DNA of 64,000 nt from Nitrospira sp. (lineage in GTDB: Bacteria; Nitrospirota; Nitrospiria; Nitrospirales; Nitrospiraceae), in contig JACOEH010000004.1 in NCBI GenBank assembly GCA_024998685.1, positions 1-64,000 of the forward strand, given 5' to 3'. A program made the position numbers and the translations under genes. The notes below the pieces were generated by a model, which searched no databases, was not told the origin of the DNA, and saw only the letters and a program-made list of their open reading frames with translations. Of the stretch, positions 1-64,000 are shown piece by piece (position 1 is the stretch's first letter; every line of letters starts with the position of its first letter).

Positions 1-654
1 CATGAACCAACTCTCCTTGCTCTCGCGCTCACCGCTCTCGCAGGCCAGCACGATCCTCTCTCCCGTGGTGAGCGCGCCCACGATCGTGAGGAGCGCGCTC
101 TTGCGGTCCTCGATGCCCGCCTTCACATAGAGGCCGTCGGCCCACCAGTAGACAACCGCCAGATCCCGCTTCTTCCAGGCCTCATAGTCGAGTTCGAACC
201 GTGCTTTGAGTCGCTGAATCGAGCTCGCCGACAGCGGCGCGCCCTCGCCCAGCAGGCCGCGCAGCGCCAGATCAAAGTCACCGGTGGACAGCCCGTGCAG
301 ATATAGCTCCGGAAGCAGCGTGCCGACTTCCTGGGTCCGCCGCGTGAACAGCGGGAGGACCTTGCTCTCAAAGCGTTCCGTCAGATCGCGGACTCTCGGA
401 CGCCTCACCGTTACCGTCCCACTCAACATCGAGAAGGCGCGGGGTTTGCCGTAGCCGTTTCGGCTCCCGGTGGGGGGATCGATCGGTGACACCGTTCCCC
501 GGCGTTCGTGCCGGGCTCGGCCGAGGAAGGTGGTCACTTCTTCCTCCAGAAGGTGCTGCAGCTGGGCCTGAATCTTCCCTCGCGCCCACTGCTCCAGCGT
601 GTCGTAACACACGGCGCTTGACTCGACGGCTTCGTTGCTGTTCTTCTCACGCAT
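1..654 (-). CDS. IS256/Mutator-family transposase, 3' part cut by window edge
   Basis: The reading frame is open for 218 codons from an ATG at 654 to the window edge, so the C-terminal half of a usual ~400-residue transposase lies outside. The N-terminal part has an acidic helix (LLEEEVTTFLGRARHER), then SRNGYGKPR and VTVRRPRVRDL. The core has YWWADGLYVKAGIEDRKSA, the stretch around the first catalytic Asp of the DDE site in this family. Upstream DNA at about 700-750 may hold the element end, but I cannot define an inverted repeat with only one end present. The family call is firm. Whether the copy is intact cannot be judged here. Confidence 0.9.
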   Translation of the reverse strand, partial: MREKNSNEAVESSAVCYDTLEQWARGKIQAQLQHLLEEEVTTFLGRARHERRGTVSPIDPPTGSRNGYGKPRAFSMLSGTVTVRRPRVRDLTERFESKVLPLFTRRTQEVGTLLPELYLHGLSTGDFDLALRGLLGEGAPLSASSIQRLKARFELDYEAWKKRDLAVVYWWADGLYVKAGIEDRKSALLTIVGALTTGERIVLACESGERESKESWFM

Positions 655-822
655 GGTGGCGTATCCTTTCCCCTCGGCGATAACCGAGGCGTTGGTTGAG
701 TGCTCAACCGAAAGGGTACGCCGCCTTTATCCTATTTCCACACCTAAAGATGATACCTCTCTCGTTCCTTTCCGAAGTCCTCTCGCGTCATGGACAATGT
801 TATTCCTACAAGGAGGACGACC

Positions 823-1130
823 ATGAGTACAAAACTCTATGTTGGCGGCTTGCCATATTCGGCAACTGAATCTCAACTCTCCACGCTGTTCGCCGAGCAT
901 GGCACGGTCGAATCTGCCCGCGTCATTGCGGACAAATTCACCGGTCAATCTCGAGGATTTGGCTTTGTCGAAATGTCGACTGCCGATGAAGCCAAGGCGG
1001 CGATCACGGCCTTAAACGGTTCACAGATGGACGGACGATCGCTACCGTCAATGAGGCGAAACCGATGGAGCCACGTTTCGGCGGTAGTGGCGGTCGGTCA
1101 GGCGGCGGACACAACCGCGGCCGCTATTAA
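823..1130 (+). pseudogene. RRM-type RNA-binding protein with a 1-nt frameshift
   Basis: This is a small single-RRM protein of the bacterial/cyanobacterial Rbp type. RNP2 (LYVGGL) and RNP1 (RGFGFVEM) are clear in the first 55 residues, and an AAGGAGG-like site precedes the ATG at 823. After DGRSL (about position 1045) the frame is lost. One base appears to be missing, because the next frame continues with TVNEAKPMEPRFGG and a Gly/Arg tail ending NRGRY at a TAA at 1128-1130, exactly as in intact relatives. As written, translation runs into unrelated sequence. It could be a real mutation or a base-calling error. Such proteins bind RNA and are often cold-responsive; that role is family knowledge, not shown here. 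Confidence 0.85.
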
Positions 1131-1148
1131 CGGCCCACACGTTCTACG

Positions 1149-1189
1149 GGAACCCGAAGGGATGCGATTCCAGCATCCCTTCGGGTTCC
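1149..1189 (+). terminator. Strong hairpin after the RRM gene
   Basis: There is a perfect 17-bp stem (1149-1165 with 1173-1189) and a 7-nt loop, 18 bp after the RRM stop. No long U-run follows, so the hairpin may act with Rho or protect the 3' end. It also lies near the 3' end of the minus-strand gene that stops at 1243. Confidence 0.65.
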
Positions 1190-1242
1190 TGTTCGATGCG
1201 ATCAGTCTTCACGATATCCTCACAGGGATAGTGCTACTTCGT

Positions 1243-1587
1243 TCATCCCCATGTGCGATGAGCTTCACTCACCTGCTCGCCACCATCCGTGTTGGTAATC
1301 ACCCATTTCACATTTTCTGGGATTGTGACGATTCTGAGGCTCGCGGCATGCCCATCGGCTGCCTCCCCAAGTTCCTCCACCACGCGAACGAGGTTCTCAT
1401 CATCCCGTGGAATGAATTTCCCACATTGGTTCAGGCTCGGTTCCCGCGGCCCCGCAGCCACAGGCCAATAGATTCCAGGATCCTTTTCGTCCAGCGCTTC
1501 CCGTTGCCTCAATTCACGCAGCCGAACCAGTGCCCTGTGGCTTATGCAGAATTCGCCGTAGCTTCTGTTGATCACGATTCGCTTCAT
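1243..1587 (-). CDS. Conserved small protein of unknown function
   Basis: This 114-residue soluble protein starts at the ATG at 1587, preceded by GGGAG. The longer frame upstream has no better site. It begins MKRIVINRSYGEF. The middle has CGKFIPRDDENLVRVVEELG and then SLRIVTIPENVKWVI. I recognise this pattern as a widespread uncharacterised family, but I know no function for it. No signal peptide or membrane segment is present. It is followed closely upstream by the CsbD-like gene, with which it may be co-expressed. Confidence 0.7.
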   Translation of the reverse strand: MKRIVINRSYGEFCISHRALVRLRELRQREALDEKDPGIYWPVAAGPREPSLNQCGKFIPRDDENLVRVVEELGEAADGHAASLRIVTIPENVKWVITNTDGGEQVSEAHRTWG

Positions 1588-1638
1588 GGTCGCTCCCTTG
1601 TCGTAGCCGCCGTTTCTCACCACCGAATGACTATCGAT

Positions 1639-1881
1639 CTACACCGCGGGGGTCTCTTCCTTATAGCCCATATAGTTCCCCGACCAGTGGCAGTAGCGCC
1701 GGTCAGCCCACGTCACCACGTGATCTTTGCGCAGCTCACCGTACCGTTTTTGAAGGACTGAGACGAACGTATCGAGGTTCCCTTGGATCTCAATGAGGTC
1801 CTCTTCGGTGATACCCGCCACCTTGGCCTTGAGAGGCGCCTTGAGCTGTTCCCAAAATTGTCCGAACTGTTCCTTGTTCAT
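1639..1881 (-). CDS. CsbD-like stress protein
   Basis: The product has 80 residues. It starts MNKEQFGQFWEQLKAPLKAK and continues with TEEDLIEIQGNLDTFVSVLQ and KRYG. This is the CsbD pattern: a short, charged, mostly helical protein induced by general stress, with unknown biochemistry. The start at 1881 follows AGGAGTCCTC-type sequence at a suitable distance. The longer upstream frame lacks family similarity. The C-terminal 30 residues (HVVTWADRRYCHW and on) go beyond the usual CsbD end. Confidence 0.75.
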   Translation of the reverse strand: MNKEQFGQFWEQLKAPLKAKVAGITEEDLIEIQGNLDTFVSVLQKRYGELRKDHVVTWADRRYCHWSGNYMGYKEETPAV

Positions 1882-2023
1882 GAGGACTCCTTGGTGATAT
1901 ATGAGACCTACACTCCTCTCGCGCAAGACACGTCCGGCGTCGTGGCAGAGAGGCAATGGTGGTTTCGTTCGCCTTGCCTTGAACCAATCCATTTCCATTT
2001 CACGATGTGCGACCAACAACCAC

Positions 2024-2425
2024 CTATTTATTTTTTCTGCAAATCTCGACTGTCGCTTCGACTTCGCCATCCTTTGGACTCACCATTAACAGCATCCCCT
2101 TATGTTCCTCTACTCTCTTAAACAGCGTGGCATAATTTCCATCGTATTGACGTTCCCTGATTGTCGTCTCGCCGCTTTTGCGATTGTATGCACTTTCGAG
2201 GACGAATGCGTCCACGGTTTGCGTGCCATTCGCTCGTGCTGCGCTCGTGACGCGCCAGAAACGATTCTCCGGCTCAGACATTCCTTTACCGGTATCCAGC
2301 ACAGAATGGGAACATAGCTTCATGCCTTTCGAAACTTCCACATATTTACCCTTATCCACAAATTGAGCGAAGCCTGACAAGGAAAACCCAAGAACGATTG
2401 CAAGGACCAGTAGGGACATAGCCAT
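2024..2425 (-). CDS. Exported protein of unknown function
   Basis: The protein has 133 residues and an N-terminal signal peptide (hydrophobic run LLVLAIVLGFSLSGFAQ, likely cleaved after FAQ). A consensus AAGGAGGATCAC precedes the ATG. The mature part has two Cys residues (KLCSH and EICRKNK at the end) that could form a disulfide in the periplasm. I do not recognise the family. It may form a run with the neighbouring small minus-strand genes but is separated from them by more than 100 bp. Confidence 0.7.
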   Translation of the reverse strand: MAMSLLVLAIVLGFSLSGFAQFVDKGKYVEVSKGMKLCSHSVLDTGKGMSEPENRFWRVTSAARANGTQTVDAFVLESAYNRKSGETTIRERQYDGNYATLFKRVEEHKGMLLMVSPKDGEVEATVEICRKNK

Positions 2426-2528
2426 GTGATCCTCCTTCGTCGAGATCGGGGAAACTATTTGCGCGCGCCGTACATCTCGCTACCGCTCGCTACCGCCCAT
2501 ACCTCCATTAAGGTGTTCGTTTTCCGCC

Positions 2529-2849
2529 TCATGCGCTGAATGAACTCCCGCATCCGCATGTGGTCTTTGCTGCGGGATTCTTCATGACAAAACCTGAGCC
2601 TTGCGGATGATCTACATAATCTACTTCCGTACCGATCAGCAATGGTGCACTCTGGGAATCCAGTATGACTTTGACGGCACCCTGTTCGATGACCGTGTCA
2701 TCCTCCTGCATCGAAGACTCCAGCGACATCCCGTACTGATACCCATGACATCCTCCACCTTTGACATATACTCGAAGACCGGTGGCTTCCTTGTCCTCTT
2801 GCATCAGCTCGCGGATCCTTTCTTCAGCCTTCCTCGTGATGGTAATCAT
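2529..2849 (-). CDS. A-type iron-sulfur carrier (IscA/ErpA/HesB family)
   Basis: The 106-residue protein carries the three cluster-ligating cysteines of the family: C34 in GGGCHG, and C98 and C100 in TTCGCGSSF at the C-terminus. These proteins hold Fe-S clusters and pass them to apo-enzymes in the cytoplasm. The sequence also shows the usual GFVMKNP-type segment before the Cys pair. A perfect AAGGAGGATC site precedes the ATG at 2849. No isc or suf genes are nearby, so the recipient is unknown. The usual Ser after the first Cys is a His here. ErpA and IscA cannot be told apart by eye. Confidence 0.92.
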   Translation of the reverse strand: MITITRKAEERIRELMQEDKEATGLRVYVKGGGCHGYQYGMSLESSMQEDDTVIEQGAVKVILDSQSAPLLIGTEVDYVDHPQGSGFVMKNPAAKTTCGCGSSFSA

Positions 2850-2997
2850 GTTAGATCCTCCTTGATATGCGGGTATTGACCAACCACTACTATGAAGGGC
2901 AATCTATCAGCAGCTATTTCTACATTCGGATGCCTGTCCCCCCCCTTCAACAGCGTGGACTACATCGTCCCTTTTACTCACTCGGATGGGCGCGCTT

Positions 2998-3210
2998 TCA
3001 CGACACATGACCTTTCCCAGGCCGAGCAGCAGATGACCCGGGGGGACGTGCACGGTTATGAATAGGTTGGCTGTGTTTCACTTGATTGGCCTCGATCCCC
3101 GGGTCAGTCGTCGCACCACAGAGTAGGCAATGCCATCCAGATACCGGGGGCTGCCCCATGTCTCTCATGAGGACGGCGATCAAAAGGCCTTGGCAACGTA
3201 GACAGCGCAT
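2998..3210 (-). CDS. Small zinc-ribbon protein
   Basis: This 70-residue protein starts MRCLRCQG and has a second CxxC in HCLLCGATTDPGI, the spacing of a two-knuckle zinc ribbon. GGAGAG lies just upstream of the ATG. The C-terminal half is polar, without recognisable features. A similar small protein with two CxxC pairs lies at 51219-51479, divergent from the CarH-like regulator, so the window holds two paralogue-like copies. Function is unknown; metal binding is inferred from the Cys pairs only. Confidence 0.6.
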   Translation of the reverse strand: MRCLRCQGLLIAVLMRDMGQPPVSGWHCLLCGATTDPGIEANQVKHSQPIHNRARPPGSSAARPGKGHVS

Positions 3211-3536
3211 GACACTCTCCTATTGGGTTTCTCTTCCCCACATCGTTCTCAAATACCATCCTTAACGCTACGTTTCAGGTAAGGCATATAGGGAAGCAGA
3301 AGAAGGTTATAAAACCATCCCATCACGACTTAACGATGAGCGAATCTTTCTCTCAGCTCATGCGTAGTCTTCTCGAACTGAAGAAGGTTCCGTCGATCTC
3401 CCGCGTACACGACTTCACTATCGCCCTCGCGACGTGTTCACCGATCACCGAGTCATCTCAGTTGGTTCTGTCCTCTGCCATAGACGAACACTTCTCTGGG
3501 GTTCGTCCGACCTTGTCAGCTTGTCTACCCAACCGA
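3211..3536. other. Intergenic stretch, nothing recognised
   Basis: A plus-strand frame at 3336-3542 is open, but it has no ribosome site and no protein-like pattern, so I leave it out. Confidence 0.4.
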
Positions 3537-3635
3537 TTATGACCGTGTATCTTTCTCCTCTTCTGAGATCGATGCCCAAATCGTGACACCCCACAAAAGC
3601 GCCATAATCGTCAGTAGACCGTAAATCTGATACAT
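3537..3635 (-). CDS. 32-residue single-pass membrane protein
   Basis: This very short gene reads MYQIYGLLTIMALLWGVTIW followed by an acidic/charged tail (ASISEEEKDTRS) and a TAA stop. It is preceded by GAGGTGATTCAA at the right distance from ATG. One hydrophobic helix with a charged C-terminus is the usual build of small regulatory or respiratory-subunit membrane proteins. I cannot assign it to a family. The good ribosome site and clean helix make it more likely real than chance. Confidence 0.5.
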   Translation of the reverse strand: MYQIYGLLTIMALLWGVTIWASISEEEKDTRS

Positions 3636-3730
3636 TTGAATCACCTCATTGTTGACAAGTTTCCAATTTGATCGTTTGCTACCGTTCATCCACAGCATCC
3701 ATCATGCGAGGACCTCATGGGATAACCGTT

Positions 3731-4051
3731 TCAAAATTTCCGTGCCGACCGGATCGCTTTCCTCGTCTCCTCTTCGCTGACACAGTTTTGTTCAGCCAAC
3801 ATGTGTTGCCCCACACTGGCAAACTCTGGAATTCTGGCCATGCATGCTTTTAACGTATCCTCGGCGGACCCCGGGGCCATTACAGCTGCTTCCCCTATTG
3901 GAACGACCAGCTCTTCTATCGGAGAGAAAATCATCGTTCCCTCCACGTGTGAATCTTCTGCTTGAGCGGATGGGATCGCGCATTTTGCGAGTGCCGCGAG
4001 CAGCACCGCCATCCAAACTACCGCTGCACCTTTTGTAGTGATCGCTGTCAT
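3731..4051 (-). CDS. Exported protein of unknown function
   Basis: The product has 106 residues, with a signal peptide (MTAITTKGAAVVWMAVLLAA, cleavage likely after SAQA). The mature part contains CMARIPEFASVGQHMLAEQN and a final conserved-looking EEETRKAIRSARKF. AGGAGG lies 7 nt before ATG 4051. A GTG three bases upstream is a possible but less well spaced start. Two Cys in the mature part may pair. Family not recognised. Confidence 0.65.
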   Translation of the reverse strand: MTAITTKGAAVVWMAVLLAALAKCAIPSAQAEDSHVEGTMIFSPIEELVVPIGEAAVMAPGSAEDTLKACMARIPEFASVGQHMLAEQNCVSEEETRKAIRSARKF

Positions 4052-4692
4052 CACGATTCCTCCTCATATCATTGTCGCAGCCGATTCATGCAGTTAGGCG
4101 CCGAAGACACCAATCCTCTGAGATTCGCTATTCCATCTTGCATCGCTGGACTCGATGACCGTTGTTCTCGAAGAAAGGCAGAGACTGAGGAATCAGACGC
4201 GCCGGAGTTGGGAAGGAATGCGCGAGAGATAGGACAGTCGACGCGGCTCAATACGTCATAAAACTACCCTGATCGCATTGGCCACAGGAGTCAAGCGTTA
4301 TTATTTAATGGGTTGGAGCGGTATTGGTTTGTGATCTGAAGATCTCAGCGACCTGGAAAATGTTTATGCGTTATGTTCGCTTTTTAATGAGTCATTCTTC
4401 ATGTCTTCCTTTTCATCTCCGGGATGTATATTCATGTACATTGACGCTGCAACAGTGACGCGGACCAACTCTATGCCGCTAAACCTTACAGACTGAGCTG
4501 GTTATCGCATGCTTCTGCCACGAAATAGGAGAGGACGGGAGATCGGTTGCCCGGATGAGGTCCAGCTAGAGAATTGGTATATAGACAACGTTTGTCATTG
4601 AGCGTACTGTCATAGTCGACAATTCCAACCCACATCTTGCCGACGGGTCAGGAAGGCCTACCGCCGACACTCTGTGAGAAAGGCGGTAATCT
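4052..4692. other. Intergenic stretch, nothing convincing
   Basis: The sequence is AT-richer than its surroundings, especially 4290-4480. Short open frames on both strands lack ribosome sites and protein-like composition. I see no RNA gene or clear hairpin. Confidence 0.4.
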
Positions 4693-4881
4693 ATGTCGGC
4701 GTCTTTCCGTTCATCCTATCCTCTCCGAAAGGAAATCCATGAATTCGTCCGTTCCTGCGAAATGCTTCTGTCCTCTCCGGTTTTCCTTGGCAATGCGCCA
4801 TTGTCGCCTAATGAACGGAAAATCGTTCAATATTACTCAGAAGAACTGAAGGCATATCTCCTCGCGTCGGAGATATGCTAA
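4693..4881 (+). CDS. Small hypothetical protein
   Basis: The product has 62 residues, mostly helical and charged: LRKEIHEFVRSCEMLLSS, then PLSPNERKIVQYYSEELKAY. The balanced composition, with regular acidic and hydrophobic spacing, looks like a folded cytoplasmic helical protein rather than noise. AAAGGCGG lies a few bases before the ATG. No function can be given. Confidence 0.5.
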   Translation: MSASFRSSYPLRKEIHEFVRSCEMLLSSPVFLGNAPLSPNERKIVQYYSEELKAYLLASEIC

Positions 4882-5210
4882 GCGGCTCTGCGGTGGTTCA
4901 GTAGGCGTCTAGGGGAGATCAAGCTATATCCACGACTGACAAACGTGCGAGAGGTTGTTGCGAGTAGAGACCGACTGATCCAAAGCTTCCTTCCATGGGG
5001 TTGCCGAACCTGACGCCCGACGTGCGTTCATACCGCAGCTGTTGCTTCCAACGGATGGCATTGTTCATGCCTGATCGTAATCAGTCGATTGAAGAATCGG
5101 CAATCGCAGAGTAAACAGGAATCGGACTTTTTCGTTCTCCAAGCATCGGATCAACAGCTCGCCATATCCATGATTAGGTGAACTTTACCCTTCGGGGTAT
5201 TCCTGGAATG

Positions 5211-5255
5211 CCTAGGGGCCGACCCAGTTCGATTTATCTGTAGCGCCTCCCTAGG
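5211..5255 (+). promoter_or_regulatory. Putative regulator site: CCTAGG boxes upstream of gntK-glgC-treY
   Basis: CCTAGG (5211-5216), six bases, then CCCAGT (5223-5228), 83 bp before the gluconokinase start. A second CCTAGG lies at 5250-5255. The same paired layout occurs at 14323, 33630 and 58237. Two half-sites one helical turn apart suggest a dimeric transcription factor. The regulator is unknown. Confidence 0.45.
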
Positions 5256-5293
5256 GGTCAGGATCGATTGAAGGTTGTAGTAAGGTTGTCTTT

Positions 5294-5782
5294 ATGGTGA
5301 TTGTGGTGTTCGGTGTGAGCGGCACAGGCAAAACTCGGGTGGGAAGCGCTTTAGCGGAAGCGCTGGGATGGATGTTCATAGATGCGGATGATTTTCATGA
5401 GGAGGCGAACCGCGCCAAATTGAATCGCGGTATCCCATTGAACGATGAAGACCGTCGGCCGTGGCTCACTCGCCTCCGAGGAATTATTCAAGCGAGTCAG
5501 ACGCAACGCCGGAATGCCGTGCTGGCCTGCTCAGCCCTCAAACGCGCGTACCGTCGCTATTTACACGTCGGTCCCGAAGTGGTATTCGTGTATTTACGGA
5601 CTGAACCCCATGTGCTCGAAGAGCGTCTCAAACGACGTCGAAACCACTTCGCGAACCCGGTCCTGCTCCAAAGTCAGTTGGAAACATTGGAAGAGCCCAG
5701 CGACGACACTCTGACCGTCGATACGGCGTCCGGTCCAGTTGATAAGATAGTCGGCTTGATCCGAGATGCCCTCAAGCTCTAG
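5294..5782 (+). CDS. gntK: Gluconokinase
   Basis: This 162-residue kinase phosphorylates gluconate to 6-phosphogluconate in the cytoplasm. The Walker A loop GVSGTGKT is at residues 6-13, followed by the family stretch IDADDFHEEANRAKLNRGIP with the DADxxH motif. Then come WL..R and LACSALKRAYR, and the R-rich lid LEERLKRRRNHF. Length matches the short GntK type. AAGG lies 8 nt before ATG. It is the first gene of a run with glgC and treY, about 107 bp before glgC. Its product enters the pentose-phosphate or Entner-Doudoroff route, so its link to glycogen/trehalose genes is through sugar supply or shared stress control. Confidence 0.92.
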   Translation: MVIVVFGVSGTGKTRVGSALAEALGWMFIDADDFHEEANRAKLNRGIPLNDEDRRPWLTRLRGIIQASQTQRRNAVLACSALKRAYRRYLHVGPEVVFVYLRTEPHVLEERLKRRRNHFANPVLLQSQLETLEEPSDDTLTVDTASGPVDKIVGLIRDALKL

Positions 5783-5889
5783 CCTATCCACATCAGCGAC
5801 TGCGGCTCACCAAGACAATGCTTCGCGTCGCGGACCTCGGGTTCTTACGAGTACCTGGCAGAATCCCGGATCACTAGTATGGGCTCGCC

Positions 5890-7128
5890 ATGAGACCTGT
5901 GCGAGTTCTGGCTATGATTATGGCGGGAGGAAAAGGCGAGCGGCTCATGCCGCTCACGGCCGTGCGCAGCAAGCCGGCCGTGCCGTTCGGAGGAAAGTAT
6001 CGCATCATCGATTTTGTCCTCAGCAACATGCTCAACTCCGGCATCACCGCCAACTATGTGTTGGTGCAATACCGTTCCCAGTCGTTGATCGAGCATGTGC
6101 GGGAATCCTGGAGCATTGCCGGGCGGCTCAAAGACCAATTCATTACGGTAGTGCCTCCTCAAATGCGGGCGCGAGGCGGTTGGTACGAGGGAACGGCGGA
6201 CGCCGTCTACCACAACATCAATCTAATCGCCGACTTTCGCCCGGACGTCGTGGCCATATTCGGCGCGGATCATATCTTCCGAATGGACATCTCACAGATG
6301 ATCCAGTTCCATCGGGAATGCGGATCCGACGTCACGGTGGCGGCACTGCCTGTACCGATCGAGCAATCATCCCAGTTCGGCATCCTCGAAGTCGATGCCG
6401 AAGATCGGTTGATCGGATTCGAGGAAAAGCCCGCCGGCGCGAAGGCCATGCCTGGACGTCCCACCATGGCGCTGTCCTCGATGGGAAACTATATTTTTGA
6501 TACCTCCCTGTTATTGCGCACCCTGGAGCGGGATGCGGCCCGTCCGGGCACCCATGATTTCGGCCGCAACATCATTCCGGATCTCCTCGGCGGCAGGAAG
6601 GTTTATGCGTATGACTTTGTGCGCAACGAGGTGCCGGGGCTACGTCGGCATGAAGAGCGAGGATATTGGCGGGATGTGGGCACGCTGGATGCCTATTGGC
6701 GGAGTAATATGGATCTATTAGGAGAGGCGCCGCTGTTCGATCTCCGAAACGATGAATGGCCGATTGTCTCGGCAGGGTATGAGGGCCCCATGGCGTCGAT
6801 CGTGCGGACGTACGTGGATCATTCCATGATCGGTCAGGGAAGCCATATCGTGGATGCGGAAATCCGACGTTCCGTGATCGGGCGCGGCGTCCAGATCGAA
6901 CCCGGCGCGCGTCTGGAGGAGTGCGTCATCATGGACGGTGTGCGCATTGGAGCGCATGCGCGACTGCATCGCGTGATCGCCGACCGTTTCAGCAGTATTC
7001 CCGCTGAGAGCGAAATCGGTTTCCAGGAATCGTCTCTCCTTCCCGGCTGTCATCTCTCGCCCACAGGCTTGGTCATCATTCCGCGCGACACCAAAGTGCC
7101 GATGAATCTAATGCACTCCGTTTCCTGA
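5890..7128 (+). CDS. glgC: Glucose-1-phosphate adenylyltransferase
   Basis: This 412-residue enzyme makes ADP-glucose from ATP and glucose-1-phosphate, the committed step of bacterial glycogen synthesis. It has the nucleotide-binding AGGKGERLMPLT, KPAVPFGGKYRIIDFVLSN, the substrate loop WYEGTADAVYHN, GADHIFRMD, and a C-terminal left-handed beta-helix built of repeats such as SVIGRGVQIEPGARLEECVI. It lies between gntK and treY, with only 14 bp to treY, so co-transcription is likely. Length and all motifs are normal. No glycogen synthase or branching enzyme of full length is in the window. Confidence 0.96.
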   Translation: MRPVRVLAMIMAGGKGERLMPLTAVRSKPAVPFGGKYRIIDFVLSNMLNSGITANYVLVQYRSQSLIEHVRESWSIAGRLKDQFITVVPPQMRARGGWYEGTADAVYHNINLIADFRPDVVAIFGADHIFRMDISQMIQFHRECGSDVTVAALPVPIEQSSQFGILEVDAEDRLIGFEEKPAGAKAMPGRPTMALSSMGNYIFDTSLLLRTLERDAARPGTHDFGRNIIPDLLGGRKVYAYDFVRNEVPGLRRHEERGYWRDVGTLDAYWRSNMDLLGEAPLFDLRNDEWPIVSAGYEGPMASIVRTYVDHSMIGQGSHIVDAEIRRSVIGRGVQIEPGARLEECVIMDGVRIGAHARLHRVIADRFSSIPAESEIGFQESSLLPGCHLSPTGLVIIPRDTKVPMNLMHSVS

Positions 7129-7142
7129 GTGATGGAGTCGTG

Positions 7143-10019
7143 ATGTCCGGCAAGCATGTGCTGGCGACGTATCGTCTTCAACTCAATCCCGATTTCGGAT
7201 TCCGCCGTGCGCGTGAAGTCGCCGCATATCTGCACGACCTCGGCATCACGCATTGTTACAGTTCATCCATTCTCGCCGCGATGCCGGGCAGCACGCATGG
7301 CTACGATGTCATCGATCCCTCGCGTGTGAATCCGGAACTGGGTACGGAAGAGGAATTCCAGTCGTGGTGCCGCAGTTTGCATGACCGCGGCATGGGGCTG
7401 ATTCTGGACGTCGTTCCCAACCACATGGGGATTGCCGATGCACTGAATCGGTGGTGGTACGACGTGCTGGAAAACGGATCGTCATCCCGTTATGCAGCCG
7501 CTTTCGATATCGACTGGCGTCCGCTCAAGCGGGAATTGCACAACAAGGTTTTGCTTCCGATCTTATCGGATCACTACGGTGTCGTGCTGGAGAATCAGGA
7601 TATTGCCGTCGCTTACGAAGAGGACCGGTTTGTGGTCCGCTATGGAGCCTGCCGCCTACCGCTCGCCCCAAAATCGTGGAGCACCGTTTTGTCGTACGGA
7701 CTCGATGCGTTGTTGTCTGAGGGCATGGCGCAGGCCGACAGTGAAGGGCTCACGGAACTGCAAAGCATTTTGACGGCCATTCGGCATCTTCCCGATCGTG
7801 AAGACAGCGCACCGGATGAGCGGGAGGAGGGCGAGAGGGAAAAAGAAGTCATCCGTAAACGGATCGCCATGCTCATGGCGCACCATCAACGAATCGCGGC
7901 ATTTGTTCAGAACAACCTTCGCCTCTTTAACGGCACCGCCGGAGAACCATGCAGCTTTAATCTGCTGGACGAGTTGCTCAATCAACAGGCCTATCGGTTG
8001 GCATCGTGGAAAGTCGCCTCCGAGGAAATCAATTACCGACGATTTTTTGATATTAACGAGCTTGCCGCGATTCGTGTGGAAGAGGGTTCAGTGTTCGACG
8101 CGACCCATGAAGTCATTTTTAAACTCCTTCGGGACGGCACGGCGACGGGAGTGAGAATCGATCATGTCGACGGCCTGTACGATCCCGGTGGATACCTTCA
8201 ACACCTGCAGAGCTGGGCAAGGCGTGAATTGATCGGCGGTTCGTCGGCAGAGCGGCCGCTGTTTGTTGTGGTGGAAAAAATACTCGGACTCGATGAACCG
8301 CTGCCCCAGTCCTGGCCTATCGAGGGGACCACGGGATATGAGTTTCTCAATACGGTCAACGGATTATTCGTAGACCATACGCGAGAGCGAGCCTTCAGTG
8401 ATCTCTATCGGCGCATAACCAAGCGTTCCCAGCTCTATGCCGATATGGTCTACGAGGCAAAACAACTTATCATGCGGGCCTCCATGGCGAGCGAGATCAA
8501 CGTGCTCGGCCATCAGCTCAATCTTCTGTCCGAGAAAGATCGACGATCGAGAGACTTCACGCTGAATAGTCTGACGAATGCCATTCGAGAAATCATCGCT
8601 TGTTTCCCCGTGTATCGGACGTATGTGACGGTGGGGACGGAGCCGGTCAGTGAGCGGGATAAATCGTTCATCCATCGGGCGGTGGCTCAAGCCAAACGGC
8701 GAAATCCCACCATCGGCGGTGAGGTCTTCGACTTTATACGGGGTCTTCTTTTGAAGGAATGCCGTCCTGAGTGTGATAAAGCCCATGAGTACGAACGTTT
8801 TGTCATGAAATTTCAGCAGACGACGAGTCCTGTGACGGCCAAGGGAATCGAAGATACCGTGTTTTACCGATATAACCGGCTCTTGTCCCTCAACGAAGTA
8901 GGAGGAGAACCGCAACGATTCGGCATCGCTCCGGAGGTCTTCCATCGTCGCATGGTCGACCGACAAGCCCGGTGGCCGAAAGGGCTTTCGGCCACTGCGA
9001 CCCACGATACCAAGCGGGGGGAAGATGTGCGTGCCAGATTGAATGTGTTGTCCGAAATACCCGACGAATGGAAAACCCGTGTGACCAGATGGATGAAGCT
9101 GAACGCCAAACATCGCGTCAAGCAGGAAAGCGAGGAGATCCCGGAGGCCAACGATGAATACCTACTCTATCAAACGCTCTTGGGCGCATGGCCGTTAGCG
9201 GATTTGCGCCCCGATGAACGCAGTGACTTCTGCACCCGCATGCAGCAGTATATGGAGAAGGCCATCCATGAGGCCAAGGTTCATACAAGCTGGGTCAATC
9301 CGAATCGCGAGTATGACGATGGGGTGCGGCGCTTTGTTCAGGCGATCCTCGACGACGGCCGTGCCAACAAATTCCTCGACGACTTCTTGCCGTTCAAGGA
9401 GCGGATCGCCGGCGCCGGTGTGGTCAACTCACTTGCGCAGACGATCCTCAAGGTGACGGCTCCGGGGACTCCTGATTTCTATCAAGGATCGGAACTGTGG
9501 GATTGGAATCTCGTGGACCCGGACAACCGACGGCCCGTCGACTATGCGCGACGACAGACACTCGTCCGGGAACTCAAGGACGTGCTCGAGCGGCCCGACC
9601 GGTTCGATGCCGTTCAGGACCTTGTGCGCCATTCGGCGGACGGCCGCATCAAACTGTACCTCATTTTGGCCGGCCTTCACTGTCGCCGGATGCATGCGGA
9701 CGTCTTTGAGCAGGGCCGATACGTGCCTCTGGAGGCAGAGGGACCTGAGGCGAAACATCTGCTCACCTTCGCGCGTCTCCATGGAACGCACACGGTGATG
9801 GTCGCTGTGCCGCGGCTTGTCGCCCTACGTTCCACGGAAGCGAAGGGCTCGATATGGGACGAGACATGGGTCATGATGCCTGCGGAATGGAAGGTGTCGC
9901 AGCTCCAGGACATTCTTACCGGACGTTCGATCGTTCCCGATTGCAAAGGAGAGCGTGATAGGGTGCGGGCCTCGGAACTCTTTGCCGCTTGTCCGGTGGG
10001 GGTTCTCGTCGGAAGCTGA
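7143..10019 (+). CDS. treY: Maltooligosyl trehalose synthase
   Basis: This 958-residue GH13 enzyme turns the reducing end of a maltodextrin into a trehalosyl unit. TreZ (33707) then releases the trehalose. Seen: YRLQLNPDFGF at the N-terminus, LDVVPNHMG (region I), GVRIDHVDGLYDP with the nucleophile Asp at about residue 340, VVEKILG with the acid Glu near 378, and ATHDTKRGEDVRARLNVLSE. Full length for the family. I chose ATG 7143 over the GTG just before it because GGAG is better spaced. The separation of treY from treZ by 24 kb is unusual, since the two are often adjacent. Confidence 0.97.
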   Translation: MSGKHVLATYRLQLNPDFGFRRAREVAAYLHDLGITHCYSSSILAAMPGSTHGYDVIDPSRVNPELGTEEEFQSWCRSLHDRGMGLILDVVPNHMGIADALNRWWYDVLENGSSSRYAAAFDIDWRPLKRELHNKVLLPILSDHYGVVLENQDIAVAYEEDRFVVRYGACRLPLAPKSWSTVLSYGLDALLSEGMAQADSEGLTELQSILTAIRHLPDREDSAPDEREEGEREKEVIRKRIAMLMAHHQRIAAFVQNNLRLFNGTAGEPCSFNLLDELLNQQAYRLASWKVASEEINYRRFFDINELAAIRVEEGSVFDATHEVIFKLLRDGTATGVRIDHVDGLYDPGGYLQHLQSWARRELIGGSSAERPLFVVVEKILGLDEPLPQSWPIEGTTGYEFLNTVNGLFVDHTRERAFSDLYRRITKRSQLYADMVYEAKQLIMRASMASEINVLGHQLNLLSEKDRRSRDFTLNSLTNAIREIIACFPVYRTYVTVGTEPVSERDKSFIHRAVAQAKRRNPTIGGEVFDFIRGLLLKECRPECDKAHEYERFVMKFQQTTSPVTAKGIEDTVFYRYNRLLSLNEVGGEPQRFGIAPEVFHRRMVDRQARWPKGLSATATHDTKRGEDVRARLNVLSEIPDEWKTRVTRWMKLNAKHRVKQESEEIPEANDEYLLYQTLLGAWPLADLRPDERSDFCTRMQQYMEKAIHEAKVHTSWVNPNREYDDGVRRFVQAILDDGRANKFLDDFLPFKERIAGAGVVNSLAQTILKVTAPGTPDFYQGSELWDWNLVDPDNRRPVDYARRQTLVRELKDVLERPDRFDAVQDLVRHSADGRIKLYLILAGLHCRRMHADVFEQGRYVPLEAEGPEAKHLLTFARLHGTHTVMVAVPRLVALRSTEAKGSIWDETWVMMPAEWKVSQLQDILTGRSIVPDCKGERDRVRASELFAACPVGVLVGS

Positions 10020-10136
10020 TGGCTTTCGCGATTGCAGTAGAAGCGTTCATAAAGAATGCAGGCTAGGGCATTACCGAGTAGTCGTTTCGAGTCGGCATGA
10101 TACGATCAAAACGGCTGAACGTAGTCGGAGGCTGCC

Positions 10137-10559
10137 GTGAGAGCTGAAGAAGAAACGCACACGACGAGGAACGGAATCATCGGGCTTCTCGGTGGGTTGA
10201 TCGGAGATGCCCGGACGTTGGTTCGCCAAGAGCTTCAACTGTTGCGGGATGAGGTTTTTTCGGAGATCGCCAAATTCCGCCAAGGAGTCGTCGCGATCGG
10301 AGTGGGAATAGGGTTCCTGGCCATGGGAGGGTTGTTTGCGCTGATCATGCTGGTGCACGCGCTCCATGAGTACGCGTCTCTTCCCTTATGGGCGTGCTAC
10401 GGGCTGATCGGCGTCGTTCTTCTTCTCATCGGCGCCGCGCTGCTGATCAATGCCAAACATTCATTGCAAACTTTTAATTTGATGCCGCACCGGACGTTGC
10501 GCTCAATGAAGGAAGACGCCCAATGGATCAAAGAGCAAGTATCGTCGAGCAAGACATAA
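10137..10559 (+). CDS. YqjE-like / phage-holin-3_6-type membrane protein
   Basis: The product has 140 residues. It starts with GTG after GGAGG at 5-nt spacing. The N-terminal amphipathic part (LIGDARTLVRQELQLLRDEV) is followed by two membrane helices (VVAIGVGIGFLAMGGLFALI and LWACYGLIGVVLLLIGAALL). This matches the YqjE/DUF1469-type holin-like family found on the inner membrane, often with YqjD/ElaB proteins and stress genes. The 3' end overlaps the next gene by 37 nt, which points to translational coupling. The precise role is unknown; lysis is unlikely for a chromosomal copy. Confidence 0.75.
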   Translation: MRAEEETHTTRNGIIGLLGGLIGDARTLVRQELQLLRDEVFSEIAKFRQGVVAIGVGIGFLAMGGLFALIMLVHALHEYASLPLWACYGLIGVVLLLIGAALLINAKHSLQTFNLMPHRTLRSMKEDAQWIKEQVSSSKT

Positions 10560-11140
10560 AAGATATCCTCGAAACCCGTCTCGAGATCGGCCGAAAGATA
10601 CAGTTGCTCGACGAAAAGGCACGCTATGAGCTGGAGAACATGAAGACGACCCTGTCCGGTATGGCCGGCAATGTGGCGGAGACGGGGAAAGCATTCATCG
10701 ACCAATCCGCACGGACGCTGAATCCGGTTCATCACATGAATGGACGTCCATGGGCGGCGCTCGCGGGGATGGTGTTGTTCGGTGTGGTGATCGGAATGTT
10801 CGAAAAGAGGTTTCGTCGAGCGAAAGTCTATCCCTATTATCCTCCCAAAGCACATGGAGTGCCGGTGATGCCTTCGGAAGGAGAAGAGAAGAGCGGAGAA
10901 ATCGAGTCCGGTGTCTATCCGTATTTTCCGGAAGGGCACCGGGAGGCCAACAGAAGCCGTTCCTCTTTTTCATCGGCCCTGTGGAACGATGTGAAAGCTG
11001 ATATTTCCGCTGAAATGCAGCGCTCGAAAGGCGCGCTGGGGTATGCCATTCGGGAATTTGCGCGGGATATGGCCAAAGAAGTCGTGCCGGTGATCCTGAG
11101 ATCTATGGGGCCGGCTCTATCACGTAGGTCCCGCCGATAG
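10523..11140 (+). CDS. Membrane protein, YqjD-like partner
   Basis: The product has 205 residues. A charged helical N-terminal part (IEVEQDIKDIL-like start, ETRLEIGRKIQLLDEKA) precedes one membrane segment (WAALAGMVLFGVVIGMFE). A proline/tyrosine-rich linker (VYPYYPPKAHGVPVMP) leads to a second helical region with EFARDMAKEVVPVILR. It overlaps the YqjE-like gene. The pair resembles the YqjD/YqjE pairing, in which a DUF883-type protein anchors ribosomes or other complexes to the membrane in stationary phase; that role is family knowledge and only suggestive here. Confidence 0.6.
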   Translation: MDQRASIVEQDIKDILETRLEIGRKIQLLDEKARYELENMKTTLSGMAGNVAETGKAFIDQSARTLNPVHHMNGRPWAALAGMVLFGVVIGMFEKRFRRAKVYPYYPPKAHGVPVMPSEGEEKSGEIESGVYPYFPEGHREANRSRSSFSSALWNDVKADISAEMQRSKGALGYAIREFARDMAKEVVPVILRSMGPALSRRSRR

Positions 11141-11457
11141 CGTTCGGCTCGTACCCACAGTTCGTGAATGCCAAGGCGGTTCGTTCTCATATGCTCGATC
11201 AGACGAGGGTGCTTCACGATATTGGTCGAGACGTGATGAGATGGAGGCTCCAACGTCTCATCACAGCCGTCAGGCTGGCCGGTCAAATCAGCGCAGCCGA
11301 AAGTTGGAACAAGAGGACACGACATTTCTGGTGCCGAATTCTCTATTGGTTGCCGATACGATTACGCTGCTGAAAGCATCGACCGCTTGGGCCCGGTCGT
11401 TCCTCCTCAACGGTTTGATGTCACGCCCAACGTTCTGACATGGAGAAGAGATCTCCG
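11141..11457. other. Intergenic stretch, nothing recognised
   Basis: A plus frame at 11164-11373 is basic and Arg/Trp-rich but has no ribosome site. I do not count it as a gene. Confidence 0.35.
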
Positions 11458-12336
11458 ATGCCGCGGGTTCTGTGGAAAGGAGCCATCAGTTTTGGACTTG
11501 TCCATATTCCTGTCGGACTCTACTCCGCTGAAAAGCGAAACAATTTCGATCTGACCATGTTGGATCGCCGTGATATGAAGCCCGTCGGCTTCAAGCGGTA
11601 CAACAAAGAGACAGGGGAAGAAGTACCCACGGATCAGATCGTCAAGGGGTACGAGTATGAAAAGGAACGCTATGTCGTTCTCACCGACGAAGATTTCCGC
11701 CGCGCGAACGTCGAAGCGACGCAGACGATCGATATCTTACGCTTCGTGGAGGGCCACGAGATTACTCCGATGTATTTTGAGACGCCCTATTACCTGGCTC
11801 CCGACCGGCGAGGGGAAAAGGGCTATGCGCTGTTGCGGGAAACATTGAAACACACGCACAAAGTCGGCGTCGCCAATGTCGTGATTCGCACACGCCAGTA
11901 TGTGGCGGCGCTGATCCCGGTGGACGATGTGATCGTTCTGAACACGCTACGGTATGCCGATGAGGTCAAGACCGCCGATGAGTTGGACGTTCCTCCGAAA
12001 AATGTAAAAGCCGCCGGCGTGACGGCGCGGGAGACCGATATGGCCGTGAAGCTCGTTGAGGAAATGACGGGCGACTGGAATCCCAAGGACTATCGCGATA
12101 CCTATCATGAGGATCTGCTCACGTTGATCGATAAACGGATCAAGACCGGAGAGACCGAGATCACCAGCACCACGGACGCTTCAGAAGCGGATGATGAGGA
12201 TCCAAACGGGGGGAACGTGGTCGATCTGATGGCATTGCTCAAGCGAAGCGTGCAGGATAAGGCGAAGGGACGACGGTTTTCCTCGACGCAGTCGAGAAAC
12301 GCTCGTTCAGATCGAACTCGACGCAAGATTGCTTGA
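11458..12336 (+). CDS. ku: Ku protein (bacterial NHEJ end-binding)
   Basis: This 292-residue Ku homologue forms a homodimeric ring on double-strand DNA ends. The N-terminus MPRVLWKGAISFGLVHIPV is diagnostic. Also seen are KPVGFKRYNKETGEEV, KGYEYEKERYVVLTDEDF and MYFETPYYLAP. The C-terminal tail is basic (RSDRTRRKIA), as in Ku proteins that recruit LigD. I set the start at ATG 11458, which follows GGAGAAGAG and matches the family N-terminus; the ATG 18 bp upstream is less likely. No ligD is within the window. Confidence 0.95.
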   Translation: MPRVLWKGAISFGLVHIPVGLYSAEKRNNFDLTMLDRRDMKPVGFKRYNKETGEEVPTDQIVKGYEYEKERYVVLTDEDFRRANVEATQTIDILRFVEGHEITPMYFETPYYLAPDRRGEKGYALLRETLKHTHKVGVANVVIRTRQYVAALIPVDDVIVLNTLRYADEVKTADELDVPPKNVKAAGVTARETDMAVKLVEEMTGDWNPKDYRDTYHEDLLTLIDKRIKTGETEITSTTDASEADDEDPNGGNVVDLMALLKRSVQDKAKGRRFSSTQSRNARSDRTRRKIA

Positions 12337-12656
12337 AGCTGCTTGTCCATCCTACCAGGCCTACTAGGAAACAGAAACTGCCGTGGGACTCTGCAGATAT
12401 CTTCTCTCGATCGCACTTTGTCGTGGACGAGTTGGGCGATGCCGGACAGCCTGTCCTTTCATACCCAAGCATCCGCAGGCGTTCCGAGATACGAACCCAC
12501 GCCTCGATTCTTACTAAGTAAGTATAATTTCTAGGAAAAAAGTAGTCCATTTGCGCAGAGCAATAACAGCGCTACAACTATGCGCATAAGGGCGCATAAT
12601 TTGCAGTCCACCTTGCGTCCTGTGTGCCGCTGTCAAATTTTAATGGAGGTATCTTT
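12337..12656 (+). promoter_or_regulatory. Leader region of the outer-membrane protein gene
   Basis: A perfect TATAAT lies at 12523-12528, about 130 bp before the start codon, without a clear -35. Downstream is a direct repeat GCGCATAA at 12582-12589 and 12592-12599 (10-bp period), possibly a protein site. AATGGAGG precedes the ATG at 12657. Confidence 0.4.
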
Positions 12657-13568
12657 ATGAAGAAGTGGATGGGAGGGGTTCTCATACCTGGAGTGCTCGG
12701 TGTCCTGGCCGGGGCCACGATATCGTATGCGCAGACCATCGTTCCTGATCGAACGATCGATTCCGACACGGGGGTCACGGTCCAACGCGATGGAGTCGTG
12801 CGCGATGGGGTCGTGGTGGAAGAGCGAGTGCCGCGTGATCGAGTCGTAGTGGAGGAACGTGTCGTGGAGCAAAGACATGAGGGCGAGTTCTATGTGGCCG
12901 GCTTCGGCGGATTTACGCTGGGGCAGGGTTTCTCGAACGTCAATGGAATAGGAACGCTGGCGACGCAAAATATAGGCAGCTTTGATACGGCCAACTCGGT
13001 GATATACGGTATGAAAGCCGGCTACTTCCTCCCTGCGCGATTGAATTGGCTGGGTTTTGAAGTGGAAGGGTTCAATACCACGCCGCATTTGAAGCAGCAA
13101 GACGGCTTGATTGGATCGAACCTTCGTGTGACCACGTTGGCTTTCAATGTTATTGCGAGAAAAAGACTAGGCTGCCGTGACGACAAGCGTGAACACTACG
13201 ATCGCATCCGCAACGCCACCTACGATAAGTATGGTCGGCATTACGAAAAGAACGGTCGGCATTATGATGGTTGGTCGCCGGAGGACGAGAACGACAGGTG
13301 TCCGCTACAAGTCTATGCCGGAGTCGGTCCGGCGATATTCTTTGCCCAGACGTCCAACGTCAACGGGCAGAGCAGTGATCTTGGTGAAGTCGGAGTGAAT
13401 TTTCTGAGCGGTGCGAAATATTTCGTGCACCGGAACGTGTCAATCTTCGGCGAGTATAAGTTTAACCATGCCGGTTTCGACTTTGCACGGGCTTATGGGG
13501 CCCAGTCCGGCATCCAGGGCAACTACAGTGCGAGCCACTTCGTGGGGGGGCTGGCGGTCCATTTTTAG
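12657..13568 (+). CDS. Outer-membrane beta-barrel protein
   Basis: The product has 303 residues with a signal peptide (MKKWMGGVLIPGVLGVLAGA, cleavage after SYA). Next is a repetitive acidic/basic stretch (RDGVVRDGVVVEERVPRDR), then alternating strands typical of an OmpA/OmpW-like barrel (EFYVAGFGGFTLGQGF, GMKAGYFLPARLNWLGFEVE, VYAGVGPAIFFAQ, FGEYKFNHAGFDF). It ends in SHFVGGLAVHF, with the terminal Phe used for outer-membrane assembly. A Cys-flanked, Tyr/Asp/Lys-rich insert of about 45 residues (GCRDDKREHYDRIRNATYDK and on, to NDRCPL) interrupts the barrel and is probably a surface loop. Ligand unknown. Confidence 0.8.
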   Translation: MKKWMGGVLIPGVLGVLAGATISYAQTIVPDRTIDSDTGVTVQRDGVVRDGVVVEERVPRDRVVVEERVVEQRHEGEFYVAGFGGFTLGQGFSNVNGIGTLATQNIGSFDTANSVIYGMKAGYFLPARLNWLGFEVEGFNTTPHLKQQDGLIGSNLRVTTLAFNVIARKRLGCRDDKREHYDRIRNATYDKYGRHYEKNGRHYDGWSPEDENDRCPLQVYAGVGPAIFFAQTSNVNGQSSDLGEVGVNFLSGAKYFVHRNVSIFGEYKFNHAGFDFARAYGAQSGIQGNYSASHFVGGLAVHF

Positions 13569-13623
13569 GGTTTGATCAGAAGGAAATGTGCGTGAGCCTT
13601 CAGTGAGACCTGACCTCGTTTGA

Positions 13624-13658
13624 AGCCGGAACCGACCTGTAACGGTCGGTTTCCGGCT
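13624..13658 (+). terminator. Hairpin after the outer-membrane protein gene
   Basis: A stem of about 14 bp with one bulge (13624-13637 with 13644-13658) and a 6-nt loop lies 55 bp after the stop. There is no U-tract. Confidence 0.5.
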
Positions 13659-14274
13659 GCCCGCCCCCGACTATCTTGTTTGGGAATTCAAAACAGTCCT
13701 TTGTAGACGGCGCAGGATCGGCAAGGATCCGGTGGGTCGGTGGAATCGAGGCGTCGTCGAAAATCCTCCGTTTCCGCGCCATGCCACACGTCGTTGACGC
13801 CGCGCTCATAGATATTCCCAAAGTGTGCGCGATCCGGCGCGGCGACGTTGCTCACCAAGGAAGCGGCGCTCGAAGAATTATATGGGGCAATTCAGGAGGC
13901 GGCGAGTTACGGGAAATCGCCGATTCCATCGTCGTTGGAATCTTGAAATGTCGCCCCATCGAGCCCGCAAGACGGCGTTCTTGTACCGGAAGATTCGGTC
14001 GCGTTCGTTCATGGCTTTCGATGGTTTTTTTATGTGGCTGGACGGCAAGTGTTCAGCCCGATTGCAAATCGGCCATGGCGAGTGCGATAGTCCTCCGGCG
14101 CAGGGCCATCGCCGATCGTAAAAAAGCTCCGCTTTCTTTCGAAAGCGGAGCTTTCCAGAACTTGCAATTTTTACATTGCTCTCATAACGTTTCCGCTATG
14201 TGTTCACAACGTTTCCACTGCAAGCTCTTATGTTCACCATACTCTGTACGATGACCGATTCATACAGGAAGCTC
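13659..14274. other. Long intergenic stretch with possible gene remnant
   Basis: A frame from about 13848 reads LLTKEAALEELYGAIQEAAS then YGKSPIPSSLES and a stop. It looks coding but has no ATG or ribosome site, so it may be a remnant of a small gene. The strong hairpin downstream at 14123 fits a former transcript ending there. The long open frame 13676-14254 has no protein-like pattern. Confidence 0.35.
14123..14154 (+). terminator. Perfect 14-bp hairpin
   Basis: Stem 14123-14136 with 14141-14154 and a TTTC loop. A-run on the left side and a short T-run on the right suggest a bidirectional terminator. It isolates the kinase operon from upstream transcription. Confidence 0.65.
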
Positions 14275-14340
14275 CCTAGGTGTGACTGGACAGTCGGCCA
14301 CCGTCGAAATCTTTCGATGTCTCCTAGGGACGGCCCTAGT
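14275..14340 (+). promoter_or_regulatory. Putative regulator sites: CCTAGG boxes upstream of the poly-HAMP kinase
   Basis: One CCTAGG at 14275-14280, and a pair CCTAGG (14323-14328), N6, CCTAGT (14335-14340) ending 64 bp before the ATG. The pair is essentially the same as the one before treZ (33630-33647). A CACTACA-like -10 candidate follows about 19 bp after CCTAGT. Confidence 0.5.
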
Positions 14341-14404
14341 TCTGTTTTGTCGTTCATTTCACTACAACGCAGATGCTGAATGAGGGCGGGAACGGTTCGT
14401 AGCT

Positions 14405-17400
14405 ATGTCTGAAAAACATGCAAAAACGAAGTCATCCGTGAATCACAGCCTCAGTGAAGAAACTCTGGACCCGAGAGTGTTGCTGCAAGTCTTGAAGTCG
14501 ATTAGGCGGGGAGACTTAACCGTGCAGGTGCCTGTCGAGTGGACGGGAATCGGCGGCAAGATCGCCGACGAATTGAGCTCAATTATCGAGCAAAACGGCA
14601 AAATCATCGAGGAAATCAAGCAGGTCAGTCATGCCGTGGGCAAGAAGGGGCGCCTTTCCGAGCGGGTATCAATCCCGGATGCGTCAGGGGCCTGGAAATC
14701 GGAAATCGAAGCATTCAACGGACTCATCAACGATCTCGTTCGTCCCATGAACGACATGGCTCGTGTGATCGGCGGAGTGGCAAAGGGAGATCTGACGCAA
14801 ACCGTCGCGCTCGAGACGGATGATCATCATCTTAAAGGTGAATTTCTCAAGACCGCCAGGACGGTCAATGAAATGGTCCGTCAGCTCGACGCCTTTGCCG
14901 CAGAAGTGACGCGTGTCGCGCGGGAAGTGGGCACGGAAGGGAAGTTGGGCGGGCAGGCGATCGTGCCGGGTGTCGCCGGCACCTGGAAAGATCTGACCGA
15001 CAGCGTGAATTCCATGGCCAGCAACCTGACCGGCCAAGTGCGGAACATCGCCGACGTCACGATCGCGGTGGCGAACGGCGATCTCTCGAAGAAAATCACG
15101 GCCGACGTGCGCGGGGAGATTCTCCAACTCAAAGAAGCGATCAATACGATGGTGGACCAGCTGCGGAGCTTCGGGTCGGAAGTCACCCGGGTGGCCCGAG
15201 AAGTCGGCACGGAAGGCAAGTTGGGCGGGCAGGCGGTCGTGCCGGGTGTCGCCGGCACCTGGAAAGATCTGACCGACAGCGTGAATTCCATGGCCAGCAA
15301 CCTGACCGGCCAAGTGCGGAACATCGCCGACGTCACGATCGCGGTGGCGAACGGCGATCTCTCGAAGAAAATCACGGCCGACGTGCGCGGGGAGATTCTT
15401 CAACTCAAGGACACGATCAACACGATGGTGGATCAATTGCGGAGTTTCGCTGCGGAGGTCACCCGCGTGGCCCGTGAAGTCGGGACGGAAGGCAAGTTGG
15501 GCGGGCAGGCGCAGGTTCGCGATGTGAGCGGTGTCTGGAAAGATCTCACGGACAGCGTCAATTCCATGGCCAGCAATTTGACCGGCCAAGTGCGGAACAT
15601 CGCCGAAGTCACCACCGCCGTGGCCAGCGGCGATCTCTCGAAGAAAATCACGGCCGACGTGCGCGGGGAGATTCTCCAACTCAAAGAAGCGATCAATACG
15701 ATGGTGGACCAGCTGCGGAGCTTCGGGTCGGAAGTCACCCGGGTGGCCCGAGAAGTCGGCACGGAAGGCAAGTTGGGCGGGCAGGCGGTCGTGCCGGGTG
15801 TCGCCGGCACCTGGAAAGATCTGACCGACAGCGTGAATTCCATGGCCAGCAACCTGACCGGCCAAGTGCGGAACATCGCCGAAGTCACCACCGCGGTGGC
15901 GAACGGCGATCTCTCGAAGAAGATTACCGCCGACGTGCGCGGGGAGATTCTTCAACTCAAGGACACGATCAACACGATGGTGGATCAATTGCGGAGCTTC
16001 GCTGCGGAGGTCACCCGCGTGGCCCGTGAAGTCGGGACGGAGGGCAAACTGGGCGGGCAGGCGGTCGTGCCGGATGTCGCCGGCACCTGGAAAGACCTGA
16101 CCGATAATGTCAATTCCATGGCCAGTAATCTTACCAATCAGGTGCGGAACATCGCGGAAGTGACCACCGCGGTGGCGAACGGCGATCTCTCGAAGAAGAT
16201 TACCGCCGACGTGCGCGGAGAAATTCTCCAGCTCAAAGAAGCGATCAATACGATGGTGGACCAGCTGCGGAGCTTCGGCGCGGAAGTGACGCGGGTCGCG
16301 AGGGAAGTCGGGACGGAGGGGAAGCTGGGCGGGCAGGCGCAGGTTCGCGACGTGAGCGGTGTCTGGAAGGATCTGACCGAAAGCGTCAATTTGATGGCCG
16401 GCAATTTGACCGGGCAGGTCAGAAATATCGCGGACGTGACGATTGCCGTGGCGAACGGCGACCTGTCGAAAAAAATTACGGTCGACGTCCACGGCGAAAT
16501 TCTTCAATTGAAAGAAGCGATCAACACGATGGTGGATCAGCTCCGCAGTTTCGCCGCTGAAGTCACTCGGGTGGCGCGGGAAGTGGGGACGGAAGGCAAG
16601 TTGGGCGGGCAGGCGCAAGTCGGCGACGTCAGCGGTGTGTGGAAGGACCTGACCGACAGCGTCAATTCCATGGCCAGCAATTTGACCGGCCAGGTGCGGA
16701 ACATCGCCGAGGTCACGACCGCCGTGGCGAACGGCGATCTCTCGAAGAAGATCACGGTGGATGTCCGTGGCGAGATATTACAATTGAAGGACACCATCAA
16801 CACGATGGTGGATCAATTGAATGCTTTCGCGGCGGAAGTCACTCGGGTGGCGCGGGAAGTGGGGACGGAAGGCAAGTTGGGCGGCCAAGCGGCCGTTCCA
16901 GGTGTGGCCGGCACGTGGAAGGACTTGACCGACAGCGTGAATTCCATGGCCAGCAATTTGACCGGCCAAGTGCGGAATATTGCCGATGTCACCTTCGCCG
17001 TGGCCAGCGGTGATTTATCCAAAAAGATCACCGCGGATGTTCGCGGCGAGATACTACAGTTGAAAGAGGCCATCAACACGATGGTGGACCAGTTGCGAAG
17101 CTTCGGAGCGGAAGTGACGCGGGTTGCTCGTGAAGTCGGGACGGAAGGGAAGCTGGGCGGGCAGGCGGTCGTGCCGGGTGTCGCCGGTACCTGGAAGGAT
17201 CTGACCGACAACGTCAATGCGATGGCCAGCAACCTGACCGTGCAACTGCGGGACATGTCTAAAGTCGCCACGGCGATCGCAAACGGCGATTTGACGCGCA
17301 AGGTCACGGTCGATGTGCGTGGAGAGATTTTACAGATTAAAGACGTCATCAATCTCATGGTCGATCAACTCGGCGGATTTGCCTCCGAAGTCACCCGCGT

Positions 17401-20400
17401 GGCGCGCGAAGTGGGAACGGAAGGCAAGCTGGGCGGACAGGCGGCCGTTCCCGGCGTGGCGGGGACCTGGAAAGACCTCACGGAAAGCGTCAATCTTCTC
17501 GCCGCCAATCTGACGACCCAGGTCCGCGCCATCGCCGAAGTGGCGACCGCCGTGACCCAGGGAGATTTGACCCGGTCCATCCAAGTGCAGGCACGCGGGG
17601 AAGTGGCCGAGTTGAAGGACAATATCAACGCGATGATTCGAACCCTTCGCGCCACCACCGATCAGAATACGGAGCAGGATTGGCTGAAAACCAACTTGGC
17701 CAAGTTCACCCGCATGATGCAAGGCCAACGGGACTTGGTCACCGTGGGACAGATGTTGCTGTCGGAGTTGACGCAGCTCGTGAACGCTCAGTACGGTGTC
17801 GTGTATCAAATGGAAACGATGAACGGGACGTCGGCGCTCAAACCCTTGGCGAGTTACGCGTCCGGTGAACCGTTGCACACAGTGCGCGATATTTCTCAGG
17901 GGGATGGACTGGTGGGCCAGTGCGCGCTGGAAAAACGCCGGTTGCTGTTGACGGACATTCCCTCAACCTACGTGACCATCCGATCCGGGTTGGGACAGGC
18001 CGCACCGAGAATGCTGGTCGTGTTGCCTGTGTTGTTCGAAGGACAGACCAAAGCGGTCATCGAGCTGGCCTCTCTGTCGGAATTTACGCCGGCGCAGCTG
18101 GCGCTGATCGGGCAATTGACGGAAACCATCGGGGTCGTCGTGAATACGATCGAAGCCACGATGAAAACCGAGGGATTGTTGCAACAATCCCAAAAATTGG
18201 CCGGCGAGCTGCAAACGCAACAGCGGGAGCTCCAGCAAACCAATGAAGAATTGGCCAGCAAAGCGCAACAGTTGGCGGAACAGAACGCCGAAGTCGAACG
18301 AAAGAATCGAGAGATCGAGCAAGCCAGGTTTGCCTTGGAAGAAAAAGCCGGTGAGCTGGCCCTCGCCTCCAAGTATAAGTCGGAGTTCCTCGCCAACATG
18401 TCGCATGAGTTGAGGACACCCCTCAACAGCATCCTCATTCTCGCGCAGCAGCTCGGCGACAACCCTGAACGCAATCTCACTTCGAAGCAGGTGGAATTTT
18501 CCAAGAATATCCATGCCGCCGGCGCGGATTTGCTCAATCTGATCAGCGATATTCTCGATCTCTCAAAGATCGAATCCGGCACCGTCACGGTGGAACCGGA
18601 ACAGGTGCTGTTCGCGAGGGTTCGCGAAGCGGCGGAGCGCGGTTTTCGGCACGTGGCCGAGTCGCGGCATGTGGCGTTTCACGTGGAGATCGATGCGACG
18701 CTTCCCCGGAACATGGTCACCGATTTCAAGCGGCTGCAGCAGGTGTTGAAGAATTTGTTGTCCAATGCCTTCAAGTTCACGTCGCACGGCCACGTGACCT
18801 TCCGCATCAGGCGGGCGATCGCCGGGTGGAGTGTGGATCATCAGATTCTCACCGGCGTCCCCTCCGTGATTGCATTCGAGGTGCAAGACACCGGCATCGG
18901 CATCCCGCAAGAAAAACAAAAGATCATCTTCGAGGCGTTTCAACAAGCCGAGGCCGGCACCAGCCGGCGGTACGGAGGCACCGGTCTCGGCCTTGCCATC
19001 AGCCGGGAATTGGCCATGCTCCTGGGGGGGGAAATCCGGCTCAACAGCGTGCCGGGCGAAGGGAGCACGTTCACGCTGTATCTGCCTGAAACCTACATGG
19101 GAGACGCGGTCGGTTCCCTTCGCGAGGAGGCCCGCTTGAGCCGGCAGGCTTCGTCGCTGGTCCAACAAGTGCTGGTCCAACAGGCCGAGCGGTTCGACGA
19201 CATCCCTGATGACCGTGAAACGTTGGTTCCCGGCGAACCGACCATTCTGATCGTGGAAGACGATCCCCACTTCGCGAGAGTGCTGCTGGGTTTGGCCCGC
19301 GAGAAAGGCTTCAAGGGGATCGTGACAGCACACGGGCGCTCGGCGCTGTCATTGGCCCGTCAATATAACCCTGTGGCCGTTACGCTCGATATCTTTCTTC
19401 CCGACATGTTGGGTTGGACGGTGTTGAGCCACCTGAAGCAGGATCCGGAGACGCGTCACATCCCGGTTCAGATCCTGACCGTCGAGGAAGAGCGGATACA
19501 CGGCTTAGGCCACGGGGCTTACGCCTATATCTTGAAACCGTCGACGACGCAAGAGTTGGGAGAGGCCTTCGATCGATTGGCGGCATTTACACAACCGCGC
19601 CGCAAGCGGTTGTTGCTCGTGGAGGACAACGAGATCGAGCGCCAAAGTTTGTCGCTGCTCCTCGGACATGACGATGTGGACATCGTGGCGGCCGCGGACG
19701 GCGCCCAGGCTTGGCAGGCGCTGACGAGCCGTCCTTTTGACACGGTGGTGCTCGATTTGCGGCTGCCGGATATGTCGGGATTCGACCTTCTGGAGCGCAT
19801 CCGCCAAGAACCCTCGCTGCGGGATGTGCCGGTCATCGTGTTCACCGGGAAGGAATTGACCGGCGAGGAGGAACTGCGGCTTCGGGACTTGTCCCAAAGC
19901 ATCGTGCTCAAAGGCGTGCAGTCGCCGGAACGGTTGCTGGACGAAGCGACGCTCTTCCTCCATCTCCTCACGGCACAATTGGCGCCGGAGAAGAGGGCGA
20001 TGCTTCAACGGGTACGGCAGAGCGACGACTCGCTCATCGCAAAGAAAATCTTGGTGGTGGACGACGATGTCCGTAACATCTTCGCGCTCACCAGCTTGCT
20101 CGAGCTCCACGGCATGGCCGTCACGAGTTGCGAAACGGGTCGGGAAGCGATCGAACTGGTCGAATCCGATCCTGACCTCGACATGGTTCTCATGGATATC
20201 ATGATGCCGGAAATGGACGGGTATGAAACGATCCGCAGCATTCGCAGCAATCCGGCGCATCGGTTGCTCCCGATTTTGGCCTTGACGGCCAAGGCCATGA
20301 AGGGAGACCGGGAGCGCTGCTTGCAGGCGGGAGCATCCGATTACATCGCCAAACCCGTCAATACGGAAGAACTGCTCGCTCTCATGCGCATCTGGCTCTT

Positions 20401-20425
20401 CGGTAAGAAAAGAGTGAGGATCTGA
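14405..20425 (+). CDS. Giant poly-HAMP hybrid histidine kinase with three receiver domains
   Basis: This 2006-residue protein has no membrane segment and is probably cytoplasmic. Residues ~20-1100 are a HAMP array: two diverged N-terminal units, then ten in-register units of exactly 92 residues, each with [17 protein letters not shown] and WKDLT..VN. A GAF-like domain follows (~1110-1250), then a coiled coil rich in Gln/Glu. HisKA has the H-box [12 protein letters not shown] (His1334), and HATPase shows the N-box LLSNAFKF, G1 DTGIGIP and G2 [10 protein letters not shown]. Three receivers have phospho-Asp near 1662, 1784 and 1931. The layout recalls group III fungal poly-HAMP kinases that sense osmotic stress. 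The first gene of a four-gene signalling operon, 5 bp before the next. CCTAGG boxes lie upstream. Signal unknown. Confidence 0.93.
14909..17668 (+). repeat. Ten tandem 276-bp units coding HAMP repeats
   Basis: The TRVAREVG motif recurs every 276 bp (92 codons) without any length change from codon 169 to codon 997 of the kinase. Some neighbouring units differ by about one base over long stretches. Positions 15077-15330 and 15629-15882 (552 bp apart, two units) are identical by eye. This indicates recent unit duplication or gene conversion. Long open frames on the opposite strand are a side effect of this repeat. Confidence 0.9.
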
Positions 20426-20430
20426 CGATC

Positions 20431-22413
20431 GTGTCTGAGGCGTCGACGAACTGGTCCAGGAAAATATTCGGGGCGGCCGGGGAGACCGCGGACAACTCCG
20501 CGCTGAACGAGATTCCCGCGTCTCTTCTGCTCGTCGACGACGATCCGGGCATTCTCCTCGCCATGGCGTCTCTCCTCGAAGGTCCCGGGCGCACGATCCT
20601 GACCGCGCAAACGGGCCAGGACGCGTTGCGGCATCTGTTACGTCATGATTGCGCGGTCATTGTTCTCGACGTCCGGATGCCGCAGATGGATGGTTTTGAA
20701 TTGGCCGCATTGATTCGAAAGCGGGACCGTTTCCGATTCACGCCCATCATTTTCCTGTCGGGCGTCGACACGATGGATGCACACGTCGTGCGAGGGCTTT
20801 CGAGCGGGGCCGTGGATTATTTAGTCAAGCCGGTCCAGCCCGACATTCTCCGGCACAAAGTGGACGCGTTCGTCGAATTGTTTCGGCTTCGAGAATGGGC
20901 CCAGCAACAGGCCAGGCGGCAGAGCGAGGAGCGATTCCGACAGTTGGTCGAGGGGATTGAAGATTACGCGATTTTTTTGGTGGACGTAGACGGCAAGGTG
21001 GCCACCTGGAACATTGGCGCGGAGCGTCTGACCGGTTATCGCGGGGAAGAGATCCTCGACCAACCCTACACGCGCCTGTATGCTCCGGGCGATGTCGCAT
21101 TACGCCGACCTGAGAACGACTTACAACAGGCGACTGAGGCGGCGGCGGGACTGGCGGCGAGCACCGATATCGATCGGCAGATGATGAAAAAAAGCGGCGC
21201 GCGGTTCATCGCGAATATCACGATCACCGCTCTCGGGGATGAGCAGGTAGGGGCTCACGCCGTCGTCATTCGCGATGTGACGGAACGAAAGCGAGCTGAA
21301 AAAGCCACGGCTCGGCTCGCCGCCATCGTCATGTCTTCCACCGATGCCATCATCAGCAAAACACTCGATGGGACCATTACAACATGGAATAGCGGCGCTG
21401 AACGGCTGTTCGGGTACCAGGCGAACGAAATCATCGGGCAACCGGTGACCCGCCTGCTGTTTCCCGATCGCGTGGAAGAGGAAGAGCAAATCCTGGATCG
21501 TATTCGATTGGGCGAGCGAGTCGAGCAACAGGAAACCGTGCGGCGGCACAAAAGCGGGCGCGCGATAGATGTGTCCTTGACGATCTCGCCGATTATGGAT
21601 GCCACGGGGACGATTCTCGGCATCTCCTCCATCGCCCGTGATATCACGGAACGGAAACTGGCCGAGCGCGCCCTACGGGAGGCCAATAAGGAACTGGAGG
21701 CGTTCACCTATTCCGTCTCGCATGACCTGCGCGCGCCGTTGCGATCGATCAACGGATTCGCCAAGATCCTGACCGAGGATTTCGGCCCATCCTTGCCTCC
21801 GGAGGCCAAGCGACATCTGCGCGTCATTCAAAAGGGCGCAAGTCGCATGGGAGAACTGATCGACGACCTGCTGGAATTTTCACGACTGTCCCGCACGGCG
21901 CTCGATCGTCAAGTTGTGGATATCGAGCGTGTCGTTCGAGAAGTATGGAGCGAACTACGGCGGCAGGATGAGGTGCAATCAGCGGAATTGGTGGTGGGGG
22001 ATTTACCGAGATGCCTGGCGGATCGGCGATTGATCAGGCAGGTTTGGGTGAATCTCCTCTCCAATGCGTTGAAGTATTCCCGCACTCGCTCAGAGCCACG
22101 GATCGAGATCGGATGGCGAGAGGACGAGCAGCAGCCGGGCAGCGTGGTGTATTGGATTCGAGACAACGGGGTGGGATTCGACCAACAATATGTGAACAAA
22201 CTTTTCGGCGTGTTTCAGCGGCTGCATCGGCAAGAGGAATTCGAGGGGACCGGCGTGGGACTTGCGCTGGTACGCCGGATCGTTCAACGCCACGGCGGCC
22301 GGGTGTGGGCCGAAGGACGGTTGGACGAGGGCGCGACATTTTATTTCACGTTCGAGAGGATTCATCAACATGACGCCGCCGGACAAGATTTCGGTCTTGT
22401 TGGTCGAAGATAA
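20431..22413 (+). CDS. REC-PAS-PAS histidine kinase
   Basis: The product has 660 residues and starts with GTG. Order: receiver (LLLVDDDPG, phospho-Asp80 in VLDVRMPQMDG), PAS1 (FRQLVEGIEDYAIFLVDVDG), PAS2 (IVMSSTDAIISKTLDGTITT), HisKA of the phytochrome/bacteriophytochrome class (TYSVSHDLRAPLRSI, His431), and HATPase (NLLSNALKYS, DNGVGF, GTGVGLALVRR). It is cytoplasmic, with no membrane helix. An N-terminal receiver means it can be fed by another kinase such as the poly-HAMP protein just upstream. The last 44 nt overlap the single-domain response regulator, its likely phosphotransfer partner. Confidence 0.92.
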   Translation: MSEASTNWSRKIFGAAGETADNSALNEIPASLLLVDDDPGILLAMASLLEGPGRTILTAQTGQDALRHLLRHDCAVIVLDVRMPQMDGFELAALIRKRDRFRFTPIIFLSGVDTMDAHVVRGLSSGAVDYLVKPVQPDILRHKVDAFVELFRLREWAQQQARRQSEERFRQLVEGIEDYAIFLVDVDGKVATWNIGAERLTGYRGEEILDQPYTRLYAPGDVALRRPENDLQQATEAAAGLAASTDIDRQMMKKSGARFIANITITALGDEQVGAHAVVIRDVTERKRAEKATARLAAIVMSSTDAIISKTLDGTITTWNSGAERLFGYQANEIIGQPVTRLLFPDRVEEEEQILDRIRLGERVEQQETVRRHKSGRAIDVSLTISPIMDATGTILGISSIARDITERKLAERALREANKELEAFTYSVSHDLRAPLRSINGFAKILTEDFGPSLPPEAKRHLRVIQKGASRMGELIDDLLEFSRLSRTALDRQVVDIERVVREVWSELRRQDEVQSAELVVGDLPRCLADRRLIRQVWVNLLSNALKYSRTRSEPRIEIGWREDEQQPGSVVYWIRDNGVGFDQQYVNKLFGVFQRLHRQEEFEGTGVGLALVRRIVQRHGGRVWAEGRLDEGATFYFTFERIHQHDAAGQDFGLVGRR

Positions 22414-22813
22414 TGAGGACGACGCGGAACTGACGCTGCGGGTCTTCCGGCAGTATCACTTCGCCAACCATATTCATGTGGTGCGGGACGGGGCGGAGGC
22501 GTTGGACTGCCTGTTCAGCAAGGGCGTCTATGCGCAACGGAACGTGTGCGAGCAAACGAAATTGATTCTCTTGGACCTCAAACTGCCGAAAGTCGACGGA
22601 CTGGAAGTCCTTCGACGCTGCAAGAGCGATGAGCGGACGAAAAGCATCCCCGTCGTCATGTTGACGTCGTCGCGCGAGGAGCAAGACGTGATCGAAAGCT
22701 ACAAACTGGGCGTCAACAGCTATATCGTGAAGCCGGTGGATTTTCACCAATTCGTCGAGGCCGTGAAACAGTTGAATGTGTACTGGCTGATCCTGAATCA
22801 GGGGCCGGAGTGA
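22370..22813 (+). CDS. Single-domain response regulator (Rcp1-like)
   Basis: The 147-residue receiver has no output domain. It has ISVLLVEDNEDDAELTLRVF, the phospho-Asp69 in LILLDLKLPKVDG, the switch Thr/Ser in VMLTSSREEQD, and the conserved Lys in YIVKPVDF. This EDNxDD type is the usual partner of phytochrome-like kinases. The start inside the end of the kinase gene (ATG at 22370) and the TGATG overlap with the next gene show translational coupling through the operon. It probably passes phosphate on or acts by protein contact, since it cannot bind DNA. Confidence 0.92.
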   Translation: MTPPDKISVLLVEDNEDDAELTLRVFRQYHFANHIHVVRDGAEALDCLFSKGVYAQRNVCEQTKLILLDLKLPKVDGLEVLRRCKSDERTKSIPVVMLTSSREEQDVIESYKLGVNSYIVKPVDFHQFVEAVKQLNVYWLILNQGPE

Positions 22814-24486
22814 TGATATCAGAACCCGTTGAATATGCGGGTGTGGGAGATCGTATGGCTCAACCGCTGCGAGTGTTGCTGCTGGAAGATCTGGACACGG
22901 ATGCTGAATTGATGGTGCACGAGTTGAAACGCGCCGGATTCGATCTTGTCTGGGACCGCATCGATACGGAGGAAGCCTTGCTGCAATGTCTCGATCAGCC
23001 GTATGACTTGATTCTCTCCGACAATTCGATGCCGTCCTTTAACGCAATGAGGGCCCTCACGTGTCTGCAACAGCGCCGGCTCGATATTCCCCTCGTCATC
23101 GTGTCCGGCTCCATCGGGGAAGAGCAAGCCGTGGCCTTGTTGCGCCATGGCGCGGCGGATTACATCATGAAGGATCGCCTCGAACGACTGGGATCCGCCG
23201 TGGCGCAAGCACTCGAGAAGAAGAGGTTGCGCGACGACAATCAGGCGGCCCATGCCGCTCTGCAGGCGAGGACCGGGGAACTCATGCGTTCTCAGGAACG
23301 GTTGCGCGCGCTCGCCAGTGACTTGACATTGACGGAGCAGCGGGAGCGGCGCAAGCTCGCCGGCGACCTCCATGACTATTTGGCTCAATTGCTCGTCGCG
23401 GGACGCATGAAGCTGCGGCAAGCCGTGGCCCGCATCGCCAAGGAGCCCGGAACGCCGCTGCTCGCCGAATTAGACCAGATTTTCGACGAATCCTTGCGGT
23501 ATACACGCACCCTCATCGCCGATCTGGCTCCTCCTTCACTGCAAGAATTCGGGTTGTCTCATGCCTTTCAATGGTTGTCCGAACACATGCGTACCCATGG
23601 ATTGACCGTGGACGTGCAGGTCGGGTCGGACCGAATCAATCTCCCGGACGATCAAGCGATTTTGGTTTTTCAGTCCGTTCGAGAATTGCTGCTCAACATC
23701 GTGAAGCATGCGGAGACGAATCGCGCGAGTGTGACGGTGGCCACTCGTCCTACTGAACTGTCCATTACCGTCACGGACGGCGGACAGGGATTCGATCATG
23801 CAGTTGTAGGTGCTCACGAACCTGGGGCATCCAGATTCGGGCTGTTCAGCATCGATGAGCGAATGCGGGCGATGGGGGGACGGTTTGAGATCAATTCCAC
23901 GCCCGGTCGTGGAACACGGGCCTCCCTGATTCTGCCCTATTGGCCTGCCGCCGAGCCGGAACTGCGCGAATCATTCAAGGAAGAGCTCTCCGACCTCAAG
24001 GCCGCCGCCGGCCATTCTGATCGACGTTCCGGACTCACCACGCAGCCCTCGCCGGAACAATCAATGGTCCGCGTGCTTCTCGTCGACGATCATGTCATGG
24101 TCCGTCGTGGGATCAAGAGCCTCCTGGACGGGCACGACAGTTTGCGGGTAATCGGAGAGGCATCCGACGGCGAGCAGGCCGTCGAGTTGACGGCGCAGCT
24201 CCGGCCCGATGTCGTGCTCATGGACGTGAATCTTCCCGTGATGGACGGAGTGACGGCGACAAGCCGGATCCACCAAGACCATCCCGACATCGTCATCATC
24301 GGGTTGTCCGTCCATGACGATCACCAGATCGTCGATGCGATGACGAAGGCCGGCGCGGCGGCTTTCGTGTCGAAGGGATCCGTGACGGAAGAGCTGTACG
24401 AGGCGATCAGTCGCGCGTTGCTTTCCAAAGGCAAACGGTCCGGCTCTTCGCGAAGAGACAAGATACCTCTGTCCAACAAGGCATAG
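22813..24486 (+). CDS. Hybrid kinase: REC - HisKA_3 kinase - REC
   Basis: The product has 557 residues. The first receiver has phospho-Asp70 (LILSDNSMPSFN). A coiled linker follows. The kinase core is NarX/DegS-like, with His187 in ERRKLAGDLHDYLAQ, and the ATPase has LLLNIVKHAETNRASV and DGGQGFDH. The last receiver is NarL-like (VRVLLVDDHVMVRRGIKSLL, phospho-Asp471 in VVLMDVNLPVMDG) but ends without a LuxR-type DNA-binding domain, where NarL would have one. Whether that helix-turn-helix was lost or never present is unclear. It is the last gene of the signalling operon, overlapping the previous stop by one base. Confidence 0.9.
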   Translation: MISEPVEYAGVGDRMAQPLRVLLLEDLDTDAELMVHELKRAGFDLVWDRIDTEEALLQCLDQPYDLILSDNSMPSFNAMRALTCLQQRRLDIPLVIVSGSIGEEQAVALLRHGAADYIMKDRLERLGSAVAQALEKKRLRDDNQAAHAALQARTGELMRSQERLRALASDLTLTEQRERRKLAGDLHDYLAQLLVAGRMKLRQAVARIAKEPGTPLLAELDQIFDESLRYTRTLIADLAPPSLQEFGLSHAFQWLSEHMRTHGLTVDVQVGSDRINLPDDQAILVFQSVRELLLNIVKHAETNRASVTVATRPTELSITVTDGGQGFDHAVVGAHEPGASRFGLFSIDERMRAMGGRFEINSTPGRGTRASLILPYWPAAEPELRESFKEELSDLKAAAGHSDRRSGLTTQPSPEQSMVRVLLVDDHVMVRRGIKSLLDGHDSLRVIGEASDGEQAVELTAQLRPDVVLMDVNLPVMDGVTATSRIHQDHPDIVIIGLSVHDDHQIVDAMTKAGAAAFVSKGSVTEELYEAISRALLSKGKRSGSSRRDKIPLSNKA

Positions 24487-24514
24487 GCCGCCGCGCGAGA
24501 TCCGCACGGCGGCC
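24486..24514. terminator. Hairpin between convergent genes
   Basis: GC-rich 8-bp stem (24486-24493 with 24507-24514) between the end of the signalling operon and the 3' end of the hemerythrin gene. No U-tract, so weak evidence. Confidence 0.35.
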
Positions 24515-24527
24515 GGGTCGAGCCGAT

Positions 24528-25130
24528 TCAGGCGGCGGCGGAAAGAATCTCCCGCTTCCGTTGCTGCATTTGCATGCCGAGCGTCTTGGTATCCATGTTG
24601 AGTTGAGCTTGGGGGAACAGCTCGTCTTCTTCCTGGGACACATGAGCCGCCACCGTCTCCTGCAATTCGATCATGCTCTGCCGGAACTCCGGACCTGACG
24701 CGGCGTTGTCTCTAAGCTCAGCGATCATGTCTCGAACGACACGGTGATCGTCGTACGCGACGGCGACCATATCCTCGGCGATTTCTTCCGAGGTGTCGTC
24801 GGGTTCATCCTGTTCTATATCCTCGTCCAGCTTCGATGCATCTATCGTCTCTTCTCTCTCGATCTCTTCCCCCTGTTCAAGCGAGCCGAGTTCTGCGGGA
24901 TCGCCTTGGGTTTGCAGCGCCGGGTAAAAGAGCTCCTCTTCCAAGGTGCTGTGCACCTCCAGTTCATGAAAAATCTGTTGCGCGATTTCCTGCTCCTTTC
25001 CGTTTTCTTTTTCCAGGAATTGCTCGAAGAGCGCTTCGACTTTACGATGATCGTCTTTCAGCATGTGTATCGCGTCGGCGGATTTCCTTTTGGGCGACGC
25101 TTTGGTTTGGCCCGAATCACCCTTGGGCAT
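24528..25130 (-). CDS. Hemerythrin-type HHE protein
   Basis: The product has 200 residues. The N-terminal half has the HHE-cation-binding pattern: MLKDDHRKVEALFEQFLEKE, then FHELEVHSTLEEELFYPAL. A second set follows after a long acidic linker: DDHRVVRDMIAELRD and VAAHVSQEEDELFPQA. A di-iron or other metal site for O2, NO or iron sensing is inferred from the His/Glu pattern. AAAGGAGACACC precedes the ATG. A related protein is encoded at 38732-39256. Both start with a Lys/Gln-rich tail and contain LKDDHRKVE or LKEDHRKVE, so they are paralogues. Confidence 0.85.
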   Translation of the reverse strand: MPKGDSGQTKASPKRKSADAIHMLKDDHRKVEALFEQFLEKENGKEQEIAQQIFHELEVHSTLEEELFYPALQTQGDPAELGSLEQGEEIEREETIDASKLDEDIEQDEPDDTSEEIAEDMVAVAYDDHRVVRDMIAELRDNAASGPEFRQSMIELQETVAAHVSQEEDELFPQAQLNMDTKTLGMQMQQRKREILSAAA

Positions 25131-25166
25131 GGGTGTCTCCTTTCAGATGATAGGGTTTACGATCGG

Positions 25167-25313
25167 CTAACCGTTCACGACGGTTCCTCCATTCGGATGC
25201 AAAACCTGTCCTGTCATGTATGAGGCGTCCTGCGATGCGAGAAACACATAACAAGGCGCGACTTCTTCCGGGTTGTCCGCTCGTTTCAATTTCGGTGATG
25301 GTGGCTCAATCAT
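25167..25313 (-). pseudogene. C-terminal remnant of a short-chain dehydrogenase
   Basis: The frame reads KRADNPEEVAPCYVFLASQD, then SYMTGQVLHPNGGTVVNG and a stop. This is the end of the YghA-type SDR family, where it forms the last helix and strand. Nothing upstream encodes the Rossmann part or the YxxxK site, so this is a truncated leftover of about 48 codons. The flanking hairpin at 25331 marks the break region. Confidence 0.85.
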
Positions 25314-25330
25314 GATGACGGCATGCATGC

Positions 25331-25367
25331 ACATGAGGCAGGTGAACTCGCGTCTCCTGCCTCATGT
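25331..25367 (-). terminator. Hairpin after the Gly/Ser-rich protein gene
   Basis: Perfect 12-bp stem (25331-25342 with 25356-25367) and a 13-nt loop, 34 bp past the stop of the minus-strand gene that ends at 25401. Confidence 0.55.
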
Positions 25368-25400
25368 CAGTGCGAGGAGATCCAAACGGATACTGCTCGA

Positions 25401-25856
25401 TTAGTATCCTCCACCTCCGCCGGATGATCCCGTACCGCCGGATGATCCCATGCTGCCTGATGATCCCATGTTCCCGGATGATCCCTTTGAGCCCTTGCTG
25501 CCGGGAACGCCCCCTGGTCCTGACTTAGTTGGTTCATCTCTCAGGTCCTGCTTGTGAGGGTCAGCTTTGCTCGAACTGGGTACTTCCCCTCTTCCTCCCA
25601 GAGTGGCGATACCGCCTGGGTCCTCTTCAGTGATGGGAGGGGAATTTTGTCCCATCTTGCCGGACGATTCATGACCTGACTTCATGGTTCCGCTCGATCC
25701 ACCGCTGCTTCCTGATCCACTTCCCATTGTGCTACCCGATTGGGTTCCACTCTTTTGAGTTCCACTTTTTGACTGGTCCGCCTGGGATGTGCCGCCGGTG
25801 AACAAGAGCATTCCTCCGACCATCAACATGTACGCGCACGCCCGTCCAATACTCAT
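25401..25856 (-). CDS. Exported Gly/Ser-rich repetitive protein
   Basis: The product has 151 residues. The signal peptide (CAYMLMVGGMLLFTGGTSQA) is followed by low-complexity sequence rich in Ser and Gly, with repeats of the kind GSSGxxGSSG and a glycine run at the end (SSGGGGGY). A middle segment is charged (KADPHKQDLRDEPTKSG). AAGGAGG precedes the ATG. It is clearly a paralogue of the next gene downstream (26086-26505), sharing the signal peptide and leader DNA. A disordered, secreted or periplasmic structural or hydration role is conceivable, but no function is known. Confidence 0.65.
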   Translation of the reverse strand: MSIGRACAYMLMVGGMLLFTGGTSQADQSKSGTQKSGTQSGSTMGSGSGSSGGSSGTMKSGHESSGKMGQNSPPITEEDPGGIATLGGRGEVPSSSKADPHKQDLRDEPTKSGPGGVPGSKGSKGSSGNMGSSGSMGSSGGTGSSGGGGGY

Positions 25857-26085
25857 AAAATGCCTCCTTCGATAAAAAGTGTATGGGTAGACCTCCTAGT
25901 CTCGGTGCAAGATGCAGTCCCTCTCTCCATGACTTCAATCATGCCCTGCCGTCTCAATCACGTTGGATTTGCGCCTGCGGCGGTCAATTAGTTTGGACCA
26001 GGTGACAAAACTACGATTACCGACAGACAAGCTGTCTTGAACTCGGACAACCCATCCTGTCGTTGGTAGAGGTCACGCATAAACC

Positions 26086-26505
26086 CTATCGACCGCCGGC
26101 TCCGCCGGATGATCCCATGCTGCTGGAGAGTCCCATACTGCTGGAACCGGTTCCGGAGCCTATCCCGCTTGGACCGCTTATCCCCGCTCCAGTTTGGCCT
26201 CGGATCGTGTCGGGCATTTGTCCGGATCCTCCCAACCGCGCCTCTCCACCTATTTGCGGTGGACCGCCTGTCCCGTATTGCCCCATCACTGATGATGATT
26301 CGTTACCCGGCCTCATCGTTTGGCTGGCACCCGCTAACCCCGCTCCCCCGGGGGGGGAAATTCCTGAGGGGCCTCCCCCGATTGTTGTGCCGCCAGTCGT
26401 GGTACCTGTGTGCGATCCTTCTAGTTGCGCCTGGGATGAGCCGCCCGTGAACAAGAGTATTCCACTCGCCATCAGCATAGACGCGCACATCTGTCGTAAC
26501 CTCAT
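26086..26505 (-). CDS. Exported Gly/Ser-rich repetitive protein, paralogue
   Basis: The product has 139 residues. Its signal peptide CASMLMASGILLFTGGSSQA differs from that of the 25401 gene at only a few positions. The mature protein is Gly/Ser/Thr/Pro-rich (TTTGGTTIGGGPSGISPPGG) and ends in SSMGSSGGAGGR. AAGGAGG is spaced as in the paralogue. The mature parts of the two are diverged, while the 5' regions are similar. This suggests a tandem duplication with fast drift of the low-complexity part. Confidence 0.6.
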   Translation of the reverse strand: MRLRQMCASMLMASGILLFTGGSSQAQLEGSHTGTTTGGTTIGGGPSGISPPGGAGLAGASQTMRPGNESSSVMGQYGTGGPPQIGGEARLGGSGQMPDTIRGQTGAGISGPSGIGSGTGSSSMGLSSSMGSSGGAGGR

Positions 26506-26679
26506 AAAAGCCTCCTTGATAAGGTTTGTGGGCAGATATCCAAGTTGAGATGCAAGAGAGAGACCTTTCCTACGGCTTCAATCAGCCTGCCATCTCGATC
26601 ACATTGGACTTCTTCGGGACTTCTTCGCTTGGAGGGAATCGACTTTGCTGGTTGAGCAATATGAGAAAGGCCGTCTAGG

Positions 26680-28492
26680 ATGTTAACGCCATGGGATTTC
26701 ATGAAACCCGATCGCGATGAAGCGATCCGCGTTCCATCTCATTTCGAGAGCGACAGCGGAAGACCTATCGATCGTGCGTCTTCCGCTCTCGACATGCGCG
26801 CACAACAAAGCGATAGTCCGTTTAAGCCGGGATGGAGTTGCTGGCGTGTGGAGCCGGCGCGACGCGCGGCATTCTTGATCGACGGTCACGCGTACTTTGC
26901 CGCCTTTCGCGAGGCGGCCCTTGCGTCTGAGCACTCCATCTATATGTTGGGATGGGATTTCGATTCGCATATCCGCATGATGATCGGTCGTGAATCCGAC
27001 GGATATCCGGATCGCTTGGGTCCCTTTCTTGGCGCCCTTCTCGCGTGGCGGAAGAAGCTGCATATTTATGTTCTCGTGTGGGATTTCCATGTGATCTATT
27101 TCAAGGAGCGGCAGGGGTGGCTACCCCGACGGCTCCTGGCGCACCAGCGTCTCCATTTCTGCGAGCCGCGCGTCGATGCATCTACATCGAAACCCAATAC
27201 TTTACCTCCAAAGTCCTGGCCGAGGTGTTGACGGACTTGTTGCGACGCGAGGATGGGCCCGATATCGTCATGATTCTGCATCCCAGCAGCGATGGATGGC
27301 TCGAGCAACATACGATGGATGTCTTGCGAGGGAGAGTGCTCAAACATCTTCGTACCGTTGATCGCCACCACCGGCTCGGGCTGTACTATCCCCGTGTACC
27401 CGATGCGAAGGAACGTTGCATCGGTGTGCACAGCAAGGTCTGCGTCATCGACGATGCCTGCGTGCGGATCGGCTCGGCGAATTTAAGCAATCGCAGCCTG
27501 GGGTTCGATACCGAATGTGATCTGGCCGTTCATGCCGCAGGCAATCCGGATGTGGAGGAGCGAATCGCAGCATTCCGCAATCGTCTGCTCGGCGAGCATT
27601 TGGATGTATCCCCGGAGGATGTGGCGCAGGCGTTGCGTCGCCATTCAAGGTTGATCGCTGCCGTGGAGGCACTTCGCGGAAGGGATCGGACGCTTCAAGT
27701 GTTCGATAAGCAGATCCCGGAGGAAGTGGACGGGATGGTCCCGGACGACGAGTTCATCGACCCGAGCCGACCCTATGAGACTCAACTCGTCCCCGTCGAA
27801 CATCGGTCATCGGTGCGACGGCAGATGATCATGGGAGTGACGTTGTTGCTGGTAGTGGCAGGACTGGCGGAGGCCTGGCGATGGTCGCCGCTGGGGAGTG
27901 GATGGAACTGTCGCGGCTCGTGGCCTATGCGGACGAGTTCGCGCGCAGCCAGACGGCTCCGTTCATTGTCGTCGGATCGTTCGTGATCGGAGGACTCGTC
28001 GTTGCGCCGGTCACGGTGCTTGTCACGGCCATCGTGCTCACATTCGGTCCGCTGCATGGGTTCGTGTACGGCTTTATCGGTATGACGCTCAGTGCGCTGG
28101 TGACGTTCGGACTCGGACGCCTGATGGGACGGCAGCTGGTGGAGCATTGGTCTGCTCGTCTGTATCGCTTGAGCCGGAATTTGGCATCCAAAGGCGTGTT
28201 GGCTGTCGTGGCCGTGCGGGTGATTCCAGTCGCCCCCTTCACGGTGGTCAATATGATCGCCGGGGTCACGCATATTCGCACGAGAGATTACCTGTTGGGG
28301 ACTGTCCTCGGCGAATTGCCCGGTCTATTGGCCATCGCCGTTTTCATGGATCAAGTGACGGCCACACTGAACGCTCCCGGTCTCGGAAGCTATCTCGTCT
28401 TGGCCGTCTCGGCCATCGCGATAGTGAGTGCCGTGTGGGGATTGCGACGGTGGCTTTCTCGGCGCGCGGATTTTTCGAACGAGCAGGCATGA
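26680..28492 (+). pseudogene. Phospholipase D-VTT fusion gene, broken by deletion and frameshift
   Basis: In intact relatives this is one gene: two HKD phosphodiesterase domains followed by a DedA/TVP38-type (VTT) membrane domain. Here the first part (to about 27163) reads to HIYVLVWDFHVIYFKERQ and LHF, then jumps to a different frame at RAARRCIYIETQYFTS. The first HKD site is missing, so roughly 130-150 residues appear deleted. The second HKD is intact (VHSKVCVIDDACVRIGSANL). A second 1-nt loss near 27897 separates it from the VTT domain (27881-28492), which has four or more membrane helices including VAVRVIPVAPFTVVNMIAGV. The VTT part could still be translated from MVAAGEWMELSRL. Confidence 0.85.
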
Positions 28493-28522
28493 ACGTCGAC
28501 CCGGTGCGTCGTTCTCGATCGT

Positions 28523-28886
28523 TCAACGGTGAGCCGGCTGCTCGGTCGGTTCTTTTGGAACTTGGCGCCGGATATCGGCCGGCTCCAGCATTCGAATGAG
28601 GGTTTCGACGTGGGAAGAAACAGCGCGCCGCAGCGCCCATATTGGTGTTCATTCGTAAGACCTGCACAGCCGGATATCGGTCTGCGATCTGCCAAGAGGT
28701 TCCATCGGAAGACGCATTATCCATGACGATGATCGTCGGATTTTCAGGAAGTCGTACAAGGTGACCGACCGTCCGCAGCACCTCTTGCACGCGATTATGC
28801 GTTAAGACGACGACGGTCACTCGACCGTCAAGTCGACTGCTGGATGAGTGAAGATCCTCACCTTCCATCACGACTGAATCATCCAA
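28523..28886 (-). pseudogene. Glycosyltransferase family 2 remnant with internal deletion
   Basis: Codons 1-88 are a normal GT2 start: GRVTVVVLTHNRVQEVLRTV and TIIVMDNASSDGTS, ending NTNMGAAAR near 28623. There the sequence jumps, in another frame, to RRAVSSHVETLIRMLEPADI, which looks like the last residues of such a protein, ending at a TGA at 28523-28525. The catalytic middle (DxD region and acceptor part) is gone. The start overlaps the PIG-L gene by 19 nt, so it was the last gene of an operon. Confidence 0.75.
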
Positions 28887-29566
28887 TACCGTTCGGGAAG
28901 AAACACATCCTCATAACCAGGCCGTCCAGGAGTGGTGAGCGCCCGCAGCTGCGAGCCATAGCATTGAACCGCCGCCCGTTTGTGTTCGCTCGACAGAGGG
29001 CCGAGGTTGACCCGCCGCGCGCGGATGCCGCGCGTCCGGAGGTGCGCGAGACGTTCTGAGAGAAGATCCGGGATGTGCCGGTACAGAGCATCTTCATAGA
29101 AGTACCATGCGAATTCTGGATACCAGCTCCTCAGTCCAAGACAGGCCTCCGATGTCAATCGATGGTCGCTGTGAAAAAAGCCCATGGGGACGAATAGGCT
29201 ATGCGGAGATATGGTCTCGACCACCACGGACAAGGCGCGTACCACGTCGGAACAGGACGCCGGTTTTCGATATTGACTGTCGTAAAACGACATCCAGAGG
29301 GCACGGGCGCCCAACAGTGACAAGGCCTGCGCATCTTCGTGGCGACTGACTGCCGTCGCATCGTCGCCGGTTCGAAAGCCGCTCGAGCGATCCCATTCCG
29401 TGAGAGACCCGTCCGGCGTGGGACCTTCGGCGCAGACCGTCACGACCGTGGAGCCCGGATACGTTTCAAGCAGGGATCCGCAGGCGAATACGGCATCGTC
29501 GCAGTGCGGCGAGATGATGAGCATTCGAAGCCGTGAAGGAACCATAGACGACATGATAGAAAGCAT
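28868..29566 (-). CDS. PIG-L/LmbE-type N-deacetylase
   Basis: The product has 232 residues. It has the Zn-site motif SPHCDDAVFACGS (usual form HPDDE), a VVTVCAEG strand, SRHEDAQAL, and the second metal-ligand region FFHSDHRLTSEACLGL. These enzymes remove acetyl from GlcNAc-type sugars or related conjugates. Neighbours (methyltransferase, HAD phosphatase, glycosyltransferase remnant) fit a small sugar-modification or glycan operon. Three Met codons near the start are possible (29566, 29554, 29545). It appears intact while both flanking genes on each side are damaged. Confidence 0.8.
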   Translation of the reverse strand: MLSIMSSMVPSRLRMLIISPHCDDAVFACGSLLETYPGSTVVTVCAEGPTPDGSLTEWDRSSGFRTGDDATAVSRHEDAQALSLLGARALWMSFYDSQYRKPASCSDVVRALSVVVETISPHSLFVPMGFFHSDHRLTSEACLGLRSWYPEFAWYFYEDALYRHIPDLLSERLAHLRTRGIRARRVNLGPLSSEHKRAAVQCYGSQLRALTTPGRPGYEDVFLPERYWMIQS

Positions 29567-29570
29567 TCGC

Positions 29571-30191
29571 CTATTTCATAGCCTCTACGAACAGACTTTC
29601 TCGAGGCCGGTTGTCGAGTTGCACAATTTCCGGATAGATACTCTCGGTTTGACCGAATGCGCAGCGCCGCACATGGCGAAACCGTTCCCGCACAAGGAGT
29701 TCCGCGATACAGTCGAACGTGAACGGCGTCCGCACGGACCCATACCAGATGATTTGCGTGACGAGTTTCGTGCCGATCGCACGGGCATCACCGTCCGGCA
29801 CATGGAAGTAGCCATGATCTTCCGCAATGTAAGCCCGAATCGCCTTCTCCAAATCAGGCAATCCAAGCCTCAGCACGCCTCGCGGCATGAGGACGCGTTT
29901 TAACTCCCGGAGGGCGACCGGGATATCCGGATAGCGCAAGTCCTGAAGCATATGCATGGCCACTATATAGTCGATGCTGTCCGTATCAAGATTGAGCCCT
30001 GTTCGGATGTCGCCCACCACATCAATCCCCGGGCCCCTGTGGATGTCTGCGTTGAGCCATCCGGGCATGCGATGAGGACCGCACCCCATGTTGAGCCGCC
30101 TAATCGTCTCGCTGATTTGCCGGCTCTCGACATGCATAGTCGTCTCTTCTGCTGAAACCGCCGAGCCGTCATCAGCGGCAATCGCCGTCAT
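29571..30191 (-). CDS. SAM-dependent methyltransferase
   Basis: The 206-residue class I methyltransferase has LNMGCGPHRMPGWLNADIHR (SAM loop and acidic residue) and DIRTGLNLDTDSIDYIVAMH, with LREL..VLMPRGVLRLGLPD. This is the predicted-methyltransferase type often found in glycan clusters. Its ATG overlaps the HAD stop by the ATGA arrangement, and the next gene starts 4 bp after its end. Substrate unknown; sugar or lipid is suggested only by neighbours. Confidence 0.82.
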   Translation of the reverse strand: MTAIAADDGSAVSAEETTMHVESRQISETIRRLNMGCGPHRMPGWLNADIHRGPGIDVVGDIRTGLNLDTDSIDYIVAMHMLQDLRYPDIPVALRELKRVLMPRGVLRLGLPDLEKAIRAYIAEDHGYFHVPDGDARAIGTKLVTQIIWYGSVRTPFTFDCIAELLVRERFRHVRRCAFGQTESIYPEIVQLDNRPRESLFVEAMK

Positions 30192-30800
30192 AGCTCTTTC
30201 GATCCGTCATCGTGCAAGCACGGTCGTTCGTCGGTCGCAATCAGATCGGTGAACGTGATGAGCCGGGCCGCTTCGAACATCTCGTCGGCAATGAAGTTTG
30301 GCCAACGCAAGGACGTGAGATTCCATTCAGTTTCATTGCCGTTCGTGAGTAATGGTGCGGCAGCCGGCCGCGCGGCCGGCTGCAACGTCGTGCAGGATAT
30401 CGCCGATCATCCATGAATTCGTCAGGTCAACATGGAGTTCATCGGCGGCCTGGATCAGCAGACCGGGATTGGGTTTTCGACAAGAGCAGTCCACGTTGAA
30501 TGAGGGAACGGTGCCCTCCGGATGATGGGGCCAACAGTAATAGCCCATAAGAGGGACCTGGAACTTTGCGAGCTCGGCTCGAAGACCGAGCTCCTCGCGC
30601 AGCAGGTCTTCCACCGCGAACCGTTCCGGCGCGACTCCTCCCTGATTGGACACCACGATCAGGGTATAGCCCGCGTGGTGCAATAAACGCAATCCTTCGA
30701 TCGTCCCAGGGAGCCATTCGATGTGTTCGGGGCTGCGATTGAATGGATGGTTCTCGATCAATGTGCCGTCTTTATCCAAAAATACGGCTTTTCGGCTCAT
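30188..30800 (-). pseudogene. HAD-IIIA phosphatase (GmhB-like) with frameshift near its end
   Basis: The first 150 codons are a normal GmhB-like phosphatase: KAVFLDKDGTLIENHPFNRS (nucleophile Asp), VVSNQGGVAPERF, the Cys/His zinc loop YYCWPHHPEGT and DCSCRKPNPGLL, and MIGDILHDVAAGRAAGCRT. At about 30345 the frame shifts and a premature TGA follows. The expected tail, LLTNGNETEWNLTSLRWPNF and on, is in another frame up to 30188. The shift needs one extra or two lost bases. The ancestral stop overlaps the methyltransferase ATG (ATGA), and the start overlaps the SDR remnant stop. Confidence 0.8.
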
Positions 30801-30910
30801 GGCCACGAGGTCTCCGGCATCGGAGTGACGGTCATCTCCGGAACCGCTGTGTCGGCGGGCAGTCTAAGGAGATATCGCACGGTCTCCGCCACGTTCTGCG
30901 GATCCTGGAG
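30797..30910 (-). pseudogene. C-terminal remnant of a short-chain dehydrogenase
   Basis: The last 37 codons of an SDR: QNVAETVRYLLRLPADTAVP then EMTVTPMPETSWP and TGA, which overlaps the HAD start. The rest of the dehydrogenase is missing; upstream sequence is unrelated. It was the first gene of the decayed operon. Confidence 0.7.
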
Positions 30911-31005
30911 TGTCTTAGAACAAGGAGACCGATGAATGCGATGTGAGCCTGGGGAAACGCGGTTCGTAGCGATCGGAAGGCCGGCACGGCACACAATAAA
31001 TCTCC

Positions 31006-31107
31006 TCATTGCAGCGCCCGCAGCACGACGATCGTATGCGGCGTCATGTGGAGCGACGTTTTAGGAATCATTCTTTTCCGTCGATCATGTTCGTGAGCGT
31101 TCTGCAT
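31006..31107 (-). pseudogene. Possible 3' remnant of another gene
   Basis: A short frame ends in IPKTSLHMTPHTIVVLRALQ and a stop. This resembles the closing beta-strand of an alpha-amylase-type or related enzyme (a hydrophobic run before a short end), but it is too short to be sure. I report it only because the sequence between the SDR remnant and the next gene would otherwise be unexplained. Confidence 0.25.
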
Positions 31108-31264
31108 CCCCCTCATATCAAGTACTCACTACTGCGCCGGACGAGTACTGGGTAAAGCCCCCGTTTCTATTCCGACCGGGGGAATTCCCAGGTTAAAAAA
31201 ATGTCCGCCACGCTAAGGTGTAAGAGACATGTTGTCTCACACCTAAGACCGTAAGGAGGCTCGC

Positions 31265-31660
31265 ATGAAATCAAATCATAAAATCATCGGCATCGTATGT
31301 AGTGTGCTGTTGTCCGTCGGGTTGTCCACTGTAGGCCGTGCTGAACATTCACCGAGTCCATCAGACGTGATGAAAATGGATTCCTTAACTGAAGGACAAA
31401 AGTATAACTTTCAATCTGATGACGATAAACAACAGAACGTGAAAACTAAGAAGTCTCAGGCAAGCGGTGAGAAGACGGTCAAGGGGGAATTGTTCCGCGT
31501 TGAGGACGCCAATTATTTTGTGAAGGCGATGGATGGATCAGAAATTCGTCTGCACACAGATAAGACTACCGATATGAAAGGAAAAATTAAAAAGGGTGAT
31601 CGTATAGAAGCGACGGTCAACGGCCAGAACCATGCGCTGTCGATTCAGGCGATCAAATAG
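31265..31660 (+). CDS. Exported protein with a small beta domain
   Basis: The product has 131 residues with a signal peptide (IIGIVCSVLLSVGLSTVGRA). The mature part has a charged, Lys/Gln-rich linker, then a compact repeat-like beta domain: VKGELFRVEDANYFVKAMDG and TTDMKGKIKKGDRIEATVNG. This resembles the DUF5666/OB-like exported proteins in this window (62507-62938 and the remnant at 56832), which share the pattern of strand, KTxxxGxIxxGDxI. AAGGAGG precedes the ATG. Function unknown. Confidence 0.65.
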   Translation: MKSNHKIIGIVCSVLLSVGLSTVGRAEHSPSPSDVMKMDSLTEGQKYNFQSDDDKQQNVKTKKSQASGEKTVKGELFRVEDANYFVKAMDGSEIRLHTDKTTDMKGKIKKGDRIEATVNGQNHALSIQAIK

Positions 31661-31818
31661 CGAAAGCTTCGCGATATGGTCATGGTTTCGACCCGCGAAG
31701 TCCAACGTTGACTCCGTGGGAACGAATCGAAGGAGATACAAGCGGAAGTATATGTGATTACGAATCATGAGGGATACTCCTAGTGCAACTCGGCTGGATG
31801 ATTTGATAGGAACGGTCA

Positions 31819-32343
31819 ATGCTTACTGTGGCCGGGCGCCCTCGTTCTGGAATTTTCGGGGAGTCCACCAATGACGAAGCATACAGGGTGCTCCCTGGTG
31901 AAGACCGCCTTGTGAAAGACATCATGACCAGTGAGGTCGCTCTCACCACGGCCTCCATCACCGTCAAAGACGCGATCGACATCATCAGAAACCGAAACGT
32001 CCCCATCTTGGTTGTATGCCTCAAGCATGAGCCGGTCTTGGCGCTCACAGAATATGACCTGGCTCTCCATGTCATCACTGAAAGTCACGGTGATTCGGTC
32101 ACACTCTACGAGCTGATCAAGAAGCGTAGGGTCGTGCGGTGTCGCGATGATGCCATTCTCGCCGATGCAATGGACGCTATGCTGAACCATCGCATCCGTC
32201 ATGTTCCTGTCGTGGATGCAAAAGGCGATCTGGTCGGCGCGCTTTCGATAGTGGATGCGGTCGGAGCCGTCACGCCGAATGCCGCAGCGCCCCGGCAATC
32301 AAAAATCAGACGATTGTGGACTGAGACACCCGAGTTCACATGA
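31819..32343 (+). CDS. CBS-pair protein
   Basis: The product has 174 residues with two CBS motifs: VKDIMTSEVALTTASITVKD..IDIIRNRNVPILVV, and RCRDDAILADAMDAMLNHRI then RHVPVVDAKGDLVGALS. Such pairs bind adenosine nucleotides and regulate a partner. No enzymatic domain is fused, so the partner is unknown. It lies alone between an exported protein and a PAS protein, and AGGAAC precedes the ATG. Confidence 0.88.
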   Translation: MLTVAGRPRSGIFGESTNDEAYRVLPGEDRLVKDIMTSEVALTTASITVKDAIDIIRNRNVPILVVCLKHEPVLALTEYDLALHVITESHGDSVTLYELIKKRRVVRCRDDAILADAMDAMLNHRIRHVPVVDAKGDLVGALSIVDAVGAVTPNAAAPRQSKIRRLWTETPEFT

Positions 32344-32475
32344 CCGAGAAAGATAATCATCCGATAAGTAGAGACATGCCGCCGGAAGAATCGTTCGGCC
32401 GGCGCCCCACGATTTGTCCTCATCCTCTGGCCTTTCCTAGTTCATTTCCCCGTATGTCCCGATAACATCAAGCAC

Positions 32476-33603
32476 ATGGACTTGATTCGGGCGGATTTCA
32501 AACACGCCGGGCTGAAGGCGCGTTCGAGCGCATTCGGATTTCTGCTGGCCCTCATTCTGCTCGGCACCTTCATTCTCGATACGGGAATGCCTGATGGAGT
32601 TTCGGTGTGGGCTTCCTATTCGATCGCCATCGTCCTTGCTTTGTCGTGGGACGGTGCGCATGCCATCGCTTCCGTCACCGCCGCGGCATTGGCGCTCACG
32701 CTGATAGGATTATGGATCGGTCCGCTGGGAGATTTCCAGGCAGGCGTCATGAATCGAGCGATCGGAGTCGTCACGATCACAGGCGTCGGTTTGATATGCC
32801 TGCACGTGGATCGAAAGAGGCGCCGGCTTTTCCAATCGTGTGATGCGCTTGCCGCCAGCCGACAGCAGCTCCATTCGTTCGTCGATGAATTGCACAACAC
32901 GGGTGTTGTGTTGTGTGATCTTCGGGGACGTGTGACCGAATGTAATCAGGGCGCTCAACTTCTCACCTGCCATACGGACGGCGACATGGAGGGTCGGCCG
33001 CTCTATCGTGTCTTTCCGGGACAGATGAATCCTGTTGCCCGTTGGGGAGAAATCTTTAATTGGGCACGGCATAAGGGCGAAGTGGCATGGGATGAAGCCG
33101 TTCGACGACAAGACGGCTCATGGTGCTTGATGCATATGATAGTCAAACCCTTGCAAAATCGGTTCAAGCGCCATCACGGATATTCAATCGTGATGCACGA
33201 ACTCGCCACGTCGCTCTCAACGAGGAAAGGGCGCAGCTCGAAGGATCGACCTGTGATCTCAGTATTGAGGGATAACAAGGATATCGTGTTGTACCGGTGT
33301 CGCTTTGAGCCGCGTCGGACATTGGACTTCATCGACGTCAAAAGCCTCCGACTGCTCGAAGAATCATTCGGCGGAATCCCGGCGGCACAGGGTCAAGCGC
33401 TCGGTGACTGGGTCCATCCACTCGATCGTGAGCGGACGTGGAACACCATTGAGGAGGCGGTCCGGGCACAACGTCCTTATGTGTCGGTCTATCGGCTCGT
33501 CGGTGCGGCAGGCAACGACAAATGGATATGGGACGAGGGGGAAGCTTTCAGAACCGACGACGGACGTATCGGCGGTTTGGAAGGATTTATCGCCGGTATT
33601 TGA
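32476..33603 (+). CDS. Membrane PAS sensor protein without output domain
   Basis: The product has 375 residues. The N-terminal part has three or four membrane helices (AFGFLLALILLGTFIL, SIAIVLALSW, ITVTGVGLICLHV-type), then a linker and a PAS-like domain (LHNTGVVLCDLRGRVTECNQ). A second PAS-like C-terminal part follows, with ESFGGIPAAQGQALGDWVHP and YVSVYRLVGAAGNDKW. No kinase, GGDEF or HTH follows. It might signal by contact or be a truncated sensor. The start lacks a good ribosome site, so the true N-terminus is uncertain. Confidence 0.7.
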   Translation: MDLIRADFKHAGLKARSSAFGFLLALILLGTFILDTGMPDGVSVWASYSIAIVLALSWDGAHAIASVTAAALALTLIGLWIGPLGDFQAGVMNRAIGVVTITGVGLICLHVDRKRRRLFQSCDALAASRQQLHSFVDELHNTGVVLCDLRGRVTECNQGAQLLTCHTDGDMEGRPLYRVFPGQMNPVARWGEIFNWARHKGEVAWDEAVRRQDGSWCLMHMIVKPLQNRFKRHHGYSIVMHELATSLSTRKGRSSKDRPVISVLRDNKDIVLYRCRFEPRRTLDFIDVKSLRLLEESFGGIPAAQGQALGDWVHPLDRERTWNTIEEAVRAQRPYVSVYRLVGAAGNDKWIWDEGEAFRTDDGRIGGLEGFIAGI

Positions 33604-33629
33604 CACGACGTTCCTCCGTGTCGTTTTTT

Positions 33630-33647
33630 CCTAGGTGTCTTCCTAGT
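33630..33647 (+). promoter_or_regulatory. Putative regulator site: CCTAGG-N6-CCTAGT upstream of treZ
   Basis: CCTAGG (33630-33635), N6, CCTAGT (33642-33647), ending 59 bp before the treZ ATG. A CTATAGT -10-like element follows about 19 bp after CCTAGT. Same layout as before the kinase operon. Confidence 0.5.
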
Positions 33648-33706
33648 ACGAGTTCTCCTGCTGACCCTATAGTTAGTTAGTACACAAAATCACCAAACGT
33701 GCGCAC

Positions 33707-35617
33707 ATGGACGCGATAAAAGACACACGCATGGCCCGTACAATTCCGCTCGGAGCACAGGTTGTAGAAACAGGTGTGCAGTTTAGGCTCTGGGCTCCCA
33801 AAGCCCATCGCATCGAGGTTGTGTTCGGGAGCGGCAAGACCCAATCGCTCCGAAGAGACGATGAAACGGGCTACTTCACTGCAATCATCTCCGAGGCAAG
33901 CCCGGGCATGACGTATCGTTATCGCGTAGATGGGAAACATGATTTCCCGGATCCTTGTTCACGTTTTCAACCGGAAGGACCTCATGGCCCTTCGCAAATC
34001 GTCGATTCCTCCGCCTACCGCTGGCGAGATAGAGAGTGGCCGGGTGTCCGTATGACGGGACAAGTCATCTATGAACTCCATATCGGCGCCTTTACCGAAG
34101 AGGGTACGCTCGACGCCGCCGTTCGAGAGCTGGATGCGCTCAAATGCCTCGGAATCACACTGCTGGAAATCATGCCGATCGCCGAATTTCCCGGTCGGTG
34201 GAATTGGGGGTACGACGGGGTGTGTCTGTTCGCTCCGTCACATAGGTACGGGGACTATGATGCCCTCAAACGCTTCGTGGATGCGGCCCATGAAACGGGG
34301 CTGGGAGTCATTGTAGACGTGGTCTACAATCATTTTGGACCGGATGGAAACTATACATCAGTATTCAGCGACGATTATGTCACCGACCGATATCCGAATG
34401 AGTGGGGACAAGCTCTCAATTTCGATGGACCCGGGTCGGAGGGCATGCGGGAATTCGTCGTCCAAAATGCCTGTTATTGGATCGAAGAATTTCATCTTGA
34501 CGGTTTGAGGATCGACGCGACGCATGCCGTTCATGATGCAAGCGATCACCATATCTTGGGAGAGCTGGCCGCTCAGGCGCGGCGGGCGGCAAGACGACGG
34601 ACCATCGTGTTGATCGCTGAAAATGAGTCGCAGGACATCCGTGCGATTAGGCCTGTGGGAGAGGGAGGGTGGGGTCTTGATGCCGTGTGGTGCGACGACT
34701 TTCATCATGTCTGCCGAGTCGCTGCGACCGGCCGAAGCGAGGCATACTACACCGACTATCGCGGTACGCCGCAGGAATTTATCTCGTCTCTGAAACGGGG
34801 ATTTTTGTACCAGGGACAGAGGTATCACTGGCAACGCAAGGCCAGAGGCACCGTCGTCGATCAGGAACCAGCCGGCAGCTTCGTGTTTTATATTCAGAAT
34901 CACGATCAGATCGGGAATGCCCTTACAGGCAACCGCCTCCATACGTTGACCAGCCCTGGAAAATATCGCGTTCTTACGGCGATCAATTTGCTGGCGCCTG
35001 AGACGCCCATGTTGTTCATGGGTCAGGAGTATGGCGCGTCGAATCCGTTTCTCTACTTCGTCGACTTCGGAAGCCATGAGATCGGTCCCAAGGTCCGACA
35101 AGGACGGCAAGAATTCTTGAGCCAATTTCCAAGTTATGCCTCCGTTGAAGCACAGAAATCGATGTTCGATCCGAACGATCTCATGACGTTTGAACGATCC
35201 AAGCTGGACCGCGTGGAACGGAGCGTTCATGGACCGCTCTACCGACTCTGCCGAGACTTGTTGCGACTGCGTCGGGAGGACTTGGTGTTCTCCGCGCAAT
35301 CACGGGAAAAAATTGACGGCGCTGTTCTTGGTCTCCACGCCTTTGTCGTCCGCTATTTTGAAGAAACGGGCTATGACCGTCTTGTCGTCGTCAATTTGGG
35401 AGCGGATCTCCACTTCGTTCCCGCTCCCGAGCCACTGCTGGCCCCACAGCCGGACGGGTATTGGGCGCTTCTATGGTCGAGCGACCATCCTCAATACGAT
35501 GGGCCCGGGATCGTCAATCCGTTGACGGATGCGGGATGGCACATCCCGGCTGAATCGGCGACGGTGTTCCGGATGGAGCGCGATGTCGCCGCGACTCGTG
35601 AGCAGAACCATGAGTGA
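33707..35617 (+). CDS. treZ: Malto-oligosyltrehalose trehalohydrolase
   Basis: This 636-residue GH13 enzyme releases trehalose from the maltooligosyl-trehalose made by TreY. The N-terminal CBM-like part has VQFRLWAPKAHRIEVVFGSG. The catalytic barrel has ELHIGAFTEEGTLDAA, VIVDVVYNHFGPDGNY, LRIDATHAVHD with the nucleophile Asp270, LIAENESQD with the acid Glu305, and NHDQIGN. Full length and intact. It overlaps the next gene by 8 nt. No clear ribosome site precedes ATG 33707; a start a few codons later (MARTIPLG) is possible. Confidence 0.96.
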   Translation: MDAIKDTRMARTIPLGAQVVETGVQFRLWAPKAHRIEVVFGSGKTQSLRRDDETGYFTAIISEASPGMTYRYRVDGKHDFPDPCSRFQPEGPHGPSQIVDSSAYRWRDREWPGVRMTGQVIYELHIGAFTEEGTLDAAVRELDALKCLGITLLEIMPIAEFPGRWNWGYDGVCLFAPSHRYGDYDALKRFVDAAHETGLGVIVDVVYNHFGPDGNYTSVFSDDYVTDRYPNEWGQALNFDGPGSEGMREFVVQNACYWIEEFHLDGLRIDATHAVHDASDHHILGELAAQARRAARRRTIVLIAENESQDIRAIRPVGEGGWGLDAVWCDDFHHVCRVAATGRSEAYYTDYRGTPQEFISSLKRGFLYQGQRYHWQRKARGTVVDQEPAGSFVFYIQNHDQIGNALTGNRLHTLTSPGKYRVLTAINLLAPETPMLFMGQEYGASNPFLYFVDFGSHEIGPKVRQGRQEFLSQFPSYASVEAQKSMFDPNDLMTFERSKLDRVERSVHGPLYRLCRDLLRLRREDLVFSAQSREKIDGAVLGLHAFVVRYFEETGYDRLVVVNLGADLHFVPAPEPLLAPQPDGYWALLWSSDHPQYDGPGIVNPLTDAGWHIPAESATVFRMERDVAATREQNHE

Positions 35618-37646
35618 AAATCGCTCATCATCCAAGCCGGATATCACCCTATCGTGGACGCGAAGCGGGGATATCAACCGTCTGCTGTCGCGTGAATGGC
35701 TCGTGACGAATGGGTTGGGTGGATATTCGTCCACGACTGTTATGCAGGTCGCGACGCGCCGATACCACGGTCTATTCGTCCCGCATTTGCCGCGAGGTCG
35801 TACCATGGTGATTCCCCGCTTGGACGAGGAGTTGCGGATCGGAACCACCACAGTGCGGTTGAGCGGAGCCGAGTATGCAGACGGACGCCTGGATACCGAC
35901 ATGGTCCAACATCTCACCACCTTTTGCCGCGAGTGGCAAACCCCGATATGGCGGTTCTCATGCGAGGATCGAGAGGTCGTGAAGCGGATCATCATGCCCT
36001 ATGGGCAGAATACCGTGTATGTGGAATATCGATTGGAAGCGGGGGAGGCGGTCACCCTCCGCCTGCGGCCTTTCGTGACGTTTCGCATGCCCGACGCGCC
36101 GTTGAGCGAGGCGCGTAAGCCGCCGTTTCAGCTAATCATGGTCCGAGACCGGTATGAAATGCCGCTGTGCGAAGGGGTGGCCTCCTTGAAGTTTTGTCTG
36201 AGGCCTCAAGCAGGCGCCTTCGTGGCCGACACGTGCATCAGTCGCGATGTATCCTATCGCGTAGATCGCGATCGCGGCTCTCCGCACGTCGAGGATTTGG
36301 AAAGTCCCGGATATTTCACCGTGCAGTTGGATCGGGAACATCCGGTGTCCTTTGTGGCCAGCATGGAGCACTGGGAAAATCTCCAGCATGATGCCGACGC
36401 CGTATTTGCCGCCGAGTGCGCGCGGCTGCAGAAACTCGTGTCTCAGGATGACCGGGTACTCGATGATCGTCTTGAAACGCTCCTGTCCTTGGCGGCGGAT
36501 CAGTTCATTGTGTTTCCCGGCAGCCGTATGGAGGAGCACGCCTTTGCACAGGCCTCGGGAGACGATGCGCGGACCGTTATTGCCGGATACTATTGGTTTA
36601 CCGACTGGGGGCGAGATACGATGATTAGTTTGGAAGGGCTCACGCTGTGCACCGGTCGGCATCGAGAAGCTCGCGCGATTCTTCGCACATTCGCCCATTA
36701 CATCAAAGACGGACTTATTCCCAATCTATTCCCGGAGGGTGAACGCACGGGACTGTACAATACTGCGGATGCCACCTTGTGGTTCTTCCACGCACTTGAT
36801 CGGTATTACGACGTCACGAAAGACCGGGACACATTGATGGTGCTGTATCCGGCGTTGAAAGAAGTGATGGAACATCATGTGAAGGGGACCAGGTTTGGAA
36901 TCGGTGTCGACGAACAAGACGGCCTCTTAAAGGCCGGCGCACCGGACTACGCGTTGACGTGGATGGATGCCAAGGTAGAGGACTGGGTGGTGACCCCGAG
37001 GCGAGGCAAACCGGTGGAAATACAGGGGCTGTGGTACAACGCCGTTCGATTGATGGGGCGGTGGGCCAACGATTTGGGAGAACGATCTGATCGATGGGAT
37101 GGATTGGCGAAGCACATCGGGGACTCTTTCAACGATCGTTTTTGGTACGCATCGGGCGGGTATCTTTACGATATCGTGGACGGCGACACGGGCGACGACC
37201 CGAGTCTTCGACCCAATCAAATTCTCACGATGTCTTTGCGATATCCCGTCTTGCAGAAGGACCGATGGACACCTGTCCTCACTGTGGTGCGGGACAAGTT
37301 GTTGACGCCGTTCGGACTGCGCAGTCTTGCGCCGGGCAACCGCGACTATAAGCCGATGTACTTCGGAGATCTTCGCGCGCGCGATGCCGCTTACCATCAA
37401 GGCACTGTGTGGGCCTGGCTGATCGGCCATTTCATCGACGCCTCGCTGAAAGCCGGCGTGGACCGATCGGAATGTCGACGCCTCTTGGATGCGTTCGATT
37501 CCCACTTGGCCGATGACGGGATCGGGACCGTCAGCGAAATATTCGATGCCGATCCTCCTTATGCACCACGCGGGTGCATTGCGCAGGCCTGGAGTGTCGC
37601 CGAAGTGCTGCGCGCATACCAGGCCACGAGGTGCACGGCTCAATGA
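35610..37646 (+). CDS. Glycogen debranching enzyme (amylo-alpha-1,6-glucosidase)
   Basis: The product has 678 residues. It starts at ATG 35610, overlapping the treZ stop (ATGAGTGA); the longer frame upstream runs inside treZ. The N-terminal GDE_N part has WLVTNGLGGYSSTTVMQVAT and RRYHGLFVPH. The GDE_C (alpha/alpha)6-barrel has GYYWFTDWGRDTMISLEGLT and DATLWFFHALDRYYD, DYALTWMDAK and VEIQGLWYNA, and near the end QGTVWAWLIGHFIDA. This archaeal/bacterial GH133-type enzyme removes branch points so that TreY can use linear chains. Gene order fits glycogen-to-trehalose conversion. Confidence 0.93.
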   Translation: MSENRSSSKPDITLSWTRSGDINRLLSREWLVTNGLGGYSSTTVMQVATRRYHGLFVPHLPRGRTMVIPRLDEELRIGTTTVRLSGAEYADGRLDTDMVQHLTTFCREWQTPIWRFSCEDREVVKRIIMPYGQNTVYVEYRLEAGEAVTLRLRPFVTFRMPDAPLSEARKPPFQLIMVRDRYEMPLCEGVASLKFCLRPQAGAFVADTCISRDVSYRVDRDRGSPHVEDLESPGYFTVQLDREHPVSFVASMEHWENLQHDADAVFAAECARLQKLVSQDDRVLDDRLETLLSLAADQFIVFPGSRMEEHAFAQASGDDARTVIAGYYWFTDWGRDTMISLEGLTLCTGRHREARAILRTFAHYIKDGLIPNLFPEGERTGLYNTADATLWFFHALDRYYDVTKDRDTLMVLYPALKEVMEHHVKGTRFGIGVDEQDGLLKAGAPDYALTWMDAKVEDWVVTPRRGKPVEIQGLWYNAVRLMGRWANDLGERSDRWDGLAKHIGDSFNDRFWYASGGYLYDIVDGDTGDDPSLRPNQILTMSLRYPVLQKDRWTPVLTVVRDKLLTPFGLRSLAPGNRDYKPMYFGDLRARDAAYHQGTVWAWLIGHFIDASLKAGVDRSECRRLLDAFDSHLADDGIGTVSEIFDADPPYAPRGCIAQAWSVAEVLRAYQATRCTAQ

Positions 37647-38074
37647 AGAAAGAGCGCCACGGTTGTGCGCGTCGGCGAGATCCGCGCGGACGGGCGCTAG
37701 TCGATGAGCGCCCAGTGTCTTGGTAAGCCGGCAGTGTCTTATGTGAATGCCGCCCGTGGGCTTTTTCAGTATCCTGCCGAGGAACCGATGAGTATGGAAC
37801 TGCGGATCGGGATCGCCATCATGCGATCCGGAGTTTCCCAGAGCAAGTTGTCCCTGATGAGACAGATTGTCCGCAACCGCATTGCTGAGCTCGGTCATGA
37901 GCCTGTCACAGCCGACTGTGCCGGCGACGTGCCTCAGGTTTTCTAAGGTTAAATCGTCCGCAATTGTTGAAGGCCGATGGGAAGGACAAGGCAAAGTTTG
38001 TGCAGTTCTGCATAGGTCGGAGTCAGCCATGGAAGAAGTGATGAGATACCGCTAGGAAAGGGGAGGAAGAAGCT
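37647..38074. other. Intergenic stretch, no convincing gene
   Basis: A frame at 37704-37946 is open but has no ribosome site, and its composition is not protein-like. GC-rich hairpin-forming sequence just after the debranching gene (37655-37710) may end that transcript. Confidence 0.35.
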
Positions 38075-38683
38075 ATGGATTTCGTGACCAACATCGAAGA
38101 GATTCGAAAGCGAGCCCGCCGACATATTGAAGAAGGACCCGTCACAGAAGGGTATGCGCTGGATCGGAAGCAGGTGATCCGAGTGCTGAACGATGCGTTG
38201 GCCACCGAGTACATGTGCGTGCTTCGCTATCGATTTCACTATTTCATGGCGACAGGCATCCACTCGGCCTCGGTCGCCGAAGAATTTATGGAGCATGCTC
38301 GGGAGGAACAGGCGCATGCTGATCAGTTCGCGGAGCGAATCAAGCAGTTGGGAGGCAAGCCCGAACTTCATCCCTCCGTCATTGCAGAGCGTAGCCACAG
38401 CGAATATCGGGAAGGCACTTCTTTAGCCGATATGATCCGTGAAGATCTGATCGCCGAGCGTATTGCCATCGAGACCTATAGCGAAATGGTCCGGTACTTC
38501 GGCGATAAAGATACGACTTCCCGGGTCATGATGGAAGGTATCTTGGCGAAGGAGGAGGAGCACGCGGATGAGATGGCGGACTTATTATTTGCCGTGCAAC
38601 CGGATACAAACCAGGGTTCGCGGCGACTGTACTTCAGCGATGAGACTCTAGGGCGCGCGGAAAATGAACCAGTCAGATCGTGA
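38075..38683 (+). CDS. Bacterioferritin-like protein
   Basis: The 202-residue ferritin-like four-helix protein has the paired iron-ligand pattern: LNDALATEYMCVLRYRFHYF (Glu), EEFMEHAREEQAHADQFAER (Glu, His), EDLIAERIAIETYSEMVRYF (Glu) and KEEEHADEMADLL (Glu, His). It stores or oxidises iron in the cytoplasm and may protect from peroxide. GGGAGGAAG precedes the ATG. It is followed 48 bp later by the hemerythrin-type gene, so the two may be co-expressed. Confidence 0.9.
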   Translation: MDFVTNIEEIRKRARRHIEEGPVTEGYALDRKQVIRVLNDALATEYMCVLRYRFHYFMATGIHSASVAEEFMEHAREEQAHADQFAERIKQLGGKPELHPSVIAERSHSEYREGTSLADMIREDLIAERIAIETYSEMVRYFGDKDTTSRVMMEGILAKEEEHADEMADLLFAVQPDTNQGSRRLYFSDETLGRAENEPVRS

Positions 38684-38731
38684 GCAACGTCGGTGGGCAG
38701 CGCGGGCATAACAGACAAGAAGGAGGCTCCA

Positions 38732-39256
38732 ATGGCAAAGAAGCAACGGCAATCGAAAGACAACGAGGATTGGGATGAGAGGCAATCGGAGCAAGAGCCC
38801 GTCCATGCGCTGGAACTTTTGAAAGAAGATCATCGAAAAGTGGAACGGCTGTTTCAGTCGTTCGAAGAGGCGGACGGCCGGTCTCGGCAAGGGATTGCGG
38901 ATGAGGCCATCAAAGCCCTGGAGATCCATACGAAAATCGAGGAGAGCCTCGTGTACCCTGCCATCCGTGAAGCGACCGGTGAAGAAGATCTGGTCGATGA
39001 AGCCAATGAAGAACATCACGTCGTTGCATTGCTGATCAAGGAGCTGAAAAAAATGAAAGCGTCGGCCGAGGGTTACAAGGCCAAATTTACCGTGATGAGC
39101 GAGCTCGTGAAGCATCACATAGAAGAGGAAGAGAAGGAAATGTTTCCCGAAGCGGAGAATGCGGATATCGATTGGGAAGAACTAGGACAGGAAGCTCTCG
39201 GTATCAAAGAACGAATGATGTCAAAATCCTCCCGAGGCCGCCGCCGGGCCGCATAA
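38732..39256 (+). CDS. Hemerythrin-type HHE protein
   Basis: The product has 174 residues. It starts at ATG 38732 after AAGGAGGCTCC; the longer frame is not supported. HHE pattern: ALELLKEDHRKVERLFQSFE, KALEIHTKIEESLVYPAIRE, EANEEHHVVALLIKELKK and VKHHIEEEEKEMFPEAE. The His/Glu set of a non-haem di-iron centre is complete. It ends in a basic tail (SRGRRRAA). Paralogue of the 24528-25130 gene. Its neighbour upstream is the ferritin-like gene, which supports a role in iron or oxidative stress. Confidence 0.9.
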   Translation: MAKKQRQSKDNEDWDERQSEQEPVHALELLKEDHRKVERLFQSFEEADGRSRQGIADEAIKALEIHTKIEESLVYPAIREATGEEDLVDEANEEHHVVALLIKELKKMKASAEGYKAKFTVMSELVKHHIEEEEKEMFPEAENADIDWEELGQEALGIKERMMSKSSRGRRRAA

Positions 39257-39431
39257 GAAGCGCCCCCGCGCGCAAGCCGTCTTTTCGTCTCTGCCAATCT
39301 GTTCGGCAGACACGGGCTTGTATGCCTTTCCCCGACACAATCATTCATTGCCCCCGCGTCTCCTTCCATGAAGATTCGGACGTGGCGCAGCATTTGCGAA
39401 GTGGTAATTCTGAAAAGGAGGTGACAATCGC

Positions 39432-39875
39432 ATGACGAGCCGGAGATTCGCGCAATTTATCGGAGTGCTATTCCTGGCGGTAGGCCTCCTGGGGTTTATA
39501 CCAGGAGCCGTATCGACTCCTCACCCGAACGCTGTGCCGGGTTTATTTGCAGATGAGGGATATGGTCTTCTCTTCGGCCTGTTTCCCGTGAACTGGGTCC
39601 ACAATCTGGTTCATCTGGGAGTGGGCATTGCCAGCCTATCCTTCGCTCGGAGCGTCAGCAAGGCAAGAAGTTTTGCTCGTGGTCTGACATGGTTCTACGG
39701 CCTCCTGGCTGTAATGGGTACCATCCCACCGCTCAGCATGGCGTTCGGCCTCCTTCCTTTACATGGATGGGATGTATGGCTCCATGGCGGGACCGCCGTT
39801 CTTGCCGCTTACTATGGGTACGGCAAGCAAGCACATGCGGATGAAATAGCGGAAAGTTATCGCCGGGCCGCCTGA
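39432..39875 (+). CDS. DUF4383 membrane protein
   Basis: The product has 147 residues and four membrane helices: FAQFIGVLFLAVGLLGFIPG, LFPVNWVHNLVHLGVGIASL, a third around WFYGLLAVMGTIPPLSMAFG and a last one around GGTAVLAAYYGYG. NWVHNLVHLGxG is the family signature. An ideal AAGGAGGTGA site precedes the ATG. Function is unknown; the family is common in stress-adapted bacteria. A good terminator follows. Confidence 0.85.
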   Translation: MTSRRFAQFIGVLFLAVGLLGFIPGAVSTPHPNAVPGLFADEGYGLLFGLFPVNWVHNLVHLGVGIASLSFARSVSKARSFARGLTWFYGLLAVMGTIPPLSMAFGLLPLHGWDVWLHGGTAVLAAYYGYGKQAHADEIAESYRRAA

Positions 39876-39894
39876 TTTTCTCTCGCCTCGATGA

Positions 39895-39927
39895 GACAAC
39901 GGCGCCGGCCCGGCGCCGTTGTCTTTT
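39895..39927 (+). terminator. Intrinsic terminator after DUF4383
   Basis: A 13-bp GC-rich stem (39895-39907 with 39911-39923) with a 3-nt loop is followed by TTTT. It lies 20 bp after the stop. Confidence 0.85.
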
Positions 39928-40153
39928 CGTATATGGGTATGTTGCTCCAATGGACCGAGATAGCGGCGTATATGCGTGTATGTCACATCCCAGAGGGCGG
40001 TGGCTTCATGGAGGACCACAGCGCCCAGCACCACGGCGATGATGAGAGCATTTGTTATTCATTTCAGGTGTAAACGAAGGGTCTGCCTCTTGCACAAGAA
40101 CCTTAGAGACTCACATCATAATATTATGAGGAAAGCTGAGGGGGAGGAAGCCG

Positions 40154-40957
40154 ATGGCTATGTCGGAAAAAGAGCGGTACCAGACAAATACGCAGGACTT
40201 GGGATGGAACGAGGAACGAGCGGAGTTCGATCATCGAGACAATATCGGCGACGTGCAGCGGGTATTATCCGTCATTGCAGGAATGGTCTTCCTAGCCTCC
40301 GGGTTGTCCCGCCGCAACTGGTCGAGCGCGGCGCTGGTTACGATAGGAGGGGGGCTTCTCTATCGAGCGATAAGCGGCTATTGCCCCGCGTTAGGAGCCA
40401 TGGGAATCGATACGAGCGGCGGCAACCGGTTGGGCCGGCCGAGCAATACCAATCGATTGGGCCGTCGCAAAGTGCATACGGACCGCGCGACGAAAATTCA
40501 ACGGGCGATCGAGATCAATCGCCCAGCGAATGAAATATATCGGTTTTGGCGGTCATTGGATAATTTGCCACGGATCATGAGCCATCTTGATTCGGTACAA
40601 GTCATCGATGATCGACTGTCCCACTGGGTAGTGAAGACGATCCCCGGTGCCCCCAAGGTGGAGTGGGATGCCGAAATCATCAACGATGTGGAGAATCAAC
40701 GCCTCGGATGGAGATCGCTACAGGGCGCCGATGTTGACAATACCGGCTCTGTGGAGTTCAAGTCGGCAGGTGATGGACAGCGGACTTGGTTGACGGTGAC
40801 GTTGCAGTATGAACCACCGGGCGGCGAGCTGGGAACCGTCGTCGCCAAGTGGTTGGGGGAAGATCCGAATACGAAGATTGCCGAGGATCTGCAGCGATTC
40901 AAAGAAGAGATGGAGACGGGAATCTTTTCCCAGGCCGGCGGCGAAGAGAAAGCGTAG
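40154..40957 (+). CDS. DUF2892-SRPBCC fusion protein
   Basis: The product has 267 residues. The N-terminal part is a YgaP-like/DUF2892 membrane unit: RDNIGDVQRVLSVIAGMVFL, ALVTIGGGLLYRAISGYCPA. The C-terminal half is a START/polyketide-cyclase-type SRPBCC fold: IQRAIEINRPANEIYRFWRS, LDNLPRIMSHLDSVQVID, and a final GEDPNTKIAEDLQRFKEEME. It probably binds a lipid-like ligand near the membrane; that is inferred from the fold only. The C-terminal half is similar to the stand-alone SRPBCC protein at 56366-56815. The DsbA-like gene follows 5 bp after its stop. Confidence 0.85.
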   Translation: MAMSEKERYQTNTQDLGWNEERAEFDHRDNIGDVQRVLSVIAGMVFLASGLSRRNWSSAALVTIGGGLLYRAISGYCPALGAMGIDTSGGNRLGRPSNTNRLGRRKVHTDRATKIQRAIEINRPANEIYRFWRSLDNLPRIMSHLDSVQVIDDRLSHWVVKTIPGAPKVEWDAEIINDVENQRLGWRSLQGADVDNTGSVEFKSAGDGQRTWLTVTLQYEPPGGELGTVVAKWLGEDPNTKIAEDLQRFKEEMETGIFSQAGGEEKA

Positions 40958-40962
40958 GCGTT

Positions 40963-41517
40963 ATGCCTAAGGAGGTCCGCAGCATATGCGATCGCTATGA
41001 CCTCATTGTGTTGCCGGACGATCATGTGAGAGGGGGCGGAGCGGCGTCGGTGACCGTTATTATGTACTGCGATTTCGAATGTCCCGACTGCAGACAAGCC
41101 CAATCTCTCGTGAATAGATTGCATTCTCGATTCGCGGATCGTGTGCGCTTCGTGCACCGGCATTTTCCCCTCATGAAAAAACATCCGCACGCACAGCTCG
41201 CAGCGGAAGCCTCTGAAGCCGCCGCTTTGCAAGACCGCTTCTGGCCCATGCATGATTTACTGTTCCAAAACCAAGCACATCTCGATCTGGATGATCTCTA
41301 TATCTATGCTGCGATGACCGGGTTGGATGTTCCACATTTTAAAGACGACCTCCACGCAGGAGCCGGAATATTGAAAATCCGGCGCGATGTGCAGTCCGGC
41401 CATCGATGTGGAGTACAAGGGACGCCCACCTTCTTTGTGAATCATGTGTTGGTGTCGGACAGCGAGGAACTTGAGCAAACGGTATCGAGCCGATCAAAAA
41501 ACAATAATTGTGAATGA
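40963..41517 (+). CDS. DsbA-family thioredoxin-fold protein
   Basis: The 184-residue thioredoxin-fold protein has an active-site YCDFECPDCRQAQSLV (CxxC). The cis-Pro loop GVQGTPTFFVN and helical insert DRFWPMHDLLFQNQ are typical of the DSBA/Thioredoxin_4 group. No signal peptide is seen, so it may act in the cytoplasm or need a different start. ATG 40963 lies 5 bp after the previous stop, without a strong ribosome site, which suggests coupling to the SRPBCC gene. Confidence 0.85.
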   Translation: MPKEVRSICDRYDLIVLPDDHVRGGGAASVTVIMYCDFECPDCRQAQSLVNRLHSRFADRVRFVHRHFPLMKKHPHAQLAAEASEAAALQDRFWPMHDLLFQNQAHLDLDDLYIYAAMTGLDVPHFKDDLHAGAGILKIRRDVQSGHRCGVQGTPTFFVNHVLVSDSEELEQTVSSRSKNNNCE

Positions 41518-41663
41518 AAGTGCGGACGCTGGGATGGAAAGAAGGTCTGTCCGTGAGCGTGAGGGGACAGCTTGTCTCTTGAAACCCCATTCATCGCGTG
41601 AAGTGGCTCCGGTTGGTTGGACAGAATTTGGTCTTTCTTAAGTGGCGCCTCGCCGTATGCTGA

Positions 41664-42494
41664 CTACGCGGCCGTGAGCCAGATCGTCAGGTTGGTGCAG
41701 TACACCTGATCGGGCGTCTGGCCGCCAAGCGCTCGATGAGGTCGCTGCTGGTTATAGAATGTCAGATAGCGCGCCACGCCCTCACGCGCGGCGCCCACGG
41801 TCTCGTAGGCGTGGAGAGAGACCTCTTCATATTTGAGGCTCCGCCACAACCGTTCGACGAACACGTTGTCCCGCCAGCGTCCGGTCCCATCCATACTGAT
41901 CTGAATGCCGTGAGCTGTCAGGAGCCCGGTGAATTCCTGGCTCGTGAACTGGCACCCTTGCTCGGTGTTGAAGATCTCCGGGCAGCCATACCGGGTGACG
42001 GCCTCCCGCACCGCCTCCATGCAGAAGTCCGTCGTCAACGTATTGGACAGCCGCCACGCCAGCACTCGGCGACTGGCCCCGTCCATAATCGCACAGAGAT
42101 GGACGAAGCCGCGCGGCATCGGGATATAGGTGATATCCGCCGCCCACACGTGGTTTGGACGCGTGATCGTGAGCTGGCGCAGCAGATGGGGATAGATCCG
42201 GTGGGCGGGATGCCGTTGGCTGGTGCGGGGGGTGTGGTAGACCGCCGTGATCCCCATGCGCCGCATCAGCGTCGCCACATGGCGCCGTCCGACTCCATGG
42301 CCCTCGCCCCGGAGGACATCCCGGAGCATCCGGGCGCCGGCAAACGGATACTGCAGATGCAGCTCATCAATCCGGCGCATCAGGGCCAGCGTCTCCGACG
42401 ACACCGGCACGGCCTGGTAGTAGACCGTGGACCGGGCCAGCTTCAGCAGCTGGCATTGTCGCCCGACGGACAAGGGATGCGTACGGTCAATCAT
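41664..42494 (-). CDS. IS3-family transposase OrfB
   Basis: The 276-residue integrase-like transposase has an N-terminal HTH_21 region (DELHLQYPFAGARMLRDVL) and an rve core: VWAADITYIPMPRGF (first Asp), then EIFNTEQGCQFTSQEF and DNVFVERLWRSLKYEEV (Glu). The second catalytic Asp, normally NTDQG, reads NTEQG here, so the DDE triad is changed and the enzyme is probably inactive or weak. The start overlaps orfA by the ATGA arrangement. In this family the active form is usually an OrfAB fusion made by frameshifting. Confidence 0.93.
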   Translation of the reverse strand: MIDRTHPLSVGRQCQLLKLARSTVYYQAVPVSSETLALMRRIDELHLQYPFAGARMLRDVLRGEGHGVGRRHVATLMRRMGITAVYHTPRTSQRHPAHRIYPHLLRQLTITRPNHVWAADITYIPMPRGFVHLCAIMDGASRRVLAWRLSNTLTTDFCMEAVREAVTRYGCPEIFNTEQGCQFTSQEFTGLLTAHGIQISMDGTGRWRDNVFVERLWRSLKYEEVSLHAYETVGAAREGVARYLTFYNQQRPHRALGGQTPDQVYCTNLTIWLTAA

Positions 42495-42790
42495 CGCTGT
42501 ACGCTCAGCAAGCCCGCCTTGCTGAGCGCGCCGTCTAAAAAATCATTCTCCAACGCCAGTTGCCCGATCGTCGCATGAAGCGTCTTGAGATCCGGTGCCT
42601 CCGACGGGGGTTTTGTCCCGCCAAACACGTCCGCCGCCCGTCCTACCAGTTGCTGCTTCCATTCGGTGATCTGGGTGGGATGGACGCTGAATTGCTCGGC
42701 CAACTCGGCGAGCGTCTTATCACCTTTTACGGCGGCCAACGCCACCTGTGCCTTAAAGGTCGCTCCGTGATTCCGTCTCGTTCGTTTCAT
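42491..42790 (-). CDS. IS3-family OrfA (HTH protein)
   Basis: The 99-residue protein starts at ATG 42790 (MKRTRRNHGATFKAQVALAA). The HTH region (KTLAELAEQFSVHPTQITEW) and following leucine-rich coiled part (LKTLHATIGQLALENDFLDG) are typical of OrfA, which recognises the IS ends. It ends inside the orfB start. Confidence 0.92.
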   Translation of the reverse strand: MKRTRRNHGATFKAQVALAAVKGDKTLAELAEQFSVHPTQITEWKQQLVGRAADVFGGTKPPSEAPDLKTLHATIGQLALENDFLDGALSKAGLLSVQR

Positions 42791-42940
42791 TGCCTCGCTC
42801 CTCTCGTCAGCCACCTCGCGGGGGCGGAGGTGAAGCCAGGCTACCACTTACCACATTGTCCGAATTTCCGGCGCCCCCTCTCTGTACTGGCCGTCACGGC
42901 ATTGCGTCATTCACGACTATTCCTTATGGAGGCCTCCGGA

Positions 42941-43897
42941 TCAAGAGGGCACATGACTTCGCAACATGAATTCCTTGGGGTACGGATCGAAGTACACCTG
43001 ATCTTTTAAGTATGTGACGTGATAACTCTCGATGAAATGCTTCAACAACACGAGCGGCGCGACGAGCGGCACCAGCCTGTTGCGATAATCCTCGATCACG
43101 ACCGCCAATTCGGTTCTTTCGGACGCAGTAAGGATTTCTTTCAGATGCCCGACGATATGTTGAAGGACGTCGGTGTGCTTGCGCACCGTCGCTTTCACCG
43201 TTAACGCCTCCACGAAATCAAGGCCGTAGCGAACCACAAGGCCGGTGGGTGTATAACGGGCGGCACTCGCTACCAGACGACCGAGACGTTCGTAATGCTT
43301 ACGGCTATGCGAGAGAAGTAAATATTTGTGCCGAGTATGGAACTGAATCATGGCCGATGCGTCGGGCTCAGTAAGCATGAACTCGCGCCAACGTTGGTAG
43401 CCGAATACGCGGGCAATAAAATTTTCACGCAACGATAAGTCCAGCAAACGGCCTTCTTCCTCGACCGGGAGAAGAGGAAACGATTGACGAAAGGCTTGCG
43501 CAAACAAGCCAGTGCCGTTTCGATTCGGCATTCCATGTCGATTGTAAACTCGAACCCGTTCCAACCCGCAGCTCGGCGAATTCTTTTTGAAAACAAAGCC
43601 GCATAGGCCGACCGAATTTAGCTCCTGAAGCCGTCGCTTTGAAAAGGCTTCCATATGCTGAGTATGATCGTGTCCTGTGTTGATGGTGATCAGACGAGGA
43701 AAGGGAAGCGATCCCTCTAGACGCAGAGACTCGCGCGGCGTGCCGAGTCCGATCTCAACCTCCGGACAGACAGGCACCCATTCCACATGCCGTCCGAGCA
43801 TATCAACGAGGAACGCATCGCGCTTATGACCTCCATCGAATCGAACAGGTTCACCTAGCAAGCATCGACTGATGCCGAGACGTATAGGCATGTTCAT
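42941..43897 (-). CDS. DUF523-DUF1722 protein (YbgA-like)
   Basis: The 318-residue protein has two domains. N-terminal DUF523: IRLGISRCLLGEPVRFDGGH, VEWVPVCPEVEIGLGTPRES and FVFKKNSPSCGLERV (conserved Cys residues). C-terminal DUF1722: FHTRHKYLLLSHSRKHYERL and YLKDQVYFDPYPKEF. Function unknown; it often lies beside photolyase genes, as here (photolyase at 44506, two genes upstream). The Cys pattern suggests a metal or thiol site. It probably belongs to the photolyase operon. Confidence 0.88.
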   Translation of the reverse strand: MNMPIRLGISRCLLGEPVRFDGGHKRDAFLVDMLGRHVEWVPVCPEVEIGLGTPRESLRLEGSLPFPRLITINTGHDHTQHMEAFSKRRLQELNSVGLCGFVFKKNSPSCGLERVRVYNRHGMPNRNGTGLFAQAFRQSFPLLPVEEEGRLLDLSLRENFIARVFGYQRWREFMLTEPDASAMIQFHTRHKYLLLSHSRKHYERLGRLVASAARYTPTGLVVRYGLDFVEALTVKATVRKHTDVLQHIVGHLKEILTASERTELAVVIEDYRNRLVPLVAPLVLLKHFIESYHVTYLKDQVYFDPYPKEFMLRSHVPS

Positions 43898-43925
43898 GAA
43901 GTCGTGTCCCGAACGGTCGTAGATT

Positions 43926-44459
43926 TCACCGATCTAAGTGAGAGGCTGCCATGGAAAAGCGTCGCAGCTGCTCTGCCAATGTCTTCGCGATAAGCTGCAG
44001 ATCGAACGGCCAGGCATAGCGCAGTTCCACCCCAGGATGTTTTGACCGCAACTGATCCAAAATCTCCGGTATCTCTATTTGTGAGTGCGAGCCACCCGGC
44101 GTGAACATCGTGGTCAACACGGTAATGGAAGTCGCGCCTTGGCTAATCAAATCCTCCACCGCTTCTTCCAGTGTAGGCGCACAGAATTCATTGTAGGCAA
44201 CTGTAAATAGGGCTTCGGCCAGGTAGGGCTTTAGCACAGCCGCTACTGCCTCCAGTCCAGATTGATAGGAGTCTGTCGCCTTGGTTCTCGCCCAGCGTCG
44301 GATTGTCGTGTCCAGCTGGATCTCTTCGTCCGAGGGCGGTTGCTTCGATGCGCACCGTTGCGACTCCAACCGTTTCAATCTACTGACCAGCTCTTGGGGG
44401 CAATCTTTCGGAATGCCGCCATGACCGACCAGAATCACTCCCTGTTTGAATGCCGCCAT
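43926..44459 (-). CDS. CbiX/sirohydrochlorin-chelatase-like protein
   Basis: The product has 177 residues. It starts KQGVILVGHGGIPKDCPQEL, with the catalytic-type His in GHGG, and has EALFTVAYNEFCAPTLEEAV and ITVLTTMFTPGGSHSQIEIP, with a His in GGSHSQIE. This is the class-II chelatase fold, which inserts Co or Fe into sirohydrochlorin on the way to B12 or sirohaem. A B12-dependent regulator is encoded nearby (51607), so a cobalamin link is attractive, but it is only inferred. GAGGAG precedes the ATG. Confidence 0.8.
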   Translation of the reverse strand: MAAFKQGVILVGHGGIPKDCPQELVSRLKRLESQRCASKQPPSDEEIQLDTTIRRWARTKATDSYQSGLEAVAAVLKPYLAEALFTVAYNEFCAPTLEEAVEDLISQGATSITVLTTMFTPGGSHSQIEIPEILDQLRSKHPGVELRYAWPFDLQLIAKTLAEQLRRFSMAASHLDR

Positions 44460-44505
44460 CGTTATGCTCCTCTGATAAATTAGACTAGACGGAACGCTGC
44501 TGCCG

Positions 44506-45951
44506 TCATCTCCTCACCTGTTGCTTGCCGAGATTCAAATATTCCTGACGGGCCTGCCGATGATCCACGACGGGTGTAGGGTAATCGACACCGATGTGAC
44601 AAGCATACCGGTCTTGTTCTTCCGGGGACATCAGATGCGGCTCATGAATCCTGTTAACAGGTACACTGGCAAGCTCGGGGACATAGAGACGGATGTAGGT
44701 TCCGTCCGGATCGAACTTCTTGCTCTGGAGAGCCGGATTGAAAATCCGATAACCCCGCATGGCATCAGTACCGGTGGAGGCACACCACTGCCAATTACCA
44801 TTGTTGGCGGCGACATCCGCATCGAGCAGTTGATGCATGAAATACCGCTCGCCGCTCTGCCAGTCGATCCGAAGATCCTTGATCAGAAATGAGGCCACGA
44901 CCATGCGGACACGGTTGTGCATCCATCCCGTTTGATTGAGTTGCCTCATCCCCGCGTCCACGATCGGATACCCGGTGTGCCCGCTGCACCAGGCTTGAAA
45001 GAAGCGATACCGTTCCGGCCCAGGTCGACGTGAACGAGGTATCGCTGCGTTTCGAAAAGGCCCCTCAGCGACCTGCGGAAAGGCCGTCAGGACTTGCTGA
45101 AAGAATTCGCGCCAGATCAGTTCATCGACCCAGGCCAGGACATCAACACGAGACCCCCGACCATTTTCGGCTAATGTGCGTAAGGCGGCATGGATTGCCA
45201 TGCGCGGCGACAGGGTTCCGAATCTGAAGTGTGGTGAGAGTCTTGAACTGCCGTCGCTTGCCGGAAGATTTCGTCCGTCGCTATATCGGTGTATGGGACC
45301 ATTGAGAAAACTCCGCAATCGTTTGAGAGCCTGATGTTCTCCCGGTTCTATCCATGGCGTCAACACGTCATAGCCCAAGTCATTTGCCGAAGGAAGTGTA
45401 GACATGCATTGCGATGAAAGCGGTCTCGTGGGTTTGATCGGCTTCGGAACTGGTAGCGCGACCGGCTTAACGGTCTGCCACTTGACCCACCAACGAGTGC
45501 GATAGGCACTATAGCGCTGCAACGGTTCTCCGGTGACGCCGCGCACCTCCTCCGCTTCGAATACCACGTGATCCTTAAAGGTTCGTGCGGACATACCCAT
45601 CCCAGCCATTTGCTGCTGAACTTGTCGATCGCGATGTTTCGCGCGCGGTTCATAGTCTCGATTCCAATAGATGAGGTCTGCCTTACAGTCGTGCGCTTCG
45701 CGAATCACTTCCTCTACCGGTTCTCCGCGTCGCCATTGAAGCAGAATTCCTATACCGGCTAACGATGATGCAAGGTGTTCTAAGGATCCGAGCATGAAAT
45801 TTACGCAGGCCGAGCCAAAAATGCCGGATCGCAGAAGCGGTTCATCGAACACGAATAATCCGACCACCTCGTCGCACTCTTCGACGGCTGCCGACAGCGC
45901 GGGATTGTCATGGACTCGAAGATCGCGCCGAAACCATACCAACCCTCGCAT
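44506..45951 (-). CDS. phr: Deoxyribodipyrimidine photolyase
   Basis: This 481-residue class I CPD photolyase repairs UV-induced pyrimidine dimers with FADH- and light. N-terminal Rossmann part: GLVWFRRDLRVHDNPALSAA, DLIYWNRDYEPRAKHRD. FAD-binding part: SRLSPHFRFGTLSPR, WREFFQQVLTAFPQ, TGYPIVDAGMRQLNQTGWMH, RMVVASFLIKDLRIDW and DADVAANNGNWQWCASTGTD. All key motifs are present. GGAGGAGGGA precedes the ATG, and the start overlaps the stop of a short upstream frame (TAATG), a sign of operon translation. CarH-like control is possible. Confidence 0.97.
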   Translation of the reverse strand: MRGLVWFRRDLRVHDNPALSAAVEECDEVVGLFVFDEPLLRSGIFGSACVNFMLGSLEHLASSLAGIGILLQWRRGEPVEEVIREAHDCKADLIYWNRDYEPRAKHRDRQVQQQMAGMGMSARTFKDHVVFEAEEVRGVTGEPLQRYSAYRTRWWVKWQTVKPVALPVPKPIKPTRPLSSQCMSTLPSANDLGYDVLTPWIEPGEHQALKRLRSFLNGPIHRYSDGRNLPASDGSSRLSPHFRFGTLSPRMAIHAALRTLAENGRGSRVDVLAWVDELIWREFFQQVLTAFPQVAEGPFRNAAIPRSRRPGPERYRFFQAWCSGHTGYPIVDAGMRQLNQTGWMHNRVRMVVASFLIKDLRIDWQSGERYFMHQLLDADVAANNGNWQWCASTGTDAMRGYRIFNPALQSKKFDPDGTYIRLYVPELASVPVNRIHEPHLMSPEEQDRYACHIGVDYPTPVVDHRQARQEYLNLGKQQVRR

Positions 45952-46142
45952 TATCGTCCCTCCTCCGAAGCAGGTCCGATGGAGAAATCTTGAAAGGCAG
46001 TCTCACTGAACATATGGCACCGCCACAGCAGATACCCAAGGAAGAAGATGGTTGCGAGCATGAAGCCGCTTCGGAAGTGATGAAAGCCGAAGGCTACTTG
46101 ATTCATGGCTTCGCCCACGAGTCCGAAGTCTCCATAAGCCAC
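45951..46142 (-). pseudogene. Remnant of a membrane protein
   Basis: The frame reads EAMNQVAFGFHHFRSGFMLA, then TIFFLGYLLWRC with one hydrophobic helix, and ends EEGR with TAA overlapping the photolyase ATG. Upstream the frame stops soon, and only a GTG could start it. It looks like the C-terminal end of a larger membrane protein whose front is missing, or a small protein of its own. Its end stays coupled to the photolyase gene. Confidence 0.4.
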
Positions 46143-46182
46143 AGCGGCTGTTTGCCGGTTCTGCCAAGCAGACGGTCACGCA

Positions 46183-46410
46183 CTATTTTTCGGGTCTTTC
46201 ATGAGATTCCGCCGCCTGTTTCAACTTGTCGCCTGAAACTCGTGTGATGGACAGTTCACGAAGGCCGTTTTCACTCTTGGCTCCAACTCTCACGGTGGTT
46301 TCCGCTTCACCTCGAATCATACCGGCCACTTGCTCATAACTCTTTCCCCTCACGGGTGTGCCATCAACACTCATGACCTCATCACCATGGCGAAGGCTCT
46401 CATGGGCTCA
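46183..46410 (-). pseudogene. PDZ-domain fragment
   Basis: In frame: LRHGDEVMSVDGTPVRGKSY then EQVAGMIRGEAETTVRV and REL.ITR. This is the second half of a PDZ domain of the S41-peptidase/PDZ type (LxxGDxIxxVDGxxV). The first half and any protease domain are absent, and the frame opens after a stop. It is a leftover between the epimerase and photolyase genes. Confidence 0.75.
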
Positions 46411-46419
46411 TAACCCGGC

Positions 46420-47358
46420 TCATGCTGCCTTTAATGCGTTTTCCGCACCGATCAGGATGGTTTGCAATGTGGGCGCGAGCTTTGAATATTGAAATGTATA
46501 TCCCTCCGCCATTGCTTTTGCGGGAATCACCCGCTGACCGGTTGTCATGATGGTCCCTAACTCACCAAGCAGAATGTCCAGTGCAATGCCTGGAACGGGA
46601 ACCCACGATGGCCGGTGAAGCACCCGCCCAAGCACTTCACAGAACGCGTTCATTGTCACAGGCTCTGGGGCCACGGAATTGAAGGGTCCTGAGACACCGT
46701 CGTTCACTAAAGCCCATTGAATGAGACCAATATGGTCACGGCGATGAATCCAGGAGACCCACTGAGTTCCCGGCATGATGGGACCACCTGCGAACAGCCT
46801 GAATGGCATTACCATTTTGGCCAATGCCCCACCGTCTGCCTCCAAAACCATGCCGGTTCTCGCGAGGACCACGCGAGTCCCAAACTCTGAGGCGCTCATC
46901 GCTTCCGACTCCCAGGCAAGACAGAGGTCGGCGAGAAACCCGGTGCCGCGAGCAGCGCCTTCATCCAATAGGCGATCATCGCTGGCACCGTAATAGCCGA
47001 TGCCGGAGGCATTCACTAGTACGCAACGTTTCGTGGCATGGCTGCGTAACGCTTCCACGACTGCTTTTGTCGAGCTGATACGACTGTCCCAAATGAGCCG
47101 TGTACGCGACTCAGTCCAACGTCCTTCAGCAATCGGTGCTCCAGCCAGATTGATTACGGCATCAGCAGCTTCAAATACCGCTGACCATGTGCCGGCTGCG
47201 CGAGGATTCCAGTTGATGCAGGTCACCGGCGACGGCAGTAGCGCTCTCGCGCCGCCGGCGTTCCTAGAAAGGACCGTCACGCTGTGCCCGTTTTCCAGCA
47301 GATCATTGACCAAGGGTCGTCCGATAAATCCTGTCCCACCGGTTACGATGATTCGCAT
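46420..47358 (-). CDS. TIGR01777-family NAD-dependent epimerase (YfcH-like)
   Basis: The 312-residue SDR-extended protein has MRIIVTGGTGFIGRPLVNDL (nucleotide loop), DAVINLAGAPIAEGRWTESR, VLVNASGIGYYGASDDRLLD with the YGxxG-type Ser/Tyr region, WESEAMSASEFGTRVVLART, and WVSWIHRRDHIGLIQWAL. Known as a putative sugar-nucleotide epimerase of uncertain substrate, commonly found beside photolyase. AATGGAGTAGG precedes the ATG. First intact gene of the photolyase run. Confidence 0.9.
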   Translation of the reverse strand: MRIIVTGGTGFIGRPLVNDLLENGHSVTVLSRNAGGARALLPSPVTCINWNPRAAGTWSAVFEAADAVINLAGAPIAEGRWTESRTRLIWDSRISSTKAVVEALRSHATKRCVLVNASGIGYYGASDDRLLDEGAARGTGFLADLCLAWESEAMSASEFGTRVVLARTGMVLEADGGALAKMVMPFRLFAGGPIMPGTQWVSWIHRRDHIGLIQWALVNDGVSGPFNSVAPEPVTMNAFCEVLGRVLHRPSWVPVPGIALDILLGELGTIMTTGQRVIPAKAMAEGYTFQYSKLAPTLQTILIGAENALKAA

Positions 47359-47422
47359 GGTCCTACTCCATTACATGTCATATTGTAAAAGGCCTCTATC
47401 CCGATCAGTCTTTTTCAGGGTC

Positions 47423-47569
47423 CTATTCATTTTCATCGCCAGACACATCGGATGTGTGCTCATGCGTCGAATGGATCGGCACGGCCCGTTGGCCGTACAG
47501 AAAGAGTCCTGCCGCTAAGGCATATGACAGTATTCCAGTCGCGATGAACAAGATAAAGCTCATATCCAT
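47423..47569 (-). CDS. 48-residue single-pass membrane protein
   Basis: The frame reads MDMSFILFIATGILSYALAA then GLFLYGQRAVPIHSTHEHTS and an acidic end (DVSGDENE) with a TAG. AAAGGAGAAACGAC precedes the ATG at a good distance. One membrane helix with a His-containing tail. It lies 64 bp before the epimerase start on the same strand, so it may be the first gene of that run. No family recognised. Confidence 0.55.
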   Translation of the reverse strand: MDMSFILFIATGILSYALAAGLFLYGQRAVPIHSTHEHTSDVSGDENE

Positions 47570-47787
47570 GTCGTTTCTCCTTTCAACGGTTAAGAAGGTA
47601 AAGCCATGCTGACGTTACATGTCACCAAGGAGACAGGCCTCTCGCCAATGCCCTGTGAGAGACCTGCCTGCCTCAGCGGGCGACGCCGTGCGGAGGGTCA
47701 GCGTCACCATGACAAAACGAAGAACCGGCCTTGAAAATTTGTGTGGTTTTGGCGCCAATCCATTGCGGCACCATTACGATCTCCTAA

Positions 47788-48630
47788 TCATTCGTGAGGC
47801 ACGTTTTCGAGACTGCGGGCACAACGAAATCCCGTGCCATGGGTCTGTAGGGCGAATCCACCACGGCCACGCGCCGATGTTGTGATATCGGATGCCGGAC
47901 TATGCCAGGACCCTCCACGAATGGAACGAACTACTCCCTTCGTGTCGGGACCGTGAGGATTTCGCTTAGGCGCGTCCTTGTAATACGCCGGGTCGTACCA
48001 GTCAGATACCCACTCTCTGACATTGCCAGCCATATCTTTGACTCCGTAAGGGGAATCACCGTCCGGAAGCGAACCGACCGCGTGCAATGTGTGCTCATCC
48101 TCCCATTCGCGATCAAAGTTCGAACGTTTCGCAGTCGGCTGCTCATTGCCCCAAGGATAGATGCGGCCGTCTGTTCCACGAGCGGCCTTCTCCCACTCCG
48201 CTTCCGTCGGGAGTCGCTTTTTAGCCCAAGCGCAATAGGCCTTGGCGTCGTACCAGGTTGTTTGTACGACAGGAAGTTGTTCGAGCCCCTTGACGGATAG
48301 AAGCGGACCCGTGCCATAGGGATTGGGTGGGTTTTGATGGCCGGTGGATTTCACAAAGGCCATATACCGTTCATTCGTCACTTCGACTTGATCGATCGCA
48401 AACTCCTCGAGGTATACAGATTGCTGCGGCCACTCGTCCGCCCGGCCTTTTCCCTCCGGAGAGCCCATCAAAAATTCACCGGCTGGGATCGTAATCATCG
48501 GAACGAGGTCTGTCTCCTTCGATGCGGGCAGCGCCTCCACGGCTAACCATTGTGTGAAGGCCAAGATCAAGACCACTGCCACGGTCGTTCGGGGCATTCG
48601 AATTGTATTGCGCCACAAAGCGGTCGTCAT
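47788..48630 (-). CDS. Exported SUMF1-fold protein 1
   Basis: The 280-residue protein has a signal-anchor region (VVLILAFTQWLAVEALPASK). The SUMF1 (formylglycine-generating-type) fold begins at MITIPAGEFLMGSPEGKGRA, with FAIDQVEVTNERYMAFVKST, WYDAKAYCAWAKKRLPTEAE and WGNEQPTAKRSNF. The end shows SIRGGSWHSPASDITTSARG then GFRCARS. In true FGE the stretch after RGGS carries two catalytic Cys; here there are none, so sulfatase activation is unlikely. The ATG overlaps the stop of the SmbP-like gene. Probably a periplasmic C-type-lectin-like binding or chaperone role, as in NirV, but unknown. Confidence 0.88.
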   Translation of the reverse strand: MTTALWRNTIRMPRTTVAVVLILAFTQWLAVEALPASKETDLVPMITIPAGEFLMGSPEGKGRADEWPQQSVYLEEFAIDQVEVTNERYMAFVKSTGHQNPPNPYGTGPLLSVKGLEQLPVVQTTWYDAKAYCAWAKKRLPTEAEWEKAARGTDGRIYPWGNEQPTAKRSNFDREWEDEHTLHAVGSLPDGDSPYGVKDMAGNVREWVSDWYDPAYYKDAPKRNPHGPDTKGVVRSIRGGSWHSPASDITTSARGRGGFALQTHGTGFRCARSLENVPHE

Positions 48631-48995
48631 TTCTTCGGTTCCTTGCTGCTTTCAATCGCTTGGGTCGTATGCAATCTGACTTGTTCGATCATCTGCTCGA
48701 CCTGGCGCTCGTCGCCATGCGCGGCAGCCTCCTGAGCCTGAGTAATCAGAGTTCGCGCCTCGTGCAAATGTTCCTCGATCTCCACCTGCACTCTCGGCGA
48801 GGCCACGGTGCCTCCAAGTGCCGCCCGGTGATAAACTTCCCAGGCGTGATCCACTTCGTGTTCGACTTCGTGCACGGCCCTCACGCTTTCCCGGTATGGG
48901 TGGTCGGAAGGTTCAAGAGGACCCGCTTGGAGGTCTGGCGCCATGAGGAGCATGCAGAAAGTAATTTCAAGCGATAAAACAGAACTGGTTGTCAT
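48627..48995 (-). CDS. SmbP-like exported small protein
   Basis: The product has 122 residues with a signal peptide (LSLEITFCMLLMAPDLQAGP). The mature part is helical and His/Glu-rich: VRAVHEVEHEVDHAWEVYHR, then EIEEHLHEARTLITQAQEAA and QVRLHTTQAIESSKEPKK. Regular His spacing on amphipathic helices matches the small metal-binding protein SmbP described in Nitrosomonas. Copper or other metal binding is inferred from that match. The gene sits between two SUMF1-fold genes, joined to the next by an ATGA overlap. Confidence 0.7.
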   Translation of the reverse strand: MTTSSVLSLEITFCMLLMAPDLQAGPLEPSDHPYRESVRAVHEVEHEVDHAWEVYHRAALGGTVASPRVQVEIEEHLHEARTLITQAQEAAAHGDERQVEQMIEQVRLHTTQAIESSKEPKK

Positions 48996-49013
48996 GTGCG
49001 ACTCCGTTACGAG

Positions 49014-50195
49014 TTATGGATATGACCCGTTCAAGGCTTTCTTCGCTTGTTCAATCAGCGATTGAAGCTCAAGGAAGTCGGCATTCTTCGGGGCAATGGC
49101 TAAGCCTCGGGCTACCGCCTCTTGAGCTTCGGCAAAATGTTCTCGTCCCATTTCTACCAGGGCGATGGTATACGCCTCTCTGATCTGCAGTTCGATCTCA
49201 GGTGGTGCAGTCCGGGCACAGCGAAATCCCAGACCGACGCCATAGCTGTTGTTGAGGGGACTGTTCCAGAACCGATGGGTCGTCCTTAATGTGGCTTCAG
49301 GGGCGATCCAAGAGCCGCCACGGATCACTCGCTTTTCTCCGACGGTCAGGCGATCCACATATGTACCGGTTCCTCCAAGCCAGACGGGATTCTCAGGGCC
49401 GGTAGGGTTTGCCGTCGCCTGCGACCGACGGTAGTAACGGGGGTCATACCAATCCGCGACCCATTCGAATACATTGCCGGCCATGTTATAGACGCCGTAG
49501 TGACTGACCCCCTCAGCATACGCATCGATCGGGGCTGTGGATTCACGTCGCTTGCCGAAATTCGCCTTTTGAGGGTCGAACTCATTTCCCCAGGGATACA
49601 GATTCGCATGCGGGCCCCGAGAGGCCTTCTCCCACTCGGCCTCCGTCGGTAATCGCTTTTCATGGAACTCGCAAAACGCCTTGGCGTCATACCAGTTGAC
49701 TCCTACCACCGGCTGCTCAGGTCTGTTCAGACGAGCATCATCCCAATAGGCCGGAGCCGCGTGGCCGGTCGCTCTCATGAATGCTCCGTAGAAATGATTC
49801 GATACCTCGTACTTATCGATCAGGTATGCATCGAGAAGCACGGTATGGGCGGGGCCTTCGTCGTGAAAAGCTTCGGCCGACCAGGGAGCGGCCATTCGCT
49901 TATCGTAAGCACTCAGTTCTCGCATTGGTCTGGGTGATTCGATCTTCTCGATTCCCATTGTGAAGGACCCATGAGAGATATACACCATATCCTTGGGAAT
50001 GCCCGTCTCAGCCCATGTTTGTCCTACGCTTGTCAGGATCACGCAGAGAGATAGGAACCTTCCAACCCATATCTTCGGCACTCCGTGTTGCAGACTCCTT
50101 TGAAGTAGGGAAGTACTCCGTGAGGATGTCTCTTTATTTGAGGTTGTACTGAACAAGGCCTTGAAGATCGTTGCCTTTACGAATCGACTCCGCAT
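49014..50195 (-). CDS. Exported SUMF1-fold protein 2 with TPR-like tail
   Basis: The product has 393 residues. A long N-terminal segment of about 45 residues precedes a hydrophobic helix (FLSLCVILTSVGQTWAETGI). The SUMF1 core has DMVYISHGSFTMGIEKIESP, LDAYLIDKYEVSNHFYGAFM, WYDAKAFCEFHEKRLPTEAE and NMAGNVFEWVADWYDPRYYR. The end of the fold reads RVIRGGSWIAPEATLRTTHR, then GLGFRCA. The FGE catalytic Cys positions are Ile/Ala/Pro here. The last 50 residues (ALVEMGREHFAEAQEAVARG) look like one TPR hairpin. GGGAGG precedes the ATG, and the next gene lies 18 bp on. Confidence 0.9.
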   Translation of the reverse strand: MRSRFVKATIFKALFSTTSNKETSSRSTSLLQRSLQHGVPKIWVGRFLSLCVILTSVGQTWAETGIPKDMVYISHGSFTMGIEKIESPRPMRELSAYDKRMAAPWSAEAFHDEGPAHTVLLDAYLIDKYEVSNHFYGAFMRATGHAAPAYWDDARLNRPEQPVVGVNWYDAKAFCEFHEKRLPTEAEWEKASRGPHANLYPWGNEFDPQKANFGKRRESTAPIDAYAEGVSHYGVYNMAGNVFEWVADWYDPRYYRRSQATANPTGPENPVWLGGTGTYVDRLTVGEKRVIRGGSWIAPEATLRTTHRFWNSPLNNSYGVGLGFRCARTAPPEIELQIREAYTIALVEMGREHFAEAQEAVARGLAIAPKNADFLELQSLIEQAKKALNGSYP

Positions 50196-50206
50196 GGACG
50201 GCCTCC

Positions 50207-51163
50207 CTATTTTTTCTTCATGTTTTTCCTGATCAGTTCACGCATAGCTAGATACTCCTGGTTGCTCGGGTCAGCCGTTAAAGCTTTTTCGATCGAGACC
50301 ATTGCGTCCCTATGTTTCTCCGCCCCCATCGCGACTAACGCATGAATAAAGGCATCACGGCTCTCTTGCATGGCTTCGTCAGTTATGGTCTGTGCTGATT
50401 TGGCGCAGCGAAATCCTAAGCCGACTCCATACGAGTTATTGTCGGGTTGATTCCAGAATCGATGGCTCGTGTGGAGAGAGGTTTCCGGAGCCAGCCAGGA
50501 GCCTCCCCGCAACACTTTTACCGGTCCTTGCTTGGCAAAGTTATAGCCTTGCTCGGCTCCCTTGGGATTCAGCGCGACGCTCTGTTTGTAGTACGAGGGC
50601 TCGTACCAATCCGCCACCCACTCAAACACGTTGCCGGCCATGTTATAGATGCCGAAGCCGTTCACGCCCTCGGGATAAGAATCGACTGGTGTCGTGCGAC
50701 CGACATTCTGTCCATAATTCGCCTTTTGGGGATCAACTGTGTGGCCCCAAGGGAAGTGGTTATCCCCCGCGGGACCTTTAGCAGCTCGCTCCCATTCAGC
50801 TTCAGTGGGGAGCCTCTTGCTTTCCCATGTACAGAACGCGTCCGCGTCGGTCCAGCTGACTCCGACGACCGGCTGATTTGGCTTACTGAGACGCGGGTCA
50901 TCCCAATAGGCAGGAGCCGGATGCTGTGTCGCCTTCATAAACGTCTTGTAACGCTCATTCGACACTTCATATTTATCGATAAAATATTGATCGAGAACGA
51001 CCCGGTGCTGGGGCTCATCGGCATGCTCGCTGCTGCCCATCATGAATTCCCCGCGAGGAATAGACACCATATCCTTGACGGCATCCGCTGACGCCGCATA
51101 GACCGAGACTCCAGTCATCAATAAGACCAACATGCTTGCAGCGATAAATATTTTCGTCACCAT
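50207..51163 (-). CDS. Exported SUMF1-fold protein 3 with TPR-like tail
   Basis: The product has 318 residues. It starts at ATG 51163 after GGAGGACAATGCG. The signal peptide MVTKIFIAASMLVLLMTGVS is followed by the SUMF1 core: DMVSIPRGEFMMGSSEHADE, LDQYFIDKYEVSNERYKTFM, WTDADAFCTWESKRLPTEAE, NMAGNVFEWVADWYEPSYYK, and RGGSWLAPETSLHTSHRFWN with no catalytic Cys. The last 45 residues (HALVAMGAEKHRDAMVSIEK) form a TPR-like end similar to protein 2. First gene of the SUMF1-SmbP run. In other ammonia or nitrite oxidisers such proteins are near copper or haem enzymes; here the partner is unknown. Confidence 0.9.
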   Translation of the reverse strand: MVTKIFIAASMLVLLMTGVSVYAASADAVKDMVSIPRGEFMMGSSEHADEPQHRVVLDQYFIDKYEVSNERYKTFMKATQHPAPAYWDDPRLSKPNQPVVGVSWTDADAFCTWESKRLPTEAEWERAAKGPAGDNHFPWGHTVDPQKANYGQNVGRTTPVDSYPEGVNGFGIYNMAGNVFEWVADWYEPSYYKQSVALNPKGAEQGYNFAKQGPVKVLRGGSWLAPETSLHTSHRFWNQPDNNSYGVGLGFRCAKSAQTITDEAMQESRDAFIHALVAMGAEKHRDAMVSIEKALTADPSNQEYLAMRELIRKNMKKK

Positions 51164-51218
51164 CGCATTGTCCTCCCTCATTACATGACATGCCCGCTAA
51201 AGAATGCGGGGAGTCAGT

Positions 51219-51479
51219 CTACAAGTGCCATGGTTGGACGCCCCGCTCGGTCTCCACGTTGCTTGGGCAGCGCAACCGATTCTTCAAGATCACGGAATCA
51301 ATGATTTCTCCACATTGAACACACCGTTCCGCTGCCACTTCAGACCAATGGAAACCCAGTTCTGGAAAGACTTCCGGCACCATCAGCCCGCCGCACCGTC
51401 GGCAATAGTCCAGGTGTAATGGAGCGGCTAGTGAGGTTGGGTTGACATGATCTACTGTTGCCATGGTGCCTGTTGCCAT
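51219..51479 (-). CDS. Small zinc-ribbon protein divergent from the CarH-like gene
   Basis: The product has 86 residues. It starts at ATG 51479 after GGAGAGGAGG. Two CxxC pairs: LDYCRRCGGLMVPEVFPELG and ERCVQCGEIIDSVILKNR, a zinc-ribbon layout. It is similar to the 2998-3210 protein. It shares a compact promoter region with the CarH-like gene, and three TTGGACA half-sites overlap its promoter, so it is a likely direct target of that regulator. Its role is unknown. Confidence 0.7.
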   Translation of the reverse strand: MATGTMATVDHVNPTSLAAPLHLDYCRRCGGLMVPEVFPELGFHWSEVAAERCVQCGEIIDSVILKNRLRCPSNVETERGVQPWHL

Positions 51480-51498
51480 GGTGCGCCTCCTCTCCGTA

Positions 51499-51594
51499 TG
51501 TCCAATGTTGTGTCCAATGTAACTCCTATATGTCCAACGTGTCAAGCATATATACCGCAAGTAATTTGACAAACAATGGACATGCATATATGCT
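51499..51594. promoter_or_regulatory. Divergent promoters with a putative CarH operator
   Basis: Minus promoter: TTGACA (51540-51545), 17-bp spacer, TTACAT (51517-51522). Plus promoter: TTGACA (51566-51571), 17-bp spacer, TATGCT (51589-51594). TGTCCAA half-sites occur at 51499-51505, 51511-51517 and 51531-51537, and an inverted TGGACA at 51577-51582. The half-sites overlap or abut both promoters, as expected for autorepression. Direct repeats one helical turn apart (12 bp for the first two) recall the known CarH operator build; sequence details differ. Confidence 0.7.
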
Positions 51595-51606
51595 GATCCT
51601 TACCCT

Positions 51607-52527
51607 ATGAACACGCATAGAATACATAGAGTTGCAAAGCTGACTGGTCTCTCTAAAGACGTAATCAGGGTCTGGGAGCGCCGATATGGACTTGTCAAAC
51701 CTTCGCGAAGTGCAAATCGCTACCGCATCTATACCGACGATGAGGTGGCGCTGCTGCGGTATGTGAAAGCACAGATGGATCAAGGGCAGACAATCGGGGA
51801 TCTCGTTGCGATCGGTCGCGAACAACTCGTAGCGGAGGCGACTCGGACCGCTCGGACGGAGGCATCCGAAACGCAACCGTACGAGCGGCTCCTACACGAA
51901 CTTATTGGATTACTCAATCCACTGAGACGCGAATCGTTTGAACGTCGCCTCAATGGAGCAGTTGCGGTGATTCCTTTTGAAGAAGCTATCTTTGGCATCC
52001 TGTTGCCTCTCCAAACTCGGGTGGGGCAGTTATGGCATGACGGGCATCTCAACGTGGCGGTCGAACATTACGTGACCAATCAGGTTCGCCAAAAGCTATT
52101 CGCAGCTATGAGCCATCTGCCGGTGCATGAAAAAGGACTCAGCGTAGTGGTGGCCTGTCCCGTAGGAGAATTTCATGAGGTAGGAGCTCAAGCGGCTGCT
52201 TATCTATGCGCCTCACGCGGCTGTCAGACCTATTATCTCGGAGCCAACATGCCTCTGGACCAGTTGGCAATATTCTGCAGGCAGATCGACCCGGATGTCC
52301 TGTTACTGTCCGTGACTGTGCCACCCCCGGCTCATGACTGGTCTTCCTGGATTGCGACGCTCCGAGATCTCACGGCTCCTCATCGAACTATACTGATTGG
52401 AGGCGCCGCTGCGCACTCCCTTGTCCTTCCTGTCGGGGCACGGCGCATCGAGATCCTGAATGAGCTTCCGACCCTTGAGCAGCGGCTGACTGTGCTTATG
52501 GCGAAACAAGCCGTGCGCGTGCGGTGA
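51607..52527 (+). CDS. carH: CarH/LitR-type B12-dependent photoreceptor repressor
   Basis: The product has 306 residues. The N-terminal MerR-type HTH reads HRVAKLTGLSKDVIRVWERR. A four-helix bundle and Rossmann B12-binding domain follow. The light-sensing signature W-x9-EH is present: Trp143 in QLWHDGHLNVAVEHYV, with Glu153 and His154. The lower-ligand His190 lies in GEFHEVGAQ (ExHxxG). In family members, AdoCbl drives tetramer formation and DNA binding, and light breaks the Co-C bond and releases DNA. Very short leader: the -10 ends 12 bp before the ATG. Nearby photolyase, DUF523 and an FAD oxidoreductase are typical light-induced targets. The LitR name is equally used. Confidence 0.92.
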   Translation: MNTHRIHRVAKLTGLSKDVIRVWERRYGLVKPSRSANRYRIYTDDEVALLRYVKAQMDQGQTIGDLVAIGREQLVAEATRTARTEASETQPYERLLHELIGLLNPLRRESFERRLNGAVAVIPFEEAIFGILLPLQTRVGQLWHDGHLNVAVEHYVTNQVRQKLFAAMSHLPVHEKGLSVVVACPVGEFHEVGAQAAAYLCASRGCQTYYLGANMPLDQLAIFCRQIDPDVLLLSVTVPPPAHDWSSWIATLRDLTAPHRTILIGGAAAHSLVLPVGARRIEILNELPTLEQRLTVLMAKQAVRVR

Positions 52528-52557
52528 CACGTACGGAGAGACGTGGACAGGATATCA

Positions 52558-53815
52558 ATGAACGTTCGAGGTGGATCTCCCATACTGATCATCGGTGCTG
52601 GACTCGCAGGCCTATGCTGTGCTCGGCATTTGACTGATCATGGCGTCGAGTGTTTGATCCTAGAAGCGTCGGATGCGCACTGATCGAAGCGAAGGTTTTT
52701 TGTTCGATCGAGGATTTCAGGTTTTGCAGAGTGCCTATCCGGAGGCTCAGCGTATGCTCGATATGCCGGCGCTTGATCTTCGGCCGTTCTATTCTGGAGC
52801 ATTGGTGCGTTATGGCGGCCGGTTCCATAAGGTCGCCGATCCGTGGCGACAACCGCTGGACGCCCTCGCCGGCCTCTTATCTCCCATTGGAACGTTACGC
52901 GACAAGGTCAAGATTGGACGCTTACGCTCACGTCTGCTCGAATCCACGCTGGAGGAAATCTTTCGTCAACCGAATATACCGCTACATGAGGTGCTGCATG
53001 AGGAGGGCTTTTCCCCTTCGATTATTGAACGCTTTTTAAGACCTTTCTTTTCAGGGGTATTCTTGGAGCGATCGTTGGAGACATCGCGCCGGCTATTCGC
53101 TTTTGTATTCCGGATGTTCGCACAAGGCATCACCGCTCTCCCTGCGAACGGTATGGAAACGATATCTGAGCAATTGGCTGCCGGCCTAAGGCCTCGAATT
53201 CAACCGAGTGCGATGGTCACGACTGTTGACGGCACAGAGGTGATTTTGTCGTCCGGAGAACGGGTGGTGGGGGATGCGCCAGCGGCCATACGATTGGTGC
53301 CCGAACTTCATTCCCCGCTATCCCGCAGTGTGGTCTGTCTGTACTTTGCCGCGCCTCAACTGCCGATCGAGGAACCCATATTGGTTCTGAACGGAGAAGG
53401 TCAAGGTCTGATCAATAACATGTGTGTGCCGAGCCAGATCGCACCGAACTATGCTCCTCCCGATACAGCTCTCGTCTCTGTGACGGTGTTGGGAGATCCC
53501 CCGGAAGACGATCGGGAGCTGGAACAATCGGTCCGTGCGCAACTCGCCGATTGGTTTGGAAAACAGGTGGGACAATGGCGGTTTCTGCGGTGTTATCGAA
53601 TTCCCAATGCGTTGCCGTGCCAACAGCCTGAGATGATTGAAAAAATCCCTGAGACGGTTCGTCTACGCAGCGGTCTCTTTATCTGTGGCGATCATCGAGA
53701 AAATGCCACGATCAACGGCGCGATGGTCTCAGGACGAAAAGCGGCGGAAGCCGTCCTGCAAACCGAGAGCTTTAAAGCAGTCGATGCCGCGAAACGATTC
53801 AATAATCCAACCTAA
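52558..53815 (+). pseudogene. FAD-dependent amine-oxidase-like oxidoreductase, broken by a short deletion
   Basis: It starts at 52558 with a clear Rossmann loop: PILIIGAGLAGLCCARHLTD, ending LILEASD, then a stop within about 6 bases. The rest continues in another frame: RTDRSEGFLFDRGFQVLQSA to INGAMVSGRKAAEAVL. Relatives have a VGGR segment between the two parts, which contacts FAD. About 14-17 bases seem to be lost there, so the cofactor site is damaged and the frame is shifted. Such proteins are phytoene-desaturase-like. It follows the CarH-like gene by 30 bp and was probably its operon partner. Confidence 0.85.
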
Positions 53816-54037
53816 ACGAATCCCTCTTCTAAGCAGAGCTACATCCGTTTTGGAGTTTTAATACACGGTAGTACCTATTAAGAGTACGCCTAAGTTTCGT
53901 CCGCGAACTCTTCGCATATCTCATTTCTCGGGAATCTGCTAGTCGCCTGCCGATCTCATAGACGGTAAAAGACAAGGAGATCATGTTGTCATATAGGCAG
54001 CGCCCAAATGCTGCCGTGTCGACACGATGTAGAGGCC

Positions 54038-54187
54038 ATGAACATCCGACTTAAACTCCTTCAGGAACAGGTTATCGTGGTCACCGGTGCTTCAAGCGGC
54101 ATCGGACGCGGAGGTTCAAAAAGTTTGAATGGACATGTCTATGTTACGCGACCGCTGGGAAGTCGGATGAATCAAGATGTTTGGTGA
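54038..54187 (+). pseudogene. Short-chain dehydrogenase with internal deletion
   Basis: It starts MNIRLKLLQEQVIVVTGASS and GIG, the SDR nucleotide loop. It then jumps to GGSKSLNGHVYVTRPLGSRM and a stop, so most of the protein is missing. The end may be the tail of the same gene. It is the third SDR remnant in the window. Confidence 0.75.
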
Positions 54188-54236
54188 ACGGCCGGACAGC
54201 GGGCGAGTCGAAAAGAGAGAAATTAAAGAGAGCGGC

Positions 54237-55445
54237 ATGATTACGCCGGACAGTATTGCACAATCATTTCTCTGTGTCGCCGTTCTCTTCGGCCTCCAGA
54301 TCCTTACAGGTTGCCAAACGGCACAGAAGGAAACGGAAACCTACGGCGGCGGACACCGAAAAGCCGAGGCTCCGTCCGCCAAAGAAGTGAAACGGGCGAT
54401 GGATACCACGAAGTCACGGGCGGATAAGGACATGGCTGCGGTGCTGGCAGAGTTTGAAGACTTAAAACCCAAACCGCTTATTTCGCTCTCTGCCGAGGAA
54501 GCACGGGCGCAACCTACCCATGCCGATGCCGTGGCGGCATTACTGCAGGAACGAAAGCAAAGTACGGCCCCGATGCCGATTGGAAAGACCAAGAATCAGA
54601 CGATTCCCGGTCCGGGAGGTGCTATTCCGATCCGCGTCTATACTCCCGAAGGCAAGGGCCCATTTCCCGTGATCGTGTATTTTCACGGAGGAGGATGGGT
54701 GATTGCGACGATCGATACGTACGATTCGTCGGCGCGGGCGCTCGCGAAAGCCACGGATGCCATCGTGGTGTCCGTGGAATACCGCAAAGCTCCTGAGCAC
54801 AAGTTTCCGGCGGCCCATGAGGATGCCTATGCAGCCTATCGGTGGGTGTTGCGCAATGCCGACAGCTTCGGGGGAGATCCTTCTATGGTCGCCGTGGCCG
54901 GTGAGAGTGCCGGAGGCAATTTGGCGGCTGCTGTGTGTCTGATGGCGAGGGAGCGGGGAGAACTGTTGCCCGTCCATCAAGCTCTCATTTATCCCGTAGC
55001 GGGCTATGATTTCAACACCTCATCCTATCGTGAAAATGCAAATGCCAAACCCCTGGACAAGCCGATGATGGCTTGGTTTTTTGAAAAGTATTTGAGAGGG
55101 CCGGAGGATGGGAAACACCCGTGGATCGATCTGGTGAATGCCCGCAACGTAATCGGGCTTCCGCCCGCCACGATCATTACGGCGGAAATCGATCCCTTGC
55201 GATCGGAGGGAAAACGCTACGCCGAACGTCTCCTCGAAGCCGGCGTTCCGGTATCATATCGAAATTTCAAGGGAGTCACGCACGAGTTTTTCGGAATGGG
55301 GGCCGTCGTGGGCGATGCAAAAAAAGCCGTGCGGTTGGTCGCCAACGGCATGAATTGGTCGTTCGACGATCCGGTCTTTTCCCGCCATGACGACCGACCG
55401 GAGCGCTCCGGCCCAAGTGTGCAAATAGAACCGCTGCAGGACTAA
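54237..55445 (+). CDS. Lipoprotein alpha/beta-hydrolase (HSL-type esterase)
   Basis: The product has 402 residues. It starts at ATG 54237. The signal ends in the lipobox FGLQILTGC, so it is probably a membrane-anchored lipoprotein. A helical, charged N-terminal part is followed by the HSL-like hydrolase: oxyanion VYFHGGGWVIATID, nucleophile Ser in GESAGGNLAAAVCL, Asp in ITAEIDPLRSEGKRY, and His in GVTHEFFGM. These enzymes hydrolyse short-chain esters. Substrate unknown. No clear operon; the DUF4142 gene starts 41 bp after its stop. Confidence 0.9.
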   Translation: MITPDSIAQSFLCVAVLFGLQILTGCQTAQKETETYGGGHRKAEAPSAKEVKRAMDTTKSRADKDMAAVLAEFEDLKPKPLISLSAEEARAQPTHADAVAALLQERKQSTAPMPIGKTKNQTIPGPGGAIPIRVYTPEGKGPFPVIVYFHGGGWVIATIDTYDSSARALAKATDAIVVSVEYRKAPEHKFPAAHEDAYAAYRWVLRNADSFGGDPSMVAVAGESAGGNLAAAVCLMARERGELLPVHQALIYPVAGYDFNTSSYRENANAKPLDKPMMAWFFEKYLRGPEDGKHPWIDLVNARNVIGLPPATIITAEIDPLRSEGKRYAERLLEAGVPVSYRNFKGVTHEFFGMGAVVGDAKKAVRLVANGMNWSFDDPVFSRHDDRPERSGPSVQIEPLQD

Positions 55446-55486
55446 GTCACATGTACAGTACGAATGCAATACAAGAGGAGAATGTC

Positions 55487-56005
55487 ATGCCGAGGTTCCT
55501 GTCATTAAGCTTGATGATGTGTGGTGCCGTAGGGCTTACTGCATCTGTCTTCGCGCAAACCGTCAAAACCGACGCTCAATCATTTCTTGAGCAGGCGGCA
55601 GAAGGACAGCAAATCGAAATATCGTTAGGGCAACTTGCCGTTCAGCGTGCGGTGAACGGACGGGTCAAGGACTTCGGGGAGCAAATGGTCGAAGACCATA
55701 AGAAGGGGAGCCAACAAATCGAGCAATTGGCCATGAAGGGCGGTGTGCAACTTTCTCCCGGAGTCAGCGAGGAGCGTAAGCAAAAAGTGAACAAAATCTC
55801 CCAACTGTCCGGCCATGCCTTCGACCGTGCCTACATCGACTATATTTTGGAAGACCATGAAGCCATCGTGGATGAGTTCCAGCGGCGTGTGGAAACCATA
55901 CAGGATCAAGATATTAAGCAGTGGATCGCCTCGACCCTTCCGGCTTTGCAGGGCCATCGGGAAATGGCGCGCCAAGTGAAATACAAGCTCCAGACGAATC
56001 CTTAG
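55487..56005 (+). CDS. Exported DUF4142 protein
   Basis: The 172-residue protein starts at ATG 55487 after AGAGGAGAATGTC. Signal peptide MPRFLSLSLMMCGAVGLTAS. The mature part is all-helical: DAQSFLEQAAEGQQIEISLG, DFGEQMVEDHKKGSQQIEQL and AYIDYILEDHEAIVDEFQRR. This is the ferritin-like DUF4142 fold with EDH motifs. Common in stress-resistant bacteria; role unknown. It forms a run with the DUF2630 and SRPBCC genes. Confidence 0.88.
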   Translation: MPRFLSLSLMMCGAVGLTASVFAQTVKTDAQSFLEQAAEGQQIEISLGQLAVQRAVNGRVKDFGEQMVEDHKKGSQQIEQLAMKGGVQLSPGVSEERKQKVNKISQLSGHAFDRAYIDYILEDHEAIVDEFQRRVETIQDQDIKQWIASTLPALQGHREMARQVKYKLQTNP

Positions 56006-56052
56006 CGGATGGCGGAGAACGGATCAGTTCTTGTCATGTGATGAGGTGATGA

Positions 56053-56313
56053 ATGGACGAAAAGACGACCGATCAGTCGGTGCTCCAACGAATCAATGAA
56101 CTTGTCGATCAGAAGCATCAGATGCTGGCTCGTGAAGTCAACAGCGAGGAGGACCAGCGTCGGTTGCGGGCCATGCAAGTCGAACTTGATCAATGCTGGG
56201 ATCTCCTTCGTCAACGACGCGCGCTACGGACCGTCGGACAGGATGCCGACAAGGCGCAGGTCAGGCCGCCGGAGATCGTCGAAAAATATGAACAGGGAAG
56301 AACCGACATATGA
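56053..56313 (+). CDS. DUF2630 protein
   Basis: The 86-residue protein starts MDEKTTDQSVLQRINELVDQ. The signature VELDQCWDLLRQRRALRTVG and EIVEKYEQG are diagnostic for DUF2630. Soluble, helical. GAGGTGATGA precedes the ATG. Function unknown; it lies between DUF4142 and SRPBCC genes, a frequent arrangement for small stress proteins. Confidence 0.9.
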   Translation: MDEKTTDQSVLQRINELVDQKHQMLAREVNSEEDQRRLRAMQVELDQCWDLLRQRRALRTVGQDADKAQVRPPEIVEKYEQGRTDI

Positions 56314-56365
56314 CTTGTGCCATGTCGGTGTCCATACACAACAGCAATCCAGCAAGGAGGAAACT

Positions 56366-56815
56366 ATGTCGGTCATAGAAAAAACGATCGAGATCAATGT
56401 TCCGGTCAAGACCGCCTACAATCAGTGGACCCAATTCGAGGAGTTTCCCCGGTTCATGGAAGGCGTGGAACAAGTCCGGCAGGTCGACGACAAACATTTG
56501 CACTGGAAGGCCAGCATCGGGGGAAAACAAAAAGAATGGGATGCCGTCATCACCGAGCAGATTCCCGATCAACGAATCGCCTGGATGAGCCAGGGAGGTA
56601 CCAAGAACGGTGGAATGGTCATCTTTTCCCGGGTTTCAGAGAACAAATCAAAACTCAACCTTCGGTTGGAATATGAGCCCGAGGGAGCGGTGGAGAAGAC
56701 CGGCGACACGATAGGTGTGGTTTCCGGCCGAGTGGAAGGAGATCTGCAGCGATTCAAGGATTTCATCGAGTCCCGCGGTCAAGAGACCGGAGCTTGGCGA
56801 GGAAAGGTGGCCTGA
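56366..56815 (+). CDS. SRPBCC/cyclase-like protein
   Basis: The 149-residue protein starts at ATG 56366 after AGGAGGAAACT. The fold begins MSVIEKTIEINVPVKTAYNQ and has WTQFEEFPRFMEGVEQVRQV, DKHLHWKASIGGKQKEWDAV and VEGDLQRFKDFIESR. Similar to the C-terminal half of the 40154-40957 protein. Lipid or polyketide-like ligand binding is inferred from the START-type fold. No membrane helix. Confidence 0.88.
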   Translation: MSVIEKTIEINVPVKTAYNQWTQFEEFPRFMEGVEQVRQVDDKHLHWKASIGGKQKEWDAVITEQIPDQRIAWMSQGGTKNGGMVIFSRVSENKSKLNLRLEYEPEGAVEKTGDTIGVVSGRVEGDLQRFKDFIESRGQETGAWRGKVA

Positions 56816-56831
56816 GGGAGCGAGAATTGGA

Positions 56832-56970
56832 AAAGACTGGGGATTGAAAACCGTACGTGGCCGCGTTCTCAAGTCCGAGGAAACCGCCCTTACTATAGAT
56901 AGAACGATGAATGATAAAGAGATCGTTCTTACGATTGATCCTCAGACGAAATTCAATGGCAACATAGAAC
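56832..56970 (+). pseudogene. Possible remnant of an OB-like domain gene
   Basis: The frame reads WGLKTVRGRVLKSEETALTI and DPQTKFNGNIERIEEQ, similar in pattern to the exported beta-domain proteins at 31265 and 62507. It has no start or signal, and it runs into the next gene out of frame. Probably a truncated copy. Low confidence. Confidence 0.3.
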
Positions 56971-57000
56971 GTATTGAAGAACAGGGAAGAAAGGAGTCAC

Positions 57001-57465
57001 ATGAAATATATGAAATTCCAATCCTGGTTTGCCGTTGCACTCCTCCTCTTCGTCGCGCCGGGCTGCACCGGTCGCTCCCCGGATCAACCGAAAGCCGATC
57101 TGACGGGCGAATATCGAATCGTCAGCGGAGAGCGCAACGGCGCGCCGATCGATCAGGGGGAGCTGACCGACACGTCGATCTATATCAACGACAAGACCAT
57201 CATCGCCTACGATAAGGACCGAAAAGAAATGTTTGCGGTCACCTATACGCTTGAGACGAAGCAGGACCCATGGCACATCACGATGGTCAGCACCAAGGCG
57301 CCGGAAGTCGGCGCGATTTCGAAAGGGTTGGTCGAGGCCGACCAAAATAAGATCACATTGATCTATGCCCTGCCGAACGGCCAACCGCCGACGGACTTTA
57401 AAGCCGGTCAGCAACAGCAAATGTTCGTGATGGTGAAGGCAGGAACCGGGGGAGCGAAAGGATGA
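57001..57465 (+). CDS. Lipoprotein with TIGR03067-like domain
   Basis: The 154-residue lipoprotein has signal MKYMKFQSWFAVALLLFVAP with lipobox APGC. The mature part has DLTGEYRIVSGERNGAPIDQ, then FAVTYTLETKQDPWHITMVS and KITLIYALPNGQPPTDFKA. This matches the small TIGR03067-type beta domain seen in planctomycetes and Nitrospirota. Function unknown. AAAGGAGTCAC precedes the ATG. Confidence 0.75.
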   Translation: MKYMKFQSWFAVALLLFVAPGCTGRSPDQPKADLTGEYRIVSGERNGAPIDQGELTDTSIYINDKTIIAYDKDRKEMFAVTYTLETKQDPWHITMVSTKAPEVGAISKGLVEADQNKITLIYALPNGQPPTDFKAGQQQQMFVMVKAGTGGAKG

Positions 57466-57629
57466 GCGAAAGAATGAAGAAGACGCCATGGCGAGACGAT
57501 CCTTATCGCGCCCCGCGAGAAAAACGGCATAGGGGTTCGACATGTTCAATCGTAGTCAGGACGGCTGCATCAAAATCGTGATGATCCGACCAGGCCGGGC
57601 CGCACACTGCTCAAAAGAAGGAGGCGAAG

Positions 57630-58157
57630 ATGACCAACAGGCACGCATGGGCCCTCAGTATCGTACTGGTATGCCTCTCGACAGGGAGTGCGCCCGCCGC
57701 TGATAACGTCAAAGCCGTCTTCAAGGATGGTAAGGGAAAACAGATCGGCACCGCCATATTGATCGCGACGCCGACGGGCCTGCTGATCAAGGCCGAGCTG
57801 ACGGACTTGCCCCCTGGTGAGCATGCCTTTCACATCCATCAAACCGGACGGTGCGACGCCGCGGACGGATTCAAATCAGCGGGACCTCATTATTCGTCCG
57901 GCAAACGTGAACATGGCTATAAGGTCGAGGGGGGACCGCATACAGGCGACATGCCGAATCAGTTCGTCAACGCAGACGGTACGCTTCATACTCACCTGTT
58001 CAGTCCGAACGTAGTTCTCAACCAGGGAGACGGTGCGTTGTTCGGCAGCGATGGCTCGGCTTTGATTGTCCATGCAAAGGCGGACGACTACCAAAGCCAG
58101 CCGGCGGGAGATGCGGGTGATCGGATCGCCTGCGCCGTCATCGAACGAGGCGGTTGA
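57630..58157 (+). CDS. sodC: Copper/zinc superoxide dismutase
   Basis: The 175-residue periplasmic enzyme has signal MTNRHAWALSIVLVCLSTGS and then the SodC fold: HAFHIHQTGRCDAADGFKSA (Cu ligands His-x-His and the disulfide Cys), GPHYSSGKREHGYKVEGGPH (bridging His and Zn ligands), GDMPNQFVNADG (Zn Asp), and LIVHAKADDYQSQPAGDAGD (last Cu His) with IACAVIERGG (second Cys). All metal ligands are present. It removes superoxide from the periplasm, in line with the stress-protein surroundings. AAGGAGGCGAAG precedes the ATG. Confidence 0.95.
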   Translation: MTNRHAWALSIVLVCLSTGSAPAADNVKAVFKDGKGKQIGTAILIATPTGLLIKAELTDLPPGEHAFHIHQTGRCDAADGFKSAGPHYSSGKREHGYKVEGGPHTGDMPNQFVNADGTLHTHLFSPNVVLNQGDGALFGSDGSALIVHAKADDYQSQPAGDAGDRIACAVIERGG

Positions 58158-58236
58158 GGATCGCGGGTCTTATTGAATCGAGGCGTGTGCGAGGAAGTGC
58201 CGCATCGGCTGCAGACACTCATCCAACAACTTTTCT

Positions 58237-58254
58237 ACTAGGGGTCGATCTAGG
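58237..58254 (+). promoter_or_regulatory. Putative regulator site: ACTAGG-N6-TCTAGG upstream of the di-haem gene
   Basis: ACTAGG (58237-58242), N6, TCTAGG (58249-58254), with the same 12-bp repeat distance as the CCTAGG-N6-CCTAGT sites. It lies about 200 bp before the start codon at 58454, so the leader is longer than at the other three loci. Confidence 0.4.
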
Positions 58255-58453
58255 TCTCAAAATCTTCTCTACGGAATAGCTTGGCATAAGTTGATTGTGC
58301 GGTATTGCGGACAAGAAGACGTTGTACGGCACAAACAAACAAAACAAGCAATGTCGGCTCAGTTTAGGCGGGTCCATAACCACCAACCCATCGAAGAGCC
58401 AAGAATCTCGACCGAACATCAAACGGCATGAGAAAAGCGATGCGGAGGAATAT

Positions 58454-60022
58454 ATGAAAAAACAGGTTGACCAGGAGATATGTCGTCCATCCTTCGTGCA
58501 TAGAGCTTTGCGGGTTCTGCTGGCCGTCGGGATCACCGGCTGTGTCGCGGTTGCCGGCGCTCAGGACACCAAGTCGAACCGTCCGCCTCACGATGCGGTG
58601 GCCGAGGCGCAAGAGCCGCGCACAGTTGCTATCGAACGTCCGGAGCAGAAAAAGACGGAGCACGATCGTTCAGGCATCTTCGAGGCGCAGAAGGCAAAAG
58701 CCTCTTCCCCTGCGTTTCTGAATCAGCCGAGAGATGGGAAGATCTCGGGGTTCGACTTCTACCGCGATCCCTTGGGCGCGGAGAAGCCCATGCAAGAGCC
58801 GGAAGAGATCATGAAGAAGGATATGGCCGCGAAGCCAAAGGTCATGGAGACGCAACGCAAGTTGCTGGGTCGCTATCATCTCAAGCCGAAGTTGGATCCC
58901 GAAGCCAAGATGTCGCGGGGAAAGCCGCTGCCGGTAGGGCCGACCGCGCGGTTGCCTGAAAGCATGACATGGGAGCGGCTCGCCGGGCTCAGTCCGGAAG
59001 AGATCAAGAAGCAGGGAATCTTTCCCTATCCTTCGCTGCCGCACCCATTGCAATCACCCGGGGGCATGGTTTTCCCTCAGATGCAAATCGACATGTTTCC
59101 ACGGCTTGGGCGGGTCGATGTCGACTACGACCTCCCGGAGGCATTCTTGCCGGAGTTTCCGCCGGCCATGTTTTTGAGCAATCGTCCCGAACTGGGCGAC
59201 GTGTCCCGAGGGGAAGTCATCTCCATCAACAATTACTACCGCCTGTTTAAGGATATCCTCACGCCGGTCCAGCTCGATGGACTGAGGATGCTATTGACTC
59301 CGTTTCCGCAAGAAGAGTTCAACCCCACCGATGACCGCAAAAGTCTCCATCCGAGCCTGGGCGTGACCTGTTTCGACTGCCATGTGAACGGCCATACGAC
59401 CGGACAGTTCCACTTAAATCCAGACACGAGGCCCGAGGAACGGCGCATGCGTCTCGATACGACGAGCCTCCGGGGAGTATTCAATCAGCAAATCCATAGT
59501 TCTAAACGGAGTCTGCGTTCGATCGAGGACTTCACGGAGTTCGAGCAACGGACTGCTTACTTCAACGGCGACGAAATCCATGCCATCAAAAAAGGGATGA
59601 ATATTGTCGATCGTGTTCACGTGAGTCACATGGCGCAGATGCAGAACATGCTCGATTTCCCCCCGGCCCCTAAGCTCGATCCCATGACCGGTCGGCTGGA
59701 CCCGAAGAAAGCCACAGAAAACGAGTTGCGCGGAGAAAAGATCTTCTTCGGCAAGGGCCAGTGCGCGGCTTGCCATACTCCGCCGTTCTATCTTGACCAC
59801 CAAATGCATGACCTGCACCTCGAGCGTTTCCTCAAGGACGAGCCGGGTGACGGTCCCATCAAGACATTTACGCTCCGGGGCATCAAAGATTCGCCGCCGT
59901 ACTTCCACGATGGTCGATTATTGACGCTTGAAGACACGGTGGAGTTCTTCAATCTCGTGATGGGGCTGCAACTGTCTCAAGAAGAAAAGAAGGATCTCAC
60001 CGCGTTTCTGAGGGCGCTGTAG
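58454..60022 (+). CDS. Di-haem cytochrome c peroxidase/MauG-like protein
   Basis: The 522-residue exported protein starts at ATG 58454 after GGAGGAA. The signal is VHRALRVLLAVGITGCVAVA. A long Lys/Glu/Pro-rich region follows. Two c-type haem sites: CFDCH (Cys306) and CAACH (Cys437), with FHLNPDTRPEERRM, TSLRGVFNQQIHSSKRSLRS and a final YFHDGRLLTLEDTVEFFN. The layout fits the CcpA/MauG family, which reduces peroxide or oxidises a protein substrate in the periplasm. The long N-terminal part is not typical of plain CcpA. A regulator-type CTAG repeat lies upstream. Confidence 0.9.
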   Translation: MKKQVDQEICRPSFVHRALRVLLAVGITGCVAVAGAQDTKSNRPPHDAVAEAQEPRTVAIERPEQKKTEHDRSGIFEAQKAKASSPAFLNQPRDGKISGFDFYRDPLGAEKPMQEPEEIMKKDMAAKPKVMETQRKLLGRYHLKPKLDPEAKMSRGKPLPVGPTARLPESMTWERLAGLSPEEIKKQGIFPYPSLPHPLQSPGGMVFPQMQIDMFPRLGRVDVDYDLPEAFLPEFPPAMFLSNRPELGDVSRGEVISINNYYRLFKDILTPVQLDGLRMLLTPFPQEEFNPTDDRKSLHPSLGVTCFDCHVNGHTTGQFHLNPDTRPEERRMRLDTTSLRGVFNQQIHSSKRSLRSIEDFTEFEQRTAYFNGDEIHAIKKGMNIVDRVHVSHMAQMQNMLDFPPAPKLDPMTGRLDPKKATENELRGEKIFFGKGQCAACHTPPFYLDHQMHDLHLERFLKDEPGDGPIKTFTLRGIKDSPPYFHDGRLLTLEDTVEFFNLVMGLQLSQEEKKDLTAFLRAL

Positions 60023-60186
60023 AAAGCATATGGGACATGATGAGCGGGACGGCCACATGAGGGCGGTGTGCCGAAGAGGAGCCGAGGATGCATGTCGCTG
60101 AAGGTGAAGCGGGATTCAAGGACCGCCACGGAAGAGATGAAGCGACGCGTAGGCGTAGGAATGCAGAGACACACAAAGGAGGTTGT

Positions 60187-60711
60187 ATGCGAACTCAGAA
60201 GAAGACTGGGCGTTCAACCAGAGCGGGTCGCTCAGGCAGAACAGGCCGCTCCGGAAGTGGGTCGGCCGGCGGCGGCAGAACCGCCGGCAGGGGACGGGGC
60301 GCCGGTAGGAAAGGTGCCGGCAGCGGAAGAGCCGGCAGGAGAGGGGCCGGAAGAAGAAGCGGCGGCCGGTCGAGAGGTTCGGGGGCGAAGCATGTGAAGT
60401 ACTCCAAGTGGATCGATTCGCCGGATGACCATGAGGACGGGAAGGGGCAATCATTGGCGACGCGCAATCATGATGTCATCCGCCGATGGGCCGAATCGCG
60501 AAAGGCTATGCCCTCCGTCGTCGGCGATACCGCAGGGCGAGACGGTGCCGGCGTCTTGCGCATCGACTTTCCCGGTTACAGGGGAAAGCGCTTGGAGAAG
60601 ATCGATTGGGATGACTGGTTCGACACGTTCGACAAGCGGAAATTGGTGTTTCTGTACCAGGAGCACAAGCGGGACGGGTCGCCCAGCACGTTTTTCAAGC
60701 TGGCGGCGTAG
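60187..60711 (+). CDS. Gly/Arg-rich basic protein with a small conserved domain
   Basis: The 174-residue protein starts at ATG 60187 after AAAGGAGGTTGT. The first ~65 residues are Gly/Arg/Ser/Lys-rich (TGRSTRAGRSGRTGRSGSGS), like a nucleic-acid-binding disordered tail. The C-terminal 100 residues form a small domain: TRNHDVIRRWAESRKAMPSV, GVLRIDFPGYRGKRLEKIDW, DDWFDTFDKRKLVFLYQEHK. Relatives of this domain are often mislabelled as 1,4-alpha-glucan branching enzyme; it is far too short for that. DNA or RNA binding is inferred from composition. Confidence 0.75.
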   Translation: MRTQKKTGRSTRAGRSGRTGRSGSGSAGGGRTAGRGRGAGRKGAGSGRAGRRGAGRRSGGRSRGSGAKHVKYSKWIDSPDDHEDGKGQSLATRNHDVIRRWAESRKAMPSVVGDTAGRDGAGVLRIDFPGYRGKRLEKIDWDDWFDTFDKRKLVFLYQEHKRDGSPSTFFKLAA

Positions 60712-60716
60712 CGATT

Positions 60717-60790
60717 CCGGTATCTCTCGCTCATATTATTCAGAAGCGCTTTTTTTGTGGCTGCCGATGCGCTGTTCAGAATGATACCGG
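60717..60790. terminator. Long imperfect inverted repeat between convergent genes
   Basis: CCGGTATC (60717-60724) pairs with GATACCGG (60783-60790), and an inner arm ATTCAGAAGCGC can pair with GCGCTGTTCAGAAT. A seven-T run lies in the loop region. It may end transcripts from both sides. Confidence 0.45.
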
Positions 60791-60806
60791 CTGGAATCTG
60801 AGGAAG

Positions 60807-62195
60807 TCAGGAATTGCGCTTCTCCGGTACGGAGCAGGGTTGAGGACTCCGGGCCAACGTGCGCATGGTATCGATGAAGGCCCGCTCAATGTGTTCGATA
60901 TCCATTGAATCCCGAAGGTTGGTTTGACTCGCCCTTCGTGTCTCCAACGCATGCCGGCGCAGCGCGTCGCGATCCTCGTCCCGTCCGGCTCGACGCGCGA
61001 TGGTTCCGAGGGTCTCGAGCAACCGAATGGAGACGACGGGCGTCTCGCTTCCGAAGGAGTGAATCTGCTCAAAAGCCCTATGGGCTAAGTCGGGGAACCC
61101 CATTCGGCGGATCCACAGCCGCGGGTAGCCGTCGCGATCCCGCCTTACGGAAGGCGGAAAGTCCCGTTCGGCTAGACGGCTGAGCGCGGCGGCAAGCCGG
61201 TCAAGACAGAGCATCGCCGTGAATGTGTCGTTGCGCTCAGGCGATAACCCTCGAATCGCCACTTGGACGAGCTGATCGATGCCGAATTCGACGTCTTGTT
61301 CCAGCGAGCGTGCGGCTCCGAGCCGTATAGAGCCGCGAATGTCGATGCAGAGCGGTTCCTCCGCCCGAGGCTTTGCCCGGACGGTCGCGAGCGTATCTCC
61401 TTGTACCACGAACACGCCGGGACGGCAGTGGAGCCGGACCATCGCCTCGCGCGACGCGGCCGCTTTGAGCAACGCTTCTTCATCGATTCGTTGGATGTAG
61501 CCGGTGTCCATCGCTTCGACCAGGTATGCAGCCGTTCCAGTCGGTTCGGGAGGAAACTTCTCATCGGATGGTCCGACTTCGCCGCGCGTCTGTGTCGTCC
61601 GATCGATCACGCGATCAAGATCATGGGCGATCGAGGCGACGATATTCGGCGCGTCCATGCGTTCGGACAGGTGATACAGGAAATACGTCAGTATGAATAA
61701 CGACACGACGGCGAGCATGATGGCGAAGGTGACTGAGATGCGGGGCAGAGAACCGGCGTGCGAAGCGCTGTGCACAGTGCGCAGGACCAGCAATGCGTAC
61801 ACGAACGTCGCAAGAAAGGACCCCATGACGAACTGTGTTTTGAGATCCTGCATGAAATTGCGCAAGACGCGAGAACCGTAATGCTGACCGATAAAGGTCA
61901 GCGCCGTCACGGTGATCGAGAACGCCATGGTGAGAATGGCCACCATGGCGGCGGCCAGGGCGGACAGGAGCTGCCGCGCGATCGTATGCCCGCCGCTGAA
62001 CAAATACCACACCGGCTCCAGCCGGCCTTTGACGTGTTCGTCGAGCGCTTCCATTGCGAAGGATAAGCCGATGGCGAGCAACACCATGGCGGTCGGCACA
62101 ATCCACTCGCGTGCCCGCAGGCGATCCATCATGCGGGCAAATCGTGCCGAACGGCGTTCGGAGTCGAACATCTTCTTCTCTTGCAATGCCGACAC
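60807..62195 (-). CDS. DUF2254 membrane protein
   Basis: The 462-residue protein has four membrane helices in its first 190 residues (IVPTAMVLLAIGLSFAMEAL, LLSALAAAMVAILTMAFSIT, FVMGSFLATFVYALLVLRTV, VTFAIMLAVVSLFILTYFLY). A soluble part follows with IDRTTQTRGEVG and EAMDTGYIQRIDEEALLKAA and VRLHCRPGVFVVQGDTLATV. Characteristic DUF2254 stretches are TFIGQHYGSRVLRNFMQD and LDRLAAALSRLAERDFP. Inner-membrane protein of unknown role, common in alpha- and betaproteobacteria and Nitrospirota. Confidence 0.9.
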   Translation of the reverse strand: MSALQEKKMFDSERRSARFARMMDRLRAREWIVPTAMVLLAIGLSFAMEALDEHVKGRLEPVWYLFSGGHTIARQLLSALAAAMVAILTMAFSITVTALTFIGQHYGSRVLRNFMQDLKTQFVMGSFLATFVYALLVLRTVHSASHAGSLPRISVTFAIMLAVVSLFILTYFLYHLSERMDAPNIVASIAHDLDRVIDRTTQTRGEVGPSDEKFPPEPTGTAAYLVEAMDTGYIQRIDEEALLKAAASREAMVRLHCRPGVFVVQGDTLATVRAKPRAEEPLCIDIRGSIRLGAARSLEQDVEFGIDQLVQVAIRGLSPERNDTFTAMLCLDRLAAALSRLAERDFPPSVRRDRDGYPRLWIRRMGFPDLAHRAFEQIHSFGSETPVVSIRLLETLGTIARRAGRDEDRDALRRHALETRRASQTNLRDSMDIEHIERAFIDTMRTLARSPQPCSVPEKRNS

Positions 62196-62230
62196 TCATA
62201 TCTGATTACGAGCGCACGCGGGAAGTTCCT

Positions 62231-62407
62231 TCATGGGGCAGGGTGCATACCCTTATCAATGTCGGCATGGTGGTAGGCAATCGGCACCATTGCTTTGCCG
62301 CTTACACTTACATCAGTCTGGTGTTCGAAGAGGCGGCCGGAAGAAACGGCCAAGATCGCAATCTGTTTGCTCTTAGCCGTCTCTCCGTGGCCATGGTTCT
62401 CCGGCAT
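62231..62407 (-). CDS. Possible small protein
   Basis: A 58-residue frame starts MPENHGHGETAKSKQIAILA and ends with a His/Asp-rich tail. AAGGGA precedes the ATG. The composition is plausible but not compelling. No family. Confidence 0.3.
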   Translation of the reverse strand: MPENHGHGETAKSKQIAILAVSSGRLFEHQTDVSVSGKAMVPIAYHHADIDKGMHPAP

Positions 62408-62506
62408 CGATTGTTCCCTTGTCTGTTGTAACCGCTCACCAAAAAGAATCGAACCCCTTTCTTTGAAAGACAATCTGTCGGCGACACATCGCTTCCCGGC
62501 TCGGTG

Positions 62507-62938
62507 TCAGCGCATGTCTTTTAATGTTGTCGGCTCTTCTATTTCTTTTTTTACGTTCGGCGAACTCAACTCATCGGCCTTCGGCATTGCCTTCAACTTC
62601 TTGATCGCATCCGCATCGCCGGCCGACGTCATTTGTGCCGCGATCGGATCGCCGACTTTGACACGAGAATCTATCTTCGTCTCGGGAGTGATGCGCATAT
62701 GAGTTTCGTTCCCATTGGGCAATTTGACCCAATAGTTTTCTTCGATTCTCACGATCTCTCCGATCACGTCGCGGCATGGCGATGAAGTCGAACATTTATC
62801 GGACTTTGGAAATTTAGGAGTCAACTGATGCGTCGTGGACGACGTAGAGTGCTCCTCCGCCGTTGACAGAGAGACACCCATACTACCGACAAGACCGACC
62901 CCTGCAATAAGAATTGTCGTTCCGATAAGGATTTTCAT
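62507..62938 (-). CDS. Exported beta-domain protein
   Basis: The 143-residue protein starts at ATG 62938 after AAAGGAGGCAGC; the longer frame is not supported. Signal peptide MKILIGTTILIAGVGLVGSM. The mature part has DKCSTSSPCRDVIGEIVRIE then NYWVKLPNGNETHMRITPET and KVGDPIAAQMTSAGDADAIK. The small beta unit is similar in pattern to the 31265 protein. Two Cys near SPCRD may pair. Function unknown. Confidence 0.65.
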   Translation of the reverse strand: MKILIGTTILIAGVGLVGSMGVSLSTAEEHSTSSTTHQLTPKFPKSDKCSTSSPCRDVIGEIVRIEENYWVKLPNGNETHMRITPETKIDSRVKVGDPIAAQMTSAGDADAIKKLKAMPKADELSSPNVKKEIEEPTTLKDMR

Positions 62939-63369
62939 GCTGCCTCCTTTTGAAGAAAAAAATGGATATGGTGCCTTACCAAATGCAATCCATGTGCCCT
63001 TGGCCCGGACACCGGGTGCTTGCGACAAGCTGCAAAGCAGCAACTCACGTTCACTCGAGTGACAGCCAGAATGTTTTCGTCGGCTCTGACGCAACCCACG
63101 GCCTCTATGGACATGTTCGTGGCGAGGAGATGCATGGAGTGTGAGAAACGTAGCCTTATATGCGCAAGGCCGATACCGGATTTCTCCTTTGGACGACTTC
63201 CTGTGGACATCATGTCTGGACAGAGACATGATGGGCGATGAATCGTTGAGCCTTGGCCCAAATCCATCGGCTTGGAAGGAGGACTCGAATGGTCTTTCAA
63301 TTGCATACATAATAATACTTCGGCCTTCTGCATACGGCAGTGAGGCAGATGTATTACCCGGAGGTATTC
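62939..63369. other. Intergenic stretch, nothing recognised
   Basis: Frames on both strands are short and out of register with any family. The region is upstream of two divergent genes and may carry their promoters, but I cannot point to a clear one. Confidence 0.4.
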
Positions 63370-64000
63370 ATGGAAATGGCACGAACAATGGAGCAGTGGT
63401 CATTCGGAGGAGTTCGGGTGCGATGGGGTGCAGTCATAGCGGGATGGGCGGTCGGCCTCGCAACGCAATTGGTTCTGACGCTGCTGGGACTGGCAATCGG
63501 AGCCTGGTCGATCGACCTCCAAGAGGCCGAGCCGGCGAGCGGCGTCCCGATCGGGACGGGAATCTGGACCGGCATTTCCATGTTCATCTCGGCGTTTGTC
63601 GGCGGGTATATCACTGCGCGCATGTCCGGCAGCCCGCTACGAAGCGACGGTCTCTATCACGGCGTGATCGTCTGGGGCGTCAATTGGTTGGTCTTTGCTT
63701 GGTTGACCACGACTGCCATGGTCACCATGTTGGGCGGCGTCTTTTCCGCCTTCGGCGCGACGCTACAGAGTCTCGGACAAGGCGCCACGACAGTCGTGTC
63801 GGCAGCCGCTTCGCAACTGAGCGGCGGCAATTTCTCCATCTCCATGGATGATTTGCGTCGTCAGGTGGAATCGACTCTGGCTGCGACAGGAAAAAAAGAA
63901 CTCCAACCCGGTGAAATCCGAAAGGATGCGGAGCGCGTAGCACAGTCGTCGCAAGGCGGACAACCGCCGCAACAGACGGCAGAGTCGGCCCTTCAAGAAT
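63370..64000 (+). CDS. Membrane protein, cut by window edge
   Basis: The ATG at 63370 follows GGAGG. The N-terminal part FGGVRVRWGAVIAGWAVGLA has a TIGR04086-like start, then helices around TQLVLTLLGLAIGAWSI, GIWTGISMFISAFVGGYITA and WGVNWLVFAWLTTTAMVTML. A polar Gln/Ser-rich segment follows (KKELQPGEIRKDAERVAQSS). The frame is open at base 64000, so the 3' end is outside. Family role unknown. Confidence 0.75.
   Translation, partial: MEMARTMEQWSFGGVRVRWGAVIAGWAVGLATQLVLTLLGLAIGAWSIDLQEAEPASGVPIGTGIWTGISMFISAFVGGYITARMSGSPLRSDGLYHGVIVWGVNWLVFAWLTTTAMVTMLGGVFSAFGATLQSLGQGATTVVSAAASQLSGGNFSISMDDLRRQVESTLAATGKKELQPGEIRKDAERVAQSSQGGQPPQQTAESALQE

Follow-up and report, generated by a model that had tools for sequence, protein, structure and literature searches.

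A 64,000-nucleotide stretch of a Nitrospira genome (contig C6, hereafter the window) very probably encodes an AdoCbl-dependent CarH photoreceptor that represses from a divergent operator, with repression in the dark and release in the light. Judged from studied relatives of the protein, light probably opens a cluster of DNA-repair and stress genes, and the switch is probably shut in the dark. The controlled gene set probably has FGE-fold and photolyase genes at its centre and in related genomes appears to reach subunits of ammonia monooxygenase. The direct evidence consists of the identity of the protein, its ligand residues and predicted fold, the layout and conservation of the operator, synteny and co-occurrence.

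The predicted photoreceptor protein

The carH gene (51607..52527, plus strand) encodes 306 amino acids and was assigned to the class I CarH/LitR photoreceptor-repressors through Pfam, PDB relatives, ligand residues and an AlphaFold model combined with a fold search. The N-terminus is a MerR helix-turn-helix (PF13411, MerR_1, E=2.2e-14). Of the two B12 domains, the four-helix bundle (B12-binding_2, PF02607) scores above its cut-off and the Rossmann domain (B12-binding, PF02310) slightly below (31.4 bits against 32.1). The best solved relatives are Thermus CarH/LitR proteins, which match over the full length (E=5e-28). The AlphaFold model has a mean pLDDT of 87.5, and the fold search returns 5C8F and 5C8D as top matches (E of about 1e-15; TM-score for the CarH B12 domains up to 0.81 by target).

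A preliminary description of this DNA had proposed a CarH/LitR-type photoreceptor on the basis of W-x9-EH and ExHxxG signatures, and both the identity and the signatures hold. They are found as W143-x9-E153-H154 and E188-x-H190-x-x-G193, where H190 is the lower-ligand histidine and H144, directly after the tryptophan, the upper-ligand histidine. The Thermus equivalents of W143, H144, E153, H154, E188, H190 and G193 are W131, H132, E141, H142, E175, H177 and G180; every Thermus ligand-site residue that we checked is present. Close relatives have kept the signature as well: the first six residues are invariant in 58 of 58 aligned orthologues. The final glycine is alanine in 15 of the 58, which counts against the CarH reading, as does the score for the CarH equivalog model NF052513 of NCBIfam (136.2 bits over residues 5-289, below the curated cut-off of 400); that model is narrower than the CarH family. 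From its sequence the window protein is a class I CarH/LitR-type AdoCbl photoreceptor, with AdoCbl binding predicted.

The nearest CarH belongs to Nitrospira sp. LS_FP_2_bin.31 (91% identity), the second nearest being 58% identical. In the CarH tree the window protein and that of locus L055 form a separate lineage beside two larger Nitrospira clades; one carH clade has alanine in place of the motif glycine. Two carH genes labelled as Pyrinomonadaceae (L077) and Nitrosospira (L091) fall inside the Nitrospira clades and probably stem from mislabelled or contaminated bins.

The protein could instead resemble class II LitR, leaving its own B12 unused and being driven by another photosensor, for example a short LOV protein. 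Pseudomonas class II LitR likewise controls photolyase genes (PMC9758184), but unlike class II the window protein has the two B12 domains together with every ligand residue, and we consider this alternative very improbable. A further alternative is a sensor of cobalamin availability, in which the repressor's main signal is the supply of AdoCbl and light plays an incidental part for bacteria living mostly in the dark. CarH-type proteins do need AdoCbl for DNA binding (PMC9304148), Nitrospira marina must obtain its B12 from outside (PMC8115632) and a CbiX-like gene lies within the leftward block. Against this, the histidine that serves as upper ligand after photolysis in Thermus (PMC10442372) is kept in 58/58 orthologues, the photolyase and RudS neighbours indicate light, and an Rfam search of the 64-kb window gave zero matches, to cobalamin riboswitches or otherwise. 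Control by cobalamin supply is quite unlikely on balance.

The operator and its promoters

The operator (51499..51582, without assigned strand) comprises TGTCCA at 51499, 51511 and 51531, TGTCAA at 51540 (the leftward -35 box read in reverse), TTGACA at 51566 and TGGACA at 51577. Six T[TAG]GACA-type sites in an intergenic region of 127 bp compare with a mean of 0.46 in 20,000 dinucleotide shuffles, none of which reaches six (0/20,000), and with at most two per 100 bp in the remainder of the window. As described before for four TGTCCA-type half-sites, the six TnnACA-type sites overlap both divergent promoters; they include both -35 boxes.

The rightward promoter, that of carH (51566..51594, plus strand), consists of TTGACA, a 17-bp spacer and TATGCT, and was obtained from a promoter scan and aligned with relatives. 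The leftward promoter (51516..51545, minus strand; promoter scan) consists of TTGACA, 18 bp and TACATT. Each scores 10/12, better than any other promoter match in 6.6 kb of scanned sequence. The -35 boxes are perfect and face outward (51545 on the minus and 51566 on the plus strand). The earlier characterization as near-ideal promoters with exact 17-bp spacers is correct for the -35 boxes and for the rightward spacer, but overstated for the pair, as both -10 boxes match at 4/6 positions and the leftward promoter prefers 18 bp. In the window the -10 box of carH stops some 12 nt short of the ATG (51589-51607), likewise in most relatives, and with so short a distance the carH transcript may have almost no leader.

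The MerR-family DNA-binding domain would also suit a conventional MerR-type activator of the two promoters. Promoters activated by MerR proteins usually have spacers of 19-20 bp, against 17-18 bp here, and both -35 boxes lie within the sites; an activator of this kind is extremely improbable. The CarH operators studied so far are built of 11-bp repeats nnnnTnnACAn and may include the -35 box (PMC9304148). Here the rightward pair TTGACA to TGGACA is spaced by 11 bp; counted against the CarH reading, the leftward TGGACA sites are spaced by 9, then 20, then 12 bp rather than 11 bp. A similar operator layout is found upstream of about 60 carH genes in Nitrospira and other Nitrospirota, down to a protein identity of about 46%.

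The preliminary description had proposed searching the genome for clustered TGTCCAA sites. No other convincing cluster of TGTCCAA or TnnACA sites was found in the 64 kb, nor in the genome of 4.83 Mb, for which the scans were pattern searches only. A wider regulon in this genome was rejected: convincing operators occur at the carH locus only, and weaker matches are comparable to the reversed-pattern control. A match with one mismatch on contig C95 was discarded because it lies inside a coding gene.

The leftward gene block

Leftward of the operator all genes discussed here lie on the minus strand. The first (51219..51479) encodes a small zinc-ribbon protein (CxxC...CxxC), based on alignment and a weak PF13453 match below cut-off; its start at 51479 was taken from reading the sequence, and the family is kept in 52/58 loci. 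It is followed by FGE-fold (SUMF1-like) protein 1 (50207..51181; PF03781, PDB alignment and a cysteine check), FGE-fold protein 2 (49014..50195; PF03781), a small conserved protein that matches no known family and whose N-terminus is signal-like (family F3, 48627..48995; locus comparison and alignment), and FGE-fold protein 3 (47788..48630; PF03781). The three FGE-fold proteins have signal-like N-termini. None of them has a cysteine in the catalytic segment, nor does any of the 118 relatives with a detectable motif. We therefore rejected FGE catalytic activity: with the C-terminal copper-binding cysteine pair missing, these proteins are not formylglycine generators by the Cys-pair test.

Beyond a 430-bp gap lie genes for an SDR-family protein of the TIGR01777/YfcH type (46420..47358) and a DNA photolyase (44506..45951), both from profile matches, a CbiX-like protein (43926..44459; PF01903) and a RudS-type protein (42941..43897), in which a TudS domain is fused to DUF1722 (PF04463 and PF08349) and which belongs to the tRNA 4-thiouridine desulfidase family (PMC11417400). 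Between the SDR and photolyase genes the C-terminal part alone of a PDZ-type protein can be read (46183-46374); in relatives this protein is full length. On the other side, downstream of carH, the frame of an amine-oxidase-like flavoprotein gene (52560..53815, plus strand) is broken by a gap of 17 nt relative to L055, due to either decay or an assembly error.

In 50 of 79 Nitrospira genomes both carH and the first FGE-fold gene are present, in 23 both are absent, in four carH occurs alone and in two the FGE-fold gene alone (Fisher p=9e-14, a value inflated by the relatedness of the genomes). Some of the six discordant cases are at contig ends. In most relatives the FGE-fold genes are divergent from carH. 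Adjacent carH copies (two to three) were also observed at L059, L100 and L104, each opposite a zinc-ribbon and/or FGE-fold gene.

Control might be limited to carH and the zinc-ribbon gene, with the FGE-fold and photolyase genes as mere neighbours. The 430-bp gap before the SDR and photolyase genes would agree with this, as would genome G001, which retains zinc ribbon, SDR, operator and carH without the FGE block. Three observations oppose it: the gaps are short all the way from the zinc-ribbon gene to that of FGE-fold protein 3, with these genes on one strand; the duplicate carH copies of L165 are each opposite a zinc-ribbon and/or FGE-fold gene; and at the outgroup locus L167 a single strand, beginning at the carH operator, carries zinc-ribbon, FGE-fold, SDR, PDZ, photolyase and RudS genes in series (L166 resembles it, with no photolyase called there). 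We hold such limited control to be unlikely, and the zinc ribbon as sole leftward target was likewise judged unlikely. Of the earlier proposal that the protein represses itself and the zinc-ribbon gene, autoregulation and divergent control are thus retained, given the conserved operator layout and an ATP:cobalamin adenosyltransferase gene in the host genome (PF01923), whereas the leftward target is widened to a multi-gene block. In view of the 430-bp gap, co-transcription of the FGE-fold genes with the SDR and photolyase genes is only presumed for this genome.

The host and the operator in other Nitrospira

The host genome is 98.8% complete in 105 contigs. It contains two full-length amoC genes (G000:C97:31182-31913 and G000:C12:43691-44416; PF04896, E=3e-106 and 6e-103), and amoA was absent from searches with PF02461 and with a comammox AmoA protein, a query that detects the gene in three other genomes. 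Two CarH-bearing Nitrospira without amoA (G093, G029) also lack amoC. The host, with two amoC genes and no amoA detected, is in contrast probably of comammox descent, its amoA having been lost or left unassembled. Nitrite oxidation by the host is presumed from its genus, and the earlier label of probable nitrite oxidiser is too narrow in view of the two amoC genes.

Scanning for TTGACAAACATTGGACA with at most two mismatches yielded 112 sites in the 56 genomes that have CarH or its operon, where the reversed control gave 6, against 10 sites in 23 genomes without either (control 4). The 56 include G068 and G099, in which the operon is at a contig end and carH was not found.

Several of these sites precede genes other than carH. 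In five genomes a carH-type operator lies before a gene of the sigma-70 family (L153:2862-4236, L154:4120-5497, L155:2561-3938, L156:3694-5073 and L163:3726-5103; Pfam-confirmed on one, by sequence similarity on the other four), which suggests a regulatory cascade. In comammox relatives it lies between a divergent glutathione peroxidase gene and amoD-amoC (AmoC: PF04896, E=1.5e-105; AmoD candidate: match to PmoD 6CPD, E=1.5e-8). The locus is intact in G062 (L160:2426-4986) and G100 (L207:148-2626) and cut by contig ends in G013, G070, L096, G097 and G011, the last of which has amoC 1 kb behind an operator that lies where the contig begins; amoC is partial or broken in G031, G064 and G068. In L057 (2173-2973), L106 (2851-3492), L107 and L079 (6464-7312) the block divergent from carH itself contains an amoC or amoD gene in leftward orientation. 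Hence, as far as can be read from the DNA, near-identical switches stand before ammonia-monooxygenase part genes in related ammonia-oxidising strains. In L201:1640-4432 and L203:4375-7212 amoC is immediately followed by an FtsH protease gene, and in L210:2794-8124 such a gene is part of the amo cluster.

CarH control of amoC was rejected in the window's genome, where both upstream regions are without operator. It was also rejected where amoC lies some 2.1 kb behind carH (as in G059, G064, G066, G090 and G019): in most of these strains the two are separated by an Lcl_C-family gene of opposite orientation, and the region upstream of amoC has no cluster of operator-type repeats. Overall, the operator distribution suggests light control of ammonia-monooxygenase subunits in comammox relatives, not in the window's genome. 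We lean slightly towards the broader reading that in comammox Nitrospira CarH, through light and B12, also controls spare copies of these subunits, the window's genome being a reduced version. Light would then turn on spare ammonia-monooxygenase subunits, peroxide defence and DNA repair, possibly as a recovery programme for photoinhibited ammonia oxidation, and the window's genome would keep only the photolyase/FGE-fold arm. Inhibition by light has been documented for a comammox strain (PMC9797979).

Proposed mechanism and comparison with known systems

CarH biochemistry comprises AdoCbl-dependent occupancy in the dark, photolysis, capping by histidine, release and derepression (PMC9304148; PMC10442372). 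By homology, AdoCbl binding, the oligomer switch, the direction of the light effect, transcription as far as the photolyase gene and any role of the FGE-fold proteins are predicted as follows. In the dark, AdoCbl would sit between the four-helix bundle and the Rossmann domain with H190 as lower ligand, and loaded CarH would assemble into a DNA-binding oligomer that occupies the TnnACA repeats, including both -35 boxes, and keeps carH and the leftward block off. UV, blue or green light would break the Co-C bond, H144 would cap the cobalt, and the oligomer would dissociate and open both promoters. The leftward block would then supply the zinc-ribbon protein, the three FGE-fold proteins and the small conserved protein and, further downstream, probably also the SDR, photolyase and RudS proteins. 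The photolyase and RudS neighbours, together with glutathione peroxidase in relatives, point to a photodamage role, and the block may be a photodamage programme rather than one of carotenoid synthesis.

With a candidate photoreceptor, an operator sequence and a list of predicted targets across the genus, the light-response question becomes directly testable. We found no published account of CarH in Nitrospira light responses, in a search thin on subscription journals, so reports may be missed; two papers that mention CarH as well as Nitrospira appear to deal with other systems. With the proposed switch, B12 photoreception would reach beyond carotenoid control, to FGE-fold/photolyase blocks and perhaps, in relatives, to a key nitrogen-cycle enzyme.

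Class I LitR/CarH of Thermus thermophilus (5C8D, 5C8E, 5C8F) has the same domain order, ligand residues and fold, and its sites likewise contain the -35 box. The window's system differs from it in its targets, which are other than carotenoid genes, in sites that cover the -35 boxes of two divergent promoters, in a longer half-site common to the genus (CATTGGACA) and in a leftward spacing other than 11 bp. Myxobacterial CarH (PMC9304148) likewise uses TnnACA repeats, one containing TTGACA, and some of its operators serve two divergent promoters, but carotenoid clusters are controlled there and FGE-fold, photolyase and RudS genes here. The class II LitR clusters of Pseudomonas (PMC9758184, PMC11417400) also combine photolyase and RudS genes with a LitR-type regulator; the functional B12 domain is missing there, whereas it is kept in the window protein. 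Finally, the three leftward proteins share the fold of the FGE (SUMF1) family (PF03781), without its catalytic cysteine pair.
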